From: Bacteroidota bacterium
GTDB taxonomy: Bacteria; Bacteroidota; Bacteroidia; Bacteroidales; JAGONC01
Assembly: GCA_026391695.1 (NCBI GenBank)
Contig: JAPLDP010000078.1
Location: 1-64,000, forward strand
DNA length: 64,000 bases
Reading direction: 5' to 3'
Position 1 is the first letter of the stretch, and each line of letters starts with the position of its first letter. The position numbers were made by a program, and so were the translations under genes. The notes under the pieces are model-generated. The model was not told where the DNA came from. It ran no database searches and worked only from the letters and a program-made list of their open reading frames with translations. Below, in pieces: positions 1 to 64,000 of the stretch.

Positions 1-178
1 ATGCTCGTTTCATAAAATGTCGAATTTTAGATTATTGCGCAAATATAAATGATTGTGCTTCGAGCACGTGCAGCGCTTGAGCTACGGACTGGATTTTTAT
101 TCGTCTGTGTGTAAACCAAACGGTTTGTAATGTATATTTGACTAAATTAGTGTAGTAAAGTCGCGGTAGGATTCAATC

Positions 179-1546
179 ATGAAATGGTTAATATATTTCA
201 TATTATCAGTGGCAGCCAATATTTCCTACGCTTCAGTATTTCAAGGTGTTAAGTCGGATATGGTGGTTGCAAACCTGACAGGCTACATATCAGATTCTCA
301 ATTGCAGCAGCCAATTTATGGGGCCATGTTAACTATTGAAGGATACCCCGTTATCTATTCTGATATTTCAGGGTATTATTCAATTTGTGTGGAGGAAGGT
401 ATCTATGATATCAAGTGCATAGCCTTTGGATATCAAAAGAATACGGTTCAGGATTTTTTCATTTCAGGCCAGGTTCAACTTGACTTTGCACTGATACAGG
501 ATATATGCGGGCCTCCCCTGAACCTGGAAGGTGAACTTATCAATTATGAATATGCTTTTCTGACATGGAATCCGACATCTGGTAATACATACCCTGAAGA
601 CTGGATTCATTATGACAACGGTTCTAATTATACAGGCATCGGCTTTGCAGAAGGAGGTTCGTTTACCGTGGCCATTCGTTTTGATACCAATCAACTGGAA
701 CCATACAACGGATATTACCTGACCATGATCAGGTTTTTTCCTACAGGTGAAAACACGGAATATGTGTTTAAAGTCTGGACTGATGCGAATGCGTCGAACC
801 TTTTGGTCAGTATACCTTTGACCGATCTCATTATAAATGAGTGGAATGATCTTAACCTGGGAAGTCCTGTTTTCATCGATCATTCAAAAGAATTATGGAT
901 TGGGTATGCCTGCCTCAATCATCCTCCCGGCGTGTATCCGGCAGGATGCGATTCAGGACCTGCTGTCACAGGCTATGGAGATATGGTGAACTTAGATGGT
1001 TCAACATGGGAACCCCTGTCTTCATATGGACTTGATTATAACTTGAATATCCAGGGATTCATACAGCATCCTGGTATCGACTACCCGGCATCATCGCCAC
1101 ATAAAAGCAGCACGAATGCTCTTATCGGTTATAATATTTACCGTAACAACCAGTTACTGCCTCAATCCCCTGTGACTGCGAATTTATTCCTGGATGGCCC
1201 TTTGCCATTATCCTCGGTTTATATTTACACGGTTACTGCCTTATATTCTGATTGTGAATCAGAACAAACCCTTCCGGTAATAATCTGGACTGAAGATACA
1301 GAGGACATCGTCGGGCGGAATACCATTCATCTTTTTCCAAACCCGGCAGATGATTTTTTGTATGTGAATTCAGCAGCTTCGGTTAAGCATGTATTCATCT
1401 ATACTGCTTTTGGGGAGGTGGTTTATGACCGGAATGCAGATGAGCGCGAAATCAAAGTCGACATCGGTGGATTTGTGAAAGGGGTGTATGTTGTACTTGT
1501 GATGACTGAAAATGGGTGGTTTACGGAAAAATTCATTGTAGAATAA
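179..1546 (+). CDS. Secreted protein with carboxypeptidase-regulatory-like domain and T9SS sorting domain
   Basis: 455 aa. A signal peptide is visible at the N-terminus (MKWLIYFILSVAA, cleavage near residue 20). Residues about 30-110 look like a carboxypeptidase-regulatory/CNA-B type beta-sandwich (GYISD...PIYGAMLTIEG...YSICVEEGIYDI). The middle has no domain I recognise. Residues about 320-370 resemble a fibronectin-III-like strand set (GYNIYRNNQLL...YTVTALY). The last 75 residues match a T9SS type A sorting domain (LFPNPADDFLYV...GVYVVLV...EKFIVE). The product is therefore probably exported across the outer membrane and attached to the surface or released. The substrate or function is unknown. 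It is monocistronic, with about 180 upstream bases that show no other gene. Confidence 0.8.
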   Translation: MKWLIYFILSVAANISYASVFQGVKSDMVVANLTGYISDSQLQQPIYGAMLTIEGYPVIYSDISGYYSICVEEGIYDIKCIAFGYQKNTVQDFFISGQVQLDFALIQDICGPPLNLEGELINYEYAFLTWNPTSGNTYPEDWIHYDNGSNYTGIGFAEGGSFTVAIRFDTNQLEPYNGYYLTMIRFFPTGENTEYVFKVWTDANASNLLVSIPLTDLIINEWNDLNLGSPVFIDHSKELWIGYACLNHPPGVYPAGCDSGPAVTGYGDMVNLDGSTWEPLSSYGLDYNLNIQGFIQHPGIDYPASSPHKSSTNALIGYNIYRNNQLLPQSPVTANLFLDGPLPLSSVYIYTVTALYSDCESEQTLPVIIWTEDTEDIVGRNTIHLFPNPADDFLYVNSAASVKHVFIYTAFGEVVYDRNADEREIKVDIGGFVKGVYVVLVMTENGWFTEKFIVE

Positions 1547-1661
1547 AAAGGGATGAGGGTCAAATTTAGAATAATTCTCCAAACCTGAATGATTAATTAA
1601 GACCTGTCAGGTAAAAATCTATTTTTAAATTATCTTAAAATGTTTTAGGATGAATATGAGA

Positions 1662-2237
1662 TTACATATCATTGAATTTCTTCTTAATCAATTCACTATC
1701 TCTTTGTTCTATAAACAATGGAATGTTGGAATATTTCTCATGAAATCCATAACCTCCGTTTATCATTTCATCAATTGCTTCCTGATAAGACCAATCCTGG
1801 AAGACGATCCTGTACATTGCACAGACTAGGCCTGTCCTGTCGGAACCATATACACAATGGATCAAAATAGGCTTTGGTGCTTTTTGAATTATTCTGAGGG
1901 CTTCGGTTACTTCATTTTCAGTAAAATGTTTTGCCCTCATCGGAACATGAAAGTAGTTAAGATTAAGGTCTCCGATTATAGTGCTGTCTGAATTGCTAAC
2001 TCTTAAATTGAGAATGGATTTTATACCCATTTGTGCGATGACGCGGAATCCACTATTGTCAGGCTGTTCAGAGCGATAAACATCATTATTTAGCTGATAC
2101 AGATTATCAAAACTCCAATTGGTCACTTTTTTTGCCCAGATTTCAGGCCGGGGTGTTGCCGGATTTTGCGAGAATCCAGGCCTGACAAGAAGAACAAGGA
2201 TTATGTAATAGAAAATTTCTGATTTTATAAAAGACAT
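1662..2237 (-). CDS. Secreted tyrosine/dual-specificity phosphatase-like protein
   Basis: 191 aa. The signature HCx5R of the protein tyrosine phosphatase superfamily is present as HCVYGSDRTG, with Cys128 as the expected nucleophile and Arg134 as the phosphate-binding residue. The upstream segment (YRSEQPD, then ILNLR) is typical of the DSP/PTP-like family related to cyclin-dependent kinase inhibitor 3 and Siw14. An N-terminal hydrophobic segment (IIILVLLVRPGFSQ-like, residues 8-24) suggests export to the periplasm. It follows the T9SS protein convergently and lies 84 bases downstream of another minus-strand secreted gene. The substrate (phosphoprotein, phosphoinositide or inositol phosphate) cannot be told from sequence. 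Confidence 0.8.
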   Translation of the reverse strand: MSFIKSEIFYYIILVLLVRPGFSQNPATPRPEIWAKKVTNWSFDNLYQLNNDVYRSEQPDNSGFRVIAQMGIKSILNLRVSNSDSTIIGDLNLNYFHVPMRAKHFTENEVTEALRIIQKAPKPILIHCVYGSDRTGLVCAMYRIVFQDWSYQEAIDEMINGGYGFHEKYSNIPLFIEQRDSELIKKKFNDM

Positions 2238-2321
2238 ATGATTGATTTAGTAAGGAAGATCAAGGTATCGGTTTATAAGAACTAAACAAATCAGAATTTG
2301 GTTGTTTATCAATGCCCTTTT

Positions 2322-3596
2322 TTATTTAATAATAAATTTCCCGGTTTCCCTTTTTCCATCTTCCCATATTAACTGAAAAAAGTAAAGTCCATCATTTAAG
2401 TTTTTTCTTTCTAATTTGATGGATCCTTCTCCCGTTCCTCCTGAATACCACAAAATATTTCCTGAATTATTATAAATCAAAAGGTCATATTTCTCATTTA
2501 TTTTATTATAGGTACTTATAATGATTGCTGAGGTACTAAATGGATTTGGAATGACTCTGACATTAGTTGTTAGAATACCAGGATCCGAAATACCCTGTGA
2601 GATATTGTATTTAGCAATGTATAATGCAAGAATACCACCGGCTTGTGTAAATCCCCCGCTGGCATATATCTCCCCTTTATAATCGGTAATTGCAGTAATA
2701 TAAGGATACGCGATGTTCATTCCGGTCCCTAAGGCAGCCCAGGTAGTACCGTCCCAGGTTGCAATTGCATTTGTGGTTATGCTGCCAGCCTTAGTAAAAC
2801 CACCTCCTACAAAAAGTTTACCCCTTATTGAATCCAGTTCAGAAGCCTCGCCGTCCAGATCAATACCCAGAGATGACCAATTGCTACCATTCCATTTTTG
2901 AATGTAATTACCAATATTTCCCTGGCTTTTAGTGAAATTCCCACCTGCATATAATTCACCATTATAGGTTTCTAAAGCATCAACCCAGCCAGCAATTATC
3001 CCGATTCCAAGAGGAGACCAATTATTGCCATTCCATTTAGCTATATTATTTAATGGGATTCCGTCAATATCAAGGAAACCTCCGGCAACAACCAGCTCTC
3101 CATTATACGTGCACATACTATAAATTTCACCATTTGCCAATCCGATACTTGACCAATTCATGCCATTCCATTTCTTAATTGGCCAGCCACCACTTGCATA
3201 AAGCTCATTATTATAGACAGTCATAGCATATATATGGCCGGATTCAAATTCCCCTAGTATTGATACCCATTCTGTTCCATTCCATTTGTCAATCCCCATG
3301 CTCCCTCCAGCATACAATTCGTCATTATAAATAACAAGGCACCACACAAAGTTCACCCCTACAACATTTGACCCTACCGGTGACCAACTGCTACCATTCC
3401 ATTTTGCAGTATAAACCACTGGATTTCCACCTGCAAAAGTAAAACCTCCACCAACATATAATTCCCCGTTGAAGACACATTGTGCACCAACAGAATTGTT
3501 AGTCCCGCCCCCAACCTGCGTCCAGTCTTGAGATTGAGCTACGTTAGTGATGAGACATAGAAAACATAAGATGTGTAATAATTTTTTAGTTTTCAT
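2322..3596 (-). CDS. Secreted repeat (beta-propeller-like) protein with T9SS sorting domain
   Basis: 424 aa. A signal peptide (LLHILCFLCLITNVAQSQ) is followed by about eight repeats of roughly 40 residues. Each repeat carries a KWNG-x-x-W(S/T)-x-(V/L)G core and an ELYAGGxF strand, a pattern of secreted propeller-type repeats common in Bacteroidota. The C-terminal 80 residues form a T9SS type A sorting domain (VIPNPFSTSAIIIS...LYFFQLIWEDGKRETGKFIIK in part). It is a likely cell-surface or released protein, and the ligand is unknown. About 265 bases upstream hold no other gene. Good confidence in secretion class, low in function. Confidence 0.78.
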   Translation of the reverse strand: MKTKKLLHILCFLCLITNVAQSQDWTQVGGGTNNSVGAQCVFNGELYVGGGFTFAGGNPVVYTAKWNGSSWSPVGSNVVGVNFVWCLVIYNDELYAGGSMGIDKWNGTEWVSILGEFESGHIYAMTVYNNELYASGGWPIKKWNGMNWSSIGLANGEIYSMCTYNGELVVAGGFLDIDGIPLNNIAKWNGNNWSPLGIGIIAGWVDALETYNGELYAGGNFTKSQGNIGNYIQKWNGSNWSSLGIDLDGEASELDSIRGKLFVGGGFTKAGSITTNAIATWDGTTWAALGTGMNIAYPYITAITDYKGEIYASGGFTQAGGILALYIAKYNISQGISDPGILTTNVRVIPNPFSTSAIIISTYNKINEKYDLLIYNNSGNILWYSGGTGEGSIKLERKNLNDGLYFFQLIWEDGKRETGKFIIK

Positions 3597-3810
3597 GTTT
3601 TAAATGTTTATCATTTTTCTAAGACATTTTGACGGTTGTTGATACAATTATCACTTAATCAATAATTTCGATTTTAATATTTTGTTCTTTCCAATTTTAT
3701 AAATGGTTAAAAAGCTCATTTACTTTAATCAAGTCTCCAACAATCATATTAAAAAAGAATAATCCTACTAATATATTAAAAAAAAGGATATGTTTAATAG
3801 GTGGTGAATA

Positions 3811-3851
3811 AAAAAGGATGACATCTCTGGTAGGAGATGTCATCCCTTTTT
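3811..3851 (-). terminator. Rho-independent terminator after tRNA-Cys
   Basis: A 12-bp perfect stem (ggatgacatctc / gagatgtcatcc) with a 6-nt loop is flanked by A-runs and T-runs. On the minus strand the stem is followed by a T-run, which places it about 10 bases downstream of the tRNA-Cys 3' end. Confidence 0.75.
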
Positions 3852-3860
3852 GGCTTTTAG

Positions 3861-3931
3861 AGGTACCAAGCGGATTCGAACCGCTGTACGAGGTTTTGCA
3901 GACCTCTGCCTAGCCACTCGGCCATGGTACC
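3861..3931 (-). tRNA. tRNA-Cys (anticodon GCA)
   Basis: On the minus strand a 71-nt cloverleaf can be folded. The acceptor stem is GGTACCA/TGGTACC. The anticodon stem GAGGT/ACCTC has loop CTGCAAA (anticodon GCA), and the T-arm is AGCGG-TTCGAAT-CCGCT. The discriminator base is T (U73), the base expected for cysteine tRNAs. CCA is not encoded. Confidence 0.93.
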
Positions 3932-3947
3932 AGATGCAATTTGTGAA

Positions 3948-3977
3948 CAAAATTACAAAATCCATTTTGAAATGCAA
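3948..3977 (-). promoter_or_regulatory. Bacteroidota-type promoter for tRNA-Cys
   Basis: Read on the minus strand: TTG (3977-3975), 19 bases, then TAATTTTG (3955-3948), matching the TTG-N19-TAnnTTTG consensus. It ends 16 bases before the tRNA 5' end. Confidence 0.65.
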
Positions 3978-3988
3978 TACTATGGATT

Positions 3989-4092
3989 AATTTGTTAATT
4001 AGATAATTAGTCTATGTGATGATGTGCCAATTAATTTTATTAATACAAAATGAGCCCATCAACTAATTGACTAATTGACTAATTAACAAATT
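3989..4092. repeat. ORF-less inverted repeat (22-bp arms)
   Basis: Arms 3989-4010 and 4071-4092 are reverse complements at 20 of 22 positions, enclosing about 60 bases with no ORF. The right arm also contains tandem copies of the 8-mer aattgact. The arm shares about 20 bases (aatttgttaattagtcaatt) with the inverted repeat flanking the four-helix-bundle gene between etfB and etfA at 45 kb. It may be a deletion derivative of the same repeat family. Confidence 0.65.
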
Positions 4093-4097
4093 GATAT

Positions 4098-4454
4098 TCA
4101 GTCCTCAGTTGACAAGGTCACACTTACCTTTTCAACTTTTCCGCCAACCTGGGGATTAATTTTGGATACAGTAACCTCGGCAAAGGTAATTTGGGGGAAT
4201 TGCCGGCAGACCCTGTCGAGTATCTGCCTGGCCACATGCTCCAACAGATTGGATGCCTGATCCATCTCTTCTTTTACTAAGGCATATACTGTTTGGTAAT
4301 TGATGGTCTTGGTCAGATCATCTGTTTTTTCGGCTTCTGTGGTATCGGCTTCGAGAAAAAAATCAATGATGAACCGTGTTCCGATGACTTTTTCTTCTTT
4401 AAAACAGCCATGGTGAGCATAAAATTCCATGCCCTCAAGAGATATCAATGACAT
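4098..4454 (-). CDS. folB: Dihydroneopterin aldolase
   Basis: 118 aa, the normal length of FolB. This enzyme converts 7,8-dihydroneopterin to 6-hydroxymethyl-dihydropterin and glycolaldehyde in folate synthesis. The family start (ISLEGMEFYAHHGCF), with the conserved active-site region YAxHGCFxEE, is present, as are TINYQTVY (residues about 50-57) and LLEHVARQI (about 70-78) followed by the VTVSKINPQ strand. It stands alone on the minus strand, divergent from glnS, with hairpin-forming repeats on both sides. Confidence 0.93.
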   Translation of the reverse strand: MSLISLEGMEFYAHHGCFKEEKVIGTRFIIDFFLEADTTEAEKTDDLTKTINYQTVYALVKEEMDQASNLLEHVARQILDRVCRQFPQITFAEVTVSKINPQVGGKVEKVSVTLSTED

Positions 4455-4470
4455 GAGCTTATTCTTTTTA

Positions 4471-4532
4471 AATCACAGAGCACGGAGGATTTTCCCTCTG
4501 TTCACTCCGTGTGACCTCCGTGTCCGTGGTTA
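4471..4532. repeat. Imperfect hairpin built of cacgga words
   Basis: The arms cacggagg (4481-4488) and cctccgtg (4515-4522) pair perfectly. Pairing continues imperfectly outward (aatcacagag / tccgtggtta). Similar cacgga words recur at 7192-7229, so this is probably a dispersed intergenic repeat. It sits in the folB/glnS divergent spacer. Confidence 0.45.
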
Positions 4533-4596
4533 AATTAAATACAAAATATTTCGGAATCACAAAAGTACAGCAAAAAGCAGATAACCCATATTTTTA

Positions 4597-4604
4597 TATT
4601 TTTG
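4597..4604 (+). promoter_or_regulatory. Candidate -7 box of glnS
   Basis: TATTTTTG fits TAnnTTTG and lies 32 bases before the glnS ATG. No good TTG is seen at the -33 position, so confidence is modest. Confidence 0.4.
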
Positions 4605-4635
4605 CAGTCGTTGCTACAAGTAAAACATTAAGGAC

Positions 4636-6354
4636 ATGAACAATAATGATGCTCTAAAAAATCCGGCCGAAGCCTGGGGTTCGAAATTTGGTTTAAATTT
4701 CCTCGAGGCGATCATTGAAGAGGATATCCGGAAATGTAAGAACGAAAGCCGTGTTCACACCCGTTTTCCACCGGAGCCCAATGGCTATCTGCACATCGGC
4801 CATGCCAAGTCCATCTGCCTGAATTTTGGACTTGCGAGGAAGTATAATGGTTTGTGCAACCTGCGGTTCGATGATACCAATCCCACTAAAGAGGAGCAGG
4901 AATATGTCGATTCGATCATCGAAGATGTGCGATGGCTCGGATTTGACTGGGATGACCGGCTTTTTTATGCCTCCGACTATTTTGATCAGCTATATGAATG
5001 GGCTGAGAAAATGATTCTGGAAGGCAGAGCCTATGTGGATGACCAGAGTGCAGAGCAAGTTAGTGAGCAACGTGGCACGATCAATACCCCGGGGAAGGAA
5101 AGCCCTTACCGGAACCGGTCTGTTGAAGAGAACCTCAATCTTTTCCAACGTATGCGTGCCGGTGAATTCCCGGAAGGATCGAAGGTGCTGCGGGCAAAGA
5201 TCGACATGGCATCACCAAATATGCTGTTACGAGACCCGGTAATGTATCGTATCCTGTTTGCTATCCATCACCGTACGGATGACAAATGGTGCATTTACCC
5301 CATGTATGACTATGCTCATGGACAGTCGGACTACCTGGAGGGGATAACCCATTCCATCTGCACACTTGAATTTGAAGTACACCGGCCCTTATACGACTGG
5401 TACCTGGATCAGCTCATTGAAACAGAATACCGGCCACAACAAATCGAATTTGCGCGTCTCAACCTCAGTTATACGATCATGAGCAAGCGTAAGCTCCTTG
5501 AGCTTGTTGAAGGTGGTTTTGTAAACGATTGGGATGATCCACGTATGCCTACTATCAGCGGGCTGAGACGACGCGGTTACACACCGGAGTCGATCCGTTA
5601 TTTTGCTGATCTTGTCGGCGTAGCTAAACGTGATAATACCATTGATCTTGCTTTAATAGAGCATAGTCTTAGAGAAGACCTGAACAAACGTGCACCGCGG
5701 GCTATGGCTGTCCTGAATCCCCTGAAAGTGATCATCGATAATTATCCTACAGACCAGGTCGAGGAAATGGAATCGGTCAATAATCCCGAGGATGAGTCCA
5801 TGGGAAAGCGTATGATCCCATTCTCAGGGACTATTTATATCGAAAAGGAGGACTTTATGGAAAATCCTCCCAAAGGATATTTCAGGTTATACCCGGGTGG
5901 AGAGGTGAGGCTTAAGAATGCCTATATCATCAAATGCGAGAGATTTGTGAAAGATGATCAGACCGGTGAAATCAGCGAAGTACATTGTACATATTTTCCG
6001 GAGACGCGAAGCGGTGGTGAACAGAGCAACCGTAAGGTAAAAGGAACGCTGCACTGGGTGTCGGCACAGCATGCACTGAAAGCCGAAATCCGGCTTTATG
6101 ACCGGCTGTTCACAGTGGAAGATCCTGCCGGGCATGAAGACAAAGATTTCAAGGAATTCCTTAATCCGGAATCATTGACCATCGCTACTGCTTTTGTCGA
6201 GCCTTCACTGAAGGCTGCCCAATCCGGAAGCCACTATCAGTTTATCCGGCTGGGGTATTTTTGTGTCGATAAGGACTCCACAAATGATCACCTTATTTTT
6301 AACCGGACGGTGACGCTGAAAGATACGTGGGCGAAGATGAGTAAAAAAGAGTAG
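4636..6354 (+). CDS. glnS: Glutaminyl-tRNA synthetase
   Basis: 572 aa class I aminoacyl-tRNA synthetase that charges tRNA-Gln directly. The nucleotide-binding HIGH motif is at residues 53-56 ([12 protein letters not shown]). A KMSKS-type motif occurs as MSKRKL, and the family segment [17 protein letters not shown] is intact. The C-terminal part contains the GlnRS anticodon-binding barrels ([16 protein letters not shown], then [13 protein letters not shown]). Length is typical. A tRNA-Gln(CUG) gene lies only about 700 bases downstream, separated by an inverted-repeat cassette that begins at the base after the glnS stop codon. The organism therefore does not depend only on the GatCAB amidation route for Gln-tRNA. 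Confidence 0.97.
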
Positions 6355-6996
6355 GAATATCGAATATCGAACATACGAAGTAGAAGGAGAAGTTTATATT
6401 CGAAGTAGAAGGAGAATGGAAGTTAGAAGTTAGATGATAGAAGTAGCTGTTGGGATTTATTCTTGGTTGTTTTTAGATTTTAGATTTTTTTTGGCTGTTT
6501 GAACACTTCTGACAAAAATGGAAATGAGCTCATTGTTTTCTTTGACAAGTGCAGATAGTTCACTCGTATCATTCAGGTCTTTGTCATGAGCAAGAATTCT
6601 CAGGGAAACATAACATTCACGAAGCTCTTTCAGAACAATTTTTATTTTATGGATAAAATCCTTCGCCGACTCTGCACTTTGCGCCTCAGCATAATTTAAT
6701 GCAGTTGAGGTTGAAGACTTACTTATCTGATTGGCCAGTTGCATATGAAAGTAAGTATTAGGAAAGGTTTTTAAGACCTCCTGAATACGTACTACAAAAT
6801 CAATAAGTCGGTTTTCAATTTGAAATGAACCTGATTTCGGTGCCATGGTTTTTAATGTTAATCCCGAAACCTATTAAATGTTACCCTGTTTTCATAAAAA
6901 ATTTCTAAATCCCAACTAACATTCTAACTTCCTATCTTAAATCGCCTTCGCCTTGCCCTTTGCCTTCTACTTCGTATGTTTGTCTGTTGGATATTC
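6355..6996. mobile_element. IVS-like cassette: four-helix-bundle ORF in long imperfect inverted repeats
   Basis: Left-side blocks gaatatc (6355-6361), aacatacgaagtagaagg (6370-6387), ggaagttag (6418-6426) and gttgggattt (6449-6458) have exact reverse complements in mirrored order on the right at 6990-6996, 6963-6980, 6924-6932 and 6907-6916. These arms of about 100 bases enclose one four-helix-bundle gene. The unit starts at the base after the glnS stop and ends before the tRNA-Gln promoter. The layout resembles intervening sequences found in 23S rRNA genes, but it lies outside rRNA. Mobility is inferred. Confidence 0.6.
6457..6846 (-). CDS. Four-helix-bundle protein (23S rRNA-IVS/TIGR02436-type)
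   Basis: 129 aa, predicted all-helical. It carries the family signature EAQsAESakDFIHKiKI (residues about 54-70), as in proteins encoded by 23S rRNA intervening sequences and in relatives that assist diversity-generating retroelements. No reverse transcriptase or variable repeat is seen nearby. The gene is oriented against glnS and tRNA-Gln and is enclosed by the inverted-repeat arms; its stop codon overlaps the inner left arm. A second family member lies between etfB and etfA. The biochemical role of the family is not established; nucleic-acid binding is a plausible guess. Confidence 0.8.
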   Translation of the reverse strand: MAPKSGSFQIENRLIDFVVRIQEVLKTFPNTYFHMQLANQISKSSTSTALNYAEAQSAESAKDFIHKIKIVLKELRECYVSLRILAHDKDLNDTSELSALVKENNELISIFVRSVQTAKKNLKSKNNQE

Positions 6997-7013
6997 AAAA
7001 AAAAAGGTAAAAA

Positions 7014-7044
7014 TTGAATAATTTCCCAAAATTAAATATCTTTG
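7014..7044 (+). promoter_or_regulatory. Bacteroidota-type promoter for tRNA-Gln
   Basis: TTG (7014-7016), 20 bases, then TATCTTTG (7037-7044), ending 9 bases before the tRNA 5' end. It lies just outside the four-helix-bundle cassette. Confidence 0.7.
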
Positions 7045-7053
7045 CCTCCCCAT

Positions 7054-7126
7054 TGCCCGATGGTGTAACTGGCAACACGTCTGACTCTGGATCAGAAGAG
7101 TCTAGGTTCGACCCCTAGTCGGGCAA
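7054..7126 (+). tRNA. tRNA-Gln (anticodon CTG)
   Basis: A 73-nt cloverleaf folds with acceptor TGCCCGA/TCGGGCA, D-stem GTGT/ACAC, and anticodon stem TCTGA/TCAGA with loop CTCTGGA (anticodon CUG). The T-arm is CTAGG-TTCGACC-CCTAG and the discriminator is A. CCA is not encoded. It lies close to glnS. Confidence 0.93.
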
Positions 7127-7141
7127 CAACGATACCTGTTG

Positions 7142-7186
7142 AAAAAGCTTCAATAATTCTCGTCTCTGGATTATGAAGCTTTTTTT
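7142..7186 (+). terminator. Terminator after tRNA-Gln
   Basis: The stem aaaagcttca / tgaagctttt has a loop of about 20 nt and is followed by a T-run, about 15 bases after the tRNA. Confidence 0.65.
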
Positions 7187-7191
7187 ATTTG

Positions 7192-7229
7192 AACACGGAA
7201 TACACGGATGACACGGAATATCACGGAGA
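7192..7229. repeat. Short tandem cacgga-word repeat
   Basis: The word acacgga/tcacgga occurs four times at about 10-base spacing. It is related to the hairpin upstream of folB at 4471-4532. Confidence 0.4.
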
Positions 7230-7361
7230 TTGAGAATAGAGCAGGCTAAGGTTATGATAATTTGTTTTACATGAATGAATAAAAAAATTTGTTTAGGATT
7301 GGAAATGGACAAATAAAGTATTATTTTTACAGATCCGGAATTAAACTCCTGATCTGTAAAG

Positions 7362-8549
7362 ATGCTTATAGAACGAAAGATTCATGACAAGATAAAAGAG
7401 ATAGCCCTGAAGATGCCTGTTATCAGCGTCACAGGTCCGAGGCAATCGGGTAAGACGACTCTCGTTAAAATGATTTTCCCGGACTATCTCTATCTGGACC
7501 TTGAAATTCCTGAAATACGTGAACTGGCCATAAAAGATCCCAGAAGCTTTTTGTCGGGTCATGATAAGGGATTGATTATAGATGAGATCCAATATGCACC
7601 GCAACTGCTATCGTATATCAAGAGCCTGACAGATGAGACCGGTAAGAATGGAAAGTTCATAATCACCGGATCGCAAAATTTATTGCTTCTTGAATCCATA
7701 GCGCAGAGCCTGGCGGGCAGGGTAGCCATATTTAACCTTTTGCCTTTCAGTATAGAAGAGCTTTTAACATCCGGACATTTTCAGGATGACTATCAGGACC
7801 TCCTGGTGAAAGGATTTTATCCCCGTCTGTATGCTGAGGGATTATCACCTGATGATCTGTATCCATCGTATATTCAGACTTATCTTGAAAGGGATGTGCG
7901 CCGGATCATCAATGTCAAGGATTTATCAAAGTACCAGTCGTTTATTAAGGTGGCCGCCGGAATGATTGGTCATACGATCAATTTAACGTCGATGAGTAAC
8001 GATTTAGGGATCGATCAGAAGACCATAAAATCATGGATTTCAGTTCTTGAAGCCAGTTTTATCGTGTTCTTGCTGCCGCCGTATTACCGTAATTTCAATA
8101 AAAGAATCATAAAAGCCCCTAAGCTATATTTCTATGACACAGGGCTTGCCTGTTCTATCCTCGATATAAAAGACCGCCGGCAGCTCGAATCGTATTACAA
8201 CAGGGGAAATTTATTTGAATCTTTTATTTTATCCGAGATGTTCAAGAGTCAATTCAATAGTGGGGTCAAACCCTATTTTTATTTTTTTCGTGATAATTCG
8301 GGTAATGAAGTTGATGTTCTTTTTGAACAGGGAGTCACAATCACCGGCGTTGAAGTGAAATCGTCAAAGACCGTTCATAGTGATTTTTTCAAAGGCCTGA
8401 ACTTTTGGCAAAAACTAACCGGGACAAGCCGGCCCGGTTATCTGGTTTATGGTGGGCGACTCAACCAGAAAGTCAACCAGGTTCAGATACTTGGGTGGGA
8501 GCATGTGAATGATATTTTTAATGCCGACATTGACAGTGCGCAATCCTGA
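7362..8549 (+). CDS. AAA-type ATPase with DUF4143-like C-terminal domain
   Basis: 395 aa. The Walker A motif GPRQSGKTT is at residues 25-33 and a Walker B strand (KGLIIDEIQ) near residue 70. Sensor-like GSQNLLLLESIAQSLAGR follows, and the C-terminal half has the DUF4143 nuclease-like layout (FYDTGLACSIL, NEVDVLFEQG, VEVKSSK). The family is widespread in Bacteroidota and often multicopy. Its cellular role is unsettled, with links to toxin-antitoxin or mobile DNA proposed by context. It is monocistronic, between tRNA-Gln and an IS630 element. No partner gene is visible. Confidence 0.85.
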   Translation: MLIERKIHDKIKEIALKMPVISVTGPRQSGKTTLVKMIFPDYLYLDLEIPEIRELAIKDPRSFLSGHDKGLIIDEIQYAPQLLSYIKSLTDETGKNGKFIITGSQNLLLLESIAQSLAGRVAIFNLLPFSIEELLTSGHFQDDYQDLLVKGFYPRLYAEGLSPDDLYPSYIQTYLERDVRRIINVKDLSKYQSFIKVAAGMIGHTINLTSMSNDLGIDQKTIKSWISVLEASFIVFLLPPYYRNFNKRIIKAPKLYFYDTGLACSILDIKDRRQLESYYNRGNLFESFILSEMFKSQFNSGVKPYFYFFRDNSGNEVDVLFEQGVTITGVEVKSSKTVHSDFFKGLNFWQKLTGTSRPGYLVYGGRLNQKVNQVQILGWEHVNDIFNADIDSAQS

Positions 8550-8810
8550 GTTATGCAGTATAAAATATCAGGTATATTTATTACATTGAACTCATCATGA
8601 TTAACTTTGATAAATATTAGCCGGTCAAAAGCAATGAAAAAGAGCAGAATCAATCCCGAACACATAGGTAAGTCAGGATTTAATGGAAAAACTACCAGAA
8701 AAATTATAAGTTTAGGTCTATTGAGCAAAATCTGCTAAATAATCAATGGAATGCTCAATAGAATAACCAAGATTATCGACAAGAGAGTACCAACTAGTAC
8801 TAGTGTCATG

Positions 8811-9434
8811 TCAATCGTGTACTGACGGATAAAGGCGTTTCAATTTTATTCTGGCATCCTTTGTTGTAAACTGCCAATCTATTTTAGAATTCCTGTTATT
8901 TCGATCATACTCCCATGCCTCGACCTCGTCTATCATTTCATCCATTGTTGCAATCCGTCGCTTCAGACATTGTTTTGAAAGGACATTAAGTTCAATTTCT
9001 GCCATATTCTGCCATGATCCGTGTTTCGGGGTATTTATGAATTCAAACCGATCCCATAATACCTTTGCTTTTTCCGGAGAATACCTTTCATAAAATGAGC
9101 CAGAGACATGTGTTTTAAAATTATCCATCACCAGAGTAATTTTTTCTGCCTGTGGATACTGTAATGAAATGTCATTAACAAATTCTGCCCAATCTGTCTT
9201 GGTCTTTCTCTCGGTAATTTTTACCATACGTTTTCCCTTTAGGGGCTCATTAGCCATAAAAATATTACAAACCCCGTTTCGTACATATTCATAATCTATT
9301 CGTTGTTCCTGACCTGGTTCCATCTGTTCACCGGTTCTTGTTTCTCCTATCAACTGTTTTGGCGACTCATCCATACAAACCAGTGGATTGGCTTCATTAT
9401 AGGGCCGTTTATATACATCTAAAACCCGCTCCAT
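8811..9434 (-). CDS. IS630 family transposase, downstream frame (DDE catalytic domain)
   Basis: 207 aa counted from the first ATG. The frame is open back to about 9509, and that extension encodes the conserved KNALKPWRVKGWVIPP and NDSQFVADMERVLDVY segments, so the real product is a fusion with the upstream frame. Catalytic residues of the DDE/DDD domain appear as VCMDESPKQL (first Asp), LVMDNFKTH (second Asp) and MAEIELNVLSKQ (Glu). The stop codon lies inside the left terminal repeat, as is common in compact IS elements. Confidence 0.85.
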   Translation of the reverse strand: MERVLDVYKRPYNEANPLVCMDESPKQLIGETRTGEQMEPGQEQRIDYEYVRNGVCNIFMANEPLKGKRMVKITERKTKTDWAEFVNDISLQYPQAEKITLVMDNFKTHVSGSFYERYSPEKAKVLWDRFEFINTPKHGSWQNMAEIELNVLSKQCLKRRIATMDEMIDEVEAWEYDRNNRNSKIDWQFTTKDARIKLKRLYPSVHD

Positions 9435-9453
9435 GTCTGCAACAAATTGACTA

Positions 9454-9951
9454 TCATTGCCTGGCGGTATTACCCATCCTTTTACCCTCCAGGGTTTTAA
9501 AGCGTTTTTTTAAAACGGTTCGCACCGTTTCATATGAGATATTCTCTACATAATTAAGCTCTACCATTTTGTCCGCTAATAGACGCAGTGACCATCTGGC
9601 ATATCCCTTGGGAGGCTTCCCACAACTCAAGGCTACGAGATGAGCTTCAACATCACCATCTGCCTTGCGTTCGTATTTCCGCTCTGACTCCTTTCGTTCC
9701 AGGGCGGCATCGAAACCATCTTCTACAAACCGCTTTTTAACACGGTCAATTGTTCGCATACCAATTTTTAAAACCTTTGCCATTTCTTCATTGGTCACTC
9801 TTTCGAAATGCTCGCCCCGGTCGCAATTGAGCAAGATATATGCACTCCTGAAACGTTGAGAGGTATGAGTGCCTTTATTGATTATTGACATAAGCTCTTC
9901 TCTTTCTTCTTCAGTTAATGTAACTTTGTATGTGATTCTGTTCTTTGCCAT
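9454..9951 (-). CDS. IS630 family transposase, upstream frame (helix-turn-helix DNA-binding domain)
   Basis: 165 aa. The N-terminal winged helix-turn-helix region of IS630 transposases is recognisable (NEEMAKVLKIGMRTIDRVKKRF and the following GKPPKGYARWSLRLLADKM). The frame ends about 55 bases after a run of seven A on the coding strand (plus-strand T7 at 9505-9511). The downstream catalytic frame becomes open within that A-run. A change of frame by +1 or -2 at the A7 tract would restore a single transposase, so either programmed frameshifting/transcript slippage or an indel separates the two parts. Confidence 0.85.
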   Translation of the reverse strand: MAKNRITYKVTLTEEEREELMSIINKGTHTSQRFRSAYILLNCDRGEHFERVTNEEMAKVLKIGMRTIDRVKKRFVEDGFDAALERKESERKYERKADGDVEAHLVALSCGKPPKGYARWSLRLLADKMVELNYVENISYETVRTVLKKRFKTLEGKRMGNTARQ

Positions 9952-9967
9952 AGCTTTTTATTTTTGG

Positions 9968-9999
9968 CAAAGATAATAAATATTTACGTCATATTACAA
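9968..9999 (-). promoter_or_regulatory. Transposase promoter inside the IS630 end
   Basis: On the minus strand: TTG (9999-9997), 21 bases, TATCTTTG (9975-9968), 17 bases before the ATG at 9951. The TTG lies in the terminal inverted repeat. The element thus carries a host-adapted Bacteroidota promoter. Confidence 0.6.
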
Positions 10000-10026
10000 T
10001 TGACATGACACTAGTTTTAAAAAGAA

Positions 10027-11559
10027 TTAAATTGATTTCGAAAATGCTTCAACAGCTCTACTAATCCTACGGATTACCTCTTCTTTCCCGATGGCCTCCA
10101 TGATATCGGTCAGGTGCGGGCCGAGGCTGGCGCCGACAAGGCATAACCGCAACGCATTCATCACCTGGCCTATCCCATAGCCCTTTTGCTCAATCCATTC
10201 TTTTAGCCTGGCTTCGATGTCAGAAGATATAAAAGGCTCAATACCTTTAATGAAATCAGCAGCTTCTGTCATGATTTTTGGCGTATCTTCCTTCCATCTC
10301 TTTTTTACTACCTCGGTATCATAACTTTCCGGTGCCTTAAAGAAGAACCAGGATTGGTCCAACATCTCATTCACAAAATCCACCCTTTCTTTGACCAATC
10401 CAACAACACGTGTTACAAATTCATCTGGTGCACTGATGCCTCTAGATTTGAGAATCGGCTGAAAAAGTGCTGTCAGCTCTTCATTGGTTCTTTTCTGTAA
10501 ATACTGATGATTGAACCATTTAGCTTTTTCAAAGTCGAACCGCGACCCGGATTTACCCACTTTTTCAATGGAAAAGGCATCGATAAGTTCATCCATGGAA
10601 AAGAGCTCCTGTTCTGTTCCCGGATTCCATCCCAGGAAAGCCAGGATATTGACAAAGGCTTCGGGGAAATACCCGGATTCTCTATAACCTGAAGAAATCT
10701 CTTTTGTGTCGGGGTCAACCCATTGCAGGGGGAAGACAGGAAATCCCAGCCTGTCGCCGTCGCGTTTGCTCAGCTTTCCTTTTCCGTCGGGTTTGAGAAG
10801 GAGGGGAAGGTGGGCAAATTTTGGCTCATCCCATCCAAAAGCCCTGTAAAGCAGCGCATGGAGAGGCAGCGACGGCAACCATTCCTCGCCACGGATCACA
10901 TGGGAAATCTCCATAAGATGATCATCCACAATATTGGCCAGATGATAAGTGGGCATGCCATCCGATTTGAACAGGACCTTGTCGTCAAGCGTGGATGTAT
11001 GCACCACCACCCAATCTCTTATCTCATCATAAACCTTTACATCTTCATTTTCAGGAATTTTGAAACGGATCACATAATTATGGCCTGCTACGAGGCGATT
11101 TTTAATATCTCCGGAAGGAAGTGAAAGAGAATTTTTCATCGACAAGCGCGAGAGGTAGCTATAACTGGTATTCAAAGCTTTTTCATTTTCGAGCCTTTTT
11201 CTCATCTCTTCAATTTCCCCAGCGGTATCGAATGCATAATAGGCATGGCCATTACGTACCAGCTCTTCGGCATACTGCCTGTAGATCGATTGCCGTTCCG
11301 ACTGGCGGTACGGGGCAAAAAGCCCTCCCTCCCTGATGCCCTCGTCAAATTTAATTCCCGTCCATTCCAGCGATTCAATGATATAATTCTCTGCGCCGGG
11401 AATAAATCGCGCCTGGTCGGTATCTTCGATCCTGAGTATGAACTTACCGCCATTTTTCCGTGCAAAGAGGTAATTATACAGGGCTGTTCTCACCCCACCG
11501 ATGTGAAGTGGCCCTGTCGGGCTGGGGGCAAAACGCACCCTGATCGTTTTTTTATCCAT
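10027..11559 (-). CDS. gltX: Glutamyl-tRNA synthetase
   Basis: 510 aa class I enzyme that charges tRNA-Glu. The HIGH-type motif is HIGG at residues 19-22 ([20 protein letters not shown]) and the KMSKS-type motif is KLSKRDG. The GluRS signature [10 protein letters not shown] and the helical anticodon-binding C-terminus are present, so the length and fold are complete. It lies directly beside the IS630 insertion, which ends 13 bases past its stop codon, so its 3' flank may have been changed by the insertion. Divergent from the M49-like peptidase gene. Confidence 0.97.
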
Positions 11560-11579
11560 GAAAACCTGAATTTGAGCCG

Positions 11580-11587
11580 CAAAGATA
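11580..11587 (-). promoter_or_regulatory. Candidate -7 box of gltX
   Basis: TATCTTTG on the minus strand, 21 bases before the gltX ATG. No clear TTG is found at -33. Confidence 0.45.
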
Positions 11588-11599
11588 ATAAATCCTCCT

Positions 11600-11629
11600 T
11601 TGAAAAGTTATTGAAATTGCGTACTTTCG
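11600..11629 (+). promoter_or_regulatory. Candidate promoter of the M49-like peptidase gene
   Basis: TTG (11600-11602), 19 bases, TACTTTCG (11622-11629), one base off TAnnTTTG and 31 bases before the ATG. It is interleaved with the gltX promoter in a short divergent spacer. Confidence 0.4.
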
Positions 11630-11659
11630 TCGGCTCAATAACTTAATATCCCAACCTTT

Positions 11660-13357
11660 ATGAATTACAAGACAATTACTTATTTTATTGCTTTACTGCC
11701 TGTCATTTTTATTGCAGGCTGTAAATATGAAAAATCTTCCGAAGAGATGGAAAACCAATATTCAGGAGTAATCGCGGCTGATGCAGCTTTTACACCTATA
11801 TCACCGGAGATTGTAAAAGCACGGCTTGCTTCCTATGCGCCAGTGGAATTAAAGGCTGATATCAGTCATCTCAGCGTAAAGGAAAAACAAATCCTTTCCA
11901 TATTATTTGATATTGCCGATATTATGGATGACATATACTGGCAGCAGACCCTTGGCAATAAGCAAGCTTTCCTTAACCGCTTGCAGGATGAAAGCACAAA
12001 ACAGTTTGCCATGCTTAACTACGGACCATGGGACCGTTTAAACGACAATGAATCGTTTATCAAGGAGATAGGTGAGAAACCTGCCGGGGCAAACTTCTAT
12101 CCACTGGACATGACGAATGAGGAGTTTGAAGCATTGAATGATCCCAATAAGACAAGTTTATACACACTTATCAGGCGAAATGATGATAAATCGTTACGTA
12201 TAGTCTGGTATCATGAAGCTTATGCGAGCAAGGTCAAAAAAGCCGCTGATCTGATGAAACAAGCCGCTGCGCTTGCTGAAGATGAAGGTCTGAAAAAATA
12301 CCTGACCCTCCGTGCTGACGCATTACTCACCGACAATTGTCAACCCAGTGATTTTGCCTGGATGGAAATGAAAACATCGAACATTGATTTTGTGGTCGGT
12401 CCTATCGAAAACTATGAGGATGCGTTGTATGGTTATAAAGCGGCGCAGGAGTCATTTATACTTATAAAAGACAGTGAGTGGAGCCAAAGGCTTGTTAAAT
12501 ATACAGCCTTACTGCCCGAACTTCAGAAAGGTCTTCCTGTTGAAGAACAATATAAGAGTGAAACACCCGGTTCAGGTTCGGACCTGAATGCTTATGAAGT
12601 CATATATTATGCCGGCAATGCCAATGAAGGGGGCAAGACCATTGCCATCAACCTGCCCAATGATGAGGAGGTGCAGCTCAAAGCCGGCTCCAGGCGGTTA
12701 CAGCTTAAGAACTCCATACAGGCCAAATTTGAAAATATCCTGATGCCTATTGCCAAAGTGCTTATCGATTCCGCACAACTTAAACATGTTAAATTCAACG
12801 CCTTTTTCGAGAACATCATGTTCCATGAGGTAGCACATGGTCTGGGCATTAAAAACACGATCACCGGACAGGGACCTGTCAGAAGCGCTTTGAAGGAGCA
12901 GTACTCATCAATGGAAGAAGCCAAAGCCGACATCATGGGACTTTATCTTGTCACCAAACTCTATGAGATGGGGGAACTTAAGGAAGGGGAGGTGATGGAC
13001 AATTACATTACATTCTTTGCCGGTATATTCCGCTCCTGCCGCTTTGGTGCTGCCGATGCACACGGAAAATCAAACATGATCCAGTTCAATTATTTCACTG
13101 AAAAAGACGTCTTCAAGCGGAATGAAAACGGGACCTATTTTGTCGATTTTGATAAAATGAAGGAAGCGGTTATATCCCTTATGCAGAACATTATTCATAT
13201 TGAAGGCGATGGAAATTATGCTCAGTCAAAGCAATGGATTGAGCAAAAAGGGATTATTATTCCGCAACTGAAGGCTGACATTGACCGGGTCAATACATCA
13301 AATATTCCAGTAGACATCGTCTTCATCCAGGGAAAGAAGATAATGGGCCTGCAATGA
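11660..13357 (+). CDS. Lipoprotein zinc metallopeptidase, family M49-like (dipeptidyl-peptidase III-like)
   Basis: 565 aa. The N-terminus is a lipoprotein signal with lipobox-like sequence (FIAGCKYEK, Cys about 21), so it is probably membrane-anchored in the periplasm or on the surface. The zinc motif HEVAH is at residues 389-393 and the third-ligand motif EEAKAD at 419-424. The DPP III family normally has HExxGH, but a shorter HExxH form is known in some bacterial members. The expected role is removal of dipeptides from the N-terminus of small peptides. It sits 81 bases upstream of a DPP7 gene on the same strand, which suggests cooperative peptide use. Confidence 0.82.
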   Translation: MNYKTITYFIALLPVIFIAGCKYEKSSEEMENQYSGVIAADAAFTPISPEIVKARLASYAPVELKADISHLSVKEKQILSILFDIADIMDDIYWQQTLGNKQAFLNRLQDESTKQFAMLNYGPWDRLNDNESFIKEIGEKPAGANFYPLDMTNEEFEALNDPNKTSLYTLIRRNDDKSLRIVWYHEAYASKVKKAADLMKQAAALAEDEGLKKYLTLRADALLTDNCQPSDFAWMEMKTSNIDFVVGPIENYEDALYGYKAAQESFILIKDSEWSQRLVKYTALLPELQKGLPVEEQYKSETPGSGSDLNAYEVIYYAGNANEGGKTIAINLPNDEEVQLKAGSRRLQLKNSIQAKFENILMPIAKVLIDSAQLKHVKFNAFFENIMFHEVAHGLGIKNTITGQGPVRSALKEQYSSMEEAKADIMGLYLVTKLYEMGELKEGEVMDNYITFFAGIFRSCRFGAADAHGKSNMIQFNYFTEKDVFKRNENGTYFVDFDKMKEAVISLMQNIIHIEGDGNYAQSKQWIEQKGIIIPQLKADIDRVNTSNIPVDIVFIQGKKIMGLQ

Positions 13358-13438
13358 TCATCACCTTAGAGGGAATTACAGGGAGATAAACAGGAGAAGG
13401 TAAAATCAGTCATTAACATTAACTAAAACCATTTTATC

Positions 13439-15592
13439 ATGAAGAAGTTATTTTTATTGATGCTTATGGTCATAGCCATGAGCTTTGGAAGTTTTGCATC
13501 TGATCCGCCCGATGAGGGCATGTGGCTGCCGATGTTTGTTGACAGGCTTAATTATACCGACATGCAGAAGATGGGTCTGAAGCTCACGGCTGAAGAGATA
13601 TACAGCATAAACAATTCAAGCCTGAAAGATGCTATTGTCGACTTCGGTCATTTCTGCACAGCCAGTGTTGTGTCACCTGACGGACTATTATTCACCAATC
13701 ATCATTGTGGTTATGATGCTATTCAGAAGCACAGTTCAGTCGACCATGATTATCTCACTGATGGTTTTTGGGCTATGACCAGGGAAGAGGAATTGCCAAA
13801 TGAAGGGCTGACTGCCACTTTTCTCATTCGCATGGAAGATGTGACAGCCAGGGTACTTGCAGATGTGAAAGACGATATGACTGAGAATGAACGGAATGAT
13901 ACTATTAACAAAGTGACCACCACACTTGAAGAGGAGGCCTCAGAGGACGGCAAATATGATGTAGAGGTGAACAGCTTTTTCAATGGGAATGAATATTATT
14001 TATTTGTTTATCTGACTTATAAGGATGTACGACTTGTTGGTGCACCACCCTCTTCCATTGGTAAATTTGGCGGTGACACCGATAACTGGATGTGGCCGCG
14101 GCATACAGGCGACTTCAGCATTTTCAGGATTTATACCGCGCCTGACGGAAGTCCTGCAACGTATTCGAAAGAAAACGTGCCTCTTAAGGCAAAATATGTT
14201 GTTCCGGTTTCTGTAAAAGGATACCAAAAGGAAGATTTTGCCATGGTATGGGGTTTTCCTGGCCAGACTGACCGTTACCGGAGTTCATACGGTGTTGACC
14301 TGACGCTTTACCACTCCGATCCTGCCATAATCGATTTTGGTAAGGTATTCCTGGATATTATGAAAGCAGATATGGATGCCAGTCCTGAAGTGAGAATTCA
14401 ATATGCCTCAACGCATGCACAGATAGCAAATTTTTGGAAGAATAAAGTCGGTGAAGCCCGTGATCTGAAGAGGTTGAAAGTCATCGATCAGAAAAAGGCC
14501 ATTGAGGAGCAATTCCAGACCTGGGTCAATGCTGATCCTGCCCGAAAGGAAAAGTACGGTTCAGTGCTGCAGGATATGGAAGAAGGATACAAAACCCTCG
14601 CCGATACTAAATCCCAGGAGGCCTTATGGTATTTTCAGGCGCCATTCTTTGCTTCCAAGATAATCACTTTTCCCTTGCAGCTTCGTAGCCTTCAGGCTGT
14701 TCTTGAAAAGAAAGACTATCAGCCTGCCGATCTGGAAGAATTTAAAGTTCAGGCTGAGGAGTATTTCAAGGACTACAATGCGGCATTGGAACAAAAACTT
14801 TTTGCTGCGGCCCTTAAACTGATCTATGATAAAGTTCCGGCTGACAAACATCCTGATATTTATACATCCCTCATCATGAAAAAATATAAGGGATGCTTCG
14901 ATGCCTTTGCTGCCGATGTTTTTAAGAAATCCATATTTGCCACAAAAGAGAATTTCATGACTTTTATCAATAAGCCTTCGCTAAAAAAATTTCAGAATGA
15001 CTTAGCCAATAAAACTACCCAGTCGTTCTTCACAGCATTTTCGACCCTGAATGCAGGAACTGGTAGCATTTCGGAAAAGCTCAGCCGTGACAAACGTCTG
15101 TTTGTTGCCGGTCTCAGGGAAATGATGAAAGACAAGGTTTTTTATCCTGATGCCAATTCAACAATGCGTTTTACCTATGGAAAGGTGCTGGATTATTATC
15201 CGGCCGATGCGGTACATTATAATTATATGACCTATCTCTCCGGTGTCATTGAAAAGGAAGATCCGACCAATGAGGAATTTATTGTTCCGGCAAAGCTGAA
15301 AGATTTATATCAGGCCAGGGATTATGGCAGGTATGGAAAAGACGGAAAGATGGTTGTATGCTTCCTGACCGATAATGATATAACAGGCGGAAACTCGGGC
15401 AGTCCTGTTCTCAATGGTAATGGTGAACTTATCGGCCTGGCGTTCGATGGCAACTGGGAGTCAATGAGTGGAAATATTGCTTTTGAGCCGGCATTGCAGA
15501 GATGTATCAACGTGGATATCCGTTACGTCCTGTTTATCATTGACAAGTTTGCCGGTGCGCAAAATATCATTAATGAACTGACTATCAGGTAG
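13439..15592 (+). CDS. Dipeptidyl-peptidase of family S46, DPP7 type
   Basis: 717 aa with signal peptide (LFLLMLMVIAMSFGSFA). It is a periplasmic serine exopeptidase that releases N-terminal dipeptides. The catalytic His region is TNHHCGYDA (His88/89) and the nucleophile Ser653 lies in GGNSGSP. The specificity position 18 residues after the Ser is Gly671 (FDGNWE), as in DPP7, rather than the Arg found there in the acid-specific DPP11. A preference for hydrophobic or broad P1 residues is inferred from this. Length is normal for the family. It probably works with the upstream M49-like peptidase in proteolytic amino-acid supply, which fits the amino-acid-derived acyl-CoA genes later in the window. 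Confidence 0.93.
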   Translation: MKKLFLLMLMVIAMSFGSFASDPPDEGMWLPMFVDRLNYTDMQKMGLKLTAEEIYSINNSSLKDAIVDFGHFCTASVVSPDGLLFTNHHCGYDAIQKHSSVDHDYLTDGFWAMTREEELPNEGLTATFLIRMEDVTARVLADVKDDMTENERNDTINKVTTTLEEEASEDGKYDVEVNSFFNGNEYYLFVYLTYKDVRLVGAPPSSIGKFGGDTDNWMWPRHTGDFSIFRIYTAPDGSPATYSKENVPLKAKYVVPVSVKGYQKEDFAMVWGFPGQTDRYRSSYGVDLTLYHSDPAIIDFGKVFLDIMKADMDASPEVRIQYASTHAQIANFWKNKVGEARDLKRLKVIDQKKAIEEQFQTWVNADPARKEKYGSVLQDMEEGYKTLADTKSQEALWYFQAPFFASKIITFPLQLRSLQAVLEKKDYQPADLEEFKVQAEEYFKDYNAALEQKLFAAALKLIYDKVPADKHPDIYTSLIMKKYKGCFDAFAADVFKKSIFATKENFMTFINKPSLKKFQNDLANKTTQSFFTAFSTLNAGTGSISEKLSRDKRLFVAGLREMMKDKVFYPDANSTMRFTYGKVLDYYPADAVHYNYMTYLSGVIEKEDPTNEEFIVPAKLKDLYQARDYGRYGKDGKMVVCFLTDNDITGGNSGSPVLNGNGELIGLAFDGNWESMSGNIAFEPALQRCINVDIRYVLFIIDKFAGAQNIINELTIR

Positions 15593-15600
15593 GTTTATTA

Positions 15601-15621
15601 AAAAGGGATGTCATCCCTTTT
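15601..15621. terminator. Bidirectional terminator between convergent genes
   Basis: The 8-bp stem aaaaggga/tccctttt with loop tgtca has A/T runs on both sides, placed between the converging DPP7 and TlpA-like genes. Confidence 0.75.
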
Positions 15622-15625
15622 ATTT

Positions 15626-16729
15626 TTATTTGATCTGAAAAATCTCATTCAGCTTTTTCGTCAGCTCTTCACCCCTCAGATTCCGGGCAATGATAATGCC
15701 TTCGGGATTCAAAAGCACATTGGAGGGAATAGAGTTGATACCGTATAATTTTCCGGCTTCATTACTCCAGTATTTCAGGTCCGACACGTTTGTCCAGGTA
15801 AGTTTATCCTTCTGAATAGCTTCCACCCATTTTGTTTTTTCTTTATCAAACGACACGCTCAATACGGTAAAACCTTTATCCTTAAAGGCATTAAAGTTAG
15901 CCACGACATTTGGATTTTCACCCCTGCACGGACCACACCAGGAGGCCCAGAAATCGACTAATATATATTTCCCCTTAAATGACGACAGGGTGACGGAATT
16001 ACCCGCTGTATCATTCATTGTAAAATCAATGGCAGGCTGGCCGACGACCACCCGCTTCAGCACATCCACACGCTGTTTCAGTTCCTGGACATATACGGTG
16101 CGGGCAAGCGATGTATCAAAGGCATTGACAAGAGGTTCAAGATCCTCAAGTTCAAACATGTAGGAATTGCTTCTGGCCAGGTAAGGTGAAATTATGCTAC
16201 TGGTGTGTTCGAGTATATATTTTTTCAAAAACTCCATTTGTTCATTATCAGCTGTTTCTATTTCAGCGTCCAGCCTCTTCATGAGCGTATCGTTGTTCGT
16301 ATCTTTAGCTTTCTGATACTGGTCGTAGAGATCATCAAGTTTTAAGTCGTATGGTGCAGATGCCTCTTCATATGAATCATATTCATCCTGAGCTTTTGAC
16401 CCCGTAATCATAACCATATCAACACTATCAATATGGCCGGTGAGGGTGATAACGGAATTTTCAATAAAAACCGGGAGATATGCTTTTAACCCTTCAAAAG
16501 TGATAAAGTGCCTGACCGGCATATCTACGTTACCAGTGAATGTAAATGTGCCATTGGTGACATTGGTAGAATCCAGCTTGACCCAGACACCTTCTTTTCG
16601 TGTTTCTATATAAGCCTTTCCGTCCTTCAATCCTCCTATAGTGCCATTGATAGTGTATAGGTTTGTTTTTTTTGTGGAACAGGAGAATATAAATAGGGTA
16701 ATCCCAAAAACCAGCAAAATTCTTTTCAT
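15626..16729 (-). CDS. TlpA/ResA-like thioredoxin lipoprotein with N-terminal DUF4369-like domain
   Basis: 367 aa. The lipoprotein signal ends in FIFSCST (Cys about 17). Residues about 25-130 look like the DUF4369 beta-domain typical of Bacteroidota periplasmic thioredoxins (YTINGTIGGLKDGKAYIE). A helical stretch with acidic and coiled character follows (about 130-215). The C-terminal 140 residues form an AhpC/TSA-thioredoxin fold with the redox motif WASWCGPC. It is likely a periplasmic disulfide reductase or peroxide-linked thioredoxin. Monocistronic; converges on DPP7. Confidence 0.9.
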   Translation of the reverse strand: MKRILLVFGITLFIFSCSTKKTNLYTINGTIGGLKDGKAYIETRKEGVWVKLDSTNVTNGTFTFTGNVDMPVRHFITFEGLKAYLPVFIENSVITLTGHIDSVDMVMITGSKAQDEYDSYEEASAPYDLKLDDLYDQYQKAKDTNNDTLMKRLDAEIETADNEQMEFLKKYILEHTSSIISPYLARSNSYMFELEDLEPLVNAFDTSLARTVYVQELKQRVDVLKRVVVGQPAIDFTMNDTAGNSVTLSSFKGKYILVDFWASWCGPCRGENPNVVANFNAFKDKGFTVLSVSFDKEKTKWVEAIQKDKLTWTNVSDLKYWSNEAGKLYGINSIPSNVLLNPEGIIIARNLRGEELTKKLNEIFQIK

Positions 16730-16926
16730 CTGGAATAGAATTAATTATACATATTATCGATTAAACTTTCTGCAAGTATAGGAATAATTTCCAGTTCTTT
16801 ATAAGAACATATAAAATTTTAAACATATTTCGTCAGTGAGCTTGCTCTTTTGCTATCAGATTTTTTTTAATTTGGCCTGATCATATAAACCGGAACCAGT
16901 TACAAACAATTTATACAATTTGTTTT

Positions 16927-18729
16927 ATGATACTATCGTCGTGGGATTGGATTATTATCGGATTATACTTGCTGGTGAGTATTTCCATCAGTATTTACAT
17001 GTCGAAACGTGCCAGTCGCAGTACGGGAGATTTCTTTTTAACCGGGCGCAACCTGCCCTGGTATATTGCAGGTACAAGTATGGTGGCGACAACGTTTGCG
17101 GCTGACACCCCCCTGGCTGTTACCGAGCTTGTGGCCCAGAATGGCATCGCAGGAAACTGGCTATGGTGGAACATGGTTTTCGGAGGCATGCTGACGGTAT
17201 TCTTCTTCGCCCGTTTATGGCGGAGGTCGGGTATTACCACCGACTGCGAGTTTGTCTCTATTCGTTATTCAGGCCGAGCGGCCGATTTCCTGAGAGGTTT
17301 CAGAGCGGTTTATATCGGTATATTCATGAACATGATTGTGATAGCCTGGGTCAACTTGGCCATGGCGAAAATATTAAAAGTCATGTTCCCTGAGCTGACT
17401 TTTTTGGGCATTTCGGAGGTGTCTTTTTTAGGGATGACCTTTACATCACATCTCCTGGTTGTGGGATGTATCATGATTTTTGTGGCTATATATTCATCCT
17501 TGTCTGGTTTATGGGGTGTATCATTTACTGATTCATTTCAGTTTGTCTTTGCTATGACAGGCTGCATCGTGCTGGCTGTTTTTGCATTGGGTGCGCCTCA
17601 AGTGGGAGGCATAGCCGGATTAAAGGAGAAGTTGCCGGAATGGGTATTTCATTTTACACCTGTTGTAGGAGATGCACATACAGCGTTGGGTACAGCAGGA
17701 GATGTCCTTAAGCTAAGCCTGACAGCCTTCATTGTTTATATTGGCATCCAATGGTGGGCTAGCTGGTATCCGGGTGCAGAACCTGGCGGCGGAGGTTATG
17801 TGGCTCAACGCATGATGTCGGCAAAAAATGAGAAACATTCCCTGCTAGCTACCTTATGGTTTCAGATCGCTCATTTTGCTGTCAGGCCTTGGCCATGGAT
17901 CATCGTCGCTCTTGCTACATTGATACTGTATCCCAATGAACCGGATAAAGGTGCGGCCTATGTCATGGTCATCCGTGACTTTTTACCATCAGGTCTCGTC
18001 GGATTCCTGTTGGCCGCATTTCTTGCCGCCTACATGTCAACTTTGGCTTCGCAGACCGTCTGGGGTACATCCTACATCATTAATGACCTGTTCCGCCCAT
18101 ATATTAAACCGGGAGGTGATGAGAAGTATTATATCAAGGTATCAAGGATCACCACCTTTCTCCTGTTGATTCTTTCTCTTATCGTGACCACACAATTTGA
18201 GAGGATCAGCGACGCATGGAAATTTATCCTGGCATGCAGCGCAGGTATCGGGCCTGTCTTGATCCTGCGGTGGTTCTGGTGGAGAATCAATGCCTGGTCG
18301 GAGATATCAGCCATGATTGCCCCCTATTTCATATATCCGGTTTTGAAATACTATGGTATAAGTTTCGAAGTCAGCCTGATGATCATTGTCGCCTGGTCAA
18401 CATTCATCTGGCTGACTATTACCTTTATCACAAAACCTACGTCTGAGGATCAGCTGAAATCTTTTTATGCCAGAGTGCATCCGGGGGGTAAGGGCTGGGA
18501 AAGGATATCCAGGCAAATACCCGAAATACAGGGAGATACAGGTTATAGATACCTGTTTGTAAATTGGGTTGCAGGTGCAGCAATGGTCCTCTTGTTTCTG
18601 TTCGGCATAGGGAAACTTATCTTCCATGAATACATATTTACGCTTATCTATTTTGCAGGTGCATTGCTTTGTGCTGCAATCATATACAGAAACATGAAAA
18701 AAATGGGTTGGGAGAAGGTTGCAAAATAG
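16927..18729 (+). CDS. Sodium:solute symporter family transporter
   Basis: 600 aa integral membrane protein with about 13-14 hydrophobic segments. The SSS-family N-terminus is clear (DWIIIGLYLLVSISI, then STGDFFLTGRNLPWY and MVATTFAADTPLAVTELV). The region matches inner-membrane Na+-coupled carriers of sugars, amino acids or organic anions. The substrate cannot be assigned. It converges on mreD with a 3-base gap. About 200 bases upstream contain no gene. Confidence 0.9.
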   Translation: MILSSWDWIIIGLYLLVSISISIYMSKRASRSTGDFFLTGRNLPWYIAGTSMVATTFAADTPLAVTELVAQNGIAGNWLWWNMVFGGMLTVFFFARLWRRSGITTDCEFVSIRYSGRAADFLRGFRAVYIGIFMNMIVIAWVNLAMAKILKVMFPELTFLGISEVSFLGMTFTSHLLVVGCIMIFVAIYSSLSGLWGVSFTDSFQFVFAMTGCIVLAVFALGAPQVGGIAGLKEKLPEWVFHFTPVVGDAHTALGTAGDVLKLSLTAFIVYIGIQWWASWYPGAEPGGGGYVAQRMMSAKNEKHSLLATLWFQIAHFAVRPWPWIIVALATLILYPNEPDKGAAYVMVIRDFLPSGLVGFLLAAFLAAYMSTLASQTVWGTSYIINDLFRPYIKPGGDEKYYIKVSRITTFLLLILSLIVTTQFERISDAWKFILACSAGIGPVLILRWFWWRINAWSEISAMIAPYFIYPVLKYYGISFEVSLMIIVAWSTFIWLTITFITKPTSEDQLKSFYARVHPGGKGWERISRQIPEIQGDTGYRYLFVNWVAGAAMVLLFLFGIGKLIFHEYIFTLIYFAGALLCAAIIYRNMKKMGWEKVAK

Positions 18730-18732
18730 CTC

Positions 18733-19242
18733 TTACTTCTTCTTCATGAAAAACAGATATTGACTTAAGATGACTAGGCCGGTTGTGAAGAGTGTGCTTA
18801 ACAGCACCCGAACCAGGGTGACAAAAAACTGTTTAAAAGTGAAGGCTTCCAGGTAGAATAAAAGGGTATGATGTAAGAGGACCAAAATGAGAGTATAGGA
18901 TATAAACCATCTGAATCCCATGTCTCTGATGCAGGGCTGAATGCCGGCTTCGGCCTCTCTCGGTGAGGCCACTAACCGAATAATCCATGGACGGCAATAG
19001 GCCATAAAAACAGATGCCGCGGCATGCATACCTTGGGTATTTGAAAAAATATCGACGCTAAAACCCATCATGAACGATAAAGCCAGTAAAAGCCAGCCCT
19101 GGATTTCAAAAGGAAGCATTAATATAAACAGTACATAAAGGTATGGATTGAGGTAACCGCTGAAATTGACACTATTCAATACAGTGACCTGAACCAGGAG
19201 AAGAATAATGAAACGAATACTATGTTTGATATGTACCGACAT
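18733..19242 (-). CDS. mreD: Rod shape-determining protein MreD
   Basis: 169 aa with about five transmembrane segments; small hydrophobic MreD-type protein (LLLVQVTVLNSVNFSGYLNPYLYVLF, seen as separate strands). The position directly downstream of mreC (46-base gap) supports the call more than sequence identity does. It is part of the elongation complex that orients cell-wall synthesis. The usual next genes mrdA and rodA do not follow; a convergent symporter gene occupies that place. Confidence 0.85.
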   Translation of the reverse strand: MSVHIKHSIRFIILLLVQVTVLNSVNFSGYLNPYLYVLFILMLPFEIQGWLLLALSFMMGFSVDIFSNTQGMHAAASVFMAYCRPWIIRLVASPREAEAGIQPCIRDMGFRWFISYTLILVLLHHTLLFYLEAFTFKQFFVTLVRVLLSTLFTTGLVILSQYLFFMKKK

Positions 19243-19288
19243 CCGTATGCTTTTATCCGCTAATTGTCATTACGTCAAATCCGGTTAG

Positions 19289-20119
19289 TTAATCTCCTGA
19301 AAATGTATCTCTGACTTTTTTTATCTCTCCCTTCATGAGATCTTTAACCACTTCAACATATTCCAATTGGTTATAATCCACTGAAAATTTTATTTCGATG
19401 CTGTAAAAGTTATTACCTTCAATGAGAGAGTAGTCAGAAATAGTTCCTACTAATATGCCTTCCGGGAAGATCTGGGAATAACTGCTGGTAACGATGGTAT
19501 CGCCAATATCAACCAACACATGCCCGGGTATATCTTTCAATGTCCCATACCGGTAGTCAGGCCCATCCCAGATGACTGTTCCGTTCTGGTTATTTTTTTT
19601 GATTTTGGCACTGATATGGTTTTGTGAATTCAGGACAGATATAACAGAGCAAAAGTTATCAGATGCATCTTTAACAATGCCGACCACACCCTGAGTGGAG
19701 ATGACGGCCATCTCACTGGTGATACCCTGGCGGAGACCCTTGTTCAGTACCAGAAAATTATCACGCTTATTCAGGGAGTTCCCGAGAACTTTTGCTGCAA
19801 CGTACTGGTATCGTTGCTGATAGATGGTGTCGTTCACTGTGTATGTCGACACATTACGAGCCATATATGCATCTTTCAAAAGATCATGAAGACGGGCATT
19901 TTCATCAGCAAGAGATTTATTGGTTTTCCTGAGCGAAAAATATTCAGAGATCGAATTAAAGGTTTTGTAAACATTGCCGGTGACACGGTTGCTTGTTTTG
20001 ATGATCATGGCACGTTGATAATAGGTATTATTCACAAGTAGAATAAAAGAGAAGATTTCCAGCATGAAAAAAAGGAGGAAAAAGTGGTATCTCCTGATGA
20101 AAGCAAGAAGGTTCCTCAT
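19289..20119 (-). CDS. mreC: Rod shape-determining protein MreC
   Basis: 276 aa. There is one N-terminal transmembrane helix (FFLLFFMLEIFSFILLV), a coiled-coil segment (SLRKTNKSLADENARLHDLL) and then the two beta-barrel-like domains of MreC (AAKVLGNSLNKRDNFLVLNKG, SSYSQIFPEGILVGTI in part). It scaffolds the periplasmic side of the elongasome. It follows mreB by 44 bases in the same operon. Confidence 0.93.
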   Translation of the reverse strand: MRNLLAFIRRYHFFLLFFMLEIFSFILLVNNTYYQRAMIIKTSNRVTGNVYKTFNSISEYFSLRKTNKSLADENARLHDLLKDAYMARNVSTYTVNDTIYQQRYQYVAAKVLGNSLNKRDNFLVLNKGLRQGITSEMAVISTQGVVGIVKDASDNFCSVISVLNSQNHISAKIKKNNQNGTVIWDGPDYRYGTLKDIPGHVLVDIGDTIVTSSYSQIFPEGILVGTISDYSLIEGNNFYSIEIKFSVDYNQLEYVEVVKDLMKGEIKKVRDTFSGD

Positions 20120-20163
20120 AACTATAAAGAATCAGTGATCAAGCGGTCAAACGGGGACCTGTT

Positions 20164-21186
20164 TTATTTGATCAGGAACGGAAATTTGTTAAAGTTCTTC
20201 AAAGCAATGCCGGTGCCGCGTGCGACAGCCCTGAGGGGATCATCCGCAACGTGGACAGGGAGTTTAGTTTTCAGATGCAACCGTTTGTCGATGCCACGCA
20301 GTAAAGAACCACCCCCTGCCATATAGATTCCGGTGCGGAATATATCGGCCGACAGCTCCGGTGGTGTCATTTCAAGTGCATTAAGCACAGCAGCTTCGAT
20401 TTTGGCAAGGGATTTATCCAGGGCATAGGCGATTTCGGCATAGTTGACCTTGATTTCTTTCGGGATGCCGGTGAGCATATCCCTACCCTGGACTGCAAAA
20501 TCATCTGGCGGATTATCGATCTCACTCATAGCTGCGCCAACCTCTATCTTAATCCTTTCGGCTGTCCGTTCACCAATATTGATGTTATGCTGTTTACGCA
20601 TGTACTCTAGGATGTCGTCGTTGAGATCATCGCCGGCTATACGGATGGATTTATTGTTGACAATACCTCCCAGGGCGATGACAGCTATTTCTGTTGTTCC
20701 GCCTCCGATATCGATGATCATATTCCCTGTGGGTTCGAGTACGTCAATACCGATACCGATGGCGGCGGCCATAGGTTCATGGATCAGGCGCACTTCCTTG
20801 GCACCTGCCTGCTCGGCTGAGTCCTTCACAGCACGTTCTTCAACCTCGGTTATGCCGGAAGGGATACATATAACCATCTTAAGCGCCGGAGGGAAGAGGG
20901 TATTCTTTATGCCGATCATTTTAATCATCTCACGTATCATCACCTCGGTAGCCTGGAAATCAGCAATCACCCCATCGCGTAAAGGACGAATGGTTTTTAT
21001 GTTCTCATGGGTCTTGCCATGCATCATCAAAGCTTTTTTACCAACAGCCATGACCTTGCCGGTACTTCTTTCGATGGCAACAATAGATGGCTCGTCAACA
21101 ACCACTTTGTCGTTATAAATGATGATCGTGTTGGCAGTGCCAAGATCAATGGCGATTTCCTTTGTAAGAAACGAAAATAGTCCCAT
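20164..21186 (-). CDS. mreB: Rod shape-determining protein MreB (bacterial actin)
   Basis: 340 aa, full length. The actin-fold phosphate loops are seen as AIDLGTANTIIY (phosphate 1) and IDIGGGTTEIAV (phosphate 2), and the adenosine motif as YMAGGGSLLRGI. ATP-dependent filaments position the peptidoglycan elongation machinery under the inner membrane. Upstream is a Shine-Dalgarno-like aaggag, uncommon in this phylum. It is first of the mreB-mreC-mreD set and lies 46 bases after purH. Confidence 0.97.
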   Translation of the reverse strand: MGLFSFLTKEIAIDLGTANTIIIYNDKVVVDEPSIVAIERSTGKVMAVGKKALMMHGKTHENIKTIRPLRDGVIADFQATEVMIREMIKMIGIKNTLFPPALKMVICIPSGITEVEERAVKDSAEQAGAKEVRLIHEPMAAAIGIGIDVLEPTGNMIIDIGGGTTEIAVIALGGIVNNKSIRIAGDDLNDDILEYMRKQHNINIGERTAERIKIEVGAAMSEIDNPPDDFAVQGRDMLTGIPKEIKVNYAEIAYALDKSLAKIEAAVLNALEMTPPELSADIFRTGIYMAGGGSLLRGIDKRLHLKTKLPVHVADDPLRAVARGTGIALKNFNKFPFLIK

Positions 21187-21232
21187 ATCAAAATCTCCTT
21201 AATTCTCCAATATCTCAAAAACCAAAACTCTG

Positions 21233-22759
21233 TTAATGTTTAAAATGCCTTGTTCCGGTGAAAACCATCGTCATCCGGTGTTTGTTGCAGTAGTCGACAG
21301 ATTCGGCATCGCGCACAGATCCTCCGGGTTGAACAATGGCGGATATACCTGCCTTGTATGCGATGTCAACCGAATCGGCAAAGGGGAAGAAAGCATCGGA
21401 TGCCATGACAGCCCCGTTGAGATCAAATCCAAATGAACGGGCTTTCTGAATGGCTTGTTTCAATGCATCCACCCTTGATGTCTGTCCGACTCCGCTGCCT
21501 AATAGCTGTTTGTTTTTTGCCAGGACAATAGCATTCGATTTGGAATGCTTGACAATTTTATTGGCAAAGACCAAATCGGTCAATTCCTGATCACCGGGTG
21601 CGACAAAGGTCACTACTCGCATGTCGTCGACCGACTCGGTCTTTATATCTTTTGATTGTTCCAGCACTCCGTTCAATGCAGAGCGGAAGTACTTATCCGG
21701 GAAGGTATACGACTTTTTCTGCAAAATTATCCTGTTTTTCTTCAACATCAGCAAATCGAGGGCGTTTTTTTCATAGCCAGGAGCAAGGATGATTTCAAAG
21801 AACAATTTATTTATTTCACTTGCACTTTCAGTATCGACAACCGCATTGGTGATGAGTACACCGCCAAAGGCTGATACCGGATCACCTGCCAGTGCATCGG
21901 TCCATGCCCCGGCGAGAGATGAACGGCTTGCTACCCCGCAGGCATTGGTATGTTTGATGATCGCAAAGGTGGTTTCATCAAATTCATTGATCAGGCTGAT
22001 AGCCGCATCCAAGTCGCCAATATTGTTATAGGATATCTCCTTGCCATGGAGCTTGTCAAAAACGTCATCCAATTTCCCGTAAAATACAGAAGCCTGGTGT
22101 GGATTTTCCCCATAACGCAGGGAGCTGGCTTCTATTATACTTTGTTTAAACGCTTTTGTTTCACCGTCATTGTTAAAGTATGTGAAGATAAGTGAGTCAT
22201 AATGTGATGAAACATTGAAGGCCTGGGTGGCGAAATACTTACGGTCGGCCAGTGACGTGTATCCCTTTCCGGTATTTAATAAATGAATGAGTTGATCATA
22301 AAAAGTGGTTGAAGGCACCACCAGAACATCCTGGTAATTTTTTGCTGCAGCCCTGATCAGTGATATACCACCGATATCAATCTTTTCGATGATTTCATGT
22401 TCATCATCAGTGGATTTTATGGTTTCCTCGAAGGGGTAAAGGTCGACGATGACCAGGTCGATCAACGGTATGCCGAATTCATTGAGTTGCTGTTGGTCAT
22501 TATCATTGTTTCTCCGGTTCAGTATACCTCCGAAAATCTTGGGATGTAATGTTTTTACCCTTCCCCCAAGAATACTGGGGTAACTGGTGAGGGATTCAAC
22601 TGATGTGACATTGATGCCCAGTTTTTCTATATAATCGAATGTGCCACCTGTCGACAGGATTTTAATTCTGAGGTCATCCAATGTCCTGATGACTTTTTCC
22701 AGGTTTTTTTTGTCAAAAACCGAAATAAGTGCTGTATTGATTTTTTTTGGCTGCTCCAT
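21233..22759 (-). CDS. purH: Bifunctional AICAR formyltransferase/IMP cyclohydrolase
   Basis: 508 aa from the ATG at 22759, chosen because MEQPKKINTALISVFDK is the usual N-terminus; the frame is open 17 codons further upstream. The N-terminal IMP cyclohydrolase domain carries STGGTFDYIEK and GGRVKTLHPKIFGGIL. The C-terminal transformylase domain carries SLRYGENPHQ, the catalytic KHTNACGVA and the FVAPGD and GQTSRVDA segments. It catalyses the last two steps of IMP synthesis. The gene precedes mreB on the same strand, an order often seen in Bacteroidota. Confidence 0.96.
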   Translation of the reverse strand: MEQPKKINTALISVFDKKNLEKVIRTLDDLRIKILSTGGTFDYIEKLGINVTSVESLTSYPSILGGRVKTLHPKIFGGILNRRNNDNDQQQLNEFGIPLIDLVIVDLYPFEETIKSTDDEHEIIEKIDIGGISLIRAAAKNYQDVLVVPSTTFYDQLIHLLNTGKGYTSLADRKYFATQAFNVSSHYDSLIFTYFNNDGETKAFKQSIIEASSLRYGENPHQASVFYGKLDDVFDKLHGKEISYNNIGDLDAAISLINEFDETTFAIIKHTNACGVASRSSLAGAWTDALAGDPVSAFGGVLITNAVVDTESASEINKLFFEIILAPGYEKNALDLLMLKKNRIILQKKSYTFPDKYFRSALNGVLEQSKDIKTESVDDMRVVTFVAPGDQELTDLVFANKIVKHSKSNAIVLAKNKQLLGSGVGQTSRVDALKQAIQKARSFGFDLNGAVMASDAFFPFADSVDIAYKAGISAIVQPGGSVRDAESVDYCNKHRMTMVFTGTRHFKH

Positions 22760-22893
22760 CAGGCAATAAATAAAAGATATTTCGTGCAATTTTATTAAAA
22801 ATCGGGGCATGAAACAATTAATACCACGCTTTTATTTTAGTTTTAATTTGTACTTTTACAGAGCGATGACATTGTCATCGATATCCATCAAGC

Positions 22894-24135
22894 ATGTTAG
22901 CGTTCAAACTGGTCATCGAAAGTTTTATTTTCGCCATCAATGCCATCATTGTCAATAAGGTGAGGACACTGCTTTCCCTGTTGGGCATCACCATTGGTAT
23001 ATTTTCCATCATATCCGTTTTTACGGTCTTTGATTCAATGGAAATGTCTATCAAGAAAAGTTTTGAGTCATTGGGCGACAATGTTCTGTTTATCACCAAG
23101 TGGCCATTGATAGGTGATGCAAATATGCCCTGGTGGAAGTACTGGAACAGGCCTGAACCATCGATCGAAGAGCTGAAGGAGATTGAGAAAAGAAGCCAGG
23201 GTACTGAAGCAGCAACCATTGAATTTGGATTGAGCAAGACAGTGAAATTCGAAAGCAGGCATATTGATAATGTCTATATTTCATCTGTCTCGCAGGATTA
23301 TAATAATGTCATCCATTTTGAACTGGACGATGGCAGATATTTTACAAATATCGAGTCTAACAGTGGGCGTGCCGTTGCCGTAATTGGAAATGACATTGCG
23401 ACCAACTTGTTTGGTAATTTACATCCGGTTGGACGAAAAATCACACTGATGGGAAGAAAAGTTGAAGTGATCGGCGTTTTCAAAAAAGAGGGTAATGATA
23501 ACTTCGGCAACTCGCATGATAATGTTGTGCTTTTGCCAGTTCAATTTACCAGAGATCTGGTTGATATGCGGGAAAGAGGCATGACCATTATCATAAAATC
23601 CAAAGCCAATGTATCCAATGATGAACTTAAGGATGAACTGACCGGTATCATGCGTTCAGTAAGAAAACTGAAGCCATCGGCCGAGAACAGTTTCGAGATC
23701 AATGAGATCAGCATGCTGACTACGTTCATTGAAAACCTCTTCGGTGTTATCTCAATAGTCGGGTGGATCATAGGGGGATTTTCTCTCCTTGTCGGGGGCT
23801 TTGGCATTGCCAACATCATGTTTGTGTCAGTTAAAGAGCGTACCAGCCAGATTGGCATTCAGAAATCATTAGGCGCAAAAAGATATTTCATCCTTCTGCA
23901 GTATATTTTTGAAGCGGTATTCCTTTCCATTTTCGGAGGTATACTGGGACTTATCCTTGTTTTTCTTGGCACCTTGCTGGGAGAAGATGTCCTTAACATG
24001 GAGCTGATCCTGACTGTAAAAAATATTGTTCTCGCCTTAGCTGTTTCAGGATTTATTGGTTTTATTTTTGGATTTATGCCTGCTTATTCCGCAGCGAGGC
24101 TAGATCCGGTTAAAGCCATGAGATCCACCTTTTGA
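22894..24135 (+). CDS. ABC transporter permease, MacB/FtsX type
   Basis: 413 aa. One transmembrane helix near the N-terminus (NKVRTLLSLLGITIGIFSIISVF) is followed by a large periplasmic MacB-PCD-like domain (about 45-270). Three C-terminal helices form the FtsX domain, with KERTSQIGIQKSLGAK and the terminal PAYSAARLDPVKAMR. Such permeases work with an ATPase in lipoprotein or peptide export or mechanotransmission. No ATPase gene is next to it, so the partner is elsewhere. Divergent from purH. Confidence 0.9.
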   Translation: MLAFKLVIESFIFAINAIIVNKVRTLLSLLGITIGIFSIISVFTVFDSMEMSIKKSFESLGDNVLFITKWPLIGDANMPWWKYWNRPEPSIEELKEIEKRSQGTEAATIEFGLSKTVKFESRHIDNVYISSVSQDYNNVIHFELDDGRYFTNIESNSGRAVAVIGNDIATNLFGNLHPVGRKITLMGRKVEVIGVFKKEGNDNFGNSHDNVVLLPVQFTRDLVDMRERGMTIIIKSKANVSNDELKDELTGIMRSVRKLKPSAENSFEINEISMLTTFIENLFGVISIVGWIIGGFSLLVGGFGIANIMFVSVKERTSQIGIQKSLGAKRYFILLQYIFEAVFLSIFGGILGLILVFLGTLLGEDVLNMELILTVKNIVLALAVSGFIGFIFGFMPAYSAARLDPVKAMRSTF

Positions 24136-24175
24136 AATTTGGAATTTAGTCGGGATTCTTAGTAAAATTTTTCAG

Positions 24176-24433
24176 CTACCCTGCCGAGATTTTGAAGTAT
24201 TTCAGCAAATCCTTGCCGGAATCCTGTGACCATATAAAAATGCCAGTACCCATAGGATAAGTGTAGAAAAAAAAGCCGTATATGAATACAGTAACCTGCC
24301 GCCAGATATGTGCCGACTCAAGAGGAGGATTGGTAATGCCATAGAGCCGTAGTAAAAAGAATAGAATGATCCATAATCGGATATCACCGGCAAAATAGTG
24401 GAAAGTATATTTAGGTACTTGTCGCATAGGCAA
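24176..24433 (-). pseudogene. Remnant of a membrane glycosyltransferase-like gene (5' fragment)
   Basis: 85-codon frame. Residues about 18-50 (LWIILFFLLRLYGITNPPLE then AHIWRQVTV) resemble the N-terminus of a GT39-like polytopic membrane protein family, where RL-x-GITNPPLE-x-x-HxWRQ is followed by several hundred residues. Here it diverges after about 50 residues and stops, so it looks like a decayed 5' fragment. The 441-base spacer 24136-24576 holds nothing else I can support. The family assignment is from memory of the motif and uncertain. Confidence 0.35.
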
Positions 24434-24618
24434 AACAAAAATATTAAAAATTGATCTCCCGGGAAATAATGAATAAGCAGGGTCACAAAGAGATAAATTC
24501 CTGATAAATAGGTAAGTCAGTCAAACGATATGGGAATGATCGTGAGTCCAAAATATTTATTTCTGCAGACTCACTTTTGATAAGGAGTTTAGTTAACTTT
24601 ACAAACAAAAGACAGATC

Positions 24619-26379
24619 ATGAAAAAGCGCTGGGTATTAAAAAAACTTGGTGATTATGAGAAGGTTGATCATTTAATCCAGGCGTTAAATATTGATTACA
24701 ATATTGCACATTTACTGGTGCAACGAGGTATTTTCACCTTTGACGATGCGAGGGAATTTTTTCGGCCAAACCTTTCCAAGCTCCATGACCCTTTTCTGAT
24801 GAAGGACATGGACAGGGCCATTGACCGCATCGAACTGGCCATTAGCAGGAATGAGAAGATTCTTGTATATGGTGATTATGATGTGGATGGCACCAGCGCG
24901 GTGGCTTTGGTATATACTTTCCTGAAGAAATTTTACTCAAACGTTGATTTTTATATCCCTGACAGATACACTGAAGGATATGGTATTTCGTACCAGGGGA
25001 TAAATTTTGCCGGTCAGCATGATTTTACTCTGATTATTGCTTTGGATTGTGGTATTAAGGCTATTGAAAAGATCCGGTTTGCCAAAGACAGGAATATAGA
25101 TTTCATCGTTGGCGATCACCACCGTCCGGGAGAGATACTTCCTGAAGCCTATGCCGTGCTTGACCCCAAACGTGAAGATTGCACCTACCCCTATAAAGAG
25201 CTATCAGGCTGCGGCATTGGTTTTAAGCTTATTCAAGCCTTTGCCATAAAGAAAAATATTCCTTTTTCTGAACTGGAAAAATATCTCGACCTGGTCGTTG
25301 TCAGTATTGCAGCTGATATCGTGCCTATCACGGGGGAGAACAGGATTCTGGCCTACCATGGCCTTCGCCTCATCAATTCCGATCCCCGGCCGGCATTTGA
25401 AGCTATCCTTAAATTCTGCAACATTTTTCGTAAAGAAGATACCGATAATCCATCAAATTTTATTTTTAACCGCGAACTCAGTATCAGCGATCTCGTATTT
25501 CTGATAGGCCCACGGATAAATGCAGCAGGACGCATTGAAAGTGGACGGAACTCCGTCGAGCTGCTGGTCAGTGATGATATCGTTTATGCTCGTAAACTGG
25601 CCGAGCAGATCGATGCTTTTAATACAGAACGCAGGAACCTTGATGCTCTCGCTACACAACAGGCTCTGGAGATCATTTCCAGTGATGAACGGTTGATCAA
25701 TAAGAAAACCACTGTGGTTTATCACCCTGAATGGCACCAGGGCGTTGTAGGTATCGTCGCATCACGATTAACCGATACCTATTACCGTCCGACTATCGTT
25801 ATGACCCAAACCAATGGATTAATTACCGGGTCGGCCAGGTCAATCAAGGATTATGACATTTATGAAGCGATTGATGCATGCAGCGATCTGCTTGAACATT
25901 TCGGCGGACATAAGTATGCTGCCGGTCTGTCATTAAAACCCGAAAACCTGGAAAAATTCTGCGACCGTTTTGAGGAATATGTCAAAACGCATATTACCGA
26001 TGATATGTTGGTTCCGGAAATTGAGGTTGATCTTAAAATCAATTTGAATGAAATAACCAATAAATTTTACCGTGTTCTCAACCAGTTTGCGCCATTTGGC
26101 CCGGGTAACATGAAACCTGTTTTTCTGACCACTGGTGTGGCGGATACGGGCTATGCGAGAAAAGTCGGGAAAAATCATTTGAAGCTGACCGTGACCCATC
26201 CCGAAATAAGGAGTTTTCCCTATTCAGCCATAGCTTTCCAGCTGGGCGATTATTATGATTATATCGAAAAAAACCTGCCCTTTGATATTTGTTACAACAT
26301 AGAGGAAAATGAATGGAATGGGAATATAACATTGCAGCTGAATATCAAAGATATCCGCCGCAATGAGTCACCCTCCTGA
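24619..26379 (+). CDS. recJ: Single-stranded-DNA-specific exonuclease RecJ
   Basis: 586 aa from the ATG at 24619 (MKKRWVLKK); the frame is open 14 codons earlier. DHH-family phosphoesterase motifs are intact: ILVYGDYDVDGTSAVAL (motif I), IIALDCGIKA (motif II) and IVGDHHRPGE (DHH motif III). The DHHA1 domain carries GSARSIKDYDIYEAI and the C-terminus an OB-like domain (FAPFGPGNMKPVF). It is a 5'-3' exonuclease acting in recombination and mismatch repair. Monocistronic. Confidence 0.95.
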   Translation: MKKRWVLKKLGDYEKVDHLIQALNIDYNIAHLLVQRGIFTFDDAREFFRPNLSKLHDPFLMKDMDRAIDRIELAISRNEKILVYGDYDVDGTSAVALVYTFLKKFYSNVDFYIPDRYTEGYGISYQGINFAGQHDFTLIIALDCGIKAIEKIRFAKDRNIDFIVGDHHRPGEILPEAYAVLDPKREDCTYPYKELSGCGIGFKLIQAFAIKKNIPFSELEKYLDLVVVSIAADIVPITGENRILAYHGLRLINSDPRPAFEAILKFCNIFRKEDTDNPSNFIFNRELSISDLVFLIGPRINAAGRIESGRNSVELLVSDDIVYARKLAEQIDAFNTERRNLDALATQQALEIISSDERLINKKTTVVYHPEWHQGVVGIVASRLTDTYYRPTIVMTQTNGLITGSARSIKDYDIYEAIDACSDLLEHFGGHKYAAGLSLKPENLEKFCDRFEEYVKTHITDDMLVPEIEVDLKINLNEITNKFYRVLNQFAPFGPGNMKPVFLTTGVADTGYARKVGKNHLKLTVTHPEIRSFPYSAIAFQLGDYYDYIEKNLPFDICYNIEENEWNGNITLQLNIKDIRRNESPS

Positions 26380-26430
26380 TACGGAATACCGCTGAACCAG
26401 GATATTTCAAATAATTTCAGTTTCGGATAA

Positions 26431-27072
26431 TTACTTAAAGAAGATGACTTTTACGATCAGAATGATACCGAAAATGATCAGTGAAATTCCGACAATTCTA
26501 TTGATCCATAGTAAATTCCTGGGCTTAAGGTAGTTCTTTATTTTGTTTGCGATGAACGATTTGAGCAGGTCGAAACAAAATACAGTTCCCACAACCGCCG
26601 AAAAAAAAGGTATGGCATAATTGAGCAATTTCCCGGGTTCAGCCTTGGCTGTGACCCAACTCATAACCGTCAACCAGAATAGTAACAGGAAAGGATTAAG
26701 GATATTCATAAAGAATCCTTTAAAGAAAAATGTCAGCGGTCCCGGTGTTTTAAGAGGTGTTTTATTTTTGCTGCTGCGCCTGAGCAATATTTCCGGTTTT
26801 CGTCTGAACGTCACAATACCGAAGATGATCAGGACGACTCCTCCGATCAGTCCGATATAAAGTTTGTTTTCAGGATTCGAAAGAACAATGGAAGCACCAA
26901 GGTAGCTGATGGTAATAAGAGCGATGTCGCTCAGAGAAATGCCGATAGCCATGATCAAACCGGCAGAAAATCCCCGATGTATGCCGGTTTGAACAATTGT
27001 AAAAAATGCCGGTCCGATGGTTATGGAAATGAGGATCCCGAGAATAATGCCTTCGAACAACATGTCAATCAT
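26431..27072 (-). CDS. LysE family translocator
   Basis: 213 aa with six hydrophobic segments. The LysE/RhtB signature near the N-terminus (GIILGILISITIGPAFFTIVQ, then GFSAGLIMAIGISLSDI) is clear. Family members export amino acids or related small molecules. The gene starts 2 bases after the stop of the GH3 gene on the same strand, so the two are almost certainly co-transcribed and probably act on related molecules. The substrate is unknown. Confidence 0.88.
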   Translation of the reverse strand: MIDMLFEGIILGILISITIGPAFFTIVQTGIHRGFSAGLIMAIGISLSDIALITISYLGASIVLSNPENKLYIGLIGGVVLIIFGIVTFRRKPEILLRRSSKNKTPLKTPGPLTFFFKGFFMNILNPFLLLFWLTVMSWVTAKAEPGKLLNYAIPFFSAVVGTVFCFDLLKSFIANKIKNYLKPRNLLWINRIVGISLIIFGIILIVKVIFFK

Positions 27073-27074
27073 AG

Positions 27075-28619
27075 TTAATCAGATTTGTTTTTAAGGGTTT
27101 GTAAATAGTTTTCCCAGTCTGACAGGGCTTTATTTTTTAACACTCTTGGAAATTTATTCTGACCACCTTCTCTTCCACATCGTTTCATCCAGTTGTAAAA
27201 TATTTCAGATGGAAGGATTTCGATGAAGATATCTTTTATGGCTGCGATGCGTTCAACGCGGTAATCGTCGTTAAGAATTTTCAGGTATGCATCGATTTTT
27301 TCTTTTGCCAGTTTGGGATCAATAGGATTATCGGTTCCCAGATACCATTTGTGTGCAAACATGGAGCCATATTTAACACCTGTAACGGTGAATTCCCTGA
27401 TCTCGATATTGGACTCATCCTCAAGCATCCTGACTGCACGGTTCATGTTATCCTGCGACAAGTGCTCACCGCATATATTCAGAAAGTGTTTAGTACGACC
27501 GGTGATGATGATTTCATTCATTTCTTTGGAAGTGAATTTAATGGTATCACCTATAAGGTAACGCCATGCCCCGGCATTGGAACTGAGTATCAAAGCATAT
27601 TCCTTGTCTGCTTCCACCTGCTTGATGGTCAATGTTTCGGCATCCGGCCGGAGCCCACTGTCACTATAGAAATTCTGGTCAGTAAATGGAATAAACTCAA
27701 AATAAAGGCCGTCGTCGAGCACCATCTGCATGGAATTGGCATTTGTCCGGCTCTGGTATGCGATAAACCCCTCTGATGCCAGATAGGTTTCAAGGTATGT
27801 AAGAGGTCTGGACAGTAATTTTTCAAAGCCTTTCAAATAGGGTTCGAATGAAACGCCACCATGAACATAAATGGAAAGATTCGGCCAAATATCGTGAATG
27901 GTTCTGAGGCTATAATAGCTGATTATTCTTTCGAGTAATATCTGAAGCCATGCCGGCACTCCAACAATAACTCCTATATCCCACTGGTCGGCTTTTTTAA
28001 TGATCTCATCCAGCTTTGTCGTCCAGTCACGCTCTTTGGATATTCTTCGTCCCGGTTTATAAAAATGTTGAAACCAAAAAGGGATAGTGCTGACTGAAAT
28101 ACCTGATAAATCACCTTCATAATAGTTGCCATTATACTGCAGATGGGTGCTGCCGCCCAGCATAAGCACGCCCTTGTCATAGAATTCAGTCGGGAAATCA
28201 TATTTGGCCAGTGACAGAAGCTGCCGGATGCTTGTCTTTTTAATAGACCGCAGCATGTCGGAGGTGACAGGGATGTGTTTGCTCGACGATTCGGAAGTGC
28301 CCGAGCTTAATGCAAAATATTTTACACTGCCCGGCCATGTTATATATGGCTCACCATTCAGCGAACGGTACCACCAATTATTAAAAATGGAGTTGTAATC
28401 GTGTAATGGCACTCGTTCCCTGAAAGCCTTAATCAGGTCATCCTGCTTTAAGATATCATCAAAACCATAATGTTCTCCAAAATGAGTGAACTGAGCTTTA
28501 CGCAACAGTCTTCTGAGTACCCTCTGCTGGGCATGGAATGCGTCTGTCTTCCTGGTTTCATATGGAAGCCGGCTTCTTATTTCAATGGCTTTTTTTATGA
28601 TGGTTCCCAGGATAAGCAT
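27075..28619 (-). CDS. GH3 family acyl-adenylate/acyl-acid-amido synthetase-like protein
   Basis: 514 aa. It has the GH3 fold features: an N-terminal helix pair, the phosphate-binding YFALSSGTSESSSKHIP segment (residues about 100-116), a YVHGGVSFEPY-type segment, and AWRYLIGDTIKF plus ITGRTKHFLNICGEHLS near residues 360-390. Plant GH3 enzymes adenylate a carboxylic acid and conjugate it to an amino acid; the bacterial homologues are poorly characterised. It forms a two-gene unit with a LysE-type exporter (2-base gap), which suggests making and exporting an amide conjugate. Confidence 0.9.
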   Translation of the reverse strand: MLILGTIIKKAIEIRSRLPYETRKTDAFHAQQRVLRRLLRKAQFTHFGEHYGFDDILKQDDLIKAFRERVPLHDYNSIFNNWWYRSLNGEPYITWPGSVKYFALSSGTSESSSKHIPVTSDMLRSIKKTSIRQLLSLAKYDFPTEFYDKGVLMLGGSTHLQYNGNYYEGDLSGISVSTIPFWFQHFYKPGRRISKERDWTTKLDEIIKKADQWDIGVIVGVPAWLQILLERIISYYSLRTIHDIWPNLSIYVHGGVSFEPYLKGFEKLLSRPLTYLETYLASEGFIAYQSRTNANSMQMVLDDGLYFEFIPFTDQNFYSDSGLRPDAETLTIKQVEADKEYALILSSNAGAWRYLIGDTIKFTSKEMNEIIITGRTKHFLNICGEHLSQDNMNRAVRMLEDESNIEIREFTVTGVKYGSMFAHKWYLGTDNPIDPKLAKEKIDAYLKILNDDYRVERIAAIKDIFIEILPSEIFYNWMKRCGREGGQNKFPRVLKNKALSDWENYLQTLKNKSD

Positions 28620-28731
28620 AGTTCTTAATTATAGTGATGTAAAAATAAAAAAAATACTTGTACTGGATGTCAGTCCCTTTGGAGGATTTTTCATCTATGA
28701 AGGTCATGACATGCACTTTTAAGCTTGGAAT

Positions 28732-29835
28732 ATGGTTACCTTTATGCATAAAATACTAGTCATGATTAAAATTTTAAGACTCCTTATAAAAATGGTTTTG
28801 TGGATAATTATAATATGTATTCTGGCATTCGTCGCCATCCTATGTTGGTTCACCATCAGTGATTATAATCCCGGATTGGAGGAACCGGTTAAAATTACAG
28901 GTGAGGGAATATCCTATAACGACAATTATGATACATTGTCTCTGATAACATGGAATATCGGATATGCCGGTCTTGGTCAGAAAATGGACTTCTTTTATGA
29001 AGGCGGGAACCAGGTAAGGCCCTCATATGCAGATTATTCGAAATACCAGGAAGGTATTCTTAACACCCTGAAAAATATTAAATCATCCGATTTTCTTCTG
29101 CTTCAGGAGGTAGACCAGCGGGCAAAAAGAAGTTATTATACAAATCAGGTGGAGGCCATTGTTAAAGTCTTCCCTGCTTATGCCTCAATGTTTGCCATAA
29201 ATTATTATTCGAAGTTTGTGCCTGTTCCTGTTGAAAAGCCTATGGGATATGTCAGGGCTGGAATAATGACACTGAGCCATTTTACACCCTTAGGGGCATC
29301 GCGTCATAGTTTTCGATCGGATTATTCATGGCCGAAGAAACTATTCATGCTTGACAGATGTTACCTCATAGCGCGATATAAGAATTCAGATGGTCATGAA
29401 TTGGTGGTGATAAATACCCATAATTCAGCTTTTGCCGATGCTGCAATGCTTCGCGATAAAGAACTGGGAATTCTCCGGACAGTCATGGAAAAGGAATATG
29501 CCAAAGGGAATTATATGATCATTGGCGGCGATTGGAACCAAAATCCGCTTCCTTTTAATGAACACCTGATAACGTCGGACGATATAGTGAAAAAAATCGA
29601 TCCTTCCATTCCGATGAACTTCCTCCCCCCCGGGTGGCAATGGGCTTTTGACCCGTCACAACCAACAAACAGGGATGTTAACGAACCATATGTACATGGT
29701 AAGACCAAAACGACCATCATTGACTTTTTTGTCCTGTCGCCAAACATCGAACTCATCGATGTTAAAACTCTCGCTGATGGTTTTACCTTCTCCGACCATC
29801 AACCGGTTTATCTAAAAATCAGGCTGATAAAATAG
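28732..29835 (+). CDS. Membrane-anchored endonuclease/exonuclease/phosphatase family protein
   Basis: 367 aa. One N-terminal transmembrane helix (residues about 15-42) precedes the EEP domain. EEP motifs are TWNIGY, LLQEVDQRA (metal-binding Glu), INTHNSAF, GGDWNQNP (Asp/Asn) and the terminal SDHQPVYL (catalytic His). The enzyme probably cleaves phosphodiesters of lipids, inositols or nucleic acids outside the cytoplasm. An alternative start is the ATG at 28744. Its end abuts hemW convergently with no gap. Confidence 0.85.
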   Translation: MVTFMHKILVMIKILRLLIKMVLWIIIICILAFVAILCWFTISDYNPGLEEPVKITGEGISYNDNYDTLSLITWNIGYAGLGQKMDFFYEGGNQVRPSYADYSKYQEGILNTLKNIKSSDFLLLQEVDQRAKRSYYTNQVEAIVKVFPAYASMFAINYYSKFVPVPVEKPMGYVRAGIMTLSHFTPLGASRHSFRSDYSWPKKLFMLDRCYLIARYKNSDGHELVVINTHNSAFADAAMLRDKELGILRTVMEKEYAKGNYMIIGGDWNQNPLPFNEHLITSDDIVKKIDPSIPMNFLPPGWQWAFDPSQPTNRDVNEPYVHGKTKTTIIDFFVLSPNIELIDVKTLADGFTFSDHQPVYLKIRLIK

Positions 29836-30972
29836 TCATCCCTCATCGGCCATGAAAAGATCGGAAGCGATCCGGTCGGCAATGAGAATCCCCTTGCGGG
29901 TCAGAACAATCCTGCTGCCTTCCTGGAAGATCATACCGGAATTCAGATACTCTTTTGCCTCACACATGAAGTGCGTTAGATATACTTCTCCGAAATTCTC
30001 CTTGATGATATTCAGGTCACATCCCCACATCGTCCGCAGGGAAGTCATAATATATTCATCATATTTTTGAACTAGTGTAAGGATTTCGCATTCACAAGGC
30101 ACGGTTCCCAAGTCAATCGACTGAATATACTGACCAAGATGAGCGATATTCCATTGTCGGGAATGACCATTGAAAGAATGGGATGATGGGCCTAAGCCAA
30201 GATATTTTTTCCCTTGCCAGTAGCTGGTATTATGACGTGAGTACCAACCCTCCTTGCAGAAGTTGGATATCTCATAATGCTGATAGCCATGCCTATACAT
30301 AGTGTCACATAAAATATTAAAATGGCTGATGACTTGCTCTTCGGTCACCGGCAATATTTTTCCCTGCTTAATATAATGGTGTATAGCGGTTTTTGGTTCG
30401 ATGGTCAGAGCATAGGCAGAAATATGCGGTATACCATATGAGGCAGCGCGGTCAAGATTATTAATCCAATTTTCACTGATTAGAGTGGGCATGCCATAGA
30501 TCAGATCAACGCTCAGGTTGATAAATCCTGTATCCAATGCGTCATGAATGCAATCCATAGCCTGTCGGGAGTCATGTACTCGTCCCAGGTAAATCAGATC
30601 CTCCTGGTGGAAAGATTGTATACCGACACTTAACCGGTTGACCGGCGTCAGATGGAGCTCTTTCAGATACTCCCTGCTGAGTTCATCAGGATTTGCTTCC
30701 AAAGTTATCTCTGCTGATTGATTTATTCGATGTACTTTTCGTAATTCACCGATGATATTGCTTATTTCTGATGGATTTAAAAGAGAAGGTGTCCCTCCGC
30801 CAAAATAAATGCTGTGGATTTCTTCATCTTCCAGATAATCTTTTTGCAGCGTGATTTCTTTCAAAAGGGAATCAGTAAAGTTTTTCCTGTATTTCGCGGA
30901 GGCGACGGAAAAAAAGTTACAATAATAACATTTTTGTTTGCAGAAAGGGATATGTATATAAATGCCGGCCAT
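29836..30972 (-). CDS. hemW: Radical SAM family heme chaperone HemW
   Basis: 378 aa. The radical SAM cluster motif CKQKCYYC (CxxxCxxC) is near residue 10, preceded by GIYIHIPF. It is followed by SIYFGGGTPSLL, TLEANPDEL, RLSVGIQSF and the HemN C-terminal domain. HemW inserts heme into target proteins and lacks coproporphyrinogen oxidase activity; the short N-terminus fits HemW rather than HemN. Its ATG overlaps the stop of the upstream histidine kinase by one base (TAATG), so translation is likely coupled. Confidence 0.9.
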   Translation of the reverse strand: MAGIYIHIPFCKQKCYYCNFFSVASAKYRKNFTDSLLKEITLQKDYLEDEEIHSIYFGGGTPSLLNPSEISNIIGELRKVHRINQSAEITLEANPDELSREYLKELHLTPVNRLSVGIQSFHQEDLIYLGRVHDSRQAMDCIHDALDTGFINLSVDLIYGMPTLISENWINNLDRAASYGIPHISAYALTIEPKTAIHHYIKQGKILPVTEEQVISHFNILCDTMYRHGYQHYEISNFCKEGWYSRHNTSYWQGKKYLGLGPSSHSFNGHSRQWNIAHLGQYIQSIDLGTVPCECEILTLVQKYDEYIMTSLRTMWGCDLNIIKENFGEVYLTHFMCEAKEYLNSGMIFQEGSRIVLTRKGILIADRIASDLFMADEG

Positions 30973-32474
30973 TACTTCCTCAAAGCGATCCTGAATGTTG
31001 TACCTTTATCGATCACGGATTGTTTGACGTATATGCGTCCTTTGTGGTAATCTCTGATGATTCGTTGTGAAAGGGACAGCCCGAGGCCCCAGCCTCTTTT
31101 TTTACTTGTGAATCCCGGGTTGAAGACATCTTTATGGTTCGCTCGCTGGATACCTTTGCCTGTATCGGTGATATCAACATAAACGTGCTTATTATCCTCA
31201 GTTATGTCAATATTAATGGAACCTACGCCATTCATGGCATCAATGGCATTCTTGCATAGATTTTCAATAACCCATTCAAAAAGGTGAATGTTTAGTGGGG
31301 CAATGATCTCCTTTTTTGGTGTCAGGTTGACTTTATAAATGATTTTTTTTGATGTCCGGGGTTTGAGATAGTCAATAGAATCATAAATGACCTTAACAAT
31401 GTTTTCAGGTATCAGTTTAGCCGGCGAGCCTATCTTGGAGAACCTGTCGGTAATGATTTCCAGCCGCTGGATATCTTTTTCCAGTTCCAATATAATGTCA
31501 TTATCCATTTGTTTTAATCTTAGCAGCTCTATCCATGCCATCATTGAAGATAAGGGAGTACCGAGCTGATGAGCTGTTTCCTTTGACATCCCCACCCACA
31601 CCTGATTTTGTTCCGACTTGCGGGCTGTACTGAAAAGCAGATAGGCAATAAGTAAAAACACACCGATAATCCCGAATTGGACAACCGGATAAAACCGTAA
31701 TCGTGTCAACAAATAGGAATCCTTCCAGAAAATATACCGTTTTCCCTGGCCGGCAAAATCGATGACAATAGGATCATGCTGTGATGACATCTCCTCAATC
31801 GTTTTGCTTAAAAAGGCCGGTTCTTTCATCTTTTGCGGGTCAAGGTTACCATATTCAAGAACTTTTTTTCTCGTGCTGTCGGTAATGATAACCGGCACGG
31901 ATACGGAATTCAGCACAACTTCTGAAATGAACGACTGAACAAGGTCATCAAGATAAGCCCTTATCTCTGTATATGTCCGTGAATCTTTATAATAGAGGTA
32001 GGAAATATTGCCAAAAACGTCCACTGTAACAGGTTCATAAATAGAAAACTCTTTTTGTAATTCACCCTCTAATTTTTTAATCAGGGATGTATCAAAGTCT
32101 ATATTTTTCACACCGATGATATTTCCCTCTGCATCGGTTTGAATGACCGGAATGGTGGTGTTCCCCGAGATGATCTCGGAATAGAAGGTCAGCTCTTCAG
32201 AGTTTTCGGCAAGGACCAGCCGTTGTGTGGCTTCGGCCAATAGCTCGACACGCTTGCGTTCCTCATCTTCAATAGATTTGAAGAATTCCTGTGTGTAAGT
32301 GACCAGATCGGCTCTGCGCTGGACAGCATCAGCCCATATACTGATATTCTGACGTTCTTTCTCGGCAATTTTCCTGACCATAATGTTGGAATACCACAAT
32401 GATCCGGTGACAATCAGAACAGCGATAATAAACAGGAGTATTTTCCAACGCTTTTTTTGCTTATAAATGCTCAA
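30972..32474 (-). CDS. Sensor histidine kinase
   Basis: 500 aa. Two transmembrane helices (about 12-30 and 265-283) bracket a periplasmic sensor region of about 230 residues with coiled-coil parts. The cytoplasmic part has an H-box (KETAHQLGTPLSS) and N-box (ENLCKNAIDAM), then G-boxes (DTGKGI, GWGLGLSLSQRI). No response regulator gene is adjacent, so it is an orphan. Co-transcription and one-base overlap with hemW are the only clue to its role, perhaps sensing redox or heme state. Confidence 0.9.
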   Translation of the reverse strand: MSIYKQKKRWKILLFIIAVLIVTGSLWYSNIMVRKIAEKERQNISIWADAVQRRADLVTYTQEFFKSIEDEERKRVELLAEATQRLVLAENSEELTFYSEIISGNTTIPVIQTDAEGNIIGVKNIDFDTSLIKKLEGELQKEFSIYEPVTVDVFGNISYLYYKDSRTYTEIRAYLDDLVQSFISEVVLNSVSVPVIITDSTRKKVLEYGNLDPQKMKEPAFLSKTIEEMSSQHDPIVIDFAGQGKRYIFWKDSYLLTRLRFYPVVQFGIIGVFLLIAYLLFSTARKSEQNQVWVGMSKETAHQLGTPLSSMMAWIELLRLKQMDNDIILELEKDIQRLEIITDRFSKIGSPAKLIPENIVKVIYDSIDYLKPRTSKKIIYKVNLTPKKEIIAPLNIHLFEWVIENLCKNAIDAMNGVGSINIDITEDNKHVYVDITDTGKGIQRANHKDVFNPGFTSKKRGWGLGLSLSQRIIRDYHKGRIYVKQSVIDKGTTFRIALRK

Positions 32475-32611
32475 TGTTTTCTTATTTTGTATTGAACGAT
32501 AAAGAAGCGATAAAAGTATAGTATCACTTCCAAAGCCAAATGACCGCTGAAAGTTAGAAAAATAATGGAGAATATCACTATTGTTGTACTTTTAAAAATC
32601 AAAAATACTAT

Positions 32612-33676
32612 ATGTCCACTTTAAATGTAAAATTAAGCAAAACAGCCGGAACTCCACCAGGAACGCTCGTTTATACAGGAGAAAGAACACAGTATGAAAC
32701 GCAACTGGAATTAATCCAATATGATGAAACCAGGCATTTCAGGATACAAAGTGATGATCCATCATTGATATTAAAGGAAATAAAACCTGGCATGATCAAC
32801 TGGATCAATGTCACCGGGTTCAGAAACCTTACGGTCATCGGGCAAATTTGTGACCATTTCGCTATCCATCCTTTGCATCAGGAGGATATTTGCAATGCGG
32901 AACACCTCCCTAAAGCAGAGGATAATGATCAATACCTTTTCTTAACATTAAAATTTCTGGAATATGATGTGGAGAATGATGTCATTGTACCAGAGCATAT
33001 CAGTATGATCCTGGGGCAGGATTATATCCTGTCGTTCCAGGAAAAACCCGGTGATTCATTTGACCAGATCAGGGACAGGATACTAAAAAGTCAGGGTAAG
33101 ATACGCAGCAAGGGGTGCGATTACCTTTTGTACAGGTTGATCGATAATATTGTGGATCATTATTATCTGGTTCTTGACACATTGGAGGAATCAATTGAAC
33201 AGCTTGAGGACAATTTGATACACAGACCCTCCAATGAGATGGCCGAGATCATCATGAGCCATAAAAAGAAGCTCATTTTTCTGAAAAAAACCATTTTCCC
33301 TTTTACAGATGAATTCAGAAGGCTGATCATTGAAGAAACGGTGCTGATCAATCCCAAGACTTATACCTATTTCGCTGATATATTAGATCACCTGAGTCAC
33401 TTCGTACAATCCATTGAAAGTTACCGGGAAACAATAAACAGCCTGATGGATCTTCATGTATCGAACAATGCAAACCGGATGAACAACATCATGATGACAC
33501 TCACCATGATCGCTACCATATTTATTCCCCTTACTTGGGTAGCCGGCATTTATGGCATGAATTTCCAGTTCATGCCGGAGCTTAACTGGAAGCTGGGCTA
33601 CCCATTTATTTTGGCTATCATGGTTGCAATTGGCATTGGAATGTATATCTACATGAAAAGAAAGAGATGGTTCTAG
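32612..33676 (+). CDS. corA: Magnesium/cobalt transporter CorA
   Basis: 354 aa. A large cytoplasmic N-terminal domain is followed by a long helix (residues about 200-290) and two C-terminal transmembrane helices. The signature GMN lies in YGMNFQFMPEL between the helices, and the C-terminal basic tail is KRKRWF. It mediates passive Mg2+ uptake as a pentamer. Monocistronic, divergent from the histidine kinase gene. Confidence 0.95.
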   Translation: MSTLNVKLSKTAGTPPGTLVYTGERTQYETQLELIQYDETRHFRIQSDDPSLILKEIKPGMINWINVTGFRNLTVIGQICDHFAIHPLHQEDICNAEHLPKAEDNDQYLFLTLKFLEYDVENDVIVPEHISMILGQDYILSFQEKPGDSFDQIRDRILKSQGKIRSKGCDYLLYRLIDNIVDHYYLVLDTLEESIEQLEDNLIHRPSNEMAEIIMSHKKKLIFLKKTIFPFTDEFRRLIIEETVLINPKTYTYFADILDHLSHFVQSIESYRETINSLMDLHVSNNANRMNNIMMTLTMIATIFIPLTWVAGIYGMNFQFMPELNWKLGYPFILAIMVAIGIGMYIYMKRKRWF

Positions 33677-33690
33677 ACAAGATTTTCCTT

Positions 33691-33698
33691 TATCTTTG
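33691..33698 (+). promoter_or_regulatory. Candidate -7 box for the prenyltransferase gene
   Basis: TATCTTTG exactly fits TAnnTTTG, 37 bases before the ATG at 33736. No TTG at -33. Confidence 0.45.
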
Positions 33699-33735
33699 TG
33701 CACTTTTTTAAAAATAAAAATCAATCTGTATACTG

Positions 33736-34683
33736 ATGAATGCACTGAATACGCCGACACTGAAAAAATGGTGGATATCCATTCGGCCTTTTGCCATGCC
33801 GGCTTCAACCATGCCGGTGATCTTCGGTACTGTGCTGGCGGCACTCTACGGCAATTATCCATTCCGGCCCGGAGTGTTTGTATTGGCCTTGCTGGGTATG
33901 GTCATCCTGCACTCCGCTGCAAACATTCTCAGCGACATAACCGACTACCGGAAGGGTCTTGATACTGTGCCGACACCTGTCAGCGGAGGTATTGTCAGGG
34001 GTATCCTTTCCCCCATGGAAGCCAAGCGGGTATCCATACTGTTGTTTGTCACTGGTACCATCATTGGCCTTATTCTAACATGGCTCAGCGGTTATTTTTT
34101 ACTGGTGATCGGCATAACAGGACTTATTATAGGAATTTTCTATACACTCGGTGATAAAATCGCCCTTAAATACCATGCATTCGGGGATTTTGCTGTATTC
34201 ATGAATTTTGGTATCCTGGGCTCTCTTGGGGCATGGTATGTGCAAAGCAGCACATTTTCATGGATACCGGCTCTCTGGGCTGTCCCTATGGCACTCCTGG
34301 TCATAGCCATTCTTCATGCCAATAACTGGCGGGATATTGCATCGGATAATCAGGGAAAGATCTTCACGGTGGCTTCGTTGCTCGGTGATAAAGGATCGTT
34401 GCGGTATTATGCTTTCCTGATTTTTGGTCCGTTTATCATCATTTATGGCTTTATTTTTATTCCCCGCCTTATCTCGCCAAACATTCCGGCCATGCCCTTG
34501 CCCTTCATTATTGTCATCTTTGCCCTGCCCCTGGCCATTATCCTGTGGCGTAAGGCCCTTAGCCGGTTTCATCCTAAAAAACCCATGGATTTTATTACCC
34601 TCGATGGTGCAACAGCCACACTCAACCTGGCCTTTGGCATACTCTGTACACTGTCATTATTTATTTATGCATTCATTAATTAA
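33736..34683 (+). CDS. UbiA family prenyltransferase, MenA-like
   Basis: 315 aa with about eight hydrophobic helices. The first Asp-rich motif is NILSDITDYRKGLDT (residues about 60-75), and the second appears as NNWRDIASDNQGK (about 195), where MenA enzymes have N-x-x-RD-x-x-x-D. Expected reaction: prenylation of 1,4-dihydroxy-2-naphthoate in menaquinone synthesis, which would supply the quinone used by the ETF oxidoreductase at 48 kb. Other UbiA substrates cannot be excluded. The CPBP gene follows by 5 bases. Confidence 0.75.
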   Translation: MNALNTPTLKKWWISIRPFAMPASTMPVIFGTVLAALYGNYPFRPGVFVLALLGMVILHSAANILSDITDYRKGLDTVPTPVSGGIVRGILSPMEAKRVSILLFVTGTIIGLILTWLSGYFLLVIGITGLIIGIFYTLGDKIALKYHAFGDFAVFMNFGILGSLGAWYVQSSTFSWIPALWAVPMALLVIAILHANNWRDIASDNQGKIFTVASLLGDKGSLRYYAFLIFGPFIIIYGFIFIPRLISPNIPAMPLPFIIVIFALPLAIILWRKALSRFHPKKPMDFITLDGATATLNLAFGILCTLSLFIYAFIN

Positions 34684-34688
34684 CAGTA

Positions 34689-35348
34689 ATGAATAAACCC
34701 ATGAATTCCTGGTCCGGTAAGGTGTATCTATTCCCGTTTACATTACTGGCCATATTCATGTTTGTACCCTTGTTCGTCATAAGGACTATCGGTGGTTTCG
34801 ATTTTTGGTGGTGGATGAGCTCAAACCTGGTCGTTTTGATCGGATTGGCTTTACTGATGGAAAGAAATTACAGGCTCATACTTTCAGAAGATATCGGAAC
34901 CGATTTTATCAGAAAACTAATTACCGGAATTCTATCGGCAGTCATTCTTTATGCGGTGTTCTTTGTCGGGGACATTTTATCGCGTCATATACTCGGTTTT
35001 GCCGGTCAGGAAATCGGCAAAATATATGCATTTAAGGGAGGGGCTGCACCGCTGAGAATTGTTGTTTTAATGGTGCTCCTGATCGGCCCTGGTGAGGAAT
35101 TACTCTGGCGGGGATTTTTGCAAAGGAACCTGTCATTAAAATTTGGGAAAATGATAGGATTTAACCTCACCATGGTGATTTATACAGGTGTGCATCTCGC
35201 CAGCGGCAACATTATGCTTGTTGTGGCTGCATTGGTTTGTGGCCTTTTTTGGGGATGGCTTTATTTGCGTTACCAGTCGATGGTAGTCAACATGATCAGT
35301 CATACCCTGTGGGACGTCGCTGTGTTCATAGTGTTCCCCTTTTATTGA
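34689..35348 (+). CDS. CPBP family intramembrane glutamic endopeptidase
   Basis: 219 aa with about six transmembrane helices. ABI/CPBP motifs are present: EELLWRGFLQ (motif 1, EExxxR), HLASGN (motif 2, His) and NMISHTLWD (motif 3, His). These proteins are intramembrane proteases or CAAX-like processing enzymes, some involved in bacteriocin self-immunity. It is probably co-transcribed with the prenyltransferase gene. Confidence 0.85.
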   Translation: MNKPMNSWSGKVYLFPFTLLAIFMFVPLFVIRTIGGFDFWWWMSSNLVVLIGLALLMERNYRLILSEDIGTDFIRKLITGILSAVILYAVFFVGDILSRHILGFAGQEIGKIYAFKGGAAPLRIVVLMVLLIGPGEELLWRGFLQRNLSLKFGKMIGFNLTMVIYTGVHLASGNIMLVVAALVCGLFWGWLYLRYQSMVVNMISHTLWDVAVFIVFPFY

Positions 35349-35394
35349 TATTATATTGAAATATGATGTTAAGGAGTGGTGTTGAGAAATAATC

Positions 35395-35402
35395 TATTTT
35401 TG
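35395..35402 (+). promoter_or_regulatory. -7 box immediately before glyS
   Basis: TATTTTTG ends 4 bases before the glyS ATG at 35407. If used, transcription would begin at or next to the start codon, giving a leaderless mRNA. No TTG sits at the right spacing. Confidence 0.35.
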
Positions 35403-35406
35403 CGAC

Positions 35407-36936
35407 ATGATAAATAACGAAGAACTTTTCAAGAAGATCATTTCCCATTCGAAGGAATATGGATTCGTGTTTCCTTCAAGCGAGATATATGATGGATTAA
35501 GTGCTGTGTATGATTATGGCCAGCATGGTGTGGAACTGAAAACGAACATTAAAAACCACTGGTGGAGGGCTATGGTGCAATACCACGAGAACATAGTCGG
35601 TATTGATGCGGCCATTTTCATGCACCCGGTGGTATGGAAAGCCTCAGGCCATGTTGATGCTTTCAGTGATCCGATGATCGACAATAAGGACTCAAAAAAG
35701 CGTTACCGTGCCGATGTGCTGGTTGAAGATTATATGGCCAGAATTGAGCAGAAGATTGAAAAGGAAGCGGAAAAAGCTGCCAGACGCTTTGGAGATGCAT
35801 TCGATCAGGAGAAATTCATGACCACTTTTCCGCGTGTGCTTGAGCTGAAATCCCAGCGCAATGCTATAGCTAAACGTCTCTATAAAGCCATGGACGGCAA
35901 TGACTTGCCTGGTATCAGGCAACTTATTGAAGAGTTGGAGATCGTTTGCCCGATTTCGGGTACTAAAAACTGGACAGAAGTACGGCAATTCAACCTGATG
36001 TTCTCCACACAGCTTGGATCACTCAGTGAAGAAGCCAGCGAGATTTACCTGCGACCTGAAACAGCCCAGGGCATCTTCGTGAATTTCCTCAATGTTCAGA
36101 AAACAGGCAGAATGAAAATACCATTTGGCATTGCCCAAACCGGCAAGGCTTTCAGAAATGAGATCGTTGCACGGCAGTTTCTCTTCCGTATGAGAGAATT
36201 TGAACAAATGGAAATGCAGTTTTTTGTCAAACCCGGTGATGAACTTGAATGGTTTGATTACTGGAAGAAAGAAAGGATGAAGTGGCACCTGTCATTAGGC
36301 ATACCTGCTACAAAATACCGTTTTCACGATCATGAGAAACTGGCACATTATGCCAATGCCGCCTCTGATATAGAATTTGAGTTCCCGATAGGTTTTAAGG
36401 AAATCGAAGGTATTCATTCCCGGACAGATTATGATCTTGGCTCACATCAAAAATTTTCAGGTAAAAAGATTCAGTATTTTGACCCTGACCTGAATACCAG
36501 TTATGTGCCGTTTGTCGTCGAAACATCCATCGGTCTTGACAGGACATTTCTGGCTGTGCTGAGTCATGCCTACCATGAAGAAAAGCTTGAAGATGGTTCT
36601 GAACGTGTTGTACTTCACATACCTCCATTTCTGGCTCCTGTCAAAGTGGCTGTCCTTCCCTTACTTAAGAAAGACGGCCTGCCCGAGAAAGCCCGTGAAA
36701 TCATGGATACATTGAAATTCGATTACATGTGCTTTTATGAGGAAAAGGATGCTATCGGCAGGCGTTACAGACGACAGGATGCCATCGGCACACCTTATTG
36801 CATTACCATTGACCATCAGACCCTCCAGGATAATACAGTCACAATCCGTGAAAGAGATAGTATGACACAGGACAGGATTCCTGTTCAAAATGTTTCGACT
36901 GTGGTCCAGAAGAGACTCAAAACCGAGTATTGCTGA
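35407..36936 (+). CDS. glyS: Glycyl-tRNA synthetase (single-chain, alpha2 type)
   Basis: 509 aa class II synthetase of the eukaryote/archaea-like type, as in Bacteroidota. Motif 1/2 region: YLRPETAQGIFVNF and GKAFRNEI...FLFRMREFEQMEMQFF (motif 2 with the class II Arg). Motif 3 is GLDRTFLAVL. The C-terminal anticodon-binding domain begins at APVKVAVLPL. It charges tRNA-Gly. Length is normal, and the gene is monocistronic. About 180 bases follow before the acyl-CoA operon. Confidence 0.96.
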   Translation: MINNEELFKKIISHSKEYGFVFPSSEIYDGLSAVYDYGQHGVELKTNIKNHWWRAMVQYHENIVGIDAAIFMHPVVWKASGHVDAFSDPMIDNKDSKKRYRADVLVEDYMARIEQKIEKEAEKAARRFGDAFDQEKFMTTFPRVLELKSQRNAIAKRLYKAMDGNDLPGIRQLIEELEIVCPISGTKNWTEVRQFNLMFSTQLGSLSEEASEIYLRPETAQGIFVNFLNVQKTGRMKIPFGIAQTGKAFRNEIVARQFLFRMREFEQMEMQFFVKPGDELEWFDYWKKERMKWHLSLGIPATKYRFHDHEKLAHYANAASDIEFEFPIGFKEIEGIHSRTDYDLGSHQKFSGKKIQYFDPDLNTSYVPFVVETSIGLDRTFLAVLSHAYHEEKLEDGSERVVLHIPPFLAPVKVAVLPLLKKDGLPEKAREIMDTLKFDYMCFYEEKDAIGRRYRRQDAIGTPYCITIDHQTLQDNTVTIRERDSMTQDRIPVQNVSTVVQKRLKTEYC

Positions 36937-37032
36937 TCTTATCTAAGAATATCCTGTAAAAGTTACTATTGACTGAAACTTTCTTAGGATCATTTACTTT
37001 ACTTTTCCTGCATAAGGTTTCCTGTAAAAATT

Positions 37033-37062
37033 TTGGCAGTGATTCAGATATTTTTATATTTG
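37033..37062 (+). promoter_or_regulatory. Promoter of the acyl-CoA (beta-oxidation) operon
   Basis: TTG (37033-37035), exactly 19 bases, TATATTTG (37055-37062): a full match to the Bacteroidota consensus, 62 bases before the crotonase ATG. Confidence 0.72.
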
Positions 37063-37124
37063 TGAGGGGATAATTCACCCTGTTTTTCGACACGAGTCTA
37101 TCTGGAATCTAAGTTAATTTGCCA

Positions 37125-37892
37125 ATGGATTACAAAAACCTGAAGGTTGACATCAAGGATGGCATAGCCATTGTCACCATCGACCGCCCGGAAGCCCTGA
37201 ATGCTTTGAATTCGAGGTTTTTCAAAGAAATGGATCATGTTGTTTTTACGGTTTCGTCAAATAAGCTTGTCAGGGTGATGATCATCACAGGTGCGGGCAA
37301 AGCTTTTGTCGCCGGTGCTGATATTGCTGAAATGGTCAATATGACCCCCGATGAAGGAGAAGGATTTTCAAGGACAGGACAAAATACATTCCGGAGGATG
37401 GAGACTATGGAGATACCAGTCATTGCTGCCATCAATGGTTATGCTCTTGGTGGGGGACTTGAACTCGCCATGGCTTGTGATTTCCGTCTTGCCAGTTCAA
37501 AAGCCAGGTTTGGTCAGCCAGAGGTAAACCTTGGCATGATACCGGGTTATGCAGGCACACAGCGCCTTCCGCGTTTGGTCGGCCTCGCCGATGCCCTTTA
37601 TCTGCTGATGACCGGTGAGATGATTGGAGCTGAAGATGCCCTGAGAATTGGCCTGATTCAAAAAGTTGTCGAACCCGATCAATTGATGGACGAAACGATT
37701 AAGATAGCACAGACCATTATCTCTAAGGGACCAAAGGCAGTGAAAAAAGTTAAATATGTAGTACGCCAGGGCATATGTTGCGAATTCGACGAAGGATGTA
37801 ATGAGGAATCGGTACTATTCGGTTCCCAGTTCAAAGATGAAGGTGAAGAAGGAATGAAAGCCTTCCTCGAAAAACGTAAACCAAACTGGTGA
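37125..37892 (+). CDS. Enoyl-CoA hydratase/isomerase (crotonase)
   Basis: 255 aa from the ATG at 37125; an in-frame TTG two codons earlier is less likely. It hydrates 2-enoyl-CoA to 3-hydroxyacyl-CoA. The oxyanion-hole segments AFVAGADIAEM and NGYALGGGLELAMACD are present. Both catalytic acids are kept: Glu113 (GGLELA) and Glu133 (GQPEVNLGMIPG). The C-terminus ends EEGMKAFLEKRKPNW, very like the partial crotonase at the right edge of the window. First gene of a run encoding hydratase, dehydrogenase and thiolase, i.e. one beta-oxidation round. Confidence 0.94.
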   Translation: MDYKNLKVDIKDGIAIVTIDRPEALNALNSRFFKEMDHVVFTVSSNKLVRVMIITGAGKAFVAGADIAEMVNMTPDEGEGFSRTGQNTFRRMETMEIPVIAAINGYALGGGLELAMACDFRLASSKARFGQPEVNLGMIPGYAGTQRLPRLVGLADALYLLMTGEMIGAEDALRIGLIQKVVEPDQLMDETIKIAQTIISKGPKAVKKVKYVVRQGICCEFDEGCNEESVLFGSQFKDEGEEGMKAFLEKRKPNW

Positions 37893-37909
37893 ATAACACC
37901 ACACTTCAA

Positions 37910-37929
37910 CACCACACTTCAGTGCGGTG
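37910..37929. repeat. Intercistronic hairpin with 4-nt loop
   Basis: caccacac-ttca-gtgcggtg: 8-bp arms with one mismatch. On the other strand the loop reads tgaa, the same loop as the hairpins at 47618 and 63900. A 12-bp copy of the left part precedes it directly (37897-37908). Confidence 0.55.
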
Positions 37930-37961
37930 AAACAAAGAATAATTAACTAAAATCATACTAT

Positions 37962-39302
37962 ATGAGTTACGACGAAAGATTACAGAATGTAACCGTACTG
38001 GGCGCAGCAGGGAAAATGGGCAGCGGAATATTATTGCTTACAGCAGTTGAAATGGCTGACCTGAGCCTCAAACCAGAAAACAAAGACAAAACCTATACCC
38101 TTAACGCAGTGGATGTGTCACAGGCAGGATTGTCGGGATTGATGAAGTACTTGAAAGCCCAAGTGCAGAAGATGGCTGAAAAGAAATCAGTGCTTCTCAG
38201 AAAAATATATGCCGACAGGGAAGACCTGATCGAAAACATGGAGATCATAGATCAGTATATTTTTGATGTTCTTAACATTGTAAGGCCTGTCACTAAAATC
38301 GAAGTGGCTTATGATTCCACACTAATCTTTGAAGCCATAAACGAAGACAAAGACCTTAAGGTCAAATTATTATCCCAGATCGATAAAAACAATCCTCACA
38401 AGCCGTGGTATTTTACCAACACCTCATCAGTGCCAATCCATATCATTGAGCATGAAGCTGGTTTGGGCGGGCGTATACTTGGCTTTCACTTTTATAATCC
38501 TCCTGCTGTGCAGAAACTTGTCGAAGTGATAGTAACCGGAGACACCAACATCGAAATGGCGGAATTTGCCAGGAGTTATGCCAAAAACCTGCGCAAGGTC
38601 ATAGTGCCTTCAAACGACTTCGCCGGTTTTATCGGGAACGGACATTTCATTCGCGATGCTCTGCATGGTATCAACGAAGCTCTCCGGCTCTCCAAAGATA
38701 TGCCTCTGGTTGAGGCGGTTTATATCATGAACAGGATTACACAGGATTATATGGTCAGACCAATGGGAATTTTTCAGTTGATCGATTATGTCGGTGTTGA
38801 CGTGACCCAGTTTATTATGCGGGTTATGAACCCATTCCTTAAAAATGAAGATCTTCACAGTGACGTTCTTGATAAAATGATGGAGCTTGGAATAAAAGGA
38901 GGACAGTATTCCGATGGCTCCCAGAAAGATGGCTTTCTGAAATATGAAAAAGGCAAACCTGTCGGAATCTATGATCTTGATAAAAAGGAATATATGCCCA
39001 TATCCAATTTTAAAGATAAATGCGACACGATTCTTGGCCCCATGCCACAATCCTTTAAACCTTGGAAGGCGGTGAATTTCAGCAGGGATAAGAAAGATGC
39101 CATGCTGAAGGCTTATTTTGATGAGCTGCATGCCATGACGACATTTGGTGCCAACCTGGCGAAAAAATATGGTTCCCGTTCAAAAGAGATCGGGAAAAAA
39201 CTGGTGGCAGATAAGGTCGCATTCAATGAAAATGATGTCAATACTGTTTTGCTGACAGGTTTCTACCATGCATATGGGCCTATAAATGACTATTTCAATT
39301 AA
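37962..39302 (+). CDS. 3-hydroxyacyl-CoA dehydrogenase family protein
   Basis: 446 aa. The N-terminal Rossmann motif is VTVLGAAGKMGSG (residues about 10-22), followed by NTSSVPIHIIE and the active-site His region GFHFYNPPAVQKLVEVI. The C-terminal helical substrate domain contains FIGNGHFIRDALHGINEA and MGIFQLIDYVGVD. It oxidises 3-hydroxyacyl-CoA with NAD. It is longer than the usual 280-residue short form because of an extended C-terminal part and is not fused to a hydratase. It lies between the crotonase and thiolase genes, in pathway order. Confidence 0.9.
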   Translation: MSYDERLQNVTVLGAAGKMGSGILLLTAVEMADLSLKPENKDKTYTLNAVDVSQAGLSGLMKYLKAQVQKMAEKKSVLLRKIYADREDLIENMEIIDQYIFDVLNIVRPVTKIEVAYDSTLIFEAINEDKDLKVKLLSQIDKNNPHKPWYFTNTSSVPIHIIEHEAGLGGRILGFHFYNPPAVQKLVEVIVTGDTNIEMAEFARSYAKNLRKVIVPSNDFAGFIGNGHFIRDALHGINEALRLSKDMPLVEAVYIMNRITQDYMVRPMGIFQLIDYVGVDVTQFIMRVMNPFLKNEDLHSDVLDKMMELGIKGGQYSDGSQKDGFLKYEKGKPVGIYDLDKKEYMPISNFKDKCDTILGPMPQSFKPWKAVNFSRDKKDAMLKAYFDELHAMTTFGANLAKKYGSRSKEIGKKLVADKVAFNENDVNTVLLTGFYHAYGPINDYFN

Positions 39303-39332
39303 ATATCGAATTAATAATATAAAGGACTTAGT

Positions 39333-40580
39333 ATGAAAAAGTTGAGAAGGAAAGTTTATATGGTGGGTGGTTATAACACCGTTTCTTTAGGAACAGGCCG
39401 TAAAGAATTTGACCCCAAGAAACCACGTCCGGGATTGGAATATTACATCCGTGAGGCAGGCCAGGGCACATTACAGCAGATCGGAGGAGCAGAGAAGGTT
39501 GATGAAGGTGTGATAGGTAATTTTATGGCCTCGCGTTTTAATAAACAGGGTCACCTGGCAGGATTTATACCCATGATCGATGAAGGTCTGCAATGGAAAC
39601 CCTGCACCCGTGCCGAAGGTGCCTGCGCCTCCGGAGCTCTCGCCCTGATGAGCGGCATCCGGTCGGTATTGTCGGAAACAGCCGATGTTGTCCTCGCCGT
39701 CGGCGTGGAGGTACAGAATTCCATGAAAGCCATATATGGCGCTGACATCCTGGCTGGTGCCGGATGGTTCCAGAAAAGAAAGAACGGTCATGCCTACTTT
39801 TTCCCCGGCCAGTTCAGCGACAGGGCAGGAGCTTACTATGAAAAATATGGAAAAGAACGGACACGAAAAGGTATGGCCCGCTGGTTCCGCAATGCCATTG
39901 AAAATGCCAGGCTCTGTCCGACAGCACAGGAATATGAAAACAAAGTCGACGACCTGGAAAAATTTTATCACGAGATGAAAATTAACGGACAGACCTTCGT
40001 CGATAACCTGAATGCGCTCGATTGCTCCAAGGTGTCGGATGGAGCTTCAGCAATTGCTATTGTTTCAGAGGAAGGATTGCAGCGGGTGGGTATTCCCGCA
40101 AAAGAGGCCGTTGAAATTGTCGGATGGGCCCAGGTCGAAAGGAATATCACTAATGATCCACCTGATCCAACAGAGCTGACAACGATAAAAAAGGCAGCCA
40201 AGCAGGCACTTGAGTCGGCCGGCATTACCATCAGTGACCTGGCTACCATTGAAGTCCACGACTGTTTCAGCATTGCTGGCGTATTGACTGTTGAAGCTCT
40301 GGGTTTTGCCAGGTCAGGCGAAGGAGCTGACTTCATCGCCGCTGGCCAAACAGCCCGGAATGGTAAAATACCCATGAATACAACAGGTGGTCTTATCGGA
40401 TGGGGTCATCCGACAGGAGGCACCGGAGTGCATCAGGCTGTCACCATTTGGGAACAGCTCACCGGTAAAGCCGGCGCGGCTCAAATTACAATTGATCCCG
40501 CCAGACCCTATGGTATGACCATCAATATGGGTGGTGATGATGTAACAGTCGTTTCTGTAGTATATAAAAGAGGAGAATAA
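39333..40580 (+). CDS. Thiolase, SCP2/SCP-x-like acetyl-CoA acyltransferase
   Basis: 415 aa. Nucleophilic Cys in TRAEGACASGALAL, the VHDCFSI segment and the GWGHPTGGTGVHQA segment (catalytic His) are present. The C-terminal Cys motif of classical thiolases (CxGGG) is absent; the end reads TINMGGDDVTVVSVVY, as in the SCP-x type. It cleaves 3-ketoacyl-CoA to acetyl-CoA and a shortened acyl-CoA. Third gene of the beta-oxidation run, 30 bases after the dehydrogenase. Confidence 0.88.
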   Translation: MKKLRRKVYMVGGYNTVSLGTGRKEFDPKKPRPGLEYYIREAGQGTLQQIGGAEKVDEGVIGNFMASRFNKQGHLAGFIPMIDEGLQWKPCTRAEGACASGALALMSGIRSVLSETADVVLAVGVEVQNSMKAIYGADILAGAGWFQKRKNGHAYFFPGQFSDRAGAYYEKYGKERTRKGMARWFRNAIENARLCPTAQEYENKVDDLEKFYHEMKINGQTFVDNLNALDCSKVSDGASAIAIVSEEGLQRVGIPAKEAVEIVGWAQVERNITNDPPDPTELTTIKKAAKQALESAGITISDLATIEVHDCFSIAGVLTVEALGFARSGEGADFIAAGQTARNGKIPMNTTGGLIGWGHPTGGTGVHQAVTIWEQLTGKAGAAQITIDPARPYGMTINMGGDDVTVVSVVYKRGE

Positions 40581-40649
40581 ACTCACCCTGGCCATCTCAT
40601 TTTCAAAGTGAGTGCAGTGGTGAATCCATTACCAATAAATTCAAAACAT

Positions 40650-40937
40650 ATGGAAGAAAAGAAGTATGAAGAAATGAAAGAGGAATTCAAGGTCAAAAGC
40701 GAAGACCTGCTGCGGAAAATCAAAGATGTCATCCATGAAGGAAATGTCCGCCGTATCATCATTAAAAACGACCAGGGTAAATCCATCATGGAATTTCCCC
40801 TTACAGTAGGTGTCGTCGGAGCAGTGCTCCTGCCGGTGTTTGCTGCTGTCGGCGCTATTGCAGCCATGGCTGCCGATTATACCATCGAGGTTTATCATAC
40901 CGAAGAAAAGCAGCCTGACAAGCCGGATGAAAAATAG
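40650..40937 (+). CDS. DUF4342 domain-containing protein
   Basis: 95 aa from the ATG at 40650 (MEEKKYEEMKEEF); an upstream GTG in frame is less likely. The charged N-terminal helix is followed by VRRIIIKNDQGKSIMEFPLT and a hydrophobic segment (VGVVGAVLLPVFAAVGAIAAMAA), consistent with DUF4342, a family of unknown function. Its last 11 bases overlap the next gene, so the pair is translationally linked. Confidence 0.75.
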   Translation: MEEKKYEEMKEEFKVKSEDLLRKIKDVIHEGNVRRIIIKNDQGKSIMEFPLTVGVVGAVLLPVFAAVGAIAAMAADYTIEVYHTEEKQPDKPDEK

Positions 40938-41874
40938 GATTACCGGATTATTTGGCATACAATATCCCATCATCCAGGGTGGCATGATCTGGTGCAGCGG
41001 ATGGGAGCTGGCTTCAGCAGTGAGCAATGCAGGAGGCCTGGGTTTAGTGGGCGCGGGCTCTATGTACCCCGACATTTTCAGACAGCATGTACGAAAAACC
41101 AAAGCCGCTACCAGTAAACCTTTTGGCGTTAACCTGCCTCTTATCTATCCACAGATTGACGAAATGGTTTCCATCGCCATCGAAGAAGGTGTGAACATTG
41201 TTTTTACATCTGCCGGTAATCCAAAAAAATATACCTCCCTTTTAAAGGAACACGGAATCCTTGTTGCCCATGTTGTGTCAAATGTTAAGTTTGCCATGAA
41301 ATGTGAAGAGGCCGGTGTGGATGCTATAGTTGCTGAAGGTTTTGAAGCCGGAGGACACGATGGCATTGAGGAGACGACAACCATGGTTTTAATCCCTCTT
41401 GTCCGAAAAGCCATCTCCGTACCATTGATTGCTGCCGGAGGGATCGGTTCGGGCTATGCCATGCTGGCGGCCATGGCCCTTGGAGCCGACGGCGTTCAGA
41501 TAGGCACTCGTTTTGCCGCTTCACTGGAATCCTCGGCCCATCCTTCGTTTAAACAGAAAATTCTCGAATCAAAGGATGGTGATACTGTTCTCACACTAAA
41601 AAAAATCATTCCGGTACGAATAATCAAAAATGAGTTTTACCGGAAGGTACAGGATATGGAAGACAGCGGAGCCACTGTGGAAGAATTAAAAGAACTTCTG
41701 GGAAGAGGACGGGCTAAAAAAGGTATATTTGAAGGAGACCTTACAGAAGGCGAACTGGAGATAGGACAAGTGTCGGCGCTTATTGATGAAATCAAACCTG
41801 CATCAACCATCATCAGGGAAATTATAACTGAATTTGAGATTGCCAGAAAAACAGTGATTGATATTTCCTTTTAA
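40927..41874 (+). CDS. Nitronate monooxygenase/FabK-like FMN-dependent oxidoreductase
   Basis: 315 aa from the ATG at 40927, inside the end of DUF4342. TIM-barrel flavoprotein of the NMO/2-nitropropane dioxygenase family: GIQYPIIQGGMIWCSG at the start, NAGGLGLVGAGSM, AEGFEAGGHDG (catalytic-His region) and the FMN-phosphate segment AAGGIGSGYAML...GADGVQIGTRFAAS. In an acyl-CoA operon a FabK-like enoyl reductase or a nitronate-detoxifying role are both possible. Confidence 0.85.
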   Translation: MKNRITGLFGIQYPIIQGGMIWCSGWELASAVSNAGGLGLVGAGSMYPDIFRQHVRKTKAATSKPFGVNLPLIYPQIDEMVSIAIEEGVNIVFTSAGNPKKYTSLLKEHGILVAHVVSNVKFAMKCEEAGVDAIVAEGFEAGGHDGIEETTTMVLIPLVRKAISVPLIAAGGIGSGYAMLAAMALGADGVQIGTRFAASLESSAHPSFKQKILESKDGDTVLTLKKIIPVRIIKNEFYRKVQDMEDSGATVEELKELLGRGRAKKGIFEGDLTEGELEIGQVSALIDEIKPASTIIREIITEFEIARKTVIDISF

Positions 41875-41883
41875 TATTCCGGA

Positions 41884-42669
41884 ATGAACCAAAAGTCAAC
41901 GGTATGCGTCAGCGGGCACAGCTTGTCTTATGTATTTGTAAATGAGCGATTTAACAATCCAGGTAAACCATGGCTTATTTTTCTTCATGAAGGATTAGGC
42001 TGCATCGGGAAATGGAAAGATTTCCCCGAAAAATTAAGTGAAGAGGTTCATTTGCCTGCATTAGTCTATGACCGATACGGATATGGTGAGTCCGATCCCC
42101 TTAAAGAGGCCAGGAAACCGGATTTCCTTCACACAGAGGCTTTGGTTGTCCTTCCTGAAATTCTTGAAAAATTATCTATTAAAAAACCAGTGATACTTAT
42201 CGGCCACAGCGACGGCGGCTCCATAGCTTTGATCTTTGCTGCACGTTTTCCACAGCGTGTCAAAGCACTTATCGTTGAGGCCCCGCATGTACTTGTCGAA
42301 GAAGTTTCGGCCAAGGGTTTACAGGCCGCTATCCTGGCCTATCAATATGGTGACCTCAAAGAACGTCTGTACAAATACCATGGTGATCAAACTGACTCCA
42401 TGTTTTGGGGCTGGGCAAATATCTGGACGCATCCCGATAACAGGAACTGGAATATAGAAGATTACCTACCGGGTACTACTTCCCCGCTTCTATTCATTCA
42501 GGGTGCTGATGATGAATATGGTTCTGTTGCACAGCTACATGCTATTCAAAAAGCAGTGAAAGGCCGCCTTGAATCCGAAATTATCCCCGGTTGCAGTCAT
42601 GTCCCACACCAGCAGGCAGAGGAATTTGTGATGGAACGAATGACAGATTTTATAAACAATATAACGTAA
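41884..42669 (+). CDS. Alpha/beta hydrolase
   Basis: 261 aa. Oxyanion segment LHEGLGCIGKWKDFPEKL, nucleophile elbow GHSDGGSIA (Ser about 104), acid region QGADDEYG and the final His in GCSHVPHQQ form a complete triad. Candidate substrates include acyl-CoA thioesters or esters of pathway intermediates; sequence alone does not decide. It starts 9 bases after the NMO-like gene, the last member of the first plus-strand block. Confidence 0.82.
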   Translation: MNQKSTVCVSGHSLSYVFVNERFNNPGKPWLIFLHEGLGCIGKWKDFPEKLSEEVHLPALVYDRYGYGESDPLKEARKPDFLHTEALVVLPEILEKLSIKKPVILIGHSDGGSIALIFAARFPQRVKALIVEAPHVLVEEVSAKGLQAAILAYQYGDLKERLYKYHGDQTDSMFWGWANIWTHPDNRNWNIEDYLPGTTSPLLFIQGADDEYGSVAQLHAIQKAVKGRLESEIIPGCSHVPHQQAEEFVMERMTDFINNIT

Positions 42670-42694
42670 AATAGCACTCTTTGCCAATATAATT

Positions 42695-42723
42695 TTGCCA
42701 TTCAGGCATTTTTCGTATTTTTG
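42695..42723 (+). promoter_or_regulatory. Promoter of the acyl-CoA dehydrogenase-etfBA unit
   Basis: TTG (42695-42697), 18 bases, TATTTTTG (42716-42723), 45 bases before the ATG at 42769. It is followed at once by a hairpin in the expected 5' leader. Confidence 0.65.
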
Positions 42724-42726
42724 TTC

Positions 42727-42752
42727 ACCTCACCCCAGTACGAGGGTGAGGT
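42727..42752. repeat. Leader hairpin of the cctcaccc family
   Basis: acctcaccc / gggtgaggt, a 9-bp perfect stem with an 8-nt loop, then tcat. The same arm occurs as a 22-bp palindrome at 57606-57627, and a half copy lies at 59599-59610. Here it lies between the promoter and start codon of the dehydrogenase gene. Confidence 0.6.
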
Positions 42753-42768
42753 CATAAAATTTCACAAA

Positions 42769-43911
42769 ATGGATTTTGAATTTAGCGAGGAACAATTGAT
42801 GATCCAGCAGGCGGCAAGAGATTATGCCCAGCGGGAACTGTTAAAGGATGTTATCGAAAGGGATGAAAAAGCAGAATTTCCTGCCCGGCACCTTAAAAAT
42901 CTGGCTGAACTGGGATTTATGGGTATGATGGTTGACCCGAAATTTGAGGGAGGAGGCCTTGACTCCATTTCGTACCTTCTTGCACTAGAGGAGCTCTCGA
43001 AAGTGGATGCTTCCGTGGGCGTCATTCTTTCAGTCCACAATTCGATTGCTTGCTATGGTATTGAAAAATTCGGCACAGAAGGACAAAAAGATAAGTACCT
43101 CCGTGATCTGGCGACAGGTAAAAAGTTAGGTGCTTTTCTTCTGTCAGAACCGGAAGCTGGTTCTGATGCCACCATGCAACGCACCCTGGCCGAAGATAAA
43201 GGGGATCACTACATCATCAACGGAACGAAGAACTGGATATCCAGCGCCAACACGGCATCAGTATATCTTCTCATCGCTCAAAGCCATCCGGAATTGAAGT
43301 ACAAAGGGATCAACGCATTCATTGTTGACCGTGATACACCCGGCATCACCCTAGGACCGCATGAAGACAAAATGGGTATGCGCAGCTCCGATACGCACTC
43401 TGTTATGTTCACCGATGTCAGAGTGCCAAAAGAAAACAGAATAGGCGAGGATGGATCCGGATTCAAGTTTGCCATGAAACTTCTGGAAAGCGGCAGGATA
43501 GGCATTGCGGCCCAGGCTGTTGGCATAGCGGCAGGTGCCTTTGAACGTTCATTTCAGTATGCCCAGCAAAGAAAGGCCTTCGGTACCGAGCTGATTAACC
43601 ATCAGGCCATTGCTTTTAAGCTTTCAGATATGGCTGTGAAAATTGAAGCTGCACGGAATCTCTGTCTGAAAGCAGCCTGGCTTAAAGACCAGGGCAAACC
43701 CTTTGGCCTGGCAAGTGCAATGGCTAAACAATATGCTGCTGATATGTCAATGGAAGTGACAACCGAAGCTGTCCAGATTCATGGGGGATACGGATATGTA
43801 AGGGAATACCATGTCGAAAGAATGATGCGTGATGCCAAACTGACACAGATCTATGAAGGAACATCGGAAATACAGAAGATCGTGATAATAAGGCATATGA
43901 TGAAGGATTAG
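42769..43911 (+). CDS. Acyl-CoA dehydrogenase
   Basis: 380 aa from the ATG at 42769 (MDFEFSEEQLMIQ); an earlier in-frame TTG lies inside the promoter. FAD enzyme that introduces the alpha-beta double bond into acyl-CoA. It has the family signatures LLSEPEAGSDA, IHGGYGYVREY and the catalytic-base segment IYEGTSEIQ with Glu in the usual position. Chain-length preference is not evident. It is followed by etfB and etfA, the electron acceptor for such dehydrogenases. Confidence 0.93.
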   Translation: MDFEFSEEQLMIQQAARDYAQRELLKDVIERDEKAEFPARHLKNLAELGFMGMMVDPKFEGGGLDSISYLLALEELSKVDASVGVILSVHNSIACYGIEKFGTEGQKDKYLRDLATGKKLGAFLLSEPEAGSDATMQRTLAEDKGDHYIINGTKNWISSANTASVYLLIAQSHPELKYKGINAFIVDRDTPGITLGPHEDKMGMRSSDTHSVMFTDVRVPKENRIGEDGSGFKFAMKLLESGRIGIAAQAVGIAAGAFERSFQYAQQRKAFGTELINHQAIAFKLSDMAVKIEAARNLCLKAAWLKDQGKPFGLASAMAKQYAADMSMEVTTEAVQIHGGYGYVREYHVERMMRDAKLTQIYEGTSEIQKIVIIRHMMKD

Positions 43912-43944
43912 GGTTCAATTGAGCAAATATAAATTCTAGTTATA

Positions 43945-44694
43945 ATGAAAATTCTTATATGTCTTAGCAATGTTCCCGATACGACCACCAAAATCAGATT
44001 TACTTCTGATAATAAGGCCTTTGACACCAGTGGTGTCCAGTGGATTATCAATCCGTGGGATGAGCTGGCATTGACAAGAGCCCTTCAGCTTAAAGAAGAG
44101 CCGGGCAGCGCCATTGAGAAGATCACGGTTATTACTGTCGGCAGACCCGATACAGAGCCTACGCTGCGTAAAGCGCTGGCTATTGGTGCCGATGATGCCA
44201 TCCGCATCAATGCCGGTCCCAAAGATGCCTATGATGTGGCTCTGCAGGTTAGTGAAGTGGTTAAAAAAGAACCATACGATATTATTCTGTCAGGTATCGA
44301 ATCGAGCGACTACAATGGTTCAATGGTAGGCGGCATGGTGGCCGAATTTCTGGATATGGCTTCAGTATCATCCGTTTCAGCCCTGAACTTTCAGGGTGGA
44401 CAGGTAATCGTCAACAGGGAAATAGATGGCGGCAAGGAAACACTTGCTGTTCAGTTACCATTTGTGGGTATTGTTCAGAAAGGTATAGCCTATGAACCAA
44501 GGATACCTTCGATGCGTGGGATTATGATGGCACGGCAGAAGCCTCTGCGGGTTTTTGAACCTGTCCCTGCCGAATCATTGACAGATTATGTCGGTTATCA
44601 GCTTCCTGCTCCAAAGGCAAAATGCAAGTTGGTGGATCCGGAGAATGTGAAGGAGCTGGTAAGCTTATTGCATAGTGAAGCGAAGGTGATATAA
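43945..44694 (+). CDS. etfB: Electron transfer flavoprotein subunit beta
   Basis: 249 aa, full-length EtfB. It begins MKILICLSNVPDTTTKI, with NPWDELALTRALQL, ADDAIRI and the nucleotide segment ILSGIESSDYNGSMVGGMVAEFLD. It accepts electrons from acyl-CoA dehydrogenases together with EtfA. The etfA gene would normally follow within a few bases, but here about 500 bases holding an inverted-repeat cassette intervene. Confidence 0.94.
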   Translation: MKILICLSNVPDTTTKIRFTSDNKAFDTSGVQWIINPWDELALTRALQLKEEPGSAIEKITVITVGRPDTEPTLRKALAIGADDAIRINAGPKDAYDVALQVSEVVKKEPYDIILSGIESSDYNGSMVGGMVAEFLDMASVSSVSALNFQGGQVIVNREIDGGKETLAVQLPFVGIVQKGIAYEPRIPSMRGIMMARQKPLRVFEPVPAESLTDYVGYQLPAPKAKCKLVDPENVKELVSLLHSEAKVI

Positions 44695-44701
44695 ATGATG
44701 T

Positions 44702-45184
44702 GCTAATTAGTCAATTTGATAATGTGCTAATATTATTGCTGAGATTTGAAATGTTATCGAAATAAATATTTGGGATGAGGGGGGAGAATTATGGATACAA
44801 GGAAAGGCAATGTTATAGTAGAACTGACATTTAAATTTGCATTAGATATAATTGAATTTGTTGAAAAACTGGAAGCAGATAGAAAATTTGTAATTTCAAA
44901 TCAACTACTTCGAGCCGGAACTTCAATAGGTGCAGGTGTCAGAGAAGCTCAAAACGCAGAAAGTAAATCAGATTTTATTCATAAGCTGAAAATAGCTGCA
45001 AAAGAAGCTGATGAAACAGAATATTGGTTGCTCTTATGTAAAAGTTCAAGAAATTACCAATTCAGTGATCATCTAATTGAACAAATTCATAGCATTACTA
45101 AAATATTAACAAAAATAATTTCATCTTCAAAAAACAATGTTTAACAATTTAATCATTGGCACATTAACAAATTGACTAATTAAC
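44702..45184. mobile_element. IVS-like cassette between etfB and etfA (ORF in 30-bp inverted repeats)
   Basis: Arms 44702-44731 and 45155-45184 are reverse complements at 27 of 30 positions and enclose a single four-helix-bundle ORF. The unit begins 8 bases after the etfB stop and ends 13 bases before the etfA ATG, so it fills the whole intergenic space. The right arm shares about 20 bases with the ORF-less hairpin at 3989-4092. In the etf transcript the arms would pair into a long hairpin with the ORF in the loop. Mobility is inferred. Confidence 0.65.
44791..45144 (+). CDS. Four-helix-bundle protein (23S rRNA-IVS/TIGR02436-type)
   Basis: 117 aa, all-helical. It has the family segment NQLLRAGTSIGAGV and EAQNAESKSDFIHKLKI (residues about 50-66), followed by KEADETEYWL. 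It is a paralogue of the protein at 6457-6846, sharing EAQ-x-AES-x-x-DFIHK-x-KI. It has an unusually strong Shine-Dalgarno-like gaggggggag 4 bases before the ATG, rare in this phylum, and is more AT-rich than the etf genes on both sides, which suggests transfer. Same orientation as the etf genes. Function of the family is not established. Confidence 0.82.
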   Translation: MDTRKGNVIVELTFKFALDIIEFVEKLEADRKFVISNQLLRAGTSIGAGVREAQNAESKSDFIHKLKIAAKEADETEYWLLLCKSSRNYQFSDHLIEQIHSITKILTKIISSSKNNV

Positions 45185-45196
45185 AAATTGGCAATT

Positions 45197-46168
45197 ATGG
45201 CAGTCCTTGTCTATACTGAGAATTGGGACGGAAAATTCAAAAAATTGAGCTTTGAATTGGTTTCTTATGCACGCGAAATTGCAAATATGCTTCATACATC
45301 TGTTACCGCATTATCCATTGGCCAGGTAGCTGAGGAGGAGTTGAAGCAATTGGGCAGTTATGGTGCTAATAAAATTCTGGCTGTACACGACAGCCGGATG
45401 AATGAACTTGTCAACCAGGCATTTGCATCAGCTATCACGCAGGCCGCACGGAACGAAAATGCACAGGTGGTCATTCTTTCCAATAACTCCACAGGAAAGG
45501 CTCTTGCCCCGCGACTCTCTGTTAAACTTAAAGCCGGTATCGGATCAGGTGTAATAGGTGTGCCCATCAGCATTGAACCGTTTACCGTGCCAAAGAAAGT
45601 CTTCACTGGTAAAGCCTTTACTCATGTGGTGATCAAATCACCGGTTAAAATACTCACCCTTTCTCAAAACTCCTTTCATATAAATGAAACCGCCGACAAT
45701 GCAACAATAGAAAACTTTGACATTACATTACGAGACGAGGATTTCAAAACGAAGGTCGTTGAGGTAAAAAAAGTTACCGGCAAGATTATCCTTACCGATG
45801 CCGAGATCGTCGTGTCGGGTGGAAGAGGTATGAAAGGGCCGGAATTCTGGGCACCACTGGAGGAATTGGCCGGGTTATTGGGCGCTGCGACAGCCTGCTC
45901 CCGACCGGTATCGGATGAGGGATGGCGGCCTCATGAAGAACATACAGGCCAGACCGGCAAGATCATTGCACCTGACCTTTATATGGCTTTTGGCATCTCA
46001 GGGGCCATTCAACACCTGGCAGGTGTCAGCTCATCGAAGGTTATCGTGGCTATCAACAAAGATCCTGAAGCCCCCATTTTCGAAGCTGCCGACTATGGCA
46101 TCATCGGTGATGTCCATAAAGTGCTGCCGGAGCTGATAAAAGCTGTGAAAGAAGTTAAGGCCGAGTAA
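45197..46168 (+). CDS. etfA: Electron transfer flavoprotein subunit alpha
   Basis: 323 aa from the ATG at 45197; an in-frame TTG 3 codons earlier lies within the cassette edge. The C-terminal FAD domain is typical: VSGGRGMKGPEFW, GAATACSRPVSDEGW, QTGKIIAPDLYMAFGISGA, HLAGVSSSKVIVAINKD and FEAADYGIIGD. It forms the EtfAB heterodimer that carries electrons from the acyl-CoA dehydrogenases to the membrane oxidoreductase, probably the Fe-S protein encoded at 47652-49757. Confidence 0.94.
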   Translation: MAVLVYTENWDGKFKKLSFELVSYAREIANMLHTSVTALSIGQVAEEELKQLGSYGANKILAVHDSRMNELVNQAFASAITQAARNENAQVVILSNNSTGKALAPRLSVKLKAGIGSGVIGVPISIEPFTVPKKVFTGKAFTHVVIKSPVKILTLSQNSFHINETADNATIENFDITLRDEDFKTKVVEVKKVTGKIILTDAEIVVSGGRGMKGPEFWAPLEELAGLLGAATACSRPVSDEGWRPHEEHTGQTGKIIAPDLYMAFGISGAIQHLAGVSSSKVIVAINKDPEAPIFEAADYGIIGDVHKVLPELIKAVKEVKAE

Positions 46169-46187
46169 TGCCCTCTGCCTGAATGAT

Positions 46188-47582
46188 TCATTTACTCCGA
46201 TGCAGCACCGGCTGTGTGAGATGAATGCCATCAACACTAAGCCTGACATGATAAATCCCTGATGGCAATCCGTTTACTCTCCATTCCACTTTATGCTCTC
46301 CCGATGGCATGGTTCCATGAACCAAGGTTTTAACTTCCTGACCTAAGGAATTAAACACACGTAAGTCGACACTTCCTGCCCTTGGGATAGAAAAATGAAA
46401 CGTAGTGAAAGATGTAAAAGGATTGGGATTATTGGGGTAGAACCTGATCCGGTTATTTATCGCTGCCTGTAAATCATCATCCACACCAAAAACTGACCCG
46501 GCGCCATCTCCGACCAGTTCTATCTCACTGAGAATATTGGTGCCCATTCCTTTCTGGTGAGCGAGGTACAAGTGGTTATCACATATAGAACCATCAGGGC
46601 ATTCCAGTTGAGCCTTTTCGGGATCATTACCCATCACATATGAGGCAATGCTGTCGGTGGCAACAGGATCCTTGCCTGCCAATAACATATTCTGTTCATA
46701 AGGGGTAAAGGTAGGATTCCAGGGCCCCTCACCTGCTCTGGCATTTTTAACTCCATCAATTACAGCCAGATGCACCGGCCTGGCCATGTTCAGATCGCAC
46801 ACTGATCGTGGCAGGTGATATCCTACATTTCCTCCCTCGATATGCAGTTTGGAGCGCGTACCCTGCTGAGTCGGCATCATATAATACTGAAGTGGCACCG
46901 AACCAATCAGATTTTTCATGGAATGTGTGACCCCGGCACAATAATGCTGTTTCATCTTAGGAATAGAAATGAAGACATCTACTTCTTCCAGTATCCGGTT
47001 CATGATGAATGAACTATAAAAGAAATAATTGCTACCGGTTGGCACGTTGATGAAAGACGAATAGGGTGCATCATCATTCAGATTGATGAACTGCGCACCA
47101 AGATATTGCTGTATACTCTGATAGCCAAATTGGGAATAGGACGACATATCCCAGATGGCTTCGACAATATAGATGTCGTTTGGATTCACACCATTATCGA
47201 TGATAAGTTCGCCTACTGCACGGAGTACTTCAGGGTGTGTCCAGGCACACTCACGTATATCGACACCCTGAAGCTGCAGATCGTTAGCCCATGAAGAACC
47301 GCCGGTCAGGTTAATTTTAATGCCCACTTTATCGCCGCTGTGCACCACATCGCCAATACCTCCCAAAGCATCAAAGAGGTGTTGAATCTTTTGTTTTATA
47401 AGTTCACGTTCATAACTGTCAGCCAGAGTAACAGCCACCTTTGATTTGGTGGTGCCGACATTTCCTGTATGGAGATCCATCAGACCCCTGGCTAATCCAG
47501 AAGTTCCGATGAACAATCCCGACATCGTCAATCCAATGGTGCTGAGAAATTCTCTTCTTGAGTATTTTTTATTGATTCCCAT
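46188..47582 (-). CDS. DUF362 domain-containing secreted protein with T9SS sorting domain
   Basis: 464 aa. The N-terminus has a twin-Arg motif (YSRREFLSTIG) and hydrophobic stretch, i.e. a Tat signal. Residues about 45-350 fit DUF362 (KVAVTLADSYERE, VGIKINLTGG, PKMKQHYCAGVTHSMKNLIGS in parts), a family often linked with Fe-S proteins. The last 85 residues form a T9SS sorting domain (FYPNNPNPFTSFTTFHFSIP...SGIYHVRL). A Tat signal together with a T9SS tail suggests folding in the cytoplasm, possibly with a cofactor, before outer-membrane export. It follows the EMO-like gene by 69 bases on the same strand, with a hairpin between. Confidence 0.82.
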   Translation of the reverse strand: MGINKKYSRREFLSTIGLTMSGLFIGTSGLARGLMDLHTGNVGTTKSKVAVTLADSYERELIKQKIQHLFDALGGIGDVVHSGDKVGIKINLTGGSSWANDLQLQGVDIRECAWTHPEVLRAVGELIIDNGVNPNDIYIVEAIWDMSSYSQFGYQSIQQYLGAQFINLNDDAPYSSFINVPTGSNYFFYSSFIMNRILEEVDVFISIPKMKQHYCAGVTHSMKNLIGSVPLQYYMMPTQQGTRSKLHIEGGNVGYHLPRSVCDLNMARPVHLAVIDGVKNARAGEGPWNPTFTPYEQNMLLAGKDPVATDSIASYVMGNDPEKAQLECPDGSICDNHLYLAHQKGMGTNILSEIELVGDGAGSVFGVDDDLQAAINNRIRFYPNNPNPFTSFTTFHFSIPRAGSVDLRVFNSLGQEVKTLVHGTMPSGEHKVEWRVNGLPSGIYHVRLSVDGIHLTQPVLHRSK

Positions 47583-47617
47583 GCAGAGTTATATTGACGA
47601 TAGGAGAATTCATATTA

Positions 47618-47637
47618 CCCAGGTTTGAAAACCTGGG
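47618..47637. repeat. Intercistronic hairpin with TGAA loop
   Basis: cccaggtt-tgaa-aacctggg, perfect 8-bp arms, between the EMO-like gene and the DUF362 gene. It may act as a terminator or RNA-stability element. Same loop as 63900-63919. Confidence 0.6.
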
Positions 47638-47651
47638 CCAGTTAAATGCGA

Positions 47652-49757
47652 TTATAAAGACATGGCCTGTGAAACAAGCTCAGCAATATCCAGATTTTTT
47701 ATTGTCTCTTCCTTATTTTTATATTTGATCCCGTCGGTCATCATGGTCATACAGAATGGGCAGGCTGTGGCGATGATGTCGGCTCCTGTGGCGATGGCAT
47801 CTTCAATTCTTTCAATAAACACCTCTTTATCACCTTTTTCAGCTTCCTTGAACATTTGTCCGCCGCCGGCGCCGCAACATAAAGCAAAGCTTTTACAGCG
47901 TTGCATTTCTGTTTTTCGGGCAGGGAGGGCACGCAATACCTCACGTGGTGCTGTATATTCACCATTAGCTCGACCCAGATAACAGGGGTCGTGATAGGTG
48001 ATGATGCTCGATTTGAAGATGTCTGGGCTGATCTTCAGGTTCCCTTGTTTAATCTGGTCACGCAGAAACTGTGTATGATGGAAAACCTCATAATGTCCGC
48101 CAAAGTCAGGGTATTCATTTTTCAGGGTGTTATAATCATGAGGGTCGCAGGTGATGATCTTTTTCACGCCATATCCATTCAGCACTTCGATATTTGTGAA
48201 AGCCTGCATCAGAAAAAGCATTTCATTGCCGCCACGCCGGGCTGTGTCGCCAGAGTCGGATTCCTCTTTCCCAAGAATGGCATAGTCGACATTTAAGTAA
48301 TCCAGGATCCGGATAAATTCCCTGGTAACTTTTTTATACCTGTCGTCAAAGGCTCCTGTGCTTCCGACCCAGAAAAGATATTCAGGAGTTTTACCCTGGA
48401 GAGCAAGTTCTGATATGATCGGCACGGTGATCTTTTCACCTTTTGAGTTAGTCAGGTCATTCGTCCACAGGATGCGGTCCTCAGGAGAGAATTGCCATGG
48501 TGCGCCGTTATTCTCTATGTTGGTGAAAACGGCATTCAGCTCGCCAGGGCCGGCAGCTTCTTCCATTACGAGATAACGCCTCATATCGACAATCAGTGAT
48601 GGATGATTGATATTGACGGGGCATTCCTGGGCACAGGCATTGCAGGTAGTGCAGGCCCACAATTCCTCAACCGAAATATAATCGCGGATCAGCGACTTGC
48701 TATCAGAATACCCTTTGCCGTTTTTGATAAGCTCTGGTCCTTTTTCCTTCATCCTCGCCCGAAGGTCCATAAAGATTTTCCTGGGAGAGAGTTTTTTCCC
48801 TGTGATATTTGCCGGACACACAGAAGTGCACCTGCCACATTCAGTACATGTCAATGCATCCAGATAATTCTTCCAGGTCACATCTTCAGCATCTTTTACA
48901 CCGAAACGGGCAACGGCCGTTTGCACTCCTTCAGGCACAGCCGAAAATGCCGTATCGGGATTCATCATCAGCTTAACTTCCTTTGTCACATTCTTCATTT
49001 CATATAAGTATCCCAGCGGTTCAAGCCGGCTTAGAAATACATTCGGCACCGACATGAATACATGGAAATGCTTGGAATAGGGGAGTATGTTGGCGAAGAG
49101 GAAGATCATCAGGATATGTGTCCACCAGAAGACCTCATGCCATGTGACAACAGTCTTCTCCGGTATGTCATAAAAAAACTGCGATAAAAACTGGCTTACA
49201 GGATATGCTCCCTGTACCCCGGCTCCCTGTATCCTGGTATCGATCATGTAAAAGATATTTAATCCCAGCAGAGAGACCATCAATAATAGAATAAGGATCA
49301 ATGCAATGTTGGCGTCAATATGCGATTTATGCTTCATCTCGGTGCCTGTGAACCGTTTGATGTGCAAGAACAGCCTGCGCACCATAAAGGCGATGATGGA
49401 TATCAGCACCAGTAAGGCAAAAATATCGCCTGAGGCGATAAGCACATCATAAACAGGTCCCAGAAATGAAAGGATGCGTGTTGTCCCCGCCAGCCCGTCG
49501 ATGATCATCTCGATGCTACCGAACAAAATGACACAAAAACCCCAGAAGACAAGGGCATGCAATGACCCGATAACCGGGCGGCGAAAAATTTTACTCTGAC
49601 CCAGGGCGACCTTCAGCATAACGTTTATCCTGTCAGTGATGCGTCCGGCAGGAAAGGGTTGTGTCAATCTGAAAAAGGCGATGATGCGACGGATGGTATA
49701 GGCAAAAACCGCAAGTGTGATGAAGACGGTTATAGCGAAAATGATTTGTTTTATCAT
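47652..49757 (-). CDS. Membrane Fe-S oxidoreductase, EtfAB:menaquinone oxidoreductase (EMO)-like
   Basis: 701 aa. The N-terminal half has about five transmembrane helices with His residues suited to b-heme ligation (GSLHALVFWG, WWTHILMIF, YSKHFHVF). Two 4Fe-4S motifs follow (CTECGRCTSVCP and CTTCNACAQECP), then two CCG/HdrD-type domains ending in YHDPCYLGR and CCGAGGGQ. This architecture belongs to the group that passes electrons from EtfAB to menaquinone in anaerobes oxidising fatty acids. Location next to etfBA supports that role. Alternative: another HdrD/GlpC-like quinone reductase. Confidence 0.85.
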   Translation of the reverse strand: MIKQIIFAITVFITLAVFAYTIRRIIAFFRLTQPFPAGRITDRINVMLKVALGQSKIFRRPVIGSLHALVFWGFCVILFGSIEMIIDGLAGTTRILSFLGPVYDVLIASGDIFALLVLISIIAFMVRRLFLHIKRFTGTEMKHKSHIDANIALILILLLMVSLLGLNIFYMIDTRIQGAGVQGAYPVSQFLSQFFYDIPEKTVVTWHEVFWWTHILMIFLFANILPYSKHFHVFMSVPNVFLSRLEPLGYLYEMKNVTKEVKLMMNPDTAFSAVPEGVQTAVARFGVKDAEDVTWKNYLDALTCTECGRCTSVCPANITGKKLSPRKIFMDLRARMKEKGPELIKNGKGYSDSKSLIRDYISVEELWACTTCNACAQECPVNINHPSLIVDMRRYLVMEEAAGPGELNAVFTNIENNGAPWQFSPEDRILWTNDLTNSKGEKITVPIISELALQGKTPEYLFWVGSTGAFDDRYKKVTREFIRILDYLNVDYAILGKEESDSGDTARRGGNEMLFLMQAFTNIEVLNGYGVKKIITCDPHDYNTLKNEYPDFGGHYEVFHHTQFLRDQIKQGNLKISPDIFKSSIITYHDPCYLGRANGEYTAPREVLRALPARKTEMQRCKSFALCCGAGGGQMFKEAEKGDKEVFIERIEDAIATGADIIATACPFCMTMMTDGIKYKNKEETIKNLDIAELVSQAMSL

Positions 49758-49822
49758 ATCTGGAATTTAATGCATTAAGGATACAATTATACCAAATAAA
49801 TCTCAAATATCAACAGAATCCT

Positions 49823-49830
49823 TATCTTTG
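49823..49830 (+). promoter_or_regulatory. Candidate -7 box of the icmF-buk unit
   Basis: TATCTTTG fits TAnnTTTG, 21 bases before the ATG at 49852. It overlaps an in-frame TTG at 49828, which argues against that TTG as start codon. Confidence 0.5.
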
Positions 49831-49851
49831 CAACAAAGAATACCCCATTAC

Positions 49852-52800
49852 ATGGTAAATTCAGAGCCCTATAAACCACACAATCACATCCGGATTGTAA
49901 CAGCGACATCCTTATTTGACGGCCACGATGCAGCCATCAATATCATGCGGCGCCTACTTCAGGCGACAGGCGCCGAAGTCATCCATCTCGGACATGACCG
50001 ATCCGTAGCCGAAATTGTTGAATGTGCCATCCAGGAAGATGTCCAGTCCATCGCTGTTACATGTTATCAGGGCGGGCACATGGAATTCTTCAAATACATG
50101 TATGACCTGTTAAAGGAAAAAAGTGCCGGACATATCAAAATAGTTGGTGGCGGCGGCGGAACAATACTGCCTGATGAAGCAAAGGAACTGCATGAATATG
50201 GTATTGCCGGCATATATTCCCCCGATGATGGCCGCAAGATGGGTTTGCAGGGCATGATCAATGATGTGATGGAGAAATCCGACTTTCCCACAGGTAAAAA
50301 CATAAAAGTGAAAGTCGGGGATATTACATACAAAGACTATAGAACTATTGCGACAGTTATTTCGGCTGTGGAGAATTTCCCTGAGACGGTGAAAAAGTTC
50401 CTGGCCGATCTGCAAAGGATGAGCAAAGACCGGAAGGTGCCGGTACTGGGTATCACCGGTACAGGAGGCTCGGGCAAATCATCATTGATCGATGAAATTG
50501 TCCGCCGTTTCCTGATTGATTTCCCTGATAAATACCTGGCCATCATTTCAGTAGATCCTTCCAAACGCAAGACTGGAGGGGCGTTACTTGGCGACCGCAT
50601 ACGCATGAACGCCATCAGCAATCCCCGTGTATACATGCGCTCTCTGGCCACACGCCAGTCGAACCTGGCCATGTCGAAATATGTGAAGGATGCCGTCAGC
50701 ATCGCACAGGCTGCCGGCTTCGACCTCATAATTCTGGAAACATCCGGCATAGGTCAGTCCGACACCGAAATAATTGATCACAGCGATGTATCCATGTATG
50801 TGATGACACCTGAATATGGCGCGGCCATTCAGCTCGAGAAAATCGACATGCTGGACTTTGCCGATATCATTGCACTTAACAAGTTTGATAAACGTGGCTC
50901 ACTTGATGCTTTGCGCGATGTAAAGAAACAATATGCCCGTAACCATAAATTATGGGATGAAGATCCCGACAACATCCCGGTATATGGTACTATCGCCTCA
51001 CAGTTCAATGACACGGGTGTCAATAATTTCTACCATGCCCTTATCCACATCATCGAGGAAAAGACAGGCATGAAATTCGGTACATCATTCAGGAAAATGG
51101 TTGAACTGTCGGAGAAAATACACATCATTCCGCCCCACCGGACAAGATATCTTTCGGAAATCGCCGACACAGTCAGAAATTATAACAAGTGGACCGAGAG
51201 CCAGGCTGAGGTCGCACAACGCCTGTATGGCCTGCAGAAATCGATCCAGACAATAAAGGAAGATTTGGGTGACGAACTGCTCATCGACAGGCTGGAACAT
51301 GTCTACAAAAAACTGGAGATGAAACTCGATGCTCATAGCCGGCAAATACTGAAGAGCTGGGCAAAGAAAAAAGAGTCGTACGCGAAAGGTGAGTACGTTT
51401 ATAAGGTCCGTGACAAAGAGATGAAAGTCAAAACCTTCTCTGAGTCTCTGTCGCACCTGAAGATACCTAAAGTAACTCTTCCTCATTACGAAGCCTGGGG
51501 TGACGTGTTAAAATGGAATCTCCGTGAAAATGTACCTGGTGAATTTCCTTATGCTGCCGGTGTTTTTCCCTTCAAGCGTGAGGAAGAGGACCCGACACGG
51601 ATGTTTGCCGGTGAAGGCGGACCGGAAAGGACAAATATACGCTTCCATTACCTCTCGTACGGTATGCCGGCAGTCAGACTATCGACAGCATTCGATTCTG
51701 TCACCTTGTACGGCCATGACCCCCACCAGCGACCCGATATCTTCGGCAAGGTCGGTAATTCGGGAGTGTCCATCTCCTGCCTCGACGATGCTAAAAAGCT
51801 TTACTCCGGTTTTAACCTGTGCGACCCAAAGACGTCTGTATCGATGACCATCAACGGGCCTGCCCCAACCATGGTGGGCTACTTCATGAATTCCTCTATC
51901 GACCAGCAATGCGAACTCTATATCAGGGAAAATGGACTTACTGACGAGGTTGAGAAAAAGATAGCATTACTTTACAAGAACAAAGGAACAAAGAGACCGC
52001 AATATCAGGGCACACTGCCCCGGGGACATAACGGGATGGGTCTTTTATTGCTCGGCATCACCGGCGATCAGGTTCTTCCAAAAGAGGTGTATGAACGGAT
52101 TAAGACCGACACACTGTGCACCGTGCGTGGCACTGTCCAGGCCGATATTCTCAAGGAAGACCAGGCACAGAATACGTGTATATACTCCACCGACTTTTCG
52201 CTGAAGCTTATGGGCGATATTCAGGAATATTTCATCAGAAATAATGTCCGTAACTTTTATTCAGTCTCCATTTCCGGGTATCACATTGCTGAGGCCGGCG
52301 CCAATCCCATCACACAACTGGCGCTGACGCTCTCCAACGGCTTTACCTACGTCGAGTATTATGCATCGCGTGGTATGGATATCAACAAGTTTGCGCCAAA
52401 CCTGTCATTCTTCTTCTCCAATGGTATTGACCCGGAATATTCCGTATTAGGCCGTGTGGCACGGCTTATATGGTCAAAGGCCATGAAGATTAAGTACAAC
52501 GCCAATGCACGATCGCAGATGCTGAAGTACCATATACAAACTTCGGGACGGTCATTGCATGCACAGGAGATCGATTTCAATGACATCCGTACTACTCTCC
52601 AGGCATTATATGCCGTGTATGATAACTGTAACTCTCTTCACACCAATGCCTATGACGAAGCCATCACAACACCCACCGAGGAATCGGTGCGCCGTGCCAT
52701 GGCTATTCAGCTCATCATCAATCATGAATTAGGTCTCGCCAAGAACCAAAATCCATTGCAGGGATCATTCATCATCGAAGAGTTGACGGATCTTGTGGAA

Positions 52801-53226
52801 CAAGCTGTCCTGCTTGAATTTGACCGTATTACCGAAAGAGGCGGCGTACTTGGTGCTATGGAAACAATGTACCAGCGTAATAAAATTCAGGAAGAGTCGC
52901 TCTATTACGAGCACATGAAACACACCGGTAAACTGCCCATCATGGGAGTGAACACCTTCCTGTCGTCGAAAGGTTCGCCCACGACCATACCTGGCGAAGT
53001 GATCAGGGCTACGGTGAGAGAGAAAAAATATCAGCTGTCGATGCTCAAAGATCTTCATAAAACATACGAAAGCGAAGCAAAACAAGCCATCGCCGATCTG
53101 AAAAATGCATCACTGCACAATCAGAATATCTTTGACAGACTCATGGAAACATCAAAGTATTGTTCCATAGGACAGATAACGGATGCACTTTTTGAGGTGG
53201 GAGGCCAGTACCGGAGGAATATGTGA
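49852..53226 (+). CDS. icmF: Fused isobutyryl-CoA mutase (IcmF), B12-dependent
   Basis: 1124 aa from the ATG at 49852. Domains in order: cobalamin-binding domain (residues about 10-145, with [14 protein letters not shown] and [13 protein letters not shown]); MeaB-like G-protein chaperone (about 195-430, P-loop GTGGSGKS at 203-210, [17 protein letters not shown]); mutase TIM barrel (about 560-1124, [31 protein letters not shown]). This order is the IcmF arrangement, which interconverts isobutyryl-CoA and butyryl-CoA, rather than methylmalonyl-CoA mutase. Some IcmF relatives also take isovaleryl/pivalyl-CoA. It is followed 34 bases later by butyrate kinase, which supports the butyryl/isobutyryl role. 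Confidence 0.93.
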
Positions 53227-53260
53227 TTCATAATAATAAATCTTCAAATTTTTCATTTTC

Positions 53261-54337
53261 ATGATCTCTAAAAAGATACTCATCATCTACCCTGAAACCC
53301 ACGAAACCAAGGTGGCTGTTTACCTGAACTCAGAGCTGGTCTTTCTTAAAACCATCAAGCACAACCATGAGGACCTGGATCGCTTTAAGGAAATCGCAGA
53401 TCAGAAGGAATGGCGACGCGACATAATCTGGAAAGAACTTCGGGAGAACGATATTGACCTGGATCTTGTGGAGGTGATCATGGCTATGAGCGGCCTTGTG
53501 AAACCTTTGAAGTCGGGAGTCTATGAGGTGAATGAGCGTATGATTGAAGACCTTACAAACGGCGTCATGGGTAAGCATGCCGTGAATCTTGGCGGGCTGA
53601 TAGCTTATGACATTGCCGGAACTCTGGGAAAAAAAGCCTATATCGTCGATCCGGTGGTCGTCGATGAATTTGATGAGGTCGCCAGAGTGTCAGGACACCC
53701 GTTGTTTAAAAGAAAATCCATCTTTCATGCCCTGAACCATAAGTTTGTCGCCAGAAAATACGCCCGGTCAGTGCATAAAAATTATGAGGATCTGAATCTT
53801 ATCGTAGCTCATATCGGATCGGAAGGAATTTCCGTTGGCGCCCACCGAAAAGGCAGAGTGATCGATGTGAATAATACATTTGATGGTGATGGTCCCTTTG
53901 CCATCACACGTACCGGCAGTCTTCCTGTCGGCGACTTGGTGAGGCTTTGTTATGGCGGGAAATATACTGAAGAACAGATTATCAGGATGATCACCGAAGA
54001 TGGCGGCTATGCTGCTTACCTCGGTACAAGCAGCATCAACGAAATCGACAAGCGTATGCTGTCGGGCGATGAAACGGCGATATTTTACTCTTTTGCACTG
54101 GCCTACCAGGTGTCGAAAGAAATCGGCGCCATGGCCACCGTTCTCAAAGGCGATGTCAACGCCATCCTTCTCTCCGGTTATATTTTCAACAGCCAACGCT
54201 TCATACAGAATGTCACACAACGTGTCAGTAAAATTGCAGATGTCCTGTTATATCCCAGCGTCAATAACTTCGAAGCATTGATGATGACAGGATTGAGTAT
54301 CCTGAATGGCGAGGCGGAAATATTAGAATACGCTTGA
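53261..54337 (+). CDS. buk: Butyrate kinase (or branched-chain fatty acid kinase)
   Basis: 358 aa of the acetokinase/butyrate kinase superfamily. It has the N-terminal IIYPETHETKVAVY phosphate-binding region, AVNLGGLIAYDIA, the VIDVNNTFDGDGPF segment, SLPVGDLVRLCYGG and a C-terminal ILLSGYIFN adenosine-type motif. It makes ATP from butyryl (or isobutyryl) phosphate. The usual partner phosphate butyryltransferase is not beside it. Location after IcmF suggests that valine-derived isobutyryl-CoA and butyryl-CoA both feed acid formation. Confidence 0.92.
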   Translation: MISKKILIIYPETHETKVAVYLNSELVFLKTIKHNHEDLDRFKEIADQKEWRRDIIWKELRENDIDLDLVEVIMAMSGLVKPLKSGVYEVNERMIEDLTNGVMGKHAVNLGGLIAYDIAGTLGKKAYIVDPVVVDEFDEVARVSGHPLFKRKSIFHALNHKFVARKYARSVHKNYEDLNLIVAHIGSEGISVGAHRKGRVIDVNNTFDGDGPFAITRTGSLPVGDLVRLCYGGKYTEEQIIRMITEDGGYAAYLGTSSINEIDKRMLSGDETAIFYSFALAYQVSKEIGAMATVLKGDVNAILLSGYIFNSQRFIQNVTQRVSKIADVLLYPSVNNFEALMMTGLSILNGEAEILEYA

Positions 54338-54372
54338 AACGGATGCCATCTTTACGAAAGATGGCATCCGTT
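54338..54372 (+). terminator. Strong hairpin after butyrate kinase
   Basis: A 16-bp perfect stem (54338-54353 with 54357-54372, containing ggatgccatc) with an acg loop starts at the base after the buk stop. It lacks a long T-run, so it may be a processing or weak termination signal. Confidence 0.55.
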
Positions 54373-54543
54373 ATAGTTATAATATAAACTTAAACGAGAC
54401 ATTTTACTGAGCTTCCAGTATCTTTAAATGTTAAAGTAGTTTAAGTCGACAATGCATATCTTCTTTTATTTTATTTATAAATATCCTTTGAGAGCATCAA
54501 TGCAATTCAATTTATTCACAATATTTATAAACCAGGTATTAAA

Positions 54544-56544
54544 ATGGAAATTCAAATCGACAAACGGGTAAACCGGATCATTTTACATTGCTCTGGTCGT
54601 TTAGATGCTGCCAGTGCTCCGGATTTCGAGAAAAAAATTATGACCATTATCAAGGATCAACAGGTGACTACATTCCTTAATTTCTCCGGTGTGGACTATA
54701 TGTCCAGTGCCGGAGTACGATCACTCATCTTTCTCTTTAAGGAAGCAAAAGACATTAAAAAGAACGATGATACGAAAATGGTACCACTGATCCGGCTTAT
54801 AAATCCTTCACCGGCTGTACAGAATATCCTTGATATGATTGGCTTGAAGGAATCGTTGCTGTTGGGAGATATTGGTACAGTGAAATCTGCCTCAATTGTG
54901 ACAGAGGGGGTTTCGTACGAGGATTTGCTTAAGAAGGTACGTACATTTTTCCCTGCCCCAATATCCGATCCGATTCACGATGCATACTTTGTGCAATCTG
55001 TTGCCAAAGGATTAAATGCTATTGATAATCTGAAAGGCAGGCAGCCTTTTCTTGGGACACGAACCAAACTGGAATATGATTCGGTAAGGTCAAGAAAGCT
55101 GTCTGAAAAAATGTCCTCACTTGAAGAAACAATCACCGATATCGCAGATTACATGCAGGGCAATTTCATCTGGGGTCATCCTCACACACAGGAAAATGTC
55201 ATTCCCCCACCTACTATAGCTTCTATCATAGGTCAGCTATTTTGCTCAATCTACAATCCGAATGTCATATGGGATGAATATAGTTACAAGCTGAGCCAGG
55301 CTGAAGTTGAGGTGGCCAGCATATGTGAAGCCCTGGTTGGTTATGATCAGAAGACATCTGTAGGTGTTTTTACCTTCGGGGGTACAGGAACCATTTTATA
55401 CGGTGTGAAATTGGGCATTGAAAAAGCTTCTCCTGGTGTTTTCAGGATAGGCATGCATGAAAAATTGCATATCGTAGCTTCTGAAGCAGCTCATTATGCT
55501 AAGCTCAGCGTACTCGGATGGCTTGGACTCGGCTTGGAGAACCTTGTCACAGTTCCGACCGATAGTGACAACTCTATGGATCTCGTTTCATTGGAAATGA
55601 CTTTGCGTAAAATGCTGGAGAAGGGAGAGAAAATTGCATGCATTATCGCCACAATGGGGACCACAGATGCTTTCGGGATAGATAACCTTGAATACGTCGT
55701 CCACTTGCGCGATAAACTGGTGGACGAATATAAACTTCCATACCGGCCTCATGTTCATGCAGATGCAGTGATCGGCTGGGCATGGGCAGTATTTAATGAT
55801 TATGACTTCGAAGACAATCCCATGGGATTTCCAATGAGAACACTCCGGTCCTTATGGGATACCCATATCAATTTACGTGCTCTTCACCTTGCCGATTCCA
55901 TCGGACTGGATTTTCATAAATCCGGATACGGACCCTATGTGTCAAGCATGTTCATGTGCAAGAACAGTAAGGATCTTGACCTGATCACAAGGGATAACTC
56001 GATTATGCCATATCTGTTTCAATTTGGCAACTATCACCCCGGTGTATTCACTTTAGAGGCATCCCGTTCAGCAGGTTCTGTACTGTCTGCCTTGGCAAAC
56101 CTTAAACTACTAGGTAAGGAAGGATACCGGACTATTATCGGTCACATCGTGACCATGGCTGAAACATTGCGCGCCAGCATTGAAAAAACATCCTATGCTT
56201 GCTTGGTGAATAATTACAACTATGGACCGGTCACCCTTTTCCGGCTTTATCCTGATGGTGTCGATGCAGTGACTGCCTTTCTCGAAGAGACCACGGATCC
56301 CGGCAAAGTGGAGCAGTTGAAAAAAAATGATGATTACAACCGTAGGATTTTTAAAGTTCTTTACCGGCAGATGGAGGAGGGAAATGGCGTTGCCCTGTCA
56401 TACACTGATCGGTCGCGTCTAACTTCATACGGGGAACCAGTATTGGCTTTGAAATCATTCGTCATGTCCCCATTTATTGATGAGTCGGCCATGGATTTTT
56501 TAATGACCTGTCTTGAGAATGCCAGGAAGGAATGCAAATTTTAA
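54544..56544 (+). CDS. STAS domain fused to PLP-dependent group II decarboxylase
   Basis: 666 aa. Residues 1-110 form a STAS (anti-sigma factor antagonist) domain, including the phosphorylation-type motif DYMSSAGVRS with Ser54/Ser55. Residues about 145-660 match group II pyridoxal-phosphate decarboxylases: WGHPHTQENVIPPPT at the entry, the PLP-ring His405 and Asp407 in VHADAVIGW, and the Schiff-base Lys459 in GLDFHKSGYGP. Members decarboxylate glutamate, aspartate, diaminobutyrate or aromatic amino acids; the substrate here is unknown. The fused STAS domain suggests control by a serine kinase/phosphatase partner or targeting. It has its own upstream spacer of about 170 bases and converges on an HMG-CoA-lyase-like gene. 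Confidence 0.85.
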   Translation: MEIQIDKRVNRIILHCSGRLDAASAPDFEKKIMTIIKDQQVTTFLNFSGVDYMSSAGVRSLIFLFKEAKDIKKNDDTKMVPLIRLINPSPAVQNILDMIGLKESLLLGDIGTVKSASIVTEGVSYEDLLKKVRTFFPAPISDPIHDAYFVQSVAKGLNAIDNLKGRQPFLGTRTKLEYDSVRSRKLSEKMSSLEETITDIADYMQGNFIWGHPHTQENVIPPPTIASIIGQLFCSIYNPNVIWDEYSYKLSQAEVEVASICEALVGYDQKTSVGVFTFGGTGTILYGVKLGIEKASPGVFRIGMHEKLHIVASEAAHYAKLSVLGWLGLGLENLVTVPTDSDNSMDLVSLEMTLRKMLEKGEKIACIIATMGTTDAFGIDNLEYVVHLRDKLVDEYKLPYRPHVHADAVIGWAWAVFNDYDFEDNPMGFPMRTLRSLWDTHINLRALHLADSIGLDFHKSGYGPYVSSMFMCKNSKDLDLITRDNSIMPYLFQFGNYHPGVFTLEASRSAGSVLSALANLKLLGKEGYRTIIGHIVTMAETLRASIEKTSYACLVNNYNYGPVTLFRLYPDGVDAVTAFLEETTDPGKVEQLKKNDDYNRRIFKVLYRQMEEGNGVALSYTDRSRLTSYGEPVLALKSFVMSPFIDESAMDFLMTCLENARKECKF

Positions 56545-56555
56545 CTCTATATTAT

Positions 56556-57566
56556 CTATCTTCCTGTTAATGTCTTCGGAATCCTTCCGTTTTTGATAGC
56601 TTCCGACCGCAGCCTCCTTCCGATGATGCGTTCCATCATGCGTCCGATTTCCAGGACTTTATCCACATCAACCTGTGTATCGATACCCATTTCATCCATC
56701 ATCACCACCGTATCCTCTGTTGATATCAGGCCGACAATATTGGGATCATCATAATAATATGCACCAGTGCCTGCCACAGGGTAGCCGTCGATAAAGTTGG
56801 CTGGTTGCCCTCCAATGCCGCCCATGGTACTTTCAAAGTTGGTCATGCCGGCCTGCAACGCTGCCAGCACATTAGCCTGGCCCCAGCCCCGTGTCACATG
56901 GAAGTGGACGATGTGTTTTTCAGGCGTGGGAATGGCGTCGAGCAGCATGGAGTAATATTTATATACCCTGTCGGGCGATGCAGAACCGTCATGATCGGCA
57001 TGTTCCACATCATCGGCACCGATGTCAAACCAGCGTTTTGTAAATTTAATGGCTTTTGACATCTCCGTCGGTCCTTCAATAGGGCAACCCCAGATGGTGC
57101 TGACCGTGCCATTCACTTTTATGCCGGCATCTTTTGCTTTTTTGATCCACTCTTCCGACATCTTCCAGTAATCGGCCAGTTTAAGCCCGGAATTCCGTAT
57201 ATGGTGCGATTCGCTGGTCGACACCATGAGCAAAATGCGGTCGGGGCCAATTCCTTCCTGTTTGAGCTGTATGGCACGCTCAATGGCTTTTTCACGGATC
57301 GTTATGGCAGTGAGAACCACTCCCGGCAGCTTATCCTGGACTTTCTTGTTGGTACGGATGCCCTTCAGCAACGTGTCTGCATCGCGGAATTGCGGCATGC
57401 CCTTCGGATTGCCAAGGTTGGTCACCTCAATGTATTTAAAACCGGCAAGGATGAGTTGTTCCAACACCCACAACTTGGCTTCGGTGGGTATGAATTTCTC
57501 TTCGTGCTGAAAACCGTCGCGTACGGTGATATCGCCTATGGTCACTTTTTTTGGATAGTTCATCAT
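56556..57566 (-). CDS. HMG-CoA lyase-like DRE-TIM protein lacking the catalytic Cys
   Basis: 336 aa TIM-barrel metalloenzyme of the HMGL-like/pyruvate carboxyltransferase family. It keeps the metal/substrate motif TVRDGFQHE and the metal ligands HFHVTRGWG. At the HMG-CoA lyase signature GG-x-GG-C-P it reads GGIGGQPAN, i.e. Gln254 replaces the catalytic Cys (codon at 56805-56807). It is therefore probably not a normal HMG-CoA lyase; a related aldol or Claisen-type lyase acting on another acyl-CoA is an inference. Last gene of the minus-strand cluster, beside acetoacetate-CoA ligase. Confidence 0.82.
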   Translation of the reverse strand: MMNYPKKVTIGDITVRDGFQHEEKFIPTEAKLWVLEQLILAGFKYIEVTNLGNPKGMPQFRDADTLLKGIRTNKKVQDKLPGVVLTAITIREKAIERAIQLKQEGIGPDRILLMVSTSESHHIRNSGLKLADYWKMSEEWIKKAKDAGIKVNGTVSTIWGCPIEGPTEMSKAIKFTKRWFDIGADDVEHADHDGSASPDRVYKYYSMLLDAIPTPEKHIVHFHVTRGWGQANVLAALQAGMTNFESTMGGIGGQPANFIDGYPVAGTGAYYYDDPNIVGLISTEDTVVMMDEMGIDTQVDVDKVLEIGRMMERIIGRRLRSEAIKNGRIPKTLTGR

Positions 57567-57605
57567 ATTGTTTTGTTTTCATGGTGAATGTTTGATATTT
57601 TTAAA

Positions 57606-57627
57606 ACCTCACCCCCGGGGGTGAGGT
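57606..57627. repeat. 22-bp perfect palindrome, cctcaccc family
   Basis: acctcaccccc|gggggtgaggt, overlapping the end of the acetoacetate-CoA ligase stop codon. It shares arms with 42727-42752 and 59599-59610. A terminator or mRNA-processing role between the ligase and the lyase-like gene is possible. Confidence 0.6.
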
Positions 57628-59576
57628 CATCCCGTAATTTTTAAACTTTTGAAGTAATCCAGCACTGCCGGATTTGCTAATGCATCCCTGTTCGGCACAT
57701 CCTCGCCGTGCAATAATTTCTTGACAGCAATCTCCACCTTCTTGCCATTGATAGTATAGGGTACACCGGGTGTTTCCATGATGACCGCCGGCACATGGCG
57801 GGGGCTGCAGCAGCTGCGTATCAGGCTCTTGATCTTTTTTATCAGGTCATCGGTCAGCTCATGATTTTGTCTGAGCTTTACAAACAGGATGACGCGCTCA
57901 TCACCTTGGTACTGTTGCCCGACAACAACGGAGTCCTCAATTTCTTCGATGTTTTCGACCACAGCATATATTTCGGATGTCCCTATCCGCACTCCGCCGG
58001 GATTGAGCGTGGCATCTGATCGTCCATACATCACCACACCTCCGTGGTCGCTCATGCTCATATAGTCTCCATGCCACCATATATTCTTATAAACTGTGAA
58101 ATAGGCATTTTTATATTTTTCGCCTTCGGGATCATTCCAGAAATAAACAGGCATGGAAGGGAATGCTGTTTTGCATACCAGCTCACCTTTCTGATTGCGC
58201 ACCGACTTACCGTTCAGGTCAAAACAATCCACGTCCATACCCAGACCACTGCACTGTATTTCACTGCGATATACGGGTAACATTGGATTGCCGAGCACAA
58301 AGCATGAAATGATATCCGTACCGCCTGAGATGGATGACAGCTGGACATCTTTCTTCCAGTCCCTGTAAATATATTCAAAGCTTTCTTCAGATAGCGGCGA
58401 GCCAGTAGAGGTAATAGTCCTGAGGTGAGGGAATGCAGATATTTCGTTGGGTTTTACGCCTACCGCCTCCAGTGATGCCAGGTATTTGGCGCTGGTGCCG
58501 AAAAGGGTGATCTTCAGCTCATCAGTCATTTTGACAAGAGTGTCGGACGAAGGATGGAACGGATTACCATCATAACAGACAATAGTGGCGCCAATGGCCA
58601 GGCTGCTCACAAACCAGTTCCACATCATCCATCCACAGGTGGTGAAATAAAAAATTATGTCATCTTTTCGGAGGTCACAGTGAAGCATGAGTTCTTTCAG
58701 ATGCTGGACCAGTGTTCCTCCGGCTGAGTGGACAATGCTTTTAGGCAGACCTGTAGTACCCGATGAATACATGATATATAATGGGTGATCAAATGGCAAC
58801 TGGACAAAATCCATCACACCGGCAACGGGTCTGGCAATCTCTTTCCACGTCATGGCATAGGAAGGCAACTTCTTCAGATCAAGGTTTCCGGTGAAATTGA
58901 CCATGACCACATACTTTACAGTTGGCAGCTTATCGAGGATGCCTTTCAGCTTTTCCTGTGAGTCAAACCACTTGCCCGAATATGAATAACCATCAGCGGC
59001 AAAAATGACTTTGGGCTCAATCTGTGTGAAACGATCGAGAACTCCCTTGATGCCGAAATCGGGTGATGACGATGACCAGATGGCGCCAATGGATGCAGTA
59101 GCCAGCATGGCAATGACTGTTTCAGGAATATTAGGCATAAAAGCAGCTACACGATCACCTTTTTTTATGCCCAGACGCTTTAATCCTTCAACAACACGAT
59201 GTGATTCATCATAAAGTTCCTTAAATGTGATACGCCGTTCAATGCCATTTTCTCCCCTGAAGATTATGGCTACGCGGTCGTCACGGAACTGCAGCAGGTT
59301 TTCAGCATAATTCAGCCGTGCTCCCTGGAACCACTTGGCACCAGGCATGCGCTTAGGATCATCCACCACACGGTCAAAAACCTTATCATATTTTATCCCA
59401 CTGTAATACCAGAATTCACCCCAGAACTGCGCCGGATTCTCAATGCTCCACCTGTATAAAGCAGGATAATCGGCGAAATGGTAATTGAACTGACTGTTGA
59501 CATAGGTGATGAACTGATTCATCTGGGAATTCTGAATCCGTTTCTTGTCGGGGATCCATAAGATTTTTTCTTCCAT
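57627..59576 (-). CDS. Acetoacetate-CoA ligase
   Basis: 649 aa ANL-superfamily adenylate-forming enzyme. It has the family N-terminus with FWGEFWYYSGI, the ATP-binding loop YSSGTTGLPKSIVHSAGG, GGTDIISCF, the RSDATLNPGGVRIGTSEIY hinge region and the C-terminal catalytic Lys near NGKKVEIAVKK. The acetoacetyl-CoA synthetase subgroup fits by length and by the RLNYAENLL segment. It activates the acetoacetate produced by HMG-CoA lyase in the next gene upstream, completing leucine breakdown to acetyl-CoA. Confidence 0.92.
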   Translation of the reverse strand: MEEKILWIPDKKRIQNSQMNQFITYVNSQFNYHFADYPALYRWSIENPAQFWGEFWYYSGIKYDKVFDRVVDDPKRMPGAKWFQGARLNYAENLLQFRDDRVAIIFRGENGIERRITFKELYDESHRVVEGLKRLGIKKGDRVAAFMPNIPETVIAMLATASIGAIWSSSSPDFGIKGVLDRFTQIEPKVIFAADGYSYSGKWFDSQEKLKGILDKLPTVKYVVMVNFTGNLDLKKLPSYAMTWKEIARPVAGVMDFVQLPFDHPLYIMYSSGTTGLPKSIVHSAGGTLVQHLKELMLHCDLRKDDIIFYFTTCGWMMWNWFVSSLAIGATIVCYDGNPFHPSSDTLVKMTDELKITLFGTSAKYLASLEAVGVKPNEISAFPHLRTITSTGSPLSEESFEYIYRDWKKDVQLSSISGGTDIISCFVLGNPMLPVYRSEIQCSGLGMDVDCFDLNGKSVRNQKGELVCKTAFPSMPVYFWNDPEGEKYKNAYFTVYKNIWWHGDYMSMSDHGGVVMYGRSDATLNPGGVRIGTSEIYAVVENIEEIEDSVVVGQQYQGDERVILFVKLRQNHELTDDLIKKIKSLIRSCCSPRHVPAVIMETPGVPYTINGKKVEIAVKKLLHGEDVPNRDALANPAVLDYFKSLKITG

Positions 59577-59616
59577 AGATGGTATGAGTTAAGTTATAAC
59601 CTCACCCCTGGTGTCA

Positions 59617-60522
59617 CTACTTCGGTATTCGCTCGACTGAATGAGAGTGGATTGAGGGTGATGTCCCAAGTGCATAAAAAGCAGCCGCTTTTTCGACAGC
59701 CCGAACAAATTCTTTTCTATCAATATCTAAAGAGATATTATTTTTTTCACAATAGTCAATCAATAATGCTGTATCCAGATTCCCGAGCATCTCATAACCT
59801 GTCATCGGGCAACCGCCGAAGCCGCTGATGACCGAATCGAAGTTACGGCATCCGCTGATAAAAGCTGCATCGACTTTTTCAAACCAGTTTGTGTGAGTAG
59901 TATGCAGATGCAGGCCAAAATCGGTCTCAGGAAATTCATTTTTGAGAACCGTAAAAATCTTTGCAATGTTCTCCGTTGTCGCTACTCCGGTGATGTCGGA
60001 TAGGGAAATATGTTCAACACCTGTGCTGATCAATTTATTCGTCCATTTCCACACTATATCGGGACTCCACTTATCGCCGTATGGATTGCCGAAAGCCATC
60101 GTCAGATAGACCACCAGTGTTTTTCCGGATACGACCGACATATCAAGGAATTCATCGATCAGCAGCCTGGCCTTGTCAAAGCCGGAGTTTATATTTAGCT
60201 TCAGGAAGGTTTCCGAGACAGAAAAGGGAAATGACAGATAGGTGATCTGTTCAAACTCACTGGCTTTCTCCGCACCTTTCACATTGCCGATGAGCACCAT
60301 CAGCTTCGTATTTGTGTGAGATAAATCCAGCTTTTGAAGCACCTTTTCCATGTCCCTGAGCTGAGGAATGGCAGAAGGAGAGACAAAGCTGCCGGCATCT
60401 ATCACATCAAAGCCTACATGCAATAGTGCATTCAAATAGTCAATCTTAGCCTGAGTCGAAATAAAATTTTTCAGACCCTGAATCGCATCACGTGGGCTTT
60501 CTGTGATCCTGATCTTTTCCAT
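59617..60522 (-). CDS. Hydroxymethylglutaryl-CoA lyase
   Basis: 301 aa from the ATG at 60522 (MEKIRITESPRDAIQG); an in-frame TTG 4 codons upstream overlaps the previous gene's stop. HMGL motifs: PRDAIQG (catalytic Arg/Asp), HLHTT (metal ligands) and SGFGGCP with the catalytic Cys retained. It splits HMG-CoA into acetyl-CoA and acetoacetate. It lies between acyl-CoA dehydrogenase and acetoacetate-CoA ligase genes, exactly in the leucine pathway context. It contrasts with the Cys-less paralogue at 56556-57566. Confidence 0.9.
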   Translation of the reverse strand: MEKIRITESPRDAIQGLKNFISTQAKIDYLNALLHVGFDVIDAGSFVSPSAIPQLRDMEKVLQKLDLSHTNTKLMVLIGNVKGAEKASEFEQITYLSFPFSVSETFLKLNINSGFDKARLLIDEFLDMSVVSGKTLVVYLTMAFGNPYGDKWSPDIVWKWTNKLISTGVEHISLSDITGVATTENIAKIFTVLKNEFPETDFGLHLHTTHTNWFEKVDAAFISGCRNFDSVISGFGGCPMTGYEMLGNLDTALLIDYCEKNNISLDIDRKEFVRAVEKAAAFYALGTSPSIHSHSVERIPK

Positions 60523-60527
60523 AGATA

Positions 60528-61673
60528 TCAGCAACCGATATAGCGTGAAATGACCAGCCGCTGGATCTCAGATGTGCCTTCGCCTATTTGCAGCAACCGC
60601 TGGTCGCGGTAAAAGCGTTCGATGTCATAGTCTTTCATCAGCCCATAACCACCATGAAGCTGGACAGCTTCAAAGGCAACCTCATTGGCGACTTCCGAGC
60701 AATACAGTTTCGACATAGCTGCCTCTTTGGCAAAGGGTTTGCCATTGTCTTTGAGCCAGCAGGCTTTGTAAAGCAGGTTCCTGGCCAGTTCGATTTTGGT
60801 GGCCATGTCAGCAAGCTTAAACGCATTGACCTGAAAATTGATGATGGGCTGGCCGAACTGTTTTCTATCTTTGGCATACTGCATGGCCATTTCGAAGGCG
60901 CCCTGTGCCAGCCCCAATCCCATGGCGGCAATGGATAGACGGCCACTGTCGAGTGTGCTGAGCATGATCTTTGACCCCTGCCCTCTCTGCCCAAGAATAT
61001 TTTCCTCCTGTACACGGCACTCATCGAAGTAAAGCTCAGCCGTATTTGAAGCTCTCCATAACATCTTCCCATGCATGGTGACTGCCTTGAATCCCGGTGT
61101 GCCCTGCTCAACGATTATACATGTGAATTCTTTCTTACCATCTTTGTCACCTGTGACAGCCTGAACGGTACTTCCAATGGTAATATCTGCGGATGCATTG
61201 GTGATAAATATCTTTGAACCGTTGATGATCCATTCGCCATTTTCCAATCTGGCGATGGTTTTAGTGCCCCTGGAGTCAGAGCCTGCATTGGGTTCGGTAA
61301 GGCCAAAGCCCCAGAGCGCCTCACCTGTGCACAGCCTGGGCAGGTATTTCATTTTTTGTTCCTCACTCCCGTAATTGTAAAGAGGTCCTATACCAAGGGA
61401 GTTATGGGCTGCCAGCGTCGCAGCCTGCGAACTGTCGACCCTTGCGAGCTCTTCCACGGCAATGACGTAAGATAGATAATCCATCCCCTGGCCGCCATAT
61501 TTCTCGGGCAGATACATGCCAAAGAGACCCAGCTCACCGATCTTTTTGGTCAATTCGGGTGAAAACTCAGCTTTCTCATCAAGGTCCTTAGCGACAGGCT
61601 GTACCTCGCGCTCAGCAAAATCACGCACCGTGTCACGGATCATCTTTTGTACGTCGGATAATTCGAAATCCAT
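60528..61673 (-). CDS. Acyl-CoA dehydrogenase (branched-chain context)
   Basis: 381 aa. It has the start MDFELSDVQKMIRDTVRDFA, FGLTEPNAGSDSRG, and QLHGGYGLMKDY. The IGEGTSEIQ segment keeps a Glu at the usual catalytic-base position. True isovaleryl-CoA dehydrogenases carry the base elsewhere and have Gly/Ala there, so a strict isovaleryl assignment is uncertain, although the gene neighbours (biotin carboxyltransferase, crotonase, HMG-CoA lyase) suggest leucine/isovalerate breakdown. Electrons should go to EtfAB. The HMG-CoA lyase gene starts 5 bases after its stop codon. Confidence 0.92.
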   Translation of the reverse strand: MDFELSDVQKMIRDTVRDFAEREVQPVAKDLDEKAEFSPELTKKIGELGLFGMYLPEKYGGQGMDYLSYVIAVEELARVDSSQAATLAAHNSLGIGPLYNYGSEEQKMKYLPRLCTGEALWGFGLTEPNAGSDSRGTKTIARLENGEWIINGSKIFITNASADITIGSTVQAVTGDKDGKKEFTCIIVEQGTPGFKAVTMHGKMLWRASNTAELYFDECRVQEENILGQRGQGSKIMLSTLDSGRLSIAAMGLGLAQGAFEMAMQYAKDRKQFGQPIINFQVNAFKLADMATKIELARNLLYKACWLKDNGKPFAKEAAMSKLYCSEVANEVAFEAVQLHGGYGLMKDYDIERFYRDQRLLQIGEGTSEIQRLVISRYIGC

Positions 61674-61708
61674 AGTTGTAAAGGAATTTGGGTTATTTTC
61701 TTGAATAC

Positions 61709-63883
61709 CTATTCAATTTCAATCAGTTTAGTTCCGGCATCAACCATATCATTCAGCTTCACAAGTATCTTTTTAATCGTTCCATCCCTTTTCGAAGAGA
61801 TGTTATTCTCCATCTTCATGGCATCGATGACCAGCACCACATCGCCCTTACTGATGGTGTCGCCTTCTTTCACATTCAACTTGAATATCCTGCCAGGGAT
61901 AGGAGCCATGATCCTGTTATCACTGCTTGCGCCACCGCCTGCTGCAGCACGAAGAATAGATTCGTCCATGAGCAGGTCATTACGCATCATGATAAAATCC
62001 TTGCCATTCATGGTCACCTTCGACAGGTCACCTTCCGACCGGGATATCATTGCATAACAGGTCCTGTCATTAATGGAGAAGTCCAGTTCTCCATTATCGA
62101 TATAAAGCAGCTTTACATTGAAAACACCGCCATCGATAAGCAATTCATAATCCTTATCTTTTGCCCTGGTGATCGTAACAGCCACATTCTTTCCCCCGTA
62201 GTTGACATGCATGGTCATGTGGCTTCTCCAGAAGCCTATAGCAGACCATACATCATGTCTGCCATTTGTTTTATGGTCATCACCGATAAGGCGGGTATTC
62301 AAGGTATAGATTACGAAACCGGCAATGGCAACAGGTGCGGTGACCTCTTCCTTGCTGTAAGCACTTCTGTTTGGAGCTTGTTTATCTTTCACGGCGACTA
62401 TGGTTTTTGTTGGTTCACTCTGCAATTTCATTTTTTCGACCTCTTCATGGAATCTCTGCTTTGCCAAGCCTGATTTAAAATCCCTGTATTGTGTTTCGTG
62501 CATGGCAAACTCAAACAGTTCCTCGTCGTTTTTACCTGTATCCCATCCGAGTGTTTTCATTTCCGCGCGGTATTTATCAAGAACATCGGGAAACAGATCC
62601 TGCGGTATGCCGGTATAAAACTCCCGTCCCTGTTTTTTTGCCAGGGCAAGGATCTCCGGCGCCAGCGGCCCCGGAAGTAGGCCTGCTTTTCCGGCGATCA
62701 TGCTCCAGGTATTTTCATCCATCATCGAATACCTCTCCTCGCCTTTGGCCATCTGTACCAGGTTCAACAGAGCCACATTCTTGACATACTGACTGAAAGG
62801 AGTGACAAGTGGCGGATAACCCAGCTTAGGCCATACAAAGGCGGTCTCTTCGAAAAGAGCAACAAGCAGCTCATCCTCATTCATTTCCTTTTTACCATGT
62901 TCTTTCAGAGCCATATTGATAGCAGAATGGACACCCTTGAGGTCGGCCATCAGGCTGCCCATCATGCCTCCGGGCAAACCTGACTGGATCATCAGCGACG
63001 ACACAAACCTGTTTTTAGGATCGATAAAATAACCGAGGAAATCATCAATGAAACTCTGGTTCAGCGCACGGGCCTCCATGTAAGCCTTCATGTTGATGTC
63101 AGGAACATCGAAACCGGCATCTTTGAGCATGGCCTGAATGGTGATGACATCGGGATGAACCATACCCCATGACAGGGGTTCCATGGCTACATCAAGGTAG
63201 TCGGCGCCGGCCATAGCCACCTCAAGCATTGATGCCACTGAAAAACCAGGACCGGAATGGCCATGATACTGAACAGGGATATGAGGATATTTATCTTTGA
63301 TGGCCTTTACCAGCTTACCGAGGGTGAAGGGTCTTCCTACCCCGGCCATATCTTTCAGGCATATTTCATCAGTTCCGTATTCAATCGCTTTATCTACTAC
63401 ACCCATGTAATAGCTGACCGTATGCACCGGAGAATGGGTGATGCTGAGCGCAGCCTGGGATATCATCCCTGCCTCTTTTGCAGCCTTAATTGACAGCTCA
63501 AGGTTGCGGTGGTCATTCAGTCCGCAAAAAGATCGCGCAATATCTACGCCCTGGGCTTTTTTTACCTTGTACATCAACCGTCTGACATCGGCCGGCACAG
63601 GAAACATGCGTATACCGTTAAGCGCCCGCTCCAGCATGTGGGTCTGAATACCTGCTTCATTAAAGGGCTTCGTCCACTCCGGCACGGTCTGATTTGGGTT
63701 CTCGCCGAACAGAAGGCATACCTGCTCAAAGGCTCCGCCATTTGACTCTATACGTGAGAAGCACCCCATATCGATGATAACAGGAGCTATCTGTTTGAGC
63801 TGGTCGACACGAGGCACATACTTGCCCGATGATTGCCACATGTCGCGATAGATGAGGCTGAATTTTATCTGACGTTTTTTCAT
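61709..63883 (-). CDS. OadA/PycB-like biotin-dependent carboxyltransferase with C-terminal biotin domain
   Basis: 724 aa from the ATG at 63883 (MKKRQIKFSL). The N-terminal TIM-barrel carboxyltransferase domain is divergent: YRDMWQSSGKY stands where RDAHQSL is usual. It keeps the carboxylated-Lys region CLKDMAGVG and the metal ligands YHGHSGPG. A conserved middle domain (about 300-480) follows, and a C-terminal biotinyl domain has the biotinylation motif IDAMKMENN. Relatives transfer CO2 to or from pyruvate/oxaloacetate. It is co-oriented with crotonase, acyl-CoA dehydrogenase, HMG-CoA lyase and acetoacetate-CoA ligase genes, so it may take part in carboxylation in leucine breakdown; the substrate is unknown. 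No biotin carboxylase subunit is in the window. Confidence 0.85.
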   Translation of the reverse strand: MKKRQIKFSLIYRDMWQSSGKYVPRVDQLKQIAPVIIDMGCFSRIESNGGAFEQVCLLFGENPNQTVPEWTKPFNEAGIQTHMLERALNGIRMFPVPADVRRLMYKVKKAQGVDIARSFCGLNDHRNLELSIKAAKEAGMISQAALSITHSPVHTVSYYMGVVDKAIEYGTDEICLKDMAGVGRPFTLGKLVKAIKDKYPHIPVQYHGHSGPGFSVASMLEVAMAGADYLDVAMEPLSWGMVHPDVITIQAMLKDAGFDVPDINMKAYMEARALNQSFIDDFLGYFIDPKNRFVSSLMIQSGLPGGMMGSLMADLKGVHSAINMALKEHGKKEMNEDELLVALFEETAFVWPKLGYPPLVTPFSQYVKNVALLNLVQMAKGEERYSMMDENTWSMIAGKAGLLPGPLAPEILALAKKQGREFYTGIPQDLFPDVLDKYRAEMKTLGWDTGKNDEELFEFAMHETQYRDFKSGLAKQRFHEEVEKMKLQSEPTKTIVAVKDKQAPNRSAYSKEEVTAPVAIAGFVIYTLNTRLIGDDHKTNGRHDVWSAIGFWRSHMTMHVNYGGKNVAVTITRAKDKDYELLIDGGVFNVKLLYIDNGELDFSINDRTCYAMISRSEGDLSKVTMNGKDFIMMRNDLLMDESILRAAAGGGASSDNRIMAPIPGRIFKLNVKEGDTISKGDVVLVIDAMKMENNISSKRDGTIKKILVKLNDMVDAGTKLIEIE

Positions 63884-63899
63884 GATTGTTGGCTTATGC

Positions 63900-63919
63900 C
63901 CCCACAATGAATTGTGGGG
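63900..63919. repeat. Intercistronic hairpin with TGAA loop
   Basis: ccccacaa-tgaa-ttgtgggg, perfect 8-bp arms, in the 36-base gap between the partial crotonase and the carboxyltransferase gene. Same loop as 47618-47637. Confidence 0.6.
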
Positions 63920-64000
63920 TTAGTTATGTACCCAGTTGGGTTGTCTTTTCTCGAGAAATGAAGCCATGCCCTCCTGTCCTTCCTTTGATGCACGCAGTTC
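63920..64000 (-). CDS. Enoyl-CoA hydratase/crotonase, C-terminal part (cut by window edge)
   Basis: The last 26 codons of a minus-strand gene that enters from beyond position 64000. They read ELRASKEGQEGMASFLEKRQ followed by PNWVHN and a TAA at 63922-63920. The EG-x-x-GM-x-(A/S)FLEKR-x-PNW ending matches the crotonase C-terminus at 37892. By context it may be methylglutaconyl-CoA hydratase. It lies just upstream of the biotin carboxyltransferase gene in the same orientation. Confidence 0.75.
   Translation of the reverse strand, partial: ELRASKEGQEGMASFLEKRQPNWVHN

Follow-up and report, generated by a model that had tools for sequence, protein, structure and literature searches.

Domain architecture of the fusion protein

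Why should a STAS domain be joined to a PLP-dependent decarboxylase in a single chain, and does it control the enzyme to which it is attached? The question is raised by an open reading frame at positions 54544 to 56544 of the window, the whole 64,000-nucleotide stretch of DNA analyzed here. The frame starts with ATG, encodes 666 amino acids (aa) and is free of internal stops; it and all features within it lie on the plus strand. A sequence-only reading had described a complete N-terminal STAS domain with a serine motif, followed by a full group II decarboxylase with His405, Asp407 and Lys459, and both halves were confirmed, with all three of these residues in place. Pfam profile PF01740 (STAS) matched residues 4 to 105 (E = 7e-12; 45.5 bits versus a cut-off of 22.6), and PF00282 (Pyridoxal_deC) matched residues 185 to 564 (E = 1.1e-14; 54.4 bits versus a cut-off of 27). 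The STAS domain, anti-anti-sigma-like by Pfam, profile and fold, spans residues 1 to 110 (54544 to 54873; residues 1 to 108 were also given), and the group II decarboxylase domain, assigned by PF00282 and fold match, residues 121 to 666 (54904 to 56541). They are separated by a flexible linker (residues 111 to 120; 54874 to 54903) of which neither length nor sequence is conserved in the alignment of fusions. The whole-protein AlphaFold2 (AF2) model, built from 44 relatives, had a mean pLDDT of 84.9, and its sole stretch below 50 was linker residues 112 to 120.

The first 110 residues matched STAS by both profile and fold. Among solved structures, only anti-anti-sigma factors matched the fused-STAS profile by sequence at E <0.001, namely, TM1442, 4HYL (an antagonist from Haliangium), SpoIIAA, RsbV and RsfB; 4HYL has the identical YMSSAG motif. 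The NCBIfam model TIGR00377 scored 52.7 bits, just short of its cut-off of 53.45. Likewise, TM1442 headed the fold ranking (Z 16.2; 1.7 Å over 100 residues), followed by RsbV from the RsbV/RsbW complex (Z 15.3), with the STAS domains of SLC26, MlaB and stressosomes ranking below these two. Folded alone, the STAS part gave an AF2 pLDDT of 90 and the STAS order of elements, with Ser55 opening helix 2 (residues 55 to 73 in the whole-protein model). Judged by profile and predicted fold, the STAS half is thus of the RsbV/SpoIIAA anti-anti-sigma type.

In SpoIIAA and RsbV, the serine that accepts the phosphate is well established. In the motif M53-S54-S55-A56-G57 (codons 54700 to 54714), the second residue of the pair Ser54-Ser55 (54703 to 54708) aligns with the acceptor serine of RsbV, SpoIIAA and TM1442 at the start of helix 2, and Ser55 is therefore the predicted phospho-acceptor position. 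The SSAG motif was intact, with the acceptor serine kept, in 9 of the 12 aligned fusions; the exceptions were L031 (T-E-A-G), L038 (E-N-D-G) and L039 (D-A-A-D).

Active site and substrate of the enzyme half

The PF00282 score, the PLP-binding Lys, Asp and His residues and the fold all place the enzyme half among the group II PLP decarboxylases. The nearest solved folds were those of an S. thermophilus decarboxylase (Z 32.9 over 366 residues) and of the tyrosine decarboxylase of Enterococcus faecalis (Z 32.0 over 440 residues), the latter match spanning residues 121 to 666. Asp407 (55762 to 55764), within HADAVIGW, is presumably the aspartate that contacts the PLP pyridine nitrogen, as in group II decarboxylases generally, and Lys459 (55918 to 55920), within DFHKSGYGPY, the Schiff-base lysine. 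Two further residues, beyond those of the sequence-only reading, could be assigned by alignment with LbTDC, the tyrosine decarboxylase of L. brevis: His317 (55492 to 55494), the putative PLP-stacking histidine equivalent to H241 (PMC4904194), and Tyr465 (55936 to 55938), an active-site loop tyrosine six residues past the PLP lysine and equivalent to Y398 in the alignment of DFHKSGYGPY. His317, Asp407 and Lys459 were invariant in 44 aligned sequences.

The enzyme half probably removes CO2 from an amino acid. Attempts to name the substrate by similarity to NCBIfam or PDB entries failed, as the NCBIfam equivalog cut-offs were missed by far for tyrosine decarboxylase (65.2 bits versus 905.3), PanP (80.9 versus 606.1) and DABA decarboxylase (61.1 versus 900), and no substrate is assignable on this basis.

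Distribution and evolutionary history

The fusion was found in 13 genomes including that of the window, the other 12 proteins being 52 to 86% identical. This recurrence of the same fused form, with an identical junction in 12 other genomes, rules out an assembly error or chance junction. The closest relative (86% identity, full length) belongs to another genus of the family of the window genome. Ten more fusions, 52 to 63% identical over their full length, came from a GTDB scan of one genome per species, with record titles naming Cloacimonadota, Planctomycetota, Proteobacteria, Syntrophaceae, Smithellaceae, Deltaproteobacteria, Riflebacteria, Obscuribacterales and Myxococcales, and one additional fusion came from the family of the Syntrophaceae genome. 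By record title, the carriers span about eight phyla; all are metagenome-assembled genomes, so any one taxon label could be mistaken, yet the junction is recurrent. PF01740 exceeded its cut-off in eight of nine further fusions scanned, the exception being L039, in which the STAS region is present and has decayed below Pfam detection. Carriers are sparsely distributed, with 5 among 51 genomes in the family to which the Syntrophaceae genome belongs and 2 among 393 in the order of the window genome. Among plasmid records, the best relatives were 30 to 37% identical and matched the enzyme part only.

The other 69 loci of the GTDB scan encode decarboxylases without a STAS domain, mostly of about 545 to 560 residues and 48 to 58% identical; at four of these (L065, L072, L088 and L105), the gene had been missed by a simple ORF caller. 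No STAS gene was found near the STAS-less decarboxylases by blastp or with a hidden Markov model of the fused STAS domain, so the fusion does not appear to be a shortcut of a STAS-decarboxylase operon. A more distant decarboxylase clade (L025:1-4695 and L028) is about 33% identical; judged by eye, its genes are flanked on both sides by apparent membrane transporters, and a second decarboxylase gene, of 620 aa, is found nearby. These loci look like an acid-resistance or amine-producing cassette.

In a maximum-likelihood tree of the enzyme domain, the 12 fused sequences and the STAS-less L040 formed one clade (bootstrap 100; SH-aLRT 99) apart from about 63 stand-alone relatives. L040 grouped with L031 and L038 (100/100), and a strict clade of fusions excluding L040 was rejected (AU test, P = 0.004), which favors loss of the STAS domain in L040. 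One gain and one loss of the STAS domain is therefore the simplest history, and the spread over phyla implies inter-phylum transfer or much loss. Pairwise distances of the STAS and enzyme domains were strongly correlated (r = 0.95; none of 5,000 permutations as high), and the two halves have thus evolved together. Mean identity among the fusions was 37% for the STAS domain and 62% for the enzyme, with dN/dS values (window versus L029) of 0.31 and 0.10, respectively. Together with the distance correlation, these values indicate that the STAS domain is held by purifying selection, more loosely than the enzyme.

The lineage of L031, L038 and L040 departs from the other sequences in both halves. 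Of 44 aligned enzymes, 41 have Tyr at position 465 and these three alone have Ile; in the same lineage, Glu or Asn takes the place of the STAS acceptor, or the entire domain is gone. In LbTDC, kcat/Km for tyrosine is 216 with Tyr398 in place but drops to 3.4 with Ala and to 13.5 with Phe at this position (PMC4904194). Loss of the switch thus coincides with a change in the active site, as expected if altered enzyme chemistry makes the switch dispensable; as a single event on one branch, the coincidence is suggestive but does not amount to a correlation. In L031:8001-10016, alignment positions 54 to 57 lie in the sequence LTEAG, where Glu replaces the acceptor serine and may be a natural phosphomimetic; the L031 genome has strong RsbW-type matches despite this Glu.

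Gene surroundings and candidate partners

Upstream of the fusion, one gene encodes a B12-dependent acyl-CoA mutase joined to its GTPase, and another an acetate/butyrate-kinase-type protein; downstream, on the opposite strand, are HMG-CoA-lyase-like, AMP-ligase, acyl-CoA dehydrogenase and carboxylase genes. The mutase gene (49828 to 53226, with a TTG start in the ORF list) encodes an IcmF-like protein of 1,132 aa in which B12-binding, MeaB-type GTPase and mutase domains are combined. A perfect inverted repeat with 16-bp arms and a 3-nucleotide loop (54338 to 54372, not assigned to a strand) sits just after the acetate/butyrate-kinase-type gene, separating it from the fusion, and suggests that the fusion is a separate transcription unit. 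A terminator scan made no call at 54338 to 54372, as the repeat has no T-run. The CoA-metabolism genes were absent around the 86% homologue and are therefore not evidence for the substrate. Indeed, the carriers shared no conserved gene neighborhood except between near-identical species pairs, and as no window neighbors were kept in other carriers, the fusion gene is regarded as a lone unit.

The sequence-only reading had proposed looking for co-occurring RsbW-type kinases or PP2C phosphatases. Every one of the 12 carriers did have RsbW- and SpoIIE-type families, but no gene for a kinase or phosphatase was seen adjoining the fusion in the 12 fusion loci, several of which are short contigs, or in the window. 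Since no neighboring gene is conserved, a kinase and phosphatase would have to act in trans. The two families are also common in control genomes (12 of 14 and 5 of 14, respectively), and their co-occurrence with the fusion is therefore weak and not diagnostic.

Candidate partners are encoded in the genome of the window itself, which has three RsbW-type proteins, one of them paired with an RsbV-like protein, and a response-regulator-SpoIIE phosphatase. The RsbW-type proteins map to L132:2705-3127, L133:2300-2794 and the HATPase part of L134:2280-3779, and the SpoIIE-type phosphatase to L132:8391-9572. It has four STAS domains, including that of the fusion; the other three are the RsbV-like protein beside the RsbW-like kinase, a domain in a 418-residue protein and one in a 772-residue frame. 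The 418-aa protein (L132:11651-12907, contig C87) carries its STAS domain at the N terminus, and its gene lies between ABC substrate-binding and ABC permease genes, just after that for the response-regulator-SpoIIE phosphatase; it is possibly part of a partner-switch-linked transporter. One RsbW-type protein is an unusual kinase-type fusion of 499 aa (L134:2280-3779, contig C90), with an HATPase_c_2 domain at residues 12 to 138 and a weak GNAT acetyltransferase match at residues 212 to 281.

Possible functions of the STAS domain

The best explanation, to which we give an even chance, is that the decarboxylase is controlled in cis by the tethered, phospho-switchable RsbV-like STAS domain. In this scheme, an RsbW-type kinase from another locus would bind to the STAS domain in its unphosphorylated state and phosphorylate Ser55, and a SpoIIE/PP2C-type phosphatase would reverse this modification; upon kinase binding or phosphorylation, the attached enzyme would change in activity, location or dimer/oligomer state. 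Phosphorylation of Ser55, the kinase partner and the effect on the enzyme are all inferred steps. Cis control is favored by the recurrence of the fusion in 13 genomes, the single fused clade, the joint evolution of the two halves, the selection on the STAS domain and its RsbV type, the retention of Ser55 in 9 of 12 fusions, the paired changes in the L031, L038 and L040 lineage, the candidate partners in the window genome and precedents for such control in trans. Against it stand the lack of an adjoining kinase or phosphatase gene, the wide occurrence of RsbW and SpoIIE and the absence of a STAS domain from most relatives of the enzyme. As 3 of 12 fusions have no acceptor serine, phosphorylation is not essential to every member.

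These three members, in which the domain is retained without its serine, could also point to a phosphorylation-independent assembly or docking module that holds the enzyme in an oligomer or at another complex, a role played by STAS domains in stressosomes, MlaFEB and SLC26 transporters. STAS folds are often interaction modules, and those of MlaB, SLC26 and stressosomes are among the fold matches. However, the sequence-profile matches were confined to the phosphorylatable anti-anti-sigma class, and 9 of 12 fusions, from different phyla, retain the acceptor serine in a domain that averages 37% identity, so we regard docking as a less probable function.

Information might instead flow in the reverse direction, with the PLP domain serving as a metabolite sensor whose bound amino acid or product sets capture of an RsbW-type anti-sigma kinase by the STAS domain; the fusion would then signal the metabolic state to a sigma factor or another regulator. 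The RsbV-like STAS domain is compatible with this, as are a gene that stands alone without conserved pathway neighbors, as a regulator might, and the joint change of the acceptor and an active-site-loop residue in one lineage. The PLP residues, however, are all invariant, the enzyme is under tighter constraint than the STAS domain (dN/dS 0.10 versus 0.31), as fits a working enzyme, and the stand-alone relatives lack STAS, all of which makes such a sensor unlikely. More speculative still is a PLP-enzyme class with a cis partner-switch domain in which substrate or product gates capture of the RsbW-type kinase and phosphorylation feeds back on the enzyme; if true, metabolism would provide direct input to a partner switch, whether that of a sigma factor or another. 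Least probable is a passive or relic fusion, in which a drifting STAS domain gives stability or nothing: the domain does evolve faster than the enzyme, is decayed in L039 and lost in L040, but its dN/dS against L029, its retention in 13 genomes over deep divergence and its mostly conserved acceptor motif argue against drift.

STAS and PLP decarboxylase domains are each well known; their combination is not described in the literature searched. Searches for papers on STAS joined to pyridoxal enzymes, covering few subscription journals, returned nothing relevant, in agreement with the earlier remark that no enzyme of this type is well described. Most known partner switches act on sigma factors, and a few act on diguanylate cyclases that are controlled by a separate STAS protein. 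Cis control of the decarboxylase, if true, would extend serine-phosphorylation partner switching to the direct control of metabolism. The natural variants (Ser intact, Glu or Asn as the acceptor, STAS lost) and the stand-alone homologues offer a ready comparison set.

Comparison with known systems

RsbV, SpoIIAA and TM1442 resemble the STAS half in fold, sequence profile and acceptor serine position. However, they are single-domain proteins of about 110 aa switched by RsbW/SpoIIAB kinases, whereas here the domain is joined to a 545-residue enzyme and, unlike in those systems, the gene adjoins no kinase gene. In function, the proposed switch resembles systems in which an enzyme responds to whether a STAS or STAS-like protein is phosphorylated. 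In HsbA/HsbD of Pseudomonas aeruginosa and BgrV/BgrR of Sinorhizobium meliloti, the phospho-state of the STAS protein controls the enzyme in trans, and in SiaC/SiaD, phosphorylation of Thr68 of the STAS-like (DUF1987) SiaC stops binding and activation (PMC5085249, PMC8457831). Targets of the HsbD, BgrR and SiaD type are diguanylate cyclases controlled in trans, in contrast to the cis control of a PLP enzyme proposed here.

The enzyme half shares its fold over residues 121 to 666 (Z about 32) with LbTDC (5HSJ), EfTDC (7CWZ), the S. thermophilus decarboxylase (4RJ0), PanP and DABA decarboxylase, which also have equivalents of His317, Asp407, Lys459 and Tyr465. These known enzymes are about 19 to 23% identical to the fusion in structural alignment and have no STAS domain. 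The stand-alone decarboxylases (L041 to L108) of Poribacteria, Nitrospira, Planctomycetota, Acidobacteria and Rhodothermales are 48 to 52% identical, share the active-site residues and are the evident sister family of the enzyme half; they, too, are without STAS. SulP/SLC26 transporters likewise have a STAS domain covalently joined to a different functional protein, but there a C-terminal STAS domain of another subfamily is attached to a membrane transporter, whereas the domain described here is N-terminal.
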